DNA from: a virus
Virus record (IMG/VR): IMGVR_UViG_3300049259_000385
Location: 1 to 29,701 of that record
Strand: one strand, 5' to 3'
Length of the DNA: 29,701 bases
This document shows, in pieces, positions 1 to 29,701 of this stretch (its first letter is position 1; the number at the start of each line of letters is the position of its first letter). A program made the translations under genes and the position numbers. The notes beneath the pieces are model-generated. The model was given only the letters and a program-made list of their open reading frames with translations. It searched no databases and was not told where the DNA came from.

Positions 1-2
1 CG

Positions 3-458
3 CGCGCGAACGCCGCCGCGGACGTGATCGGCGTCATCGACCAATTCATGCTGCGGTTCCAGTCCGACCTACTCGACGGCCGCGTGAAGACCGACAGCGC
101 AGCCGACTTCGATCGGATGGCGCGGTTGCGCGAGCTGATGAGCGGCGGCGCCGACGCGCGGCTCGAGCTGCAGGGTGGCCTGACGCTCGAGGCGATCCAG
201 GCACGCCATCGCGCGGTGCGCAGTCAGGTTGCGCAGCTCACGCCGGCGATCGCCGGCACTGCCGAGAGCGGGGTCGTGACGGAAAGCGAGGATCGTCCGT
301 CGACCGACCAACCTTCTGAGGCCGAGCTTCGCCCGGCCGTCGAGCGTGTGAACGCGGAAGACCCGGGCGCGCTGGCGATGGACGCCGAACTCGGTGAGGA
401 TGAGGTCGACCCGCAGCTCGGCGCGAGCAGCGAGCTCGCCGCGGATGGTGCGCCATGA
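3..458 (+). CDS. Probable small terminase subunit, C-terminal part (5' end outside window)
   Basis: The frame is open to the left edge of the window, so the gene probably starts further upstream; a GTG at 24 is the first start codon inside. The visible product has an amphipathic helical region (residues [18 protein letters not shown]) followed by [13 protein letters not shown], and then an acidic, Pro/Ala/Glu-rich tail with no fold of its own. This resembles the C-terminal half of Mu gp27-type small terminases, which recognise phage DNA and hand it to the large terminase. The resemblance is by memory of the family and not by alignment. It lies upstream of the large terminase, as expected, but a minus-strand recombinase and about 730 non-coding bases separate them. 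The stop codon overlaps an ATG at 455 that opens a long but unconvincing frame. Alternative: an unrelated phage protein. Confidence 0.5.
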
Positions 459-708
459 AGCCGGCCATCCGCCGCCGCGCGAGCTGCCGCTTCCTGACAA
501 AAGCGGCAGGTCGCGTTTCCCACGCCTCAAGATGTCGCGAGGTTGCACCGACGGGATCCGGCGCCTCTTCGGACGCGACCTGCCGCTTTCCTTCACCCGG
601 CGCGCGCGCGCCCCGTACCGCGAGGCCGCGCTGCTTCGCCGCCATCGACGCGGCAATCGCGTGGCTGCCCACAACCCGCGCCGCGTCGAGCTGGGGCCTA
701 CACCCCCC

Positions 709-728
709 GGGGGTCGATCCCCCATTTT
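709..728 (+). terminator. GC hairpin with T tail
   Basis: GGGGG (709-713) and CCCCC (719-723) form a perfect 5-bp stem around a TCGAT loop, followed directly by ATTTT. This has the form of a short intrinsic terminator for the small terminase transcript. The stem could also extend as part of a larger structured packaging region, since the preceding CCCCC can pair with the same GGGGG. Confidence 0.35.
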
Positions 729-812
729 CGGCGGGCGCGCCGGGCGTGCCCAATGCCGCTTCGCACCGGGCTCCAAACACGAAATTTGACAGCCCTCTAA
801 GTATCGAGAATC

Positions 813-851
813 CCGATTCCCGAAATTCGGAATCGGTCACTTTGGAAAGTG
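813..851. promoter_or_regulatory. Two adjacent palindromes, operator-like or attachment-arm-like
   Basis: CCGATTCC (813-820) and GGAATCGG (829-836) form a perfect 8-bp inverted repeat around an 8-base spacer. Overlapping it on the left, GAATC and GATTC (808-812 and 815-819) form another. Immediately to the right, CACTTT (838-843) and AAAGTG (846-851) are a perfect 6-bp inverted repeat around GG. The patch is AT-richer than its surroundings and has a TTGACA upstream at 786-791. Such clustering is typical of repressor operators or integrase/excisionase binding sites; which one applies is not known. Confidence 0.45.
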
Positions 852-1186
852 GATGGCGGCCGGCGGACCAGGACGCAGCGAATCAATTCTCGGTCTCGCT
901 CACCGCGCACACGGAGCCATCGTCACGGGCATCGACCGTCCATACCGAGTGGAGCAAGTCGAGCCGCGGCGACGGCGCCTCATTCACTTTCGTCGAGTGG
1001 TGTCCGCAATGCGGATTCGAAGACCCGGAACGGGGTCAACGCGGTGCCGATGAACTGCGATCGAATGAGTCGGCTGATGTGAACGCGGTGTCCACGTCCA
1101 CTACGCCAGTCACTTGCGACGCGTGGTCACCAGGCGCTACGCGCGACGTACGCGCCGCCGAGCGCGGCGCCTGCGAGCCACCGAGC

Positions 1187-1804
1187 TCAGCAGACCTGAT
1201 CCCGCATCGCGTCCTCGACCTCCTGGTCGCCGGGGACGATGTAGATCTCCGTGCTCCTCGGATCCTTGTGTCGGCCGATGATGCCGACGATGCGGGTGTC
1301 CCTCTTGCGGCGGTACAAGCTGGTCAAGGCCGTGTGGCGGAGCGCGTGGAACGTGTGGATGCGGTCGAAGCCGGCGCGCTCCTGCCAGGTGCGGAACATG
1401 AAGCGCACCGTCCTGGTCGCGATCCGCTGACGGAGCCTGGAGATGAACAGCGGCGCGTCGGGCTCGAGGCTCTCGCCGCGGGCCTTCTTCCACGCGATGA
1501 ACTTGGCGAGCTTGTAGGCCAGGGGCGGAGGCACGACGCAGAACTGAGCGGACCGATCGGTGTTCGATCGCTTGAACACACGCAGGTCGAAGCGCCCCTT
1601 GATCCGCCCGTCCGGGTGCATGATGTCTCCGACGTTCAGCGCGCAGATCTCGTGCTCGCGCAGCGCGGTGCCGAGGGCGAACGAGAAGAACACGTGGTCG
1701 CGGAAGCCATCCCGGTGCTTGCCGGTGACCCGAAGCAACAGGTCCACCTCCCTGTCGATCAAGGTGCGGGGCGGACGTCGAACGGTGGACACGTACGCGG
1801 CCAT
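1187..1804 (-). CDS. Minimal tyrosine recombinase (catalytic domain only)
   Basis: A 205-residue site-specific recombinase that cuts and rejoins DNA through a covalent phosphotyrosine. All catalytic positions are visible: Arg49 in GTALREHEI, a beta-hairpin Lys78 (VFKRSN), His153 and Arg156 in HALRHT, His179 in IGRHKD and the nucleophile Tyr188 in STEIYI. There is no N-terminal SAM-like core-binding domain: the catalytic fold begins within the first 20 residues, giving a size like FimB/FimE invertases and unlike typical 350-400-residue phage integrases. The ATG at 1804 is preceded on the minus strand by GGAGG with 7-base spacing, so the start is well supported. It is oriented against all the virion genes and lies between the terminase genes. 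It may serve as the prophage integrase or as an inversion/resolution enzyme. Confidence 0.88.
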
Positions 1805-3298
1805 AGCGATCCTCCGAATCAGACAGATAGATCCTCGTCAGAAGAAGGCAAGTCCACGGGCCCTCTCATCGTCGGCAAACGTGACGAAGGTGATCTGCTG
1901 GATTGGCTGGGCACCGAGCTCGGGTTCCTGACGGGTGTCGGTCACTACAACGAGGAACCGCTGGTCTTCGAGCCGTACCAGATCGCGTTTCTGTGTTCGA
2001 CGAGCCGGTACCGGTGGATCGAGAAGTCCCGCCAGGTCGGGTTCTCGTTCTTGTTCGCGTGCGAGGCGATGGCGCGCTGCCACCTGCGCGACGCGCACAC
2101 GGCGGTGATGGTGTCGTACAACCTCGAGGACGCCAAGGAGAAGGTGAACTACGCGCGGCAGCTCGCCGAAGAGCTGCCGCTGGCCTACCGAAAGAAGGTG
2201 GTGACCGACTCGAAGACCGAGCTCGGCTTCCTGTCCAACGGCTCGGCCCAGCGCGTGTCGCGCATCATCTCGAACCCCTCGAAGGCGCCGCGCGGCAAGA
2301 AGGGCGACCTCTACCTCGACGAGCTCGCTCACTACAGCAACGATCGCGAGGTCTACAAGGGCTCGACCGCGCTCATCCTGCGCTCGAATGGGCAGCTCAC
2401 CGGGTGCTCGTCGCCGCTCGGGCGCCGGGGCGTGTTCTGGGAGATCGCTCGCCAGGAGCAGCGGCAGTTCCGGGCGTACTGGCGCCAGCGGGTGCCGTGG
2501 TGGCTGTGCCGGTTCTTCTGCGTCGACGTGGCGCGCGCGGCCCAGGAAGCGCCGCTCATGCCCACCGAAGATCGCGTACGGACCTTCGGCACGCGGGACA
2601 TCCAGGACCAATTCGAGTCGCTGCCGCTCGAGGACTTCCAGGAGGAGTTCGAGGTCAGCTACAGCGACGAGAGCTACTCGTTCTATTCCTACGAGCTCAT
2701 CCTACCGTGCACGAGAGACGACCTCGTGCTCGCTGACGACTTCACGACGTTCGGCGACGTCGCGGGCCGGCTCGTGGCCGGCTTCGACGTCGGCCGCAAG
2801 CGCGACCTGTCGGAGCTATCGATCTTCGAGGAGATCAGCGGCAGGAAGATTTGCCGCATGCTCCGGACGTACGACCGGATCGAGTTCGCGGAGCAGGAAG
2901 GCGACCTGCGACGGATGCTCGACACGCTGCCGATCGCGCGGCTGTCGATCGACCAGAACGGCATCGGCATGCACCTGGCCGAGAACCTGCGCCGCGACCA
3001 TGCGCAGGTCGTGCCTGAGACGTTCACCAACGAGTCGAAGGAGATCTGGGCGACCGACTTCAAGATCCTCCTTCAGCGCAATGACGTCGTCTTGCCCAAG
3101 AACCGCGAGCTCGTCTCGCAGATCCACGGCGTCAAACGTCGGCTGACGCCGACGGGCAAGCCGTCGTTCGAAGTCGAGCGCGACCAAGACAGCAAGGGCC
3201 ACGGCGACAAGTTCTGGTCGGTGGCGCTCGCCTGCCAGAAGGAGCGGCGCCCGCTCCCCGATTCCACCAACGAGATCACCGCGAGGGTATTCGGATGA
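1715..3298 (+). CDS. Phage terminase large subunit (start uncertain)
   Basis: This is the packaging motor that pumps DNA into the prohead and cuts it. Visible features are a Q-motif-like FEPYQIAFL, a Walker A-like loop in [11 protein letters not shown], a Walker B-like strand [10 protein letters not shown], and an RNase H-fold nuclease with acidic residues in [24 protein letters not shown] and [12 protein letters not shown]. The order and motifs fit Mu gp28-like large terminases. Conserved sequence starts near 1895 and gives about 470 residues, a normal length. No in-frame ATG, GTG or TTG exists between 1718 and the Walker region. The nearest upstream canonical start is the GTG at 1715, with GGAAG 8 bases before it, inside the antisense recombinase gene; CTG codons at 1895/1898, preceded by GAAGGTG, are alternatives. 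The stop overlaps the next ATG. Confidence 0.9.
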
Positions 3299-3477
3299 AT
3301 GCAGTAACCCCGGTCTCCCCCAGGGACGAGCGCGTGCGCAGCCCGATCGAGAAGCTCCTGCGCTTCTTCGACAAGTGCGCAGCGAGCAGCTTCTTCGGCA
3401 AGGTCGAGGTGACCTTCCAGAGTGGACGCGTCTGTGAAGTAAGGATCCAGCAAACCAAGAAGCTCGACGAGCTGTAG
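3295..3477 (+). CDS. Small YezD/DUF2292-like protein
   Basis: A 60-residue protein coupled to the large terminase by an ATGA overlap. The C-terminal half ([20 protein letters not shown]) has the pattern of YezD/DUF2292 small proteins: a Gly followed by two beta strands around a short Gly-Arg turn. The N-terminal half is an amphipathic helix ([15 protein letters not shown]). The molecular role of this family is unknown; small proteins of this type often sit beside phage terminase or portal genes. It is the last gene before the first two-hairpin element. Confidence 0.6.
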
Positions 3478-3497
3478 CCGCCGAGCACCACACCAAC

Positions 3498-3563
3498 GGG
3501 TTGTCGAGTCACTCGAGCCCCGGTCGCGAGGTCATCGCCTCGCCGCCGGGGCTCTTTGCGTTT
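3498..3563 (+). promoter_or_regulatory. Two-hairpin leader element, copy A
   Basis: GGGTTG is followed by the inverted repeat TCGAGT-C-ACTCGA (3504-3516). Then comes a terminator-type hairpin: AGCCCCGG (3516-3523) pairs with CCGGGGCT (3546-3553), with an inner stem GCGAGG/CCTCGC (3526-3531 and 3538-3543), and CTTTGCGTTT follows. Compared with copy C, the first stem has changed a T-A pair to C-G on both arms, which is a compensatory change. The downstream ATG is 79 bases after the GGG. No TTGACA promoter is recognisable upstream, so this copy would be reached by read-through from the terminase gene. Confidence 0.75.
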
Positions 3564-3576
3564 GGAGCGAGCCAGC

Positions 3577-3834
3577 ATGAACCACCAGGTCCAGGTCCTC
3601 GAGATCGATCGCGGCGCCGAGCCGACAGCACGCGCGCGGCCGACGACCACGTTCTCGGTCGACAGCGACACCCGCGAAGAAGTGCGGCGGGCAGCGCTCG
3701 CGCACCTTGCGGCGAACGGCAAGACGGTGCGCTCGCTGTCGTTCCTGGCCGCCGGCGGCATGGTCGCGGTCGTGACCCAGCCTGCGCCAGGCCCGAGCCC
3801 GGCGCAGCGCGCGCGCGCGCGTAGGGGGCTGTGA
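3577..3834 (+). CDS. Small phage protein of unknown function
   Basis: An 85-residue protein, the first gene after leader element A. The ATG at 3577 is preferred over an upstream in-frame TTG at 3556 because the latter lies inside the terminator-like tract; GGAG at 3564-3567 sits 9 bases upstream of the ATG. The N-terminal 30 residues look disordered, residues 28-65 form a beta/alpha segment (TTFSVDSDTREEVRRAALAHL), and the C-terminus is Ala/Pro/Arg-rich and encoded by a GC dinucleotide run (about 3806-3821). No family is recognised. Its position before the portal gene suggests a head-associated role, but nothing in the sequence proves this. The stop overlaps the next ATG (TGATG). Confidence 0.6.
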   Translation: MNHQVQVLEIDRGAEPTARARPTTTFSVDSDTREEVRRAALAHLAANGKTVRSLSFLAAGGMVAVVTQPAPGPSPAQRARARRGL

Positions 3835-4130
3835 TGCCGCGTCCCGATCGCATCCCGCTCGACGTCCCCGCCGCCGTCGGCGTCGGACAACCCACCAACG
3901 TGTTCCGGTTCCGCGACAAGACCGTCCTGATCTCGGGGAGCTTCGTCGGCGAGCTGCATCTCGAAGGCAGCATCGACGGCGAGTCGTTCGCGCCGCTCGG
4001 CGCGCCCGTCACGGCGCCGGGCTTCTTCCTTCTGCCCATGACCGTCGCGCACCTGCGCGTCGCGGTTACCCAGCTCACCTCCGGCACGCCGACCGCGATG
4101 TTCGCCGGGTTCGACTACCGGGCCCTGTAA
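3834..4130 (+). CDS. Small beta-rich protein, possible head-associated protein
   Basis: A 98-residue protein whose ATG at 3834 overlaps the previous stop. A GTG directly before it would add one residue. The sequence is a run of short beta strands with the pattern LHLEGSIDGESFAPL followed by MTVAHLRVAVTQLTSGTPTA. This resembles small beta-sandwich proteins encoded just before the portal in many phages, in which a 'signal of an individual measurement plus offset'-like DGxxFxPL turn recurs. A decoration or adsorption-related role is conceivable, but the family has no assigned function that I can name with confidence. It is coupled to the portal gene by a TAATG overlap. Confidence 0.6.
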   Translation: MPRPDRIPLDVPAAVGVGQPTNVFRFRDKTVLISGSFVGELHLEGSIDGESFAPLGAPVTAPGFFLLPMTVAHLRVAVTQLTSGTPTAMFAGFDYRAL

Positions 4131-6136
4131 TGAACGAGCGCGAGCACATCGACAGCGTCGTCGCGGGCTTTGACCCGGGCGCTGCCGTGCGCGAGCTCGC
4201 CGATCGAGTCGCGCTTGTGAAGGCGCAGGTCCTGGGGGGAGATCGCGCCGGCGCCGAGCGCATCGCCGACTCCAACGCCATGCCGTGGGCGGACATCGAC
4301 CAGCGCGAGCAGGCGTTCGCCGGGCTCGGCGTGGTCACGCCGCCGTACGACCCTGAGACGCTCGCCATCCTGTTCGAAAACTCGTCCGCGCTGAGACCGA
4401 ACGTCGACGCCTACGTCACGAACATCGACGCGTTCGGTCATCGCTTCGAGCCGGTCATCGACCTGGACGCCGATGATGCCGATCGGCGGATCGCCAACGC
4501 GCTGTTCATCGAGCGCGAGCGCGGCCAGGCCGACCCGCTGCGCGGGACCGATGCGACCGCCGAGGCGCTCGCGACGACGCCGAGCGCGGAGGAGGTCGCC
4601 GCGAAGAAAGCCGAGGTCGCCGCGCTCATGAGGCTCGAGCGTTCGCGCCTCGAGACCTTCTTCTCCTTCTGCGCCGCCGACATCTCGTTCGTCACCCTGC
4701 GCCGACGCACGCGGCAGGACGTCGAGGTGATGGGCAACGGCTACTGGGAGGTGCTGCGCAACGGCGCCGGCGACATCGTCCAGTTCGTCTACATCCCTGG
4801 CTTCACGATGCGGCTCCTGCCGACCGACCTCGAGTTCGTCGAGGTCGATAGCAAGGTGAAGATCTCCGAGCTGAGCTTCGACGTCGTGCGCGTCCGACGC
4901 CGGTTCCGCCGCTACGTCCAGATCTTCGAGGGGTTGCTCGTCTTCTTCAAGGAGCTGGGCGATCCGCGCGTCCTGTCGCGCAAGCACGGCGCCTTCTACG
5001 CAACCGTCGACGAGCTGCTCGCGCAGGACCCGACCGACGGACCGGCGACGGAGATCCTCCACTTCAGGCTCCACAATCCGCGCTCGGCGTACGGCACGCC
5101 GCGGTGGATCGGCACGCTGCTCGCGGTGCTCGGCTCGCGCCAAGCCGAGGAGATCAACTACCTCTACTTCGAGAACAAGAGCGTGCCGCCGTTGGCCTTG
5201 CTGGTCTCGGGCGGTCGGCTGTCGGCGCAGTCCGTCCCGCGCATCGAGAGCTTTATCGAGACCCACCTCAAGGGGAAGAAAAACTTTCACAAGATCTTGG
5301 TGTTGGAAGCGGAGGCCGGCGGCGGAGCCAACCTCGATCACACCGGCCGGATGAAGATCGAGCTGCGCCCGCTCACCGGCGCGCAGCAGAACGACTCGTT
5401 GTTCCAGAACTACGACGAGCGCAACGCCGACAAGATCGGCCAGTCGTTCCGCCTGCCGCGGCTGCTCCGCGGTGACATCCGCGACTTCAACCGATCGACC
5501 GCCGACGCCGCGCTGACGCTGGGCGAAATGCAGGTGTTCCAGCCCGAGCGCGAGGAGTTCGACTTCGTCGTCAACCACCGCATCCTCGCCGAGCTCGGGA
5601 TCCGGTTCTGGCGCTTTCGGTCGAACTCGCCCGTGACGCGCGACCCGGCGGCGATGGCAGACATCGTCCGCTCGCTCACAAACGCCAACGTTCTGACGCC
5701 CGAGGAAGGCCGCGCGCTCGCCGGCGACGTGTTCAACCGCGAGCTCAAGCCGATCTCCGCCGGCTGGGTGAAGCAGCCGGTGGCGCTCACCCTCGCCGGC
5801 ATCCCGCCAACGCCAGAGCCGCAACGGACGGTGCCCGCGCCGGACGTCCAAAAGCAGGACGCCTCGACGGCAGATCTCGCCGCGTCCGGCGGCCTGCTGT
5901 CGCCGGCGCAAGATCTTCTACCCGCGCGTCGTCGCCGCCATCGAGACGCGCCGTCCTGGGACCTCGTCGGCGAAGCCACGCGGCTGATCGCATTGCGCGA
6001 CGCCCTCCGCGAGGCCGAGCGCCGGCACGTCGACCAGGAGTTCCACGCTGACAAACGCGCCGAGCTCGAGCGCGAAGTGATCAAGGTGCCCGCCGACGAG
6101 CTGGCGAGCTGGTTTGCCTCCGAAAGCACACGATGA
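4130..6136 (+). CDS. Phage portal protein (PBSX/XkdE-like)
   Basis: A 668-residue portal: the dodecameric ring at one capsid vertex through which DNA enters and leaves, and onto which the neck is built. The N-terminal region PPYDPETLAILFENSSALRP followed by NVDAYVTNIDAFGHRF is characteristic of PBSX-type portals. Then come the clip/wing segment with NGYWEVLRN and VYIPG, and the stem region AEEINYLYFENKSVPPLALL. The length is greater than the usual 450-550 residues: about 100 C-terminal residues are Pro/Arg-rich and then helical (ALREAERRHVDQEFHADKR), forming an extra domain of unknown use. The start overlaps the previous stop and the stop overlaps the glycosyltransferase ATG, so expression is tightly coupled. 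Confidence 0.92.
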   Translation: MNEREHIDSVVAGFDPGAAVRELADRVALVKAQVLGGDRAGAERIADSNAMPWADIDQREQAFAGLGVVTPPYDPETLAILFENSSALRPNVDAYVTNIDAFGHRFEPVIDLDADDADRRIANALFIERERGQADPLRGTDATAEALATTPSAEEVAAKKAEVAALMRLERSRLETFFSFCAADISFVTLRRRTRQDVEVMGNGYWEVLRNGAGDIVQFVYIPGFTMRLLPTDLEFVEVDSKVKISELSFDVVRVRRRFRRYVQIFEGLLVFFKELGDPRVLSRKHGAFYATVDELLAQDPTDGPATEILHFRLHNPRSAYGTPRWIGTLLAVLGSRQAEEINYLYFENKSVPPLALLVSGGRLSAQSVPRIESFIETHLKGKKNFHKILVLEAEAGGGANLDHTGRMKIELRPLTGAQQNDSLFQNYDERNADKIGQSFRLPRLLRGDIRDFNRSTADAALTLGEMQVFQPEREEFDFVVNHRILAELGIRFWRFRSNSPVTRDPAAMADIVRSLTNANVLTPEEGRALAGDVFNRELKPISAGWVKQPVALTLAGIPPTPEPQRTVPAPDVQKQDASTADLAASGGLLSPAQDLLPARRRRHRDAPSWDLVGEATRLIALRDALREAERRHVDQEFHADKRAELEREVIKVPADELASWFASESTR

Positions 6137-7251
6137 AGGACCGTCCCCACCACCTACAACCCCGCATCGCCACGGTGCGCGTCGCGCTCGTTTACCGCGA
6201 CTTCGGGAGCGGCGTCTCCCATGTCGGGCTCGGCGTGACCGCCCAGTACACCGCCAAGACCCTTCGCCATCACGACATCTGGGCCGAGGTCTGGCCCACG
6301 CGAAGCGCGTCGGCGCTCGCGGAGCGGCTCCGCGCAACCGCGCGCGCCGCGCAACAGAAGGGCCAGGTCGAGACGACCCACGTCATCTTGGCGGCTCCCT
6401 GGCTCGAGACTTCCGACGTCGCCTCGCTCGCCGCCGAGTTCTCCGAGGTCAACTTCGTCGTCGTGTCCCATTCGTCCGTCGGCTTTCTTGCTGCGGACCC
6501 GCACGCCATCCGCCTGCTTCGGCAGACCGCGGACCTGCAGTTGGCCACGCACAACGTGTTCGTCGGGGCCAACTCGAAGAAGTTCAGCGACTGGGCGACG
6601 GCGGCGTGGGGCGTCCATGCCGTGTGCCTACCGAACCTCTACTCGCTCGCCGAGGTGTTCAAGTCGCGCAACCGGCGCTGGGACGGAGGCCCGTTGAGGC
6701 TTGGCCTGTTCGGGGCCAACAGGCCGCTCAAGAACTTCCTGTCGGGCGCCGCCGCCGCGGTCGAGCTCGCGACGCGGCTCCACGTCCCCGTCGAGCTGCT
6801 GCTGTCCAGCGGCAGAAACGAGGGCGGCAACTTCTTGGCGCTCGAGGAGCTCACGGAGAAGGTCGGCAACCTGAAGCTGACCTACACCGACTGGCTGCCG
6901 TGGGCCGAGTTCCGTCGCCTGGTCCGCACCGTCGACCTCGTGCTCCAGGTCTCGTACACCGAAACCTTCAACGTCGTGTGCGCCGACGCGATCGCCGAGG
7001 GCGTGCCGGTGGTCGCGAGCGATGCGATCGACTGGGTGCCGGACTGGTGGCGCGCGCGCGCCGACGAGCCGATGGACGTCGCGCGCGTGGCCGAGCGCCT
7101 GCTGCGCGATCCGAACGCGTCGAGCAATGGCCGCGAGGCGCTACAAGCCTACGTCGACCGTGGCGTCGTGATGTGGTGGCAGTTCCTCTGCCCACAGCTC
7201 GCCACGATGGCCGGCGCCGCGGCGCCGCAACACGTGGCGACCGACCGGTGA
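6133..7251 (+). CDS. GT-B fold glycosyltransferase (GT4-like) within the head operon
   Basis: A 372-residue predicted sugar transferase using an activated nucleotide sugar. The C-terminal Rossmann domain is clear: LRLGLFGANRPLKN (donor-phosphate Lys200) and ETFNVVCADAIAEGVPVVAS (residues 277-296), the E-x7-E-type nucleotide-sugar motif of GT4 enzymes, with Asp in place of the second Glu. The N-terminal domain carries RVALVYRDFGSGVSHVG and FVVVSHSS. There is no signal peptide or membrane segment, so it should be cytoplasmic. It is locked between portal and head-morphogenesis genes by ATGA and GTGA overlaps, which argues for a role in modifying virion protein or, less likely, DNA or host surface sugar. 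The acceptor cannot be read from sequence. Confidence 0.87.
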   Translation: MKDRPHHLQPRIATVRVALVYRDFGSGVSHVGLGVTAQYTAKTLRHHDIWAEVWPTRSASALAERLRATARAAQQKGQVETTHVILAAPWLETSDVASLAAEFSEVNFVVVSHSSVGFLAADPHAIRLLRQTADLQLATHNVFVGANSKKFSDWATAAWGVHAVCLPNLYSLAEVFKSRNRRWDGGPLRLGLFGANRPLKNFLSGAAAAVELATRLHVPVELLLSSGRNEGGNFLALEELTEKVGNLKLTYTDWLPWAEFRRLVRTVDLVLQVSYTETFNVVCADAIAEGVPVVASDAIDWVPDWWRARADEPMDVARVAERLLRDPNASSNGREALQAYVDRGVVMWWQFLCPQLATMAGAAAPQHVATDR

Positions 7252-8300
7252 GCGCGGAGCTCTACGCAGACGGCGCCGTAGCGGCCGAGCACATCCTGGC
7301 GGACGTGTACCGGCTCGACGTCGCCAAGGCGCGCGATCCGCTGGATGACCGCGACTTCCTGGCCATCGTGCAGCGCTTCGCACGCGTGCTGGCGGGTGTC
7401 GCGCGCGGCGCGGAGGCCAAGGCGCTGCGCGAGGCGCTCGTCGTGCTCGACGTCGACTGGGCGGCGCTGACACCGGCGGCGCGCGAGCGCGTCGTGCGCG
7501 CCGCTCGAGCCTCCCTCGATGGCCTGGGCGCCCAGATCTTGCCGCGCATCGACCACGTGTTCGCCGTGGAGGCCCCCGCGCTCGTCGCCACCTCGCGCCG
7601 CGCCACGACGCGCCGGTTCGGCCTCCACATCCAGGCGTCGACGATGCACACCGACGCGCGGATCGCCGCCTTCGTGCGCCGCAGCGAGGGGCTCTTCATC
7701 CGCGATCAGTACGGCCGTCGACAGGACGAGCTCGCGCAGCGCGCCCGCGATGTGGTGGCGACCGGGCTCGCGCAGGGCCTCGGGCGCGACGACATCGCCT
7801 CCCAGCTCGCGGCCAAGCTCGGGCCCACGGTCAGCCGCGGCATGTCCTACTGGCAGGTCGTCGCGATGAGCTTCGCGAACCGTGGCAGAACGTACGCCCA
7901 GCTCGCCGCGTTCGAGGATGCCGGCATCGAGCGCTTCCGCTTCGAAGCCGTCCTCGACCAGGTCACCAGCAACGTGTGCAGGTTCATGCACGGCCGCGTG
8001 TTTACCGTCGAGCGCGCGATGCAGCGCTTCGACGACGTCGAGCGCGCGAGTGACCCTGCGCAGATCGCTGACCTCCAGCCGTGGATGCGCACCGGCGCCG
8101 ATGACGACGGACATCAGGTGCTGTTCTACGAGCGGGCCGGTCAACGCCACCCGGTCGCGCGCGTCGCGGAATCCGCGGTGGGAACGTCGGATCGCACAGG
8201 CCGCTACTCGCACGCGCTCACCAACGACCAGCTCGAGGCCGCCGGTCTCATGACGCCACCCTTGCATGGTCGCTGCCGGTCGACCCTGGTGACCGAATGA
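7248..8300 (+). CDS. Head morphogenesis / minor head protein (Mu gpF, SPP1 gp7-like)
   Basis: A 350-residue protein starting at GTG 7248, overlapping the glycosyltransferase stop (GTGA); a longer frame upstream is the shadow of that gene. The C-terminal half shows the Mu F/SPP1 gp7 signature: FRFEAVLDQVTSNVCRFMHG, then FYERAGQRHPV, and LMTPPLHGRCRSTL near the end, the Cys/His arrangement typical of this family. The N-terminal half is helical. Family members bind the portal and are packaged in small numbers, acting in prohead assembly or DNA ejection. The position directly after the portal module is the expected one. The stop overlaps the next ATG. Confidence 0.88.
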   Translation: MSAELYADGAVAAEHILADVYRLDVAKARDPLDDRDFLAIVQRFARVLAGVARGAEAKALREALVVLDVDWAALTPAARERVVRAARASLDGLGAQILPRIDHVFAVEAPALVATSRRATTRRFGLHIQASTMHTDARIAAFVRRSEGLFIRDQYGRRQDELAQRARDVVATGLAQGLGRDDIASQLAAKLGPTVSRGMSYWQVVAMSFANRGRTYAQLAAFEDAGIERFRFEAVLDQVTSNVCRFMHGRVFTVERAMQRFDDVERASDPAQIADLQPWMRTGADDDGHQVLFYERAGQRHPVARVAESAVGTSDRTGRYSHALTNDQLEAAGLMTPPLHGRCRSTLVTE

Positions 8301-8596
8301 CGACCGGGGCGTCAGTGCTCGCGGTGTTCGGTCCGGAGGCGCTTGGCCAGGTCACGCTCAGCATCGAGCGCGCCGTGGCGGGAAGCTTCGAGGCGGATCA
8401 CGCACGGATGACGGCGACGGAGGTGCGCCGTCGATTCGACCTTTGCCTCCGGTTGGCGACGCAGTTGCGGGCCGACCTCGGCTGGGGCCTGCAGCGTGTC
8501 CTCGACCGGCTGCCGCACTACCTCCGCTGCGAGCTCGACGGCCAGCCTTGGGAGCCCGATCGCCGAACCATTTGGATGCCCGAGGACGGGCAGTAA
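8297..8596 (+). CDS. Small phage protein of unknown function
   Basis: A 99-residue protein coupled to the head-morphogenesis gene by ATGA. It is mostly helical (VRRRFDLCLRLATQLRADLG, then LQRVLDRLPHYLRCEL) and ends with a short Trp-containing tail. No domain is recognised. It has no signal peptide or membrane segment. By position between minor head protein and head-core genes it is likely a head assembly accessory, which is inference from context only. Confidence 0.65.
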   Translation: MTTGASVLAVFGPEALGQVTLSIERAVAGSFEADHARMTATEVRRRFDLCLRLATQLRADLGWGLQRVLDRLPHYLRCELDGQPWEPDRRTIWMPEDGQ

Positions 8597-8606
8597 CCGG
8601 AGAACC

Positions 8607-9281
8607 ATGAAGCCGAACATGACGACGATGCTGGATGAGATCTCGAGGTCGATCGAGAAGACCGTCCGCGCTCACCACGGGGTGCGCGACACCAAGAAGC
8701 GCATGACGCTGCGCGCCTTCGTGCCCTACGCGCTCACGCAGCTGCAAAAGGCTGGCGCCGAACAGCAGGACCTGGCCACGCGCAGGCTCGACGCGCTCAA
8801 GCGCAGCGTGGACCAGGTCGCCGCGCGCGTCGCCAAGCTCAACCCCGAGGACCTCGACAGCGAGAAGATCACCGTCGAGGTCGAGACCGCGTACGCCCCA
8901 ACGGGCGGGCCGCAGATCGACGGGCTCACGACCGCACCGGACCAGAGCAGTACCGAACGGGCGTTGACCTCGGTCGGCGCCGCCTCGGGCGACACGAACT
9001 TCGCGCAGAACCTCACCGAGGCTGTGAAGGCGCTCCAAAAGATCAAGGAGGGCCTCGAGCCCGCGCCGAAGAACGCTGCCGCAGCGAACCAGCCCGCCGG
9101 CAGCGACAAACCGCGGCGGTCCGCCGCGGCCAAGGCCACGGACGGCGGCGACGCAGCGAGCGAGCCCGGCTGGCCGCTCGACCTCAACACCGGCGCGTTC
9201 CGGGACGGTGTCACCAAGGCGGAAGACGAACCCATCTGGGGCTTCGATCCCGATGGCGTCCGGTCCGCCAAGGCGGAGTAG
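8607..9281 (+). CDS. Head-core-like protein with C-terminal WPLD motif
   Basis: A 224-residue protein from ATG 8607 (GGAGAA just upstream); the longer in-frame extension overlaps the previous gene and is not protein-like. Residues 1-75 are helical and charged with coiled-coil character (LDEISRSIEKTVRAHHG, RRLDALKRSVDQVAARVAKL). The middle is low-complexity Ala/Pro/Lys. The C-terminus contains WPLDLN followed at fixed distance by RDGVTKA (codons 9171-9221). The same pattern with identical spacing ends the scaffold-like protein encoded at 11172-12491. This suggests a shared docking tail and a role as prohead core or scaffold partner; no named family is recognised. Confidence 0.65.
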   Translation: MKPNMTTMLDEISRSIEKTVRAHHGVRDTKKRMTLRAFVPYALTQLQKAGAEQQDLATRRLDALKRSVDQVAARVAKLNPEDLDSEKITVEVETAYAPTGGPQIDGLTTAPDQSSTERALTSVGAASGDTNFAQNLTEAVKALQKIKEGLEPAPKNAAAANQPAGSDKPRRSAAAKATDGGDAASEPGWPLDLNTGAFRDGVTKAEDEPIWGFDPDGVRSAKAE

Positions 9282-9287
9282 CTCGCC

Positions 9288-10988
9288 ATGGCGGCCGTCG
9301 ACGACGCCATGAAGCGCGCGCGCGCGTTCTTGCACGACTTGTCACCGCGAAGGCGTGGCGAGACGTCGAAGCGTGCCTCGGTTCCGCACGATCCGCCGGC
9401 GGACCCGCGCCAGCTCGTGTTGCCGCACGTCAAGATCGCCGCGGCCCCGGGCACCCACACGATCCGCAAGACGATCTGGTCCTCGCCCGCCGGCAAGAAG
9501 CACCTGGCCCCTCGACTCGTCAAGCTCATCCCACCTCACAGGACCTACGTCGAGCCGTTCGCCGGCAGTGGCGCTTTCTTTTTCGCGAAGCAGCCCTCCG
9601 CTGTCGAGGTGCTCGGGGACGCCGATCCGGAGATCGCCGCGGCGTACAAAGCGCTGACCTCGTTGACCGACCGCGAGCTCGCCGCGCTCAAAGAGAAAGA
9701 CTGGATCGGCCGCAAGTCGACCTTCGAAGGGCTCAAGAAGACGGCGCCGCGAAGCACGGCCGACAAGCTGTATCGCTTCCTGTACCTGTCGCGCTTCGCC
9801 TACGGCAAGTTTCGCGGCACGACGTTCAACACCGCGGACGAGGGCGCGCGCTCGCGCGCGATCTCGCGCATCGAGCGGTACCGAGATCGCCTTCGCGAAG
9901 TGAAGGTGCGCTCCGCGCACTACGCGGATGTGGTGCGGGAGTTCGATGGCCCGGACACGTTCTTCTTCCTGGATCCTCCCTACCCTGGCTACAACGCCTT
10001 GGTCGGCGAGAAGCAGTTCGACGAGCTCGAGTTCCGCAAGGTGCTCGACGGCATCAAGGGCAAGTTCCTGGCTACGTACGGCACGCGCGGCGCGCTCGAC
10101 ACCAACGGCTTTCACGTCAAGAAGCTTCGGCCGCGGCGCATCATCGCATCGATGCACGGCTCTGCCGGTCCCCGCAGGCTGACGCAGCTCCTGATCTCGA
10201 ACTACGCCATCAGCCGAAAATCACTCGGCTCATCCTGGCTCGACGACATCGAAGGAGAGCTGGCCATGACGTCGGCGAGCGCGGCGGACGTGTACCACGC
10301 GCACGCCCTGGCGAAGGCGCTGGCCGAACGGACACCTGACTCGTCGCTGATCCCGCCGCTCGGCGCACTCGTGGCGGCGTTCGACATGCTGGAGCCGACC
10401 GAGGACGAGAGCTCGCACGCATTGGCGCGTGCGCTCCTGCCCATCACGGACCGCCTCTCGCCAACGATGCGCGGCTCGCGCAGCGTCACCGCGGCGCTGC
10501 AGGGCGCGCGGCCGGCGCTTGTAGCGCTCGCGAAGGTGGAACCAGATCCCCGAGCGTCTCGGTCAACGGCTGACGAGGGCGGGCGCCCCGCCGCTCTCGA
10601 GCGCGCGCTGGACAAACGAATCCCGCTCCTGAAAACCGAGGACGAACGCTACGTCCTTGGCGTCGTGCTCGAGCCCGAGACCGTCGATTCGCAAAACGAC
10701 GTCTACTCGGCCGCGGAGGTGCGCGCGGCGGCGCATCGGTTCCTCGAGGCCTTCGGGAACGTCGGCCTGATGCACCAGGGCTACGTCAACGACAAGGTGA
10801 AGATCATCGAGTCGTACCTGGCACCGGTCGACTTCGAGATCGCAGGCGCGCGGGTCAAGAAGGGAACGTGGCTACTGGCAGTCCACGTCCTAGATGACGA
10901 GCTGTGGGAGCTCATCAAGTCCGGCGAGCTCACAGGGCTATCGATGGGCGGCTCCGCACGGCGCGAGGAGGCTAGCGAGACACCATAG
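9288..10988 (+). CDS. DNA adenine methyltransferase (D12 class) fused to XkdF-type prohead protease
   Basis: A 566-residue two-domain protein. Residues about 45-325 are a D12-class N6-adenine methyltransferase: S-adenosylmethionine motif EPFAGSGA (89-96) and catalytic DPPY (229-232) are both intact, along with the insertion region LYRFLYLSRFAYGKF. After a variable helical linker (330-445), residues 450-560 match the XkdF putative serine protease fold: YVLGVVLEPETVDSQNDVYS, a His at 496 (GLMHQ), IIESYLAP, KKGTWLLAVHV and the Ser-containing GLSMGG (552). XkdF proteins mature the prohead core. No frameshift or stop separates the domains. The neighbours are head-core genes, so the protease role fits its context; the methyltransferase probably modifies phage or host DNA. 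The ATG at 9288 has a GGAG about 9 bases upstream. Confidence 0.85.
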   Translation: MAAVDDAMKRARAFLHDLSPRRRGETSKRASVPHDPPADPRQLVLPHVKIAAAPGTHTIRKTIWSSPAGKKHLAPRLVKLIPPHRTYVEPFAGSGAFFFAKQPSAVEVLGDADPEIAAAYKALTSLTDRELAALKEKDWIGRKSTFEGLKKTAPRSTADKLYRFLYLSRFAYGKFRGTTFNTADEGARSRAISRIERYRDRLREVKVRSAHYADVVREFDGPDTFFFLDPPYPGYNALVGEKQFDELEFRKVLDGIKGKFLATYGTRGALDTNGFHVKKLRPRRIIASMHGSAGPRRLTQLLISNYAISRKSLGSSWLDDIEGELAMTSASAADVYHAHALAKALAERTPDSSLIPPLGALVAAFDMLEPTEDESSHALARALLPITDRLSPTMRGSRSVTAALQGARPALVALAKVEPDPRASRSTADEGGRPAALERALDKRIPLLKTEDERYVLGVVLEPETVDSQNDVYSAAEVRAAAHRFLEAFGNVGLMHQGYVNDKVKIIESYLAPVDFEIAGARVKKGTWLLAVHVLDDELWELIKSGELTGLSMGGSARREEASETP

Positions 10989-11023
10989 CGACAATGCCAT
11001 TCGGCACCGCTGCGCAGATCTAC

Positions 11024-11039
11024 TGTTTCACGTGAAAGC
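11024..11039. promoter_or_regulatory. parS-like palindrome
   Basis: TGTTTCACGTGAAAGC contains the perfect 12-bp palindrome TTTCACGTGAAA (11026-11037) and matches the widely conserved chromosomal ParB-binding site TGTTTCACGTGAAACA at 14 of 16 positions; only the last two bases differ. It lies 4 bases upstream of the -35 of the promoter for the capsid unit. It could bind host ParB, a phage ParB-like factor, or an unrelated repressor that favours a CACGTG core. Confidence 0.5.
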
Positions 11040-11043
11040 ATCC

Positions 11044-11072
11044 TTGACAGATATAGTGAAGTCCCATAGTGT
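11044..11072 (+). promoter_or_regulatory. Sigma70-type promoter for the scaffold/capsid unit
   Basis: TTGACA (11044-11049) is followed after 17 bases by TAGTGT (11067-11072). The intergenic region is AT-richer than the flanking genes. Transcription would begin near 11079 and run through the two-hairpin element before reaching the GTG at 11172. The distance from -35 to the start codon is 128 bases, against 127 for the equivalent promoter at 17201. Confidence 0.6.
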
Positions 11073-11099
11073 CACGAGTGTGGTGCGGATAGCCCCACT

Positions 11100-11162
11100 G
11101 GGTAGTTGAGGACACTCAAGCCCCGACGATGACGAAGAGTCACGTCGGGGCTTTTTGCGTTT
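11100..11162 (+). promoter_or_regulatory. Two-hairpin leader element, copy B
   Basis: GGGTAG is followed by TTGAG (11106-11110) pairing with CTCAA (11115-11119). Then AGCCCCGAC (11119-11127) pairs perfectly with GTCGGGGCT (11144-11152), with an inner stem TGAC/GTCA (11130-11133 and 11139-11142), and TTTTTGCGTTT follows. The second hairpin is a textbook intrinsic terminator, yet it lies downstream of the promoter and only 10-20 bases before the next gene, so it would act as an attenuator. The terminator loop sequence differs from copies A and C, while the stems are kept. Confidence 0.78.
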
Positions 11163-11171
11163 CGAGGACCT

Positions 11172-12491
11172 GTGACCGACGACGCGACCGACACAACCAA
11201 GGCACAGCCCGACGCCGATGGTGGCGTGCACCGGCTGCGCGACATCCTCGTCGAGGAGGTGTCGTTGGTCGACCGAGCCGCGAACCTGCGCACGTTCCTC
11301 GTCGTGAAAAGGAGCCACATGGCCAAATCTCAAGCGGCGAGCAAGGACAGCGACAACGCCTCGCAAGGTGCGAAGAAGAACAAGGCAAAGACGCAGGCCA
11401 GCACGAAGGCAGGCCGAGGCAAGCGCAAAGCTCGTGGCGCCGCCAACATCAATGGCGAGATCGATAGGGCCGCGAAGGCCAACGGCGACGCCGCTCAGAA
11501 GGCCACCAAGGCCGACAAGGACAACGACGGGGCTGAGAAAGCCAATGATGACGAGGACAACGAGGACGAAGACAACGAGGACGAAGACAACGAAGACGAG
11601 ACCGAGAAAGTCGACGACGAGGACGATGACGAGGCCGACAAGGCCGACGACGACGAGTACGACGACGAGGCCGACAAGGCCGATGATGAAGAGGACGACG
11701 ACGAGGCCGACAAGGCCGACGACAAGGCGAACAAAGCCGGAGGCTATCAAGCTCCCCGCGGCAAGCGCCCGCCGCCACCCAAGAAGGCAGCCAAGGCGGA
11801 CGGTGATGGCGACGGCGATGACGCCGATAGCGACGATGACGCCGATAGCGACGATGACACCGACGGTGGCGATAGCGGCGACGACACCGCCGTCGTGCTG
11901 TCCGACGACGCGAAGAACACCATCCTGGGAACGCTGACGCAGGTGCTTCAGCGGCTGGTCGCATTCGCCGACCGGATCAAGGATGCGGATTCGCCGAGCG
12001 ACGGAGCGACGGCGTACGTGCCATCCGATCTCACAGAGGAGCTCGGCGACATCGGCGAGCTCCTCGAGGGCGTCAGCGAACGCCTGCCAACGACCAAAGC
12101 GGTCGCCAAGGGCGGCGCACGCATGGCCAAAGAGCGGCTTCAGCGCTTCGAGAAGGCCATCGAGCTGCTCTCGCAAGTGCTCAAGGAGCTGACCGACAGC
12201 AATCCCAACAAAGGATCGACTGCCGGCGCATCAGCCAAGACCATCAAGCGGGACGTGCCGGGCATGGACGCCCTCGTGGCCAACGTCGCGCAGCTGCTGA
12301 CCGTCGTCAAGCAACAGCAAGAGGATCTCGGTCGCGTTCGCAAATCACACGCGACGTCGAACGCGCTCCTCGTAGAAGGGACACGCGATCGTCGGGCGCC
12401 CGCCGACGTGTCGTGGCCGCTCGACATGAACCGGCCGATCTCACGAGACAGCGTGGCGAAGGCGATCTCGTTCTACGACGACGCCGAGTAA
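11172..12491 (+). CDS. Scaffold-like prohead core protein with XkdF-family N-terminal motif and acidic tract
   Basis: A 439-residue protein from GTG 11172 (GAGG at 11164-11167). Residues 17-45 contain [20 protein letters not shown], the N-terminal signature usually joined to XkdF or other prohead proteases; here the protease domain is in the preceding gene. Residues about 50-120 are Ala/Lys-rich, about 126-188 are a long Asp/Glu tract with repeats of DEADKADD, and about 215-240 are a second acidic run. Residues 245-439 are helical with leucine-rich segments, ending in WPLDMN...RDSVAKA. The position just before the major capsid gene, the high charge and the helices fit an assembly scaffold. 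It is the first gene behind promoter and element B. Confidence in the exact role is moderate. Confidence 0.7.
11547..11735 (+). repeat. Degenerate tandem repeats encoding an acidic tract
   Basis: The DNA consists of variants of GAGGACAACGAGGACGAA and GACGAGGCCGACAAGGCC. The products are DEDNE-type and DEADKADD-type units. Imperfect copy identity suggests expansion by slippage or recombination, followed by divergence. A shorter relative (GCCGATAGCGACGATGAC) lies at about 11822-11855. Confidence 0.7.
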
Positions 12492-12502
12492 GGAGTACCC
12501 CG

Positions 12503-13453
12503 ATGGGCATTGGTCTGTTGGACAATCGAACCATCCTGGAGAAGGCCGACCTCGCCCTCTCCGATCTCACCGCCGGGGGCGGCATCTTGCAGCCCGCGCA
12601 AGCCCAGAAGTTCTTGCGAATCTTGATCAACGAGGCGGTCGTCCTCAAGCAGGCGACGGTCACCCCCATGCGGTCGCCGAAGCAGTTGATCGAGAAGATC
12701 CGCTTCGCCAATCGCATCCTGCGCGCCGGCGCCGAGGCGACGCCGCTCGCGGCGGCAGATCGAGCGGCGCCCAACCTGGGCCAGGTCGAGCTCGACGCGC
12801 AGCTCTTCAAGGCCGAGGTCCGCTTGTCGAACGAGATCCTCGAGGACTCGGTCGAGCGAGGGCAGCTGCGGCAGACGATCTTGCAGCTCATGGCTGAGGC
12901 CATCGCGCGCGACGTCGACGAGGTCGTCATTCAAGGCGAGAAGGGGAGCGGTGATCCATTCCTCGGTCGGCTGGACGGAATCCTCAAGCAGGCGCAGTCG
13001 AACATCGTCGACGCGCAGAACCAGACCGCGAACAAGGGCGTGTTCCGCGACATGCTCAAGACGATGCCGCACCCGTTCGTGCGGAATAAGAAGCAGCTCC
13101 GCTTCTTGACCTCCGTGAACGCGGAGATCGACTACAAGGACTCGCTCTCCGAGCGCGCCACCGTCGGCGGCGACAAGTACGTCGAGGATGACGTGTCGGC
13201 GACGTACTCCGGTGTGCCGGTGCTCTCGGTGCCGATGTTCCCCGAGGCGCAAGGCGCCGGCGGCAACGCGACCAGCATCGTGCTCACCGACCCCAAGAAC
13301 ATCAACGTCGGGATCTGGCGGCAGATCCGGATCGAGACCGACAAGCTGGTCTCCGACGGCGTGCTCATCGTCGTCGCGACGCTGCGCTTCGATGTGAAAT
13401 ACGCGGAAGAAACCGCCGTCGTCAAGGCGGTGAACTGTCGGGTGGCGGCCTGA
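12503..13453 (+). CDS. Major capsid protein (HK97 fold)
   Basis: A 316-residue capsid subunit. The ATG at 12503 has an AAGGAG at 12490-12495, one of the strongest ribosome binding sites in the window, as expected for the most abundant virion protein; an in-frame extension upstream overlaps the scaffold gene and is spurious. Family-typical segments are an N-terminal helix ([17 protein letters not shown]), the E-loop/P-domain region [20 protein letters not shown], the spine helix [20 protein letters not shown] and the A-domain [14 protein letters not shown], ending with a beta-strand region. It follows the scaffold-like gene and precedes the capsid-associated small proteins. No long N-terminal delta domain is present, consistent with a separate scaffold. 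Confidence 0.92.
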
Positions 13454-13701
13454 TGGCGAAGATCACGTCGCGATTCGGTTCCGGCGGCGCGAACCTGACC
13501 CCGGGCGCCGCATCCGGGCAGCCTGCGCTCGTCGACGTGCTACGCGACGTCGCCGACGACTTGGCCGCGCTCAAGCCGGCCAAGGTCGCGGCGGCCGATG
13601 CATCCCCGGCCTACGGCGCCAACGAGCAGGCCCTGCTCAACGAGCTCAAGGCCAAGGTCAACGCGATCGCCAGTGTCGTGCTCAAGACGACCAAGGGCTG
13701 A
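13453..13701 (+). CDS. Small capsid-adjacent protein of unknown function
   Basis: An 82-residue protein overlapping the capsid stop (TGATG). The first 25 residues are Gly/Ser/Ala-rich ([17 protein letters not shown]), followed by two helices ([14 protein letters not shown] and [18 protein letters not shown]). The position and size are those of decoration or head-fibre proteins in other phages, but no family is recognised. Translational coupling to the capsid gene suggests high copy number. Confidence 0.65.
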
Positions 13702-13716
13702 CCGCTCAGGAGCGAT

Positions 13717-14094
13717 ATGGCAAAGCTAGTTCGGCTCAAGCCCTTCGACCTCAAGAAGGGCCACGTGATCCGCCGGCTCACGACCTTCTCGACCACGTTC
13801 GAAGAGTCACGCGGCTGGTATCGCGTCGACGATGAGATGGCCGGGTACCTCAAGACGATCCACCAGGTCCCCAACGACGAGGACACGCCGCTGGCGTTCG
13901 ACGTCTGCACGGAGGAAGAGGCGCAAGCCATCGAGGCGGCCGAGAAGAAGAAGGCCGAGGAGCGCGCGCGCGCCGCGGCGCCCAACGTCGCAACACCCCG
14001 CGATGTCGCGACGGCTGGCGATGCCTCGGCGCCGGCGGATCTTCCCGAGCCACCGCGTCGCGGTCGCGCTGCGGCCACCGGGAGGCGCGGATGA
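13717..14094 (+). CDS. Small phage structural-module protein of unknown function
   Basis: A 125-residue protein with AGGAG at 13708-13712 before its ATG. The N-terminal 65 residues look folded and have the pattern LVRLKPFDLKKGHVIRRL and then SRGWYRVDDEMAGYL, which is seen in small proteins next to capsid genes of several phages. The rest is a charged helix (EEEAQAIEAAEKKKAEERARA) and a Pro/Ala/Arg-rich tail. A role in capsid completion or as a connector accessory is plausible but unproven. The stop overlaps the next ATG (ATGA). Confidence 0.65.
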   Translation: MAKLVRLKPFDLKKGHVIRRLTTFSTTFEESRGWYRVDDEMAGYLKTIHQVPNDEDTPLAFDVCTEEEAQAIEAAEKKKAEERARAAAPNVATPRDVATAGDASAPADLPEPPRRGRAAATGRRG

Positions 14095-14660
14095 GTACCG
14101 GCACAGAGCCGGCCGCGCAGCTTCGGGCGCTCGTGCTCCAAAACGAGCTCGCCGTTCACCACCTGCGTACCAAAGCGATTCCACATCATGCGGGCATGAG
14201 CGCCGCGTGCCGCGCGCTCGCTGTGGAGGTGCCGCGAATGCTCACGCAGCACCTCGACGAAGATCTCTCCAACGGCGTACTGGCAGAACGCTGGCGAGCC
14301 GCCCAAGCGGCGACGCGCGAGGCCACAGCCGACGAGCTCGAGCCGCCGCTTGCCGCGCTCGCGTTCCTGCTGCGAGAGCACAGCCGCGCCGTCGCGCGCC
14401 ATTTGCTGCTGCGTGGCAAGGTGTGGGCCGCCGAGATCTATCGCCTCGAAGGTCAAGCGGATGCGCTGGACTCGCAGAACGAGCAACTGCGGCGGCTCGC
14501 CGAGCCGATCAGCGCGGCGAACCACGTCGACGCCGCGGCCGATACCGCCGCAGCCGATGCCGCCACGGCCGATGCCGCCGCGGCCGATGCCGCCGCGGCC
14601 GATGCCGCCGCGGCCGATGCGGGCGTGGCTCCGTCGCTGCCGATCGGTGCGGAGAGCTGA
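14091..14660 (+). CDS. Helical phage protein with alanine-aspartate repeat tail
   Basis: A 189-residue protein coupled by ATGA to the previous gene. Residues 1-145 are almost entirely helical, with heptad-like runs (LLLRGKVWAAEIYRLEGQADALDSQNEQL, read in shorter parts as a coiled coil). Residues about 148-180 are an Ala-Asp repeat made by a 15-bp tandem repeat encoding AADAA-type units. No family is recognised. Its position between capsid and connector genes suggests a head-neck accessory. The repeat tail is likely a variable-length flexible linker. Confidence 0.62.
   Translation: MSTGTEPAAQLRALVLQNELAVHHLRTKAIPHHAGMSAACRALAVEVPRMLTQHLDEDLSNGVLAERWRAAQAATREATADELEPPLAALAFLLREHSRAVARHLLLRGKVWAAEIYRLEGQADALDSQNEQLRRLAEPISAANHVDAAADTAAADAATADAAAADAAAADAAAADAGVAPSLPIGAES
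14536..14625 (+). repeat. 15-bp tandem repeat, about six units
   Basis: The unit is GCGGCCGATGCCGCC. The three units at 14581-14595, 14596-14610 and the start of 14611-14625 are identical or nearly so, while earlier units carry single substitutions, which is the pattern of a slippage-prone array. The unit length keeps the reading frame. Confidence 0.85.
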
Positions 14661-14663
14661 ACG

Positions 14664-15776
14664 ATGCGTCTTCTCGCGCGCGGACAGTCGAGCAACGGCG
14701 CGAACCCGGTCCTCGACGTGTTCACGCCCGTGGCCGGCGTGCTCGCGGAACCCGCCACGCTGGCGTTCCAGATCTTCGACGTCAGCGACGACGACAAGCG
14801 CGCGGCGCCGGTCCAGGTGTTCCCCGATGCTGCCGGCGCGCGCGCCGCGATCCTCACGGCCTCGGCCTGGCCCGACGGCGACAAGCTGGGGCCCGGACAC
14901 TTCGTCGCGCGCTGGACGCCGTCATCCACCGAGTCGATCGGCGCGCACGAGATCCACTGGTTCCTGCAGCCGACGGGCGGCGGCCTGGAGCAGACCATCG
15001 TCGAGGAGTTCGATGTGGTCGCTGAGGTCGCCGGCTCGTCGGCACAGGTCTACGCGCTCGTTTCCGACCTGCGCGCCGAGGGCGTCCAGGCCAAGGACGC
15101 CAGCGATGTCCGCATCGCGCGCATGATCCGGCTGGCGAGCCAGTACGTCGACCGCATCACCGGGCGCTTCTTCACGCCGCGCGCCATGACGCTCACGCTG
15201 GACGGCAGCGGGCGGCGCGCGCAACTCCTTGGTCACCCGATCGTCGCGGTCGGCGAGGTCAAGATGTTCGCGGGCTTGTTCGAGGACCTCGCCGAGATCC
15301 CGGTCATCCCCTCCTTCTTTCGCCCGTTCAATCGCCACCTGACGCAGGGGTTGCTCGACCCGGACGACCGAGAGAACCCCCGCCTCGAGTTCTTCCACGA
15401 GTCCGACCTGCTCGGCGTCTACACCACGCCGGCGGCGCAGCTCGGGCTCGGCGCGCTGGTGTGGCTCACCGGCGTCCAGAACATCATCATCGACGGCGTC
15501 TTCGGTTACACGGACCCCGACGGCTCGCCGACGGGTCGAACCCCCGACCTCATCCGCCACGTCACCAAGCTCCTCGTCATGCGCGAGCTACCGGTCTTGG
15601 CCGACTTCGCCTGGCGGGAGGATCGTCGACAGCGCTGGCGCATCACGAGTGAGCGTACGCGAGACCAGAGCTACAACCTCGATGCGCTCCGCGCCCAGGG
15701 CATCTTCACCGGCGATCCGGAGATCGACGCGATCCTCGTGTCGTTCCAGCGCCCCGCGCAGCTCGGAGCCGCCTGA
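14664..15776 (+). CDS. Head-tail connector/adaptor with N-terminal Ig-like domain
   Basis: A 370-residue protein in two parts. Residues 1-120 look like a beta-sandwich (FTPVAGVLAEPATLAFQIFDV, GPGHFVARWTP, EIHWFL) similar to Ig-like virion domains. Residues 145-360 resemble HK97 gp6/SPP1 gp15-type adaptors that ring the portal exit: VRIARMIRLASQYVDRITG, RFFTPRAMTLTLDGSG, LLGHPIVAVGEV, followed by helices (LIRHVTKLLVMREL). The start is 3 bases after the previous stop. The position after capsid genes and before the stopper and completion proteins is as expected. The Ig-like N-terminal extension is unusual for an adaptor. Confidence 0.72.
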   Translation: MRLLARGQSSNGANPVLDVFTPVAGVLAEPATLAFQIFDVSDDDKRAAPVQVFPDAAGARAAILTASAWPDGDKLGPGHFVARWTPSSTESIGAHEIHWFLQPTGGGLEQTIVEEFDVVAEVAGSSAQVYALVSDLRAEGVQAKDASDVRIARMIRLASQYVDRITGRFFTPRAMTLTLDGSGRRAQLLGHPIVAVGEVKMFAGLFEDLAEIPVIPSFFRPFNRHLTQGLLDPDDRENPRLEFFHESDLLGVYTTPAAQLGLGALVWLTGVQNIIIDGVFGYTDPDGSPTGRTPDLIRHVTKLLVMRELPVLADFAWREDRRQRWRITSERTRDQSYNLDALRAQGIFTGDPEIDAILVSFQRPAQLGAA

Positions 15777-16309
15777 TGCGCGGCCGGCTCATCAACCCTT
15801 TCGACGCCGAGCTCGCGCAGCTCGACACCGTAGCCACCGCAGCCGATCCGGACGGTCCTGGTCCGCTGGTGTCCGGCTACGACGCCGATTTTCAGGAGCC
15901 GGTGATCGGGTCGGATCAGGCCGGCGCAGATCGCAGCCCCGACGCGCGCCGCGAGAAGCCGCCGATCATCGTGCCGTGCCAGGTTGAGGTGCAGTCGTTC
16001 GGCGCGCTCAACGAGCTGGTCAACGGCAACTCACCGCGCTCGCACCTCACGCTCGTCTTCCACTTCGCGGACCTCGAGCGGCTCGGCCTCGTCGACGCCG
16101 CAACCGGCGACGCCATGCTCCGCGTGGGCGACCGGCTCGTCGCGCTTCGCGACCACCGCACCGGCGACCTCGTGCAGTCGATCCGTACGCCGCCCGGGTT
16201 GTACCTGACCGAGCCGCAGCCGCAGGCATTCGGGCTCGGCCTGCATCGCAACCTCTTCTTCGCCGTCTTCGAAGAGCGCGCCCAAGGCATCCGAGGCGGC
16301 GGTCCATGA
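15776..16309 (+). CDS. Probable head closure/stopper protein
   Basis: A 177-residue protein with TGATG overlap to the adaptor gene. The N-terminal 60 residues are probably disordered; the remainder is beta-rich (IIVPCQVEVQSFGALNELV, HLTLVFHFADLERLGLV, LRVGDRLVALRD, LYLTEPQPQAFGLGL). The size, strand pattern and gene order match head-tail stopper proteins of the XkdH/SPP1 gp16 type. The assignment rests on position and general pattern and not on a clear motif. The stop overlaps the next ATG. Confidence 0.6.
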   Translation: MRGRLINPFDAELAQLDTVATAADPDGPGPLVSGYDADFQEPVIGSDQAGADRSPDARREKPPIIVPCQVEVQSFGALNELVNGNSPRSHLTLVFHFADLERLGLVDAATGDAMLRVGDRLVALRDHRTGDLVQSIRTPPGLYLTEPQPQAFGLGLHRNLFFAVFEERAQGIRGGGP

Positions 16310-16920
16310 TCCGCGTGACGAAGGTCGGCGCGTGGAGCCAGGTCGGCCGCTTGCTGGCGGGCGCGCCGCGGCGTGTGCACGCCGCGGTCGATAAGGCCGT
16401 CCTTCAGGAGGCGCAATTCCTGCGCACGAAGATCGTCGAGGGCATCCGCGAGCAGGCGCCCGGCGGTCGGGCCTTCGCGCCCTTGGCGCCGACCACCCTC
16501 GCGATCCGCCGCTTCCGCGGCTTCGCCGGTACCAAGACGCTGATCGTGCAAGGCGACCTCCGAAACGCCGTCACCGTCGTGAAGGATGGAGACCGCGCCT
16601 TCGTCGGCGTACTTCGCACGGCCCAGAGCAGGAGCGGCCAGTCACTCGCCGACATCGCCGCGCTCCAAGAGCACGGCTCCAAGCCGATCGTTACGACGCT
16701 CACGCCGAAGGCCCGCGCCTTTCTCCACGCGGCGTTTCGGCGCGCTGGCCTCGATTCGTCGACCGATCATCACGCGTCCACGAACATCGCCGTGCTGCAG
16801 ATCCCGCCACGTCCGTTCCTCAGCCCGGTGTTCGACACCTATGCGCAACCGGCGGAGGTGGCCAAGCGTTTCCTTGAACGGGTCTCCGCACACCTACAAC
16901 GAGACTTCGGAAGGCCGTGA
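16306..16920 (+). CDS. Tail completion / virion morphogenesis protein (Mu gpG, HK97 gp10-like)
   Basis: A 204-residue protein. The N-terminal helix (AVLQEAQFLRTKIVEGI) followed by FAPLAPTTLAIRRFRG, TLIVQGDLRNAVTVV and later IPPRPFLSPVFD is the standard pattern of tail completion proteins (S/gpG and HK97 gp10 families): helix, 'LxxTGxLxxS'-like segment, and the RPFLxP motif. These proteins finish the tail so that it can join the head. An insertion (residues 105-160) between the two conserved parts makes it longer than usual. ATGA overlap with the stopper gene. Confidence 0.8.
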   Translation: MIRVTKVGAWSQVGRLLAGAPRRVHAAVDKAVLQEAQFLRTKIVEGIREQAPGGRAFAPLAPTTLAIRRFRGFAGTKTLIVQGDLRNAVTVVKDGDRAFVGVLRTAQSRSGQSLADIAALQEHGSKPIVTTLTPKARAFLHAAFRRAGLDSSTDHHASTNIAVLQIPPRPFLSPVFDTYAQPAEVAKRFLERVSAHLQRDFGRP

Positions 16921-16933
16921 ACCGGGGAAGCGC

Positions 16934-17194
16934 ATGGCCGTCAAGCTCCTGCTCGTCGCGTGGTGCTCGGCGTCGCTGCTCGCTGGTGGCGGCCTCGTGA
17001 TCTGGTTCGCCGTCGAGATGAAGCTCTTCGGGCACTGGCTGCACGACCGGCTCCGCGCCCGCCGCGCGCAAGCTCGCTTGCCCAAAGCTCGAGCGCTCAT
17101 TCGCACCAGCGCAGGCAACTCCCATTCAGGATCCACATCAACACCTCATCAGCATCACGAGCCATCTCGTTCACGACCGAAAGATTCACTTTGA
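16934..17194 (+). CDS. Small single-span membrane protein
   Basis: An 86-residue protein from ATG 16934, preceded by GGGGAAG. Residues 3-27 are a hydrophobic membrane segment (LLLVAWCSASLLAGGGLVIW), followed by a basic stretch (LRARRAQARLPKARAL) and a Ser/His/Pro-rich tail whose DNA is less GC-rich than neighbouring genes. The single span followed by positive charge predicts N-out/C-in topology. It is the last gene of the capsid/connector unit. A holin- or Rz-like lysis role cannot be excluded but no lysin is nearby. No family is recognised. Confidence 0.55.
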   Translation: MAVKLLLVAWCSASLLAGGGLVIWFAVEMKLFGHWLHDRLRARRAQARLPKARALIRTSAGNSHSGSTSTPHQHHEPSRSRPKDSL

Positions 17195-17200
17195 TTCATT

Positions 17201-17229
17201 TTGACAGGAACGCTCCAGTCCGTTACTCC
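17201..17229 (+). promoter_or_regulatory. Sigma70-type promoter for the tail unit
   Basis: TTGACA (17201-17206) followed after 17 bases by TACTCC (17224-17229), within a clearly AT-richer intergenic stretch. The -10 is weak. The -35 matches the consensus exactly, and its distance to the two-hairpin element (54 bases) and to the start codon (127 bases) agrees with the promoter at 11044. Confidence 0.55.
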
Positions 17230-17254
17230 TCCTAATACAACTACTCTCCCCCCT

Positions 17255-17317
17255 GGGTTGTTGAGTCACTCAAGCCCCGGTGTCGTCCTCGAGACGGCAC
17301 CGGGGCTGTTTCGTTTT
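17255..17317 (+). promoter_or_regulatory. Two-hairpin leader element, copy C
   Basis: GGGTTG is followed by the inverted repeat TTGAGT-C-ACTCAA (17261-17273). AGCCCCGGTG (17273-17282) then pairs perfectly with CACCGGGGCT (17298-17307), with inner stem CGTC/GACG (17284-17287 and 17293-17296), then GTTTCGTTTT. This is the longest terminator stem of the three copies. The first stem and the 5' arm of the second share bases at their junction, and the leading GGG could pair with the CCC of that arm, so the two folds may compete. Confidence 0.78.
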
Positions 17318-17327
17318 CGGTTCCGCG

Positions 17328-18308
17328 ATGTCGATTCCCACCATTACGCGTATCAACCCCAGCATCGGCCCGACGAGCGGAAGCTTCCTTGTCGAGTTGC
17401 TCGGCGACGGCTTTGGTCTGCCTCGTGCAGCGCCCGTCGTCGGGCCGGCCCTGCCTCAGGCGGCCCCTGTGCGCGTGCTCGTCGGTGGAAGGTTTGCTTC
17501 CGAGGTCCGGGTCTATGGCCCGGACCGGCTTACGTGTCTGATCCCCAGGGGGGACCAAGGAGCGCAGGACGTCGTCGTCGAGAATCTCGATGTTGACGGC
17601 GTGCCCATCCCCAGCGAGCAAGCGCTTGCCTCGGGGGCGTTCACCTACGCCCGGCCGGTCTTGACGGTCGAGGCGGACCTGACTCGGCTCGTGCGCACGC
17701 TACTGCACGAGCTGAAGCGACAGGTCATCGACAACGTCGTTCTGACCGTGCATGCGGACTTCGATGCCGACGCTGGCGCGGAGATCCATCTCGCTTCCAT
17801 TGCCGAGCTGCCGGGCCTCGTTCTGATCGGCCCCGAGCTCGCCGAGAACCGGTTCTTCTCCCTGAACCAGCTCCCGGAGACTGCAGACGGGACCAACGGC
17901 TTCGCGCGACGGCGCGTCCCGTACACCGTCGATTTGTCGTTCTCGCTGGTCGGCGTCTCGCACCACACGGTCGAGCTGCTGAACCTAGCGGCGACGACCC
18001 AGCTCTTCTTCCACAAGAACAAGTACCTGATCCTCGATCGAGATCCGGCGAACACGAGCGCCGGCGAGGTCCGCTACGAGATGGACTTTGCGCGCGACGG
18101 TGACCTCAAGGTCACCAGTACGCCCAACGAGTCGAACCTCCGCAGCTTCTCGGGCCGCTTCGTCGTACGCGGCTTTGACCTCGAGGACCTGGCGGGCTTC
18201 ATCGGCGAGGGCGTCGTCGAGCGCGGCACCCGCGCCGACGCGCTCTCGATCGAGCCACCACAACCACTTGCCGTGCCAACACCGTCCGACGTGGGTGGTG
18301 CGCCGTGA
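17328..18308 (+). CDS. IPT/TIG-domain tail protein
   Basis: A 326-residue protein. ATG 17328 is preferred to an upstream in-frame GTG at 17280 that lies inside the terminator hairpin. Residues 1-95 match an IPT/TIG Ig-like domain: PTITRINPSIGPTSGS, VELLGDGF, VRVLVGGRFASEVRV, CLIPRG, VVVENLD. Residues 105-300 form a separate alpha/beta domain starting with LTRLVRTLLHELKRQVIDNV, resembling a tail terminator or neck protein, and including SFSLVGVSHHTVELLNL. It is the first gene of the tail unit, ahead of the sheath, so a neck or tail-terminator job is likely. IPT/TIG domains in virions often mediate surface binding. Confidence 0.7.
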   Translation: MSIPTITRINPSIGPTSGSFLVELLGDGFGLPRAAPVVGPALPQAAPVRVLVGGRFASEVRVYGPDRLTCLIPRGDQGAQDVVVENLDVDGVPIPSEQALASGAFTYARPVLTVEADLTRLVRTLLHELKRQVIDNVVLTVHADFDADAGAEIHLASIAELPGLVLIGPELAENRFFSLNQLPETADGTNGFARRRVPYTVDLSFSLVGVSHHTVELLNLAATTQLFFHKNKYLILDRDPANTSAGEVRYEMDFARDGDLKVTSTPNESNLRSFSGRFVVRGFDLEDLAGFIGEGVVERGTRADALSIEPPQPLAVPTPSDVGGAP

Positions 18309-18318
18309 GGTGCGAGCG

Positions 18319-18672
18319 ATGGCGGTCGTGATCGAGAACCGGCTGCGGCGGATGCAGGTCTTCAACCTGCCGCACGAGTCGTACTGCCACGGGCCCTGCG
18401 CGTGCTCGGAGCTCGCGCTCGTCGTGCTCGCGGAGAACCCGCGCACCGGCGAGCGCGCGCCCAAGCAAGTGCTGAGGCGCATCCCCGGCTCGCTGACGTT
18501 GTTATCGCTCGAGCGCAAGTCCGGCCTGCCCAACGCCGTGCTGGACGCGCCCGAGGTCGCGGCGGCGATCCGCCGCGGGGCGGTGCGCGTCCTCGAGCAC
18601 ACCTCCGCGCCGACGCCCGCTGGGCCAAGCACCGCATCAGCGCCAAGCCCGGCGCGAGGACAGGAGGCGTAA
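18319..18672 (+). CDS. Small Cys-rich protein upstream of the sheath, unknown function
   Basis: A 117-residue protein. ATG 18319 follows a GAGG 8 bases upstream; GTG 18310 in the same frame is an alternative. The first 95 residues look folded: VVIENRLRRMQVFNLPHE, then YCHGPCACSEL, a CxxxCxC arrangement with neighbouring His that could bind metal, then helices and LEAPEV-like turns. The last 20 residues are Pro/Ser/Ala-rich. No family is recognised. It lies between the TIG protein and the sheath, so a neck or tail-initiation role is a positional guess. Its stop (TAA) abuts the sheath ATG. Confidence 0.6.
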   Translation: MAVVIENRLRRMQVFNLPHESYCHGPCACSELALVVLAENPRTGERAPKQVLRRIPGSLTLLSLERKSGLPNAVLDAPEVAAAIRRGAVRVLEHTSAPTPAGPSTASAPSPARGQEA

Positions 18673-20271
18673 ATGGGGAACCAACTCCTCGCCTCGAAGA
18701 TCGTCATCGACGAAGAAGCGCCCCAGCAGCGCACGATCGCGGCGCTGCCCATGGCGATCGTGGGCGCGGTCGGCATCGCCGAGCGCGGGCCTGTGGGCTC
18801 GGCCGTGCTCGTTGCTTCCTTCCAGGAGTACGTCGACACCTTCGGCGCGTTCACGCCGAACTCGGACTTGGCCCTGGCGCTCTGCGGCTTCTTTGGCAAC
18901 GGCGGCCAGGTGGCGTGGGTGGTGCGTGTCGTCCACTACACCAACACCGGCGACCCGACGAGCAAGACCTCGAAGGCTGCCACGCTGACGCTCAAAGATC
19001 GGGCCGCGGCGCCGCTCGACACCCTCCGCGTGGACGGCAAGTGGGATGGCGCCTACGGCAATGACCTCCAGGTCATCGTCGGCATCCCGACCAGCGGCGC
19101 CGCGAACGAGCTGAACCTCATCGTCTTGGACAACGGGCTCATCGTCGAGACGTTCCCCAACCTGTCCATGGACCCGGCGTCGCCGCGCTACGTCGAGGCC
19201 GTCGTCAACGACATCGCCGCGGGCTCTCACCTGATCGTCGTCACCGACCTGCTGTCGGCGACCGCAGCCCCCGGCAACCTGCCGGCGCTTGGCACGTCCG
19301 CGCTGCTCACCGGCGGCGACGACGGGCTGGCCGGGCTCGCCGATACCGATTTCACCGGCAGCGCGGCGGGGCAGATGGGCCTGCATGCGTTCGACACGGT
19401 CCTCGCCATGACGATCTTGATCGTCCCCGGTCGCGCGACCGCGGGCGTGCACAACGCGATGATCGCCTACTGCGAGACCACGCGCGACAAAGGGTGCTTC
19501 GCCGTCCTCGACCCGCCCGCACATCAGTCGGCGGTGGGCATCATCGCGTACGCCGACACGACCGCGGCGCTCTTGGGGCTCTCCGAGCTCGGCGCGTTGT
19601 ATTGGCCACGCGTACAGGTGCTGAACCCGTCGACCACGGTGTTCGGCAACAGCGCGACCTTGGTCGTGCCGCCCTCGGGACACATCGCCGGCGTGTTCGC
19701 GCGCATCGATGGGTCACGGCCGGGCGGCGTGTTCATCCCGCCGGCGGGCATCGAGAACGGCGTGCTGCAAGGCGTCGTGGGCTTCGAGACCGATGAAGTG
19801 CTCGACGAGGCGAAGCGGGATCTGGTCTTTCCCAAGCGCATCAACCCGCTGACCGCGTTCTCGGGCGCGCCTCGCCACATCGACGGCGCGCGCACGCTCA
19901 AGGGCGACGGCAACTTCCCCACCGTCGCCGAGCGCCGTGGCGTCTCGTTCATCGAGCAGAGCCTCAAGGTCGGCCTCTTGTTCGCCAAGCACCGGAACAA
20001 CACCGAGGCGCTGCGCGCGCAGGTCAGCCGCAGCGTCGAAGCCTTCCTGCTCGTCCAGCTCAAGAACGGCGCGTTCGCCTCCACCGATCCCAAGACCGCG
20101 TACTTCGTCGACTTCGGTGACACGCTCAACCCGCCGTCCGTCGCAGCCGCCGGACAGCTCGTCGGCCGCATCGGCCTCGCGACCGCGAAGCCCGCGGAGT
20201 ACATCGTCCTCCGCATCTCCCAAGACACGCGCGCGCTCGACGCCGAGCTCACCGCGGCGGCAGGCGGATAG
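18673..20271 (+). CDS. Tail sheath protein
   Basis: A 532-residue sheath subunit, the contractile outer tail layer. AGGAGG at 18662-18667 lies 5 bases before the ATG. Typical features are the N-terminal [19 protein letters not shown] (strand-exchange arm plus first beta strand), [35 protein letters not shown], the central [18 protein letters not shown], and the conserved C-terminal core [20 protein letters not shown] and [13 protein letters not shown]. The length is usual for T4-like/SPO1-like short sheaths. It is directly upstream of the tube gene. Confidence 0.95.
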
Positions 20272-20282
20272 GAGCCATCGCC

Positions 20283-20741
20283 GTGCCCATCGTCGGAGCG
20301 CCGCGCGCGTTCGATAAGAAGTTCAAGTTCGTCGTCGAGGTCGATGGGTTCCAGAGCGCTGGCTTCCAGAAGTGCTCCGAGCTCTCCGTCGAGGTCGCGA
20401 ACATTGAGTACTACGAGGGCGGCTCGCTCACGCCGAACAAGAGCCCGGGACGGCTCAAGTTCGCCGACATCACGCTCGAGCGCGGCGCGACCCAAGATCT
20501 GGATCTCTTCAACTGGCTCAAGGATGTCGCGAACGTCGCGGCAAACGCAGGGCTCGTCGACCCAGCCTACAAGCGCAACGCCGACATCGTCCAGCAGGAC
20601 AGGGACGGCACGACCCTGAAGCGCTGGAGGATCAAGGGCGCGTGGCCCGTCAAGTTCGTCGCCGGCAGCTGGGACAACGAAGCCGACGAGAACGTCATCG
20701 AGAGCATCACCCTGACCATCGACTCCTTCGATTTGGCGTGA
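20283..20741 (+). CDS. Tail tube protein (T4 gp19-like)
   Basis: A 152-residue tube subunit starting at GTG 20283, with AGGAG at 20270-20274. [20 protein letters not shown], then [36 protein letters not shown] and the closing beta strand [11 protein letters not shown] match the gp19/phage tail tube fold, which stacks as hexamer rings inside the sheath. The order sheath, tube, chaperone, tape measure is canonical for contractile tails. Confidence 0.93.
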
Positions 20742-20748
20742 GGTATCC

Positions 20749-21504
20749 ATGTCGACTACCACGATTGTCTGTCCATCCGGGCTCGCGGGTGAGATTCGCG
20801 GGCTCAAGGGAAAAGAGGGGAAGATCCTCTCCAATCGAAACGCGGCACGCACCGGCGCAACATTCGACCGGCTACTGTCCGCGTGCTGGCTCGCGACCAC
20901 CGCTACAGGCATCTATGACTTCGCGGCAGACGCGCCCGTCGACTGGTCGAAAGTCCTTGTCGCCGACCGCTTCTACACGCTGCTGCAGATCCGCTCGCTA
21001 TCGTTCGGTGACGAATATTCGTTTGCCGTCCAATGTGCCAACGCCATCTGCCGCAAGCGATTCGAGTGGTCGCTGCAGCTGTCCGATCTGCCGGTTATCC
21101 CGCTCACGGAGTCCTCGCGCGCTACGTTCTGCATGGGAAACCGGTTCGAGGCACGGTTTCCGCGCGCGGAGCGGCGGGTCTGGTTTCGCTTACTCACGGG
21201 TGCCGACGAGATGCGCAACGCTTCGGTGCGCCGCTCAGGCGATGAAGACCTGCTGATGACCTCGCTGGCCTCACGCATCATCGAGATCGAGGGCATCCCC
21301 GAGCAGAACAAGCGCCAGTTTCTCGACGACATCGAGATGGCAGATGCGACCGCGCTGCTCGACCAGTTCGACGAAGCAGACGGCGGCGTCGAGACCTCGC
21401 TCGAGGTGGAGTGCCCAGTCTGCCTAGGCATACAGGAGGTGCAGCTCCCTTTCGAGCGCGGCTTCTTCCTCCCGACGGCGAAGACCGGGAGCGCCACCCG
21501 GTAG
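20749..21504 (+). CDS. Tail assembly chaperone / T4 gp26-like protein, zero-frame product
   Basis: A 251-residue protein between tube and tape measure. It has two Cys pairs (C96/C101 in QCANAICRKRFEW and C222/C225 in VECPVCLG) with a beta-strand and FERGFF end, a zinc-ribbon pattern found in T4 gp26/gp51-type proteins of contractile tails. These help assemble the tube around the tape measure or join the baseplate hub. The last 57 bases after a CCCTTTC heptamer (21447-21453) are in the normal frame; a -1 shift there would join it to the downstream frame ending at 21722. Confidence 0.75.
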   Translation: MSTTTIVCPSGLAGEIRGLKGKEGKILSNRNAARTGATFDRLLSACWLATTATGIYDFAADAPVDWSKVLVADRFYTLLQIRSLSFGDEYSFAVQCANAICRKRFEWSLQLSDLPVIPLTESSRATFCMGNRFEARFPRAERRVWFRLLTGADEMRNASVRRSGDEDLLMTSLASRIIEIEGIPEQNKRQFLDDIEMADATALLDQFDEADGGVETSLEVECPVCLGIQEVQLPFERGFFLPTAKTGSATR

Positions 21505-21722
21505 ATGGCCTGTTCCCGCCGCTGGCCGCCGATGAGCTCTGGGAGGCGTTCTTCCTCCTCCTCTACCAGCAACACGGCGGCAGCGGCCTTCACCTGACGC
21601 TCAACGACGTGTTGGAGCTCGACTTGGATCGGATCCGCTGGCTGCTCGAGCGCCTCGGCGAGCAACGCGAGAAAGAGGCGCGAGAGATCGAGGCCGCGGC
21701 GCGCCGCGCGCGGAGAGGATAG
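21411..21722 (+). CDS. Tail assembly chaperone, -1 frame extension
   Basis: This open frame overlaps the preceding gene by 94 bases and lies in the -1 frame. Residues ADELWEAFFLLLYQQHGG and DRIRWLLERLGEQREKEARE form helices like the T part of G/GT chaperones. No ATG, GTG or TTG in this frame follows the strong AGGAGGTG at 21434; the only start codon is GTG 21411 with a modest GAGG before it. Production by frameshifting at 21447-21453, giving a 324-residue fusion with the zero-frame protein, is therefore favoured over independent initiation. It ends 2 bases before the tape measure ATG. Confidence 0.75.
   Translation: MPSLPRHTGGAAPFRARLLPPDGEDRERHPVDGLFPPLAADELWEAFFLLLYQQHGGSGLHLTLNDVLELDLDRIRWLLERLGEQREKEAREIEAAARRARRG
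21434..21491 (+). promoter_or_regulatory. Programmed -1 frameshift signal
   Basis: The heptamer C-CCT-TTC (21447-21453) is in the correct zero-frame phase for an X-XXY-YYZ slip to CCC-TTT. An internal Shine-Dalgarno-like AGGAGGTG (21434-21441) lies just upstream, and CTCCCG (21469-21474) pairs with CGGGAG (21486-21491) downstream. All three are recognised stimulators of bacterial -1 frameshifting. Confidence 0.65.
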
Positions 21723-21724
21723 CG

Positions 21725-24442
21725 ATGGCGCTCAACCAGCTCGGATTAGGGTTCGTCTTCACCGCGACCGACCTCGCCTCGGGCATCATCTTCCGCATCG
21801 AGCAGGGCTTCGGACGGCTCGAGACCAAGTCCGCCGAGGCGACGCAAGCGATGCGCGCGAACCTCGCGCAGTTCGGCGCTGCCTTCGCCATCGCCGGCGC
21901 CGGTTTCGCCGGCCTCGCCGTGCTGGACCATGCGCTGGACCTTTCGACCGCGTTCTCCGCGTCGATCGCCGAGGTCTCCACGCTGGTCGACGAGGCAACG
22001 TTCTCGACGGCGGACCTGACGCGCGTGACGCTCGAGCTGGCCAACACGTACGGCGGCAGCGCCAAGGGCCAAGCGCGCGGCCTCTACCAGACCATCTCCG
22101 CCGGCATCACGGACGCCGCGAAGGCCACCGATCTGCTGCGCGTCGCCAACGAACTCGCCATCGGCGGCGTCACCGACACCAAGACGGCGGTCGACGCGCT
22201 CACGAGCGTGACGAACGCGTACGCCGCGAGCGGCGCCCAGGCGCGGGACGTCTCGGACGCCTTCTTCATCGCCATCCGCGGCGGCAAGACCACGGCCGCG
22301 GAGCTTTCCTCGACGATCGGCCGCGTCGCGCCGACGGCCTCCGCGTTGGGTGTCGCGTTCTCCGACCTGCTGGCGGCGCTCGCGTCCGTGACGGGCCAGG
22401 GCCTGGATACCTCCGAAGCCACCACCGGCCTCAAGGCCGCCTTCGCCAACATCATTCGCCCGACCGCGGAAGCCCGGCAGGAGGCCGCGCGGCTCGGCAT
22501 CCAGTTCAACACCGCCGCCCTCCGGGCCAAGGGCTTGCGTGGCTTCCTGAACGCCATCACGTCGTCGGCGAACTTCAACGCCGACAGCATCTCGAAGCTG
22601 TTCACGTCGATCGAAGGCTTCAACGCGGTCACCGCGCTGACCGCGAACCACAGCGCCACCTTCAACGGCCTGCTCGCGCAGATGGCGGAACGCACAGGCG
22701 CCACCAAGACCGCGTTCGACCGCATGGCTGACACGCTCTCGTTCCAGGAGAACCGCTTCAACGCCCTGAAGGAGAGCGCCTTCATCGTGATCGGTCAGGC
22801 GCTCGAGCCGCTCGCCAAGGCCGTCGTGCGCGTCGCGAACCTCGTGCTCGAGAGCTTCCTGCGGATCCCGCAGCCGATCCGCGACTTCCTCGTCAAGGTG
22901 TTCGCCGCCGTCTCCGTGTTCCTCGTCTTCCTCGGTGGCCTCCTCGCGGCGGAGGCCGGTATCGCGGTCCTCATCGTCGGCCTCAAGGCCCTCGGGCTCA
23001 CCATCGGCGGCATCATCGCGTCGCTGTTGCCGCTGATCGCCGGCTTCGCGGCCCTGGCGGTGGTGGTGTCGGCGTTCGTGATCGCGTTCCGGCACGACGT
23101 CGGCGGCATCGCGACGTTCGTCGAGGACCTCGTCGCCCGCGTGAAGCTGCTCGTCCAAGGCCTGGCCCAGGTGTTCTCCGACGGCGGCTTCTCCGGCGCG
23201 GTCATGGCCGAGCTCGACAAGGCCGAGAACGCCGGCGTCAAGCAGTTCGCGATCCGGGTCTTCCAGATCGTCTTCCGCCTGCGCCGCTTCTTCGCAGGCA
23301 TTGCCGAAGGCTTCGCAGCGGCGATCGAGGCGGCGCGGCCGGTCTTCGCGGCGTTCGTGGCGGCGCTGCGCGAGCTGGGCGACGCATTCGGGGGCATCGG
23401 GAGCGCCAGCGCCGACGCGCTCGCAGCCATCGGTTCAGACCGCTACGCAGCAGCCGGCGCGCGGATCGGCGCCAGCGTGGCCCAGCTGGTCACGATCCTC
23501 GTCGATGGACTGACCATCGTGATCCGCGTGGCGACAGGACTCGTCAACGGGCTCCGCGCGGCGTTCGCCTTCTTCCAACCGGTGTTCGAGCTCGTCGGAG
23601 AGGCCATCGGCTTCTTGGCGGAACAGATCCGCGGGCTCATCTCGGACATCACCGGCGTGAACGACCGCGCGCGCGAGGGCGGCTCGCTCTGGAACGACCT
23701 GGGCACCGTGCTCGGCGCGGTGGCTGCCGTCGTGGGCGGCATCCTGGCGGCAGCGATCGGCGCGGTGGCGCTCGCGCTCGAGACCGTCATCGAGATCGTG
23801 CGCGGCGTCATTCATATCTTCGCCGAGCTCGGACGATTCCTCGGCGAGACCGCCGCCAAGATCTACCTGTTCTTCACCGAGACGATCCCGGAGGCGTTCC
23901 AGTCCGTCGCTGGCGCCGTGCGATCCTTCTTCCAGCCCGTCCTCGATTTCGTCACCGGGATCGTCGATGGGCTCGAGCACGCGCTCGAGCGGATCCTCTC
24001 CTTCACCGGCCGCCTCGTCGCCAAGATCCCGGCACGCTTCCGGCCCGCGTTCCTCGACTCCATCGTCGAGGCCAGCGAGGCGGCCGAGGCGAGCCTCGCG
24101 GCGCGCGCGACGAAGGCGACGGGCCCAGCGATCGCCGCGCTGGCGCCCTCGGTCGCCGCTGCGGCGCTCACGAGCCCGGCCGCGGGACTACCTGGTGGAC
24201 TGCTCGTTCCCGCCGCGGCCGGCGCCGCCCTTCCCGCTGCGGCCGAGCTGACCGCCCGAGGGCAGATCAGCGACGCCGAGCTCGACGCCATCGTCGCGCG
24301 CGGCGTCGCGGTCGCCGACCTGCGCCCCATCCAGACGCATGTCACGCTGCACCTCGACGGCGAGACGCTCGCGCGCGCCACTGCCCGCGCGGATCGGAGC
24401 AACGCCGCGCGCGCGTTCGTGCCCCTGCCGGTAGGGCGGTGA
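21725..24442 (+). CDS. Tail tape measure protein (TP901-like core)
   Basis: A 905-residue protein that sets tail length and is ejected with DNA. Residues about 70-330 match the TP901-type core (VSTLVDEATFSTADLTRVTL, ANTYGGSAKGQARGLYQTIS, IRGGKTTAAELSSTIG, LLAALASVTGQGLDTSEATTG). Hydrophobic membrane-like segments occupy roughly 388-457 and 662-688. The C-terminus is Ala/Pro-rich. With about 0.15 nm per residue the tail would be near 135 nm; this is an inference from the general rule. ATG 21725 follows the chaperone stop by 2 bases. It ends with a GTGA overlap to the next gene. Confidence 0.93.
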   Translation: MALNQLGLGFVFTATDLASGIIFRIEQGFGRLETKSAEATQAMRANLAQFGAAFAIAGAGFAGLAVLDHALDLSTAFSASIAEVSTLVDEATFSTADLTRVTLELANTYGGSAKGQARGLYQTISAGITDAAKATDLLRVANELAIGGVTDTKTAVDALTSVTNAYAASGAQARDVSDAFFIAIRGGKTTAAELSSTIGRVAPTASALGVAFSDLLAALASVTGQGLDTSEATTGLKAAFANIIRPTAEARQEAARLGIQFNTAALRAKGLRGFLNAITSSANFNADSISKLFTSIEGFNAVTALTANHSATFNGLLAQMAERTGATKTAFDRMADTLSFQENRFNALKESAFIVIGQALEPLAKAVVRVANLVLESFLRIPQPIRDFLVKVFAAVSVFLVFLGGLLAAEAGIAVLIVGLKALGLTIGGIIASLLPLIAGFAALAVVVSAFVIAFRHDVGGIATFVEDLVARVKLLVQGLAQVFSDGGFSGAVMAELDKAENAGVKQFAIRVFQIVFRLRRFFAGIAEGFAAAIEAARPVFAAFVAALRELGDAFGGIGSASADALAAIGSDRYAAAGARIGASVAQLVTILVDGLTIVIRVATGLVNGLRAAFAFFQPVFELVGEAIGFLAEQIRGLISDITGVNDRAREGGSLWNDLGTVLGAVAAVVGGILAAAIGAVALALETVIEIVRGVIHIFAELGRFLGETAAKIYLFFTETIPEAFQSVAGAVRSFFQPVLDFVTGIVDGLEHALERILSFTGRLVAKIPARFRPAFLDSIVEASEAAEASLAARATKATGPAIAALAPSVAAAALTSPAAGLPGGLLVPAAAGAALPAAAELTARGQISDAELDAIVARGVAVADLRPIQTHVTLHLDGETLARATARADRSNAARAFVPLPVGR

Positions 24443-24978
24443 TCGTGGCGCTCGAAGCTGTGAGCCAGGTGCCCGCGCGGATGTCGCTCGCCAACATCTC
24501 GACCGGCGAGTCGATCGACGCGCAGTTCAACCCGACCGAGCTCGAAGAAGCGCTCGAGGTTAACTGGGCGCGTCAGGTCGTGCCGGGGCTCTCCCACCAG
24601 CCGTTGCAGTACGTCCACACCGGCAACGACAAGTTCACGCTCGAGCTCTACTTCGACGCCCTCGATCCAACCACCGACCTCGCGCACATCCAACACGCCC
24701 GGCGGTTCCTGCAGAGCCTCTGCTACGCGCGTCGCGGCGCCCAGAGCCTCGTCGGCGGCGCACCGCCGCGCGTCCTGTTCGTCTGGCCGACCGTCGTCAG
24801 CCTCACCACCGTGATCACCGCGCTGTCGTTCAAGTACAGCCGCTTCAACCTCGCAGGGACCCCGATCCAGTTCACGACGAAGGTGACGCTCGAGGAGATC
24901 CGCGACGTGCGCTTGGTCGCCGAGGACGTGCTCGCCAACGGCACCCAGCGCTCAGGCGCTGGCTCGGGAGGCGCGTGA
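24439..24978 (+). CDS. Contractile injection tube/baseplate adaptor (Afp7-like)
   Basis: A 179-residue protein from GTG 24439 (GTGA overlap); GTG 24445 is an alternative. IDAQFNPTELEEALEVNWA, followed by FTLELYFDALDP and HARRFLQSLCYAR, then LFVWPTVVSLTTVITALS and FTTKVTLEEI is the pattern of the CIS-tube (Afp7-type) family, which begins the tube on the baseplate. In phages and in extracellular contractile injection systems it is followed by a LysM protein, as here. Confidence 0.78.
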   Translation: MIVALEAVSQVPARMSLANISTGESIDAQFNPTELEEALEVNWARQVVPGLSHQPLQYVHTGNDKFTLELYFDALDPTTDLAHIQHARRFLQSLCYARRGAQSLVGGAPPRVLFVWPTVVSLTTVITALSFKYSRFNLAGTPIQFTTKVTLEEIRDVRLVAEDVLANGTQRSGAGSGGA

Positions 24979-25322
24979 TGCCGCCGCGCAGGTTCTCCCG
25001 CTACACGTTCTGCTCGGCCAGCCTCGACGATGCCGGCCGGCTCGTGCTCAACGAGCGCGAGCCCTATCGCTTCCAGTCGTTCCCAGACACTCGTCAGCAC
25101 GTCGTCCAGCAGGGCGAGACCCTGTTCTCGCTCGCCGGCCGCTACTTCGCGCCGCTGCCGCGGCCGGCCGGCCTGTGGTGGGTGATCGCCGACTTTCAGC
25201 CGGACCCTATCTACGACCCAACGGTGGCGCTCGAGCTCGGCCGCGTCCTCTGGATCCCGTCGATCCGCGTCATCACCGAGGAGATCTTCTCGGAAGCTCG
25301 TCGGCAGGAGACCGCGCCGTGA
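24978..25322 (+). CDS. LysM-domain baseplate protein (gp53-like)
   Basis: A 114-residue protein; ATG 24978 overlaps the previous stop, and a GTG one codon earlier is also in frame. The central HVVQQGETLFSLAGRYF is a LysM motif, continuing to WWVIADFQPDP and LGRVLWIPS. Such short LysM proteins follow the Afp7-like gene and bridge the hub and wedge or contact peptidoglycan. The stop overlaps the hub gene GTG. Confidence 0.85.
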   Translation: MPPRRFSRYTFCSASLDDAGRLVLNEREPYRFQSFPDTRQHVVQQGETLFSLAGRYFAPLPRPAGLWWVIADFQPDPIYDPTVALELGRVLWIPSIRVITEEIFSEARRQETAP

Positions 25323-26551
25323 TCGTTCACCCGCGCACCGATCCGGTCTTCTTCGTCAAGGCCGTTCCCGAGGGCGGCGGCGGTCAGCGCGTCGACCTGT
25401 CCGAACGCGTGCTCTCGTTCAGCTACGAGGACTCCGAATCCAAGGCGGACAAGCTCGTTCTCTCCGTCGACAACTGGGACCTCCAGAACTTCGATGCCCC
25501 GGTGTGGAAGAAGGGCACCGTCCTCGAGGTCTCGTGGGGCTACGTCGGTGACATGTCGCCCACGCGCAAGGTCGTGGTCCAGAAGGTCACCGGCTTCCAG
25601 ACCCTGTCGATCGAGGGCCTCTCGACCTCGGTGCTCATGAACAAGGTCGCGCGCTGCCGGACCTTCGAGCACATGAAGCGCTCGGACGTCGTCCGGCAGA
25701 TCGCGCAGGAGAACGGCTACGGCCCCGACTTCCAGGACATCGAAGACACCGTGCACGTGTTGCCGTGTATGGCGCAGGCGCGGATGACCGACGCGCAGAT
25801 GCTGCGCCGCCTCGCCGATCGCGAAGGCTTCGAGCTCTACGTCGACTTCGACGGGCTGCATTTTCATCAGCGCCGGCTCGGCCAGCGACCGATCCGCACC
25901 CTGCGCTACTTCACGCCGCCCGAGGTCGGGGAGATCGTGTCGATCAACATCGACAACGACGTCACCTCGCGGCCTGGCGCGGTCGACGTGCGGGGCCGCG
26001 ACCCGATCCAGAAGAAGACCATCGACGAGTGCGGCTCCAACGACCAGACCCAGCGCGACGGCCTCGCTCCCATCCTCGAGGTCGTCGATCCGGAGACCGG
26101 CGCCACGCGGCTCGAGCGCCGGAACATCGCCGAGACGATCCGCTCGACGCCCGAGCCGCGGTCGACCACCGCAAAGCGCGAGGCCGACGCGCGCTATCGC
26201 CTCGCGCAGCACCAGACCGTCGAGCTGTCGATGACCGTCCTCGGCGATCCGAGCCTCCTGGCGAAGACCGTGGTCGAGCTGCAGGGCATCAGCCAGCGGC
26301 TGTCCGGCAAGTACTACCTGCGCGAGGCCAAGCACGTCATCTCCGGACCCTACACGACGGAGCTCAAGTGCCTGCGCGACGGCCACAGCCAGATCGGCGG
26401 CACGCCCTCGCTCGCCAAGCCCAACCGCGGCAGCGCCGCCTCGAACGACCCCGACGCACTGCGCCCCATCGAGGTCGTCGATCCGGAGACCGGGACCACG
26501 CGCATCGAGTACCGCGACAGCCGGGGCCGCACCGCGAAGAACGAGTCGTAA
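25319..26551 (+). CDS. Baseplate hub protein (gpD/late control, T4 gp27-like)
   Basis: A 410-residue hub protein from GTG 25319 (GTGA overlap); longer frames upstream overlap the LysM gene. The N-terminal beta-rich DLSERVLSFSYEDSESKADK and LVLSVDNWDL, then EVSWGYVGD, FQTLSIEGLSTSVLMNK, VVRQIAQENGYGPDF, MLRRLADREGFELYVD and the C-terminal TVELQGISQRLSGKYYLREA are standard for gpD/Phage_GPD proteins, which hold the spike on the tube. Two copies of a motif EVVDPETG-T-R-E occur at residues about 257-270 and 385-398, a local duplication. Confidence 0.9.
   Translation: MIVHPRTDPVFFVKAVPEGGGGQRVDLSERVLSFSYEDSESKADKLVLSVDNWDLQNFDAPVWKKGTVLEVSWGYVGDMSPTRKVVVQKVTGFQTLSIEGLSTSVLMNKVARCRTFEHMKRSDVVRQIAQENGYGPDFQDIEDTVHVLPCMAQARMTDAQMLRRLADREGFELYVDFDGLHFHQRRLGQRPIRTLRYFTPPEVGEIVSINIDNDVTSRPGAVDVRGRDPIQKKTIDECGSNDQTQRDGLAPILEVVDPETGATRLERRNIAETIRSTPEPRSTTAKREADARYRLAQHQTVELSMTVLGDPSLLAKTVVELQGISQRLSGKYYLREAKHVISGPYTTELKCLRDGHSQIGGTPSLAKPNRGSAASNDPDALRPIEVVDPETGTTRIEYRDSRGRTAKNES
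26077..26100 (+). repeat. 24-bp direct repeat, first copy (second at 26470-26493)
   Basis: The same 24 bases occur at 26077-26100 and 26470-26493 within the hub gene, each encoding EVVDPETG. Flanking residues are also similar (D-L-xPI before, T-R-x-E after), showing a segmental duplication inside the gene. The second copy lies in the probably disordered C-terminal tail. Confidence 0.85.
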
Positions 26552-26553
26552 CC

Positions 26554-27135
26554 ATGTCCGGCGAATTCGACACCACCGACCCGCGCTACACCGGCCTGTA
26601 CATCGGCTATGTCGTCGACCGCGTCGATCCCGAAGTCCTCGGCCGCGTGCGCGTGTGCATTCCAGGCCTTATCGAGCCGGCGAGCGCGTGGGCGTTTCCC
26701 TTGGGCACCGTCGGCGGCGGCAGCGACCGGCGCGGATTCTTCGCCGTGCCCGAGCTCGGGGCCGAAGTCGGCGTCCTGCTCCACCAAGGCGACCCCGACC
26801 ATCCCTACTACCTCTGCGGTCATTGGGGCAAGCCCGGCGGCGCGACCGAGGTTCCGGCCGCCACGCGCGACCTCGCGCCCGATGCAGCACCACAGGTCCG
26901 CGCGTTCGAGACGCCGCGCTTCACGCTAACGTTCAACGACCGCGCCGGTCACGAGACGCTCCTCATCCAGGACAAGCAGTCCGGCGATCAGATCGAGCTC
27001 GACGGCGTCGCCATGGGCATCACCATCAAGGCGAGCTCAGCGCTCCTCCTCCAAGCCGACGGCTTGATCAGCCTCGACGCGACGACGTTATTGCTCAACG
27101 GCCGCCTCGTCTTGCCTGGTGCCAAGCCGATTTGA
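26554..27135 (+). CDS. Baseplate spike protein (gpV/gp5 OB-fold)
   Basis: A 193-residue protein from ATG 26554. TGLYIGYVVDRVDPEVLGRV and RVCIPGLIE form the OB-fold of gp5/gpV spikes, followed by GFFAVPELGAEVGVLLHQGD and HPYYLCGHWG. Residues 110-190 are a beta-helix region (TLTFNDRAGHETLLIQD, IELDGVAMGITIKASS, LISLDATTLLLNG) that makes the trimeric needle. There is no lysozyme domain. The stop precedes the next gene by 10 bases. Confidence 0.9.
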   Translation: MSGEFDTTDPRYTGLYIGYVVDRVDPEVLGRVRVCIPGLIEPASAWAFPLGTVGGGSDRRGFFAVPELGAEVGVLLHQGDPDHPYYLCGHWGKPGGATEVPAATRDLAPDAAPQVRAFETPRFTLTFNDRAGHETLLIQDKQSGDQIELDGVAMGITIKASSALLLQADGLISLDATTLLLNGRLVLPGAKPI

Positions 27136-27145
27136 GCCCACACCC

Positions 27146-27865
27146 ATGCCCATCCCCGACCTCGGCACCTTCTGCGTAGCGCTCACAGTCTCCGCCCAGG
27201 ACCTGCGCGTGACCTTCCCGGGCGGAGCGTCGCTGGCGGCGCACCTGCCCGATCTCGGCTTCCCGGATCCCATGCAGCTCTCCACGCAGCTCATGGCCGA
27301 GGCCAACGCCGCGCTGGCGCCGCTAGCGCCCGTGTTCAGCATCATCGACGTCGTCCTCGCGCTGTACAAAGCTGTGCAGGCGATCCCCGATGCGATCTCC
27401 CATCTCGACCCGAGCCAGATCGCCGACGCGCTGCCCGACGTCGGCAGGAAGGCCAGCAAGCTCCTGCCGCTGGTGCCACAGCTCTCCGTGCCGCTCATGG
27501 TCGTGGGGCTCGTCGACACCGTGCTCATGTTCCTCGACGGGCTGACCGGGCAGCTGCGCGCCGTCATCGATCAGCAGGCGCGTATCCAGCGGGCGGCAGA
27601 CCGCGCCACCCAGCTCGGCAACGCGCAGCTCCAGGTCGTGGTCGGCTGCGCGCGCGACCAGATCGAGGCCCAGATGACGAGCCTCGCAGCGTCTTTCGGT
27701 GCCCTGAACCAGCTCGTCGCACTCATCACCGTGTTCGCCGAGCTCGCCGGACTGCCCGCCTTGCCCGACCTGTCGTCGCTCGGCGCCGACGCGCAAGCCG
27801 CGCTCGCGCAGCTCAACGACCTCGTTCACACGCTGCAAACCTTCCGAGCCGCCATCCCCGTGTGA
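27146..27865 (+). CDS. Hydrophobic helical tail-module protein, unknown function
   Basis: A 239-residue protein; ATG 27146 is preferred to an in-frame GTG at 27119 that lies in the spike gene. It begins with PDLGTFCVALTVSAQDLRV, is mostly long helices rich in Leu/Ala/Val (VFSIIDVVLALYKAVQAIPD, QLVALITVFAELAGL), and has no charged loops typical of soluble enzymes. Similar proteins of unknown function sit between spike and gp25 in several contractile phages. Membrane association during ejection or a baseplate role is possible; neither is shown. Confidence 0.6.
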   Translation: MPIPDLGTFCVALTVSAQDLRVTFPGGASLAAHLPDLGFPDPMQLSTQLMAEANAALAPLAPVFSIIDVVLALYKAVQAIPDAISHLDPSQIADALPDVGRKASKLLPLVPQLSVPLMVVGLVDTVLMFLDGLTGQLRAVIDQQARIQRAADRATQLGNAQLQVVVGCARDQIEAQMTSLAASFGALNQLVALITVFAELAGLPALPDLSSLGADAQAALAQLNDLVHTLQTFRAAIPV

Positions 27866-27872
27866 GGTGCGC

Positions 27873-28292
27873 ATGCAGGACTTCCTTGGCTTCGGGCCCG
27901 TCAGGCCGTTTCGCCGCGATTTGCGGGCCGACTTCGCCGCCGCTGGCGGCGAGCAGCTCGTTCGCAGCGCCGTGGGGCAGATCCTCGGCACGGTCGGATC
28001 GTCCGAGGTCTCCGACGGTGAGTTGCCCTGGCGAACGGAATTTGGCTCCGCGCTGACACGGCTCCGCCACCAGAAGAACGACCACGTGCTCGCCGAGCTC
28101 GCGCGCGTCTACGTCGTCGATGCGCTCAAGCGCTGGGAGCCTCGCGTTATCGTCAAAACGGTGAGCGTTACGCGCCAGGTGCAAGACGGAGAAAATATCC
28201 TGGCCATTCATCTCTGCTATGACGTGATCTCGGCGAACACGCCTGGCAACAATGTCCTACTCGCGGATGTCGAACAGACAGTGATCGTCTAA
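27873..28292 (+). CDS. Baseplate wedge protein (gpW/gp25-like)
   Basis: A 139-residue protein from ATG 27873, with GAGG 6 bases upstream. The signature DGELPWRTEFGSALTRL, RHQKNDHVLAELARVYV and ALKRWEPRVIV is the gp25 fold, which starts sheath assembly at the baseplate. It is the last plus-strand gene in the window; gpJ-like and gpI-like wedge genes usually follow gp25 but are absent here. Confidence 0.9.
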   Translation: MQDFLGFGPVRPFRRDLRADFAAAGGEQLVRSAVGQILGTVGSSEVSDGELPWRTEFGSALTRLRHQKNDHVLAELARVYVVDALKRWEPRVIVKTVSVTRQVQDGENILAIHLCYDVISANTPGNNVLLADVEQTVIV

Positions 28293-28332
28293 CCGCTGAT
28301 GGACCTACACATGGCGGGCACCGCAGCGCATA

Positions 28333-29136
28333 TCAGGTTTGGCCGCGGTCGGCCAAGCCACCAAGATGCTTCCAAGCATCGTGCGCAGAATCACCGTTCT
28401 GCTGATCGGTGACTTTAAATCTGCCCTCCACTTTCAGAGGTCCTAACGTGACATCATTCGCTTCTCCACCTGGCTCGAGTAGCCAATACCGCTGTGTTCT
28501 CACCTCGCCTCTGTCTCCAGTTTTACGTTTAGCCATGGTGATTACCCCCACTTGCTTCCAACTCCTCACAACTCCATGAACAAGACTACCTTTCTTCTCG
28601 GTTATATCGAGCTCCCCGCCGACGACACGGATTCGCATCGAAATCCCTGGCGCGTTACCACACGTAACTTGAAGCTGAGGCGGTCGACCTCGACGGCTCA
28701 CCTGGTAGCGATCGACAGCATCCGGCGCGAGGTAGATCTCCCCGCTCTTCATCCACGATGGCAGCCGCCCATCGAGCACCGCCATGCGCACCGTGCTTTC
28801 GCCTACACCGATTCGAGCCGCGGCTTCCGTGACACTCAGCGTGTACTTCGCGGCCGTGCGGGCGAGGTCAAGGGTTCCGCAGGCGATCCGCTTGCGATCA
28901 AGTAGATCGAGGAGCACCCGAAACACTGGCTCCTCCAGCGCGGCGCCAACCATAAAGCTGTAGCCGGCCTGCTGATCCAGGAGCGGATTGTCCAGACCGA
29001 AGATCAGTGCACGCAGTGCGCCCTCGCTGCACTTGCTATCCAGCGCAGCAGCGCCTACTCGCCCGAGAAACGCCTCCTCTTCAGGGCTCGGGTCGTAGTC
29101 GATCGATCGTCCATTGACGGTGGTGTGAATTCGCAT
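28333..29136 (-). CDS. HTH_17/excisionase-like DNA-binding regulator
   Basis: A 267-residue minus-strand protein. Residues 99-145 (YTLSVTEAAARIGVGESTV, DGRLPSWMKSGEIYLAP) are a MerR/excisionase-type helix-turn-helix. The N-terminal 95 residues are helical with no recognised family; the C-terminal 115 residues are beta-rich and probably a sensory or oligomerisation part. The ATG at 29136 has GGAG 5 bases upstream. GC content is lower than in the phage genes. It may control lysogeny or be a host cargo regulator; the DNA target is not known. Confidence 0.65.
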   Translation of the reverse strand: MRIHTTVNGRSIDYDPSPEEEAFLGRVGAAALDSKCSEGALRALIFGLDNPLLDQQAGYSFMVGAALEEPVFRVLLDLLDRKRIACGTLDLARTAAKYTLSVTEAAARIGVGESTVRMAVLDGRLPSWMKSGEIYLAPDAVDRYQVSRRGRPPQLQVTCGNAPGISMRIRVVGGELDITEKKGSLVHGVVRSWKQVGVITMAKRKTGDRGEVRTQRYWLLEPGGEANDVTLGPLKVEGRFKVTDQQNGDSAHDAWKHLGGLADRGQT

Positions 29137-29434
29137 GCTGGCTCCGAGTGGCGCGCGACGAAGCGCCCTTCTTCAGATTCTCGAGCACGACGGGCGGTTG
29201 ATCAACATCGAGCCGCGCGATCACGATCGTGCACAAACAAATTGCCACATTGGAATCCCGCCAGCACGTGGCGAGGCCTGCGACCGCGTAGGTCTCCGAC
29301 TCTCGGCATAGGACGTGGCAAATGACGTGCCTACTGCTGCCGCAGGTCTCGGCCGAGCAACCGCTCGATGAGACACCATCGACAGCGCGATCGAAGAAGC
29401 GGACAACCACAGCGCGAATAACGATCGTAGACAC
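29081..29434 (-). CDS. Small Cys-rich protein, unknown function
   Basis: A 117-residue minus-strand frame starting at GTG 29434, which follows an AAGGAG (29446-29441 on the minus strand) and a promoter at 29528-29500. The N-terminus (STIVIRAVVVRFFDRAVDG) is hydrophobic, the middle has Cys pairs (SGCSAETCGSS, VICHVLC, VAICLC), and the C-terminus overlaps the HTH gene by 56 bases. No family is recognised. The good ribosome binding site and promoter support it; the odd composition and overlap argue against it. Confidence 0.42.
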   Translation of the reverse strand: MSTIVIRAVVVRFFDRAVDGVSSSGCSAETCGSSRHVICHVLCRESETYAVAGLATCWRDSNVAICLCTIVIARLDVDQPPVVLENLKKGASSRATRSQHANSHHRQWTIDRLRPEP

Positions 29435-29455
29435 GCACGACTCCTTGGAGTTAAT

Positions 29456-29470
29456 CACCCGTCTCGGGTG
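29456..29470 (-). promoter_or_regulatory. Leader hairpin before the Cys-rich gene
   Basis: CACCCG (29456-29461) and CGGGTG (29465-29470) form a perfect 6-bp stem around TCT, 10 bases upstream of the Shine-Dalgarno on the minus strand. It would lie in the transcript leader. A CTCC next to the AAGGAG could mask the ribosome site. Function is unknown. Confidence 0.4.
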
Positions 29471-29499
29471 CGAAGGTCGGAATTCATCCGACGAGAGAC

Positions 29500-29542
29500 A
29501 GCGTAGTCACCGCTCCTCGAGCTGTCAATTGTTTGTTGACAG
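29500..29542 (-). promoter_or_regulatory. Leftward promoter and operator-like palindrome
   Basis: CTGTCAA (29522-29528) and TTGACAG (29536-29542) form a perfect 7-bp inverted repeat around TTGTTTG. On the minus strand TTGACA (29528-29523) is followed after 17 bases by TACGCT (29505-29500), a plausible promoter for the minus-strand genes. On the plus strand the second TTGACA has no matching -10, so this half is more likely an operator arm. Confidence 0.55.
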
Positions 29543-29607
29543 GAAGATCGCCGGCGGCGACCCGGCTTGTGCTCGTGGTGCCGCGGGTGTCGCTTTGAAT
29601 CGCCGCT

Positions 29608-29701
29608 CTACCAGTCGAGCCGCGCAAGATCGGCATCGCGGATCGGAGCCAGCGAACGCACCTCCTGGTACAGGAGAGCAGAGGCCACGCTCTCGATTTC
29701 A
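29608..29701 (-). CDS. C-terminal end of a gene entering from the right
   Basis: On the minus strand the frame from the window edge to a TAG at 29610-29608 encodes 30 residues, including LLYQEVRSLAPIRDADLARL, which has protein-like composition and ends in DW. Other frames here contain stops or unlikely composition. No function can be given from so short a piece. The stretch between this stop and the promoter palindrome (29543-29607) shows nothing beyond GC-rich inverted repeats. Confidence 0.45.
   Translation of the reverse strand, partial: EIESVASALLYQEVRSLAPIRDADLARLDW

Follow-up and report, generated by a model that had tools for sequence, protein, structure and literature searches.

A Dam-like adenine methyltransferase and an XkdF prohead protease share one reading frame in a group of phages and may form a polyvalent cargo protein

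Introduction

Polyvalent proteins combine several enzymatic domains on one polypeptide in portal-terminase phages, with N6-adenine methylases and 2H phosphoesterases among their listed cargo; assemblin-like peptidases occur at C-termini of these proteins and were proposed to act in processing during assembly (Iyer et al. 2017, PMC5512222). A second related system is that of phage P1, in which the head protein DarB includes a methylase that acts in cis to protect DNA (PMC5512222). The N-terminal 30 residues of DarB are enough to target a reporter to the head, and the P1 prohead protease, Pro, is a separate protein that is not fused to DarB (PMC9024508). DarB is the experimental precedent for protection of DNA by a head-borne methylase.

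Canonical XkdF-scaffold proteases (phrog_3017, for example Lactococcus phage 28201 gp33) carry a Peptidase_S78_2 domain, are encoded between the portal and capsid genes, and combine the elements VDxAAN, XkdF and scaffold, in that order, in one gene. XkdF of PBSX is another example. The polyvalent concept dates from that 2017 paper and already covers C-terminal assemblin-like peptidases; the family of XkdF proteins with tandem methyltransferases is apparently undescribed in the open-access literature, in which no description of XkdF fused to methyltransferases or ligases was found.

Here we examine a protein of this kind, P0001, encoded by a 29,701-nucleotide viral DNA (the window; IMG/VR record IMGVR_UViG_3300049259_000385), together with its relatives, which are designated by L numbers. 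As with polyvalent proteins, P0001 is a multi-enzyme polypeptide of a portal-terminase phage with a head-protease-type peptidase at its C-terminus, and the family as a whole combines several distinct enzymatic domains per polypeptide with a late-gene context. Unlike the proteins of that survey, the peptidase here appears to be the sole XkdF protease of the phage and lies in the standard protease slot; XkdF is absent by name from the main text of the survey, and we found in it no account of XkdF preceded by as many as three Dam-like methyltransferases in a row or by LigD-PE/ATP-ligase modules (PMC5512222). P0001 shares an adenine methylase with the P1 Dar system, whose enzyme is carried in the head and implicated in shielding DNA from restriction by the next host. 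In contrast to P0001, the DarB methylase is coupled to a SWI2/SNF2 helicase and uses an N-terminal capsid-targeting signal, within a system that includes DarA and Hdf; no helicase domain was found in P0001 or in the relatives scanned. P0001 resembles the canonical proteases in its Peptidase_S78_2 domain and gene position, but its XkdF domain follows a methyltransferase and VDxAAN opens a separate scaffold gene.

Results

The preliminary description of this locus placed an adenine methyltransferase and an XkdF protease in one frame without a stop, and this reading was confirmed. The P0001 frame has an ATG start, 0 internal stops and a length of 566 aa, and both domains scored above their Pfam cut-offs: MethyltransfD12 (PF02086) at residues 69-234 (E 1.3e-14, 55 bits against a cut-off of 22) and Peptidase_S78_2/XkdF (PF14550) at residues 449-561 (E 1.5e-28, 99.8 bits against 24). 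The motifs quoted in that description, EPFAGSGA, DPPY, H496 and GLSMGG, were found where it had placed them (Table 1).

Table 1. Coordinates in the window of the fusion gene, its elements and the neighboring head genes
Feature	Position	Strand	Basis or remark
Terminase large subunit	1871..3298	+	Conserved part of ORF 455-3298
Portal protein, PBSX-type	4130..6136	+	Family matches
MuF-like minor head protein	7206..8300	+	Family matches; start approximate
P0002, gene upstream of fusion	8607..9281	+	ORF opens at 8496, likely start 8607; C-terminal WPLDLN
Fusion gene P0001	9288..10988	+	566 aa; N-terminal adenine methyltransferase, linker, C-terminal XkdF prohead protease
N-terminal amphipathic helix	9291..9335	+	Residues 2-16, conserved, precedes methyltransferase core; contains MKRARAFL
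D12/Dam-like N6-adenine methyltransferase domain	9459..10223	+	Residues ~58-312; PF02086, phrog_56/phrog_13242, Foldseek
Motif I EPFAGSGA (SAM binding)	9552..9575	+	Residues 89-96, direct reading
Motif IV DPPY (catalytic)	9972..9983	+	Residues 229-232, direct reading
K311-S312, candidate release site	10218..10223	+	Methyltransferase/linker edge; speculative
Variable helical linker	10224..10625	+	Residues 313-446
XkdF/Peptidase_S78_2 domain	10626..10967	+	Residues 447-560; PF14550, viral structure library matches
K449-T450, second candidate cut site	10632..10637	+	Near-invariant Lys just before protease core; speculative
D467 of XkdF	10686..10688	+	Invariant, 83/83 XkdF copies
H496 of XkdF, presumed catalytic His	10773..10775	+	Invariant, 83/83 copies
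S552, presumed nucleophile	10941..10943	+	In GLSMGG (550-555); 82/82 copies with a residue at this column
Leader between fusion and scaffold gene	11044..11160	+	TTGACA promoter-like box at 11044; terminator-like hairpin and T-run at ~11118-11156
P0003, probable scaffold	11172..12491	+	Weak phrog_3017 match; acidic middle; C-terminal WPLDMN...RDSVAKA
Major capsid protein, HK97-like	12503..13453	+	Family matches

In an AlphaFold2 model of P0001 the methyltransferase part was confident (pLDDT mostly 85-98), the protease part was of moderate confidence and the linker helices (~317-416) were of low confidence. By Foldseek the methyltransferase part matched E. coli Dam (4rtn; E 3.6e-12, target TM 0.72), with further matches to T4 Dam, Mcbe1 and DpnM. 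P0001 shares the fold and motifs I and IV with E. coli Dam, T4 Dam and DpnM, but it scored below the cut-off of the Dam subfamily TIGR00571 (62.6 against 114.85 bits, NCBIfam), and it is therefore Dam-like rather than Dam proper. No avoidance of GATC that would give a clue to the specificity of the enzyme was found in the window (262 sites observed against 270 expected). The XkdF model matched solely predicted viral XkdF models in a viral structure library; a fold search of the model against the PDB gave no match with E <= 0.001, and a search of the XkdF sequence against solved structures gave no significant match, leaving a fold relation to the HK97 or herpesvirus assemblin proteases unsupported. 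Between P0001 and its relative L008, amino acid identity was 71% in the methyltransferase, 77% in XkdF and 44% in the linker, and nucleotide changes within both domains fell mostly at third codon positions. The N-terminal helix was also present in the AlphaFold2 model; A7, R10, A11 and L15 were invariant among six aligned fusions, and a similar extension was found in many single-methyltransferase fusions. This helix is a possible targeting element.

When the window terminase was used as a query, 13 related virus contigs were recovered. The same methyltransferase was encoded on 8 of these; in 7 it was fused in frame to XkdF, and in the eighth (L019) the gene runs off the end of the fetched locus. 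GTDB genomes and IMG/VR were then scanned with alignments, supplemented by profile searches; early single-sequence scans had missed the fusion family, which the alignment-based scans recovered. The domain order had been proposed for a check in other phages, and 82 contig-nonredundant relatives (78 distinct sequences) from IMG/VR viruses and bacterial genomes proved to have both domains in one frame and in this order. The bacterial genomes were mostly Myxococcota, including isolates of Myxococcus, Corallococcus and Citreicoccus; the host of the window virus is probably among soil myxobacteria. In seven myxobacterial isolate genomes all PF14550 matches fell in frames of 452-882 aa, the length of fusions, and no other XkdF frame was found in these genomes or in the loci of the close relatives of the window. 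No fusion was found in characterized phages or plasmids among 50,697 phage and 72,556 plasmid records. A family of unknown function, phrog_13242 (450 aa), matched the Myxococcus prophage fusion L044 end to end (E 6.9e-303) and is the same fusion, on record but unnamed; the window protein differs from it in having a longer helical linker.

A stricter recount across all fetched loci gave 130 fused loci and 4 with the two domains on separate frames, in a sample that includes duplicates and is biased because fusions seeded the scans. No case of a methyltransferase downstream of XkdF was found in this recount. The preliminary description had allowed that relatives might encode the two as separate genes and that the frame might be an assembly error. 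Separate genes as the norm were rejected with only 4 such loci, and an artefact of assembly or annotation was likewise rejected, its probability being negligible, because the same frame recurs in independent metagenomes and in isolate genomes. The union had also been called unexpected. The fusion itself stands, but it is less isolated than supposed: within this phage group such fusions are the norm, and they fit the published polyvalent-protein concept (PMC5512222).

The catalytic motifs of the methyltransferase were conserved across the family, with E89 and G93 of motif I present in 114 of 114 alignable copies and, in motif IV, PP in 118 of 118 and D and Y each in 116 of 118. By profile, 53 of the 82 fusions carried one methyltransferase domain, 21 carried two and 8 carried three; at least one of the proteins counted with two (L073) seems to have a single domain that the profile divided. 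XkdF was followed by no more than 32 aa in 80 of the 82, and the distance from the end of the methyltransferase profile to XkdF ranged from 44 to 1124 aa among the relatives. In two-copy proteins, position-matched copies were 70-80% identical between proteins, as compared with only 34% between copy 1 and copy 2. Thus, the tandem copies are distinct and stably inherited, and they are consistent with recognition of different target sequences. The window methyltransferase was closest to copy 1 of L021 (72%), followed by the single-copy proteins L008 and L011 (70-71%); its identity to the second copy in the three-copy proteins L022, L025 and L026 was 64-67%.

In many loci the gene order was terminase, portal, (glycosyltransferase-like frame), MuF, (P0002), fusion, scaffold and major capsid. 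Given this recurring order, the fusion occupies the usual protease slot. The window also has a tail-sheath gene, which identifies the phage as contractile-tailed. The glycosyltransferase-like frame (window 6133-7251, between portal and MuF; recognized by eye, with no support from family searches) was 73-76% identical in L008, L011, L012, L013, L021, L022, L116 and L124, and is an unusual passenger for a head cluster. In L021 a 1093-aa protein is encoded between fusion and scaffold (L021:10745-14026); its HEAAH zincin-type motif resembles, by eye, DUF4157 domains seen with contractile injection systems. P0002 and the scaffold, which flank the fusion, have a common C-terminal WP-D-[LM]-N peptide, as do their counterparts in many relatives, often followed by WGxDP in the upstream gene and by R(E/D)SVxKAxSF in the scaffold. 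This peptide is possibly a shared head-docking element.

The fusion and the scaffold gene matched adjoining parts of phrog_3017, a head maturation protease family: P0001 residues 440-564 matched positions 35-159 and P0003 residues 21-52 matched positions 4-35, the latter weakly (E 0.05). These matches suggest that an ancestral protease-scaffold gene was split. In L029 the VDxAAN/scaffold part lies downstream of XkdF in the same frame. The same matches would fit a neutral fusion, in which the two activities are independent in one frame as a by-product of late-gene rearrangement and the VSLVDRAAN segment, normally at the N-terminus of the protease-scaffold product, has come to head the scaffold gene. 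We regard this as very improbable, since the arrangement persists across wide divergence (XkdF identity to the window domain drops to about 27% across the family), extra methyltransferases and other enzymes have been gained repeatedly, and split forms are rare.

Between the fusion and the scaffold gene lies a leader with the layout GGGTnGTTGA...TCAAGCCCCG hairpin CGGGGCTTTTTGCGTTT, right ahead of the ribosome-binding site, so that a terminator-like hairpin stands directly 5' of a presumably highly expressed scaffold gene. The leader is kept in 11 relative sequences, with two hairpin pairs changed on both sides; the relatives with it are L008, L012, L021, L022 (two places), L100, L102, L188, L193, L199 and L213. 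The TTGACA box upstream of the hairpin is present in the window, L008 and L022. An Rfam scan of the window gave no match. With this leader, scaffold and capsid could be expressed apart from the fusion, and presumably more strongly.

Enzymes other than methyltransferases were found ahead of XkdF. An ATP-dependent DNA ligase was present in the XkdF-terminated relatives L015, L026, L122, L123, L140, L187, L191, L200, L220, L232 and L243, with or without methyltransferases. Many XkdF-terminated relatives carried a QxHFRGKSxHxDLR region similar to the LigD 3'-phosphoesterase. Its matches to solved LigD-PE structures were weak (E 0.008), as was a Pfam match to LigD_N in L167. Residues 106-239 of L167 form a 2H phosphoesterase with both H-x-T motifs, and residues 1238-1306 of L112 matched the anti-Thoeris protein Tad3 (Pfam, E 1.8e-8), a match to be taken with caution; both may be counter-defence cargo. 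XkdF-terminated proteins of ~1300-2200 aa (L015, L185, L187, L191, L200, L220, L222, L232, L243 and L026) carried LigD-phosphoesterase-like and/or ATP-ligase domains, in some cases together with methyltransferases and in some with a Pol-beta-like GSxxN...DID motif. They look like particle-borne DNA end-repair proteins. Two BFVD entries named "zeta toxin domain containing" (A0A6J5PIT0 and A0A6J5KKZ6) matched the XkdF model, suggesting another type of XkdF-fused cargo. Given the variety of enzymes ahead of XkdF, the window protein is a simple member of a larger XkdF-terminated class, whose upstream domains are nucleic-acid enzymes and possibly anti-defence ones.

This variety bears on the main rival to carriage in the head, namely that the fusion merely couples the methyltransferase to late expression: the enzyme would act in the cytoplasm of the producer cell on replicating or not yet packaged DNA and then be cleaved off or excluded, so that progeny DNA would carry its methylation before reaching the next host. 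Phages also encode enzymes of this type, with one Dam-like domain whose motifs are intact, as free proteins (hundreds of records with homologues), and a position in the late cluster also fits an enzyme acting on phage DNA before packaging. Left unexplained are the ligase, phosphoesterase and 2H cargo in the same slot and a partner that is always the prohead protease, with XkdF at the C-terminus. We therefore consider methylation confined to the producer cell unlikely, at perhaps one chance in five.

Candidate sites for release of the cargo were sought in the linkers. No long conserved cleavage sequence was found there, and the recurrent element was a dipeptide of Lys and a small residue. Lys followed by Ala, Ser or Thr lay within 12 aa of the last methyltransferase strand in 65 of 108 fused copies, as compared with 3 of 20 stand-alone methyltransferases, many of which simply end at that strand. 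Lys-small or Lys-Gly preceded the XkdF core in most sequences, Lys-Ala-Asp was present in the capsid protein N-terminus of 91 of 102 homologues, and Lys-Ala/Ser was found in many scaffold C-termini. Within linkers, 38% of Lys residues preceded a small residue against 21% in domains, a comparison uncorrected for relatedness, and several edges lacked the dipeptide. Lys-small could be a shared cut site, and we retain it as a hypothesis. Alternatively, XkdF might dock the enzyme in the prohead and the protein might stay whole in the virion, with proteolysis reserved for scaffold and capsid. The N4 virion RNA polymerase, which is packaged uncleaved and needs its peptidase-domain region for encapsidation (PMC5512222), speaks for such targeting without release, as do linkers that lack an obvious long common cleavage sequence; the catalytic positions of XkdF are all invariant and Lys-small dipeptides recur at domain edges, which make it a rather improbable outcome.

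Stand-alone XkdF proteins were found under a misleading name. In Pakpunavirus and related records, XkdF proteins of ~156-210 aa without a methyltransferase domain are labelled "DNA methyltransferase", for example NC_015294.2 gene PAK_P100003 (Pseudomonas phage PAK_P1) and MN988459.1 EVB27_142; phrog_1530 has the same label in PHROG. Two phage matches with this name were considered as fusions and rejected, as both are stand-alone proteases whose length leaves no room for a methyltransferase domain. PaP1 ORF48, a stand-alone XkdF homologue, was suspected of being a methyltransferase from BLAST matches to Haliangium, Myxococcus, Stigmatella and Lactococcus proteins (PMC4177049). The myxobacterial matches are plausibly fusions like those described here, and the label is likely to be annotation spill-over from such fusions.

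Discussion

Across the family, methyltransferase and protease share a single frame in a conserved order, keep their catalytic motifs and occupy the protease slot, and the cargo varies while XkdF remains C-terminal. We propose, with a probability of about 0.6, that P0001 is an XkdF-terminated polyvalent cargo protein whose protease would load the methyltransferase into the head and then free it there. Of the options raised in the preliminary description, transport into the prohead followed by self-cleavage in the linker is the best supported, because XkdF is C-terminal, its catalytic residues are kept, the gene lies in the protease slot and other relatives have different nucleic-acid enzymes in the same place.

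The model that we infer comprises packaging, self-cleavage, ejection, methylation activity and an anti-restriction role. The C-terminal XkdF domain would be the prohead protease of the phage, and since it must join the prohead with portal and scaffold, anything fused ahead of it would be carried inside. During maturation the protease would process the scaffold and capsid proteins and cut its own linker, so that the Dam-like methyltransferase would end up free in the head alongside the DNA. This enzyme could then modify phage DNA while still inside the particle or, more probably, once the DNA enters the next host, and the methylation would protect against restriction. Methylation of DNA as it enters, as suggested previously, would be one option; action before packaging or after injection appears equally open. 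In relatives the same slot holds two or three methyltransferases, which belong to different lineages, or modules for LigD-like end repair and ligation.

More tentatively, at somewhat less than even odds, XkdF may be a general module for loading and release, which would take whatever enzyme precedes it into the prohead and free it by cuts at Lys-small sites. The capsids of this family of phages would then serve as enzyme-delivery vehicles: along with the DNA, the host would receive mixed methyltransferases with several specificities at once, LigD-like end-repair and ligase enzymes, and domains that degrade or bind signals.

The fusions offer an explanation for a widespread database error, in which many stand-alone XkdF proteins are called DNA methyltransferases. 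If the proposed model is correct, these phages would load their cargo by building it into the maturation protease, and the fusion itself would set both stoichiometry and release. Phages with tandem methyltransferases would be expected to resist several restriction systems simultaneously, and those with ligase variants to have their entering DNA repaired or circularized by particle-borne enzymes. The family would thus offer a simple means of testing which enzymes tailed phages deliver with their DNA, a long-standing question.
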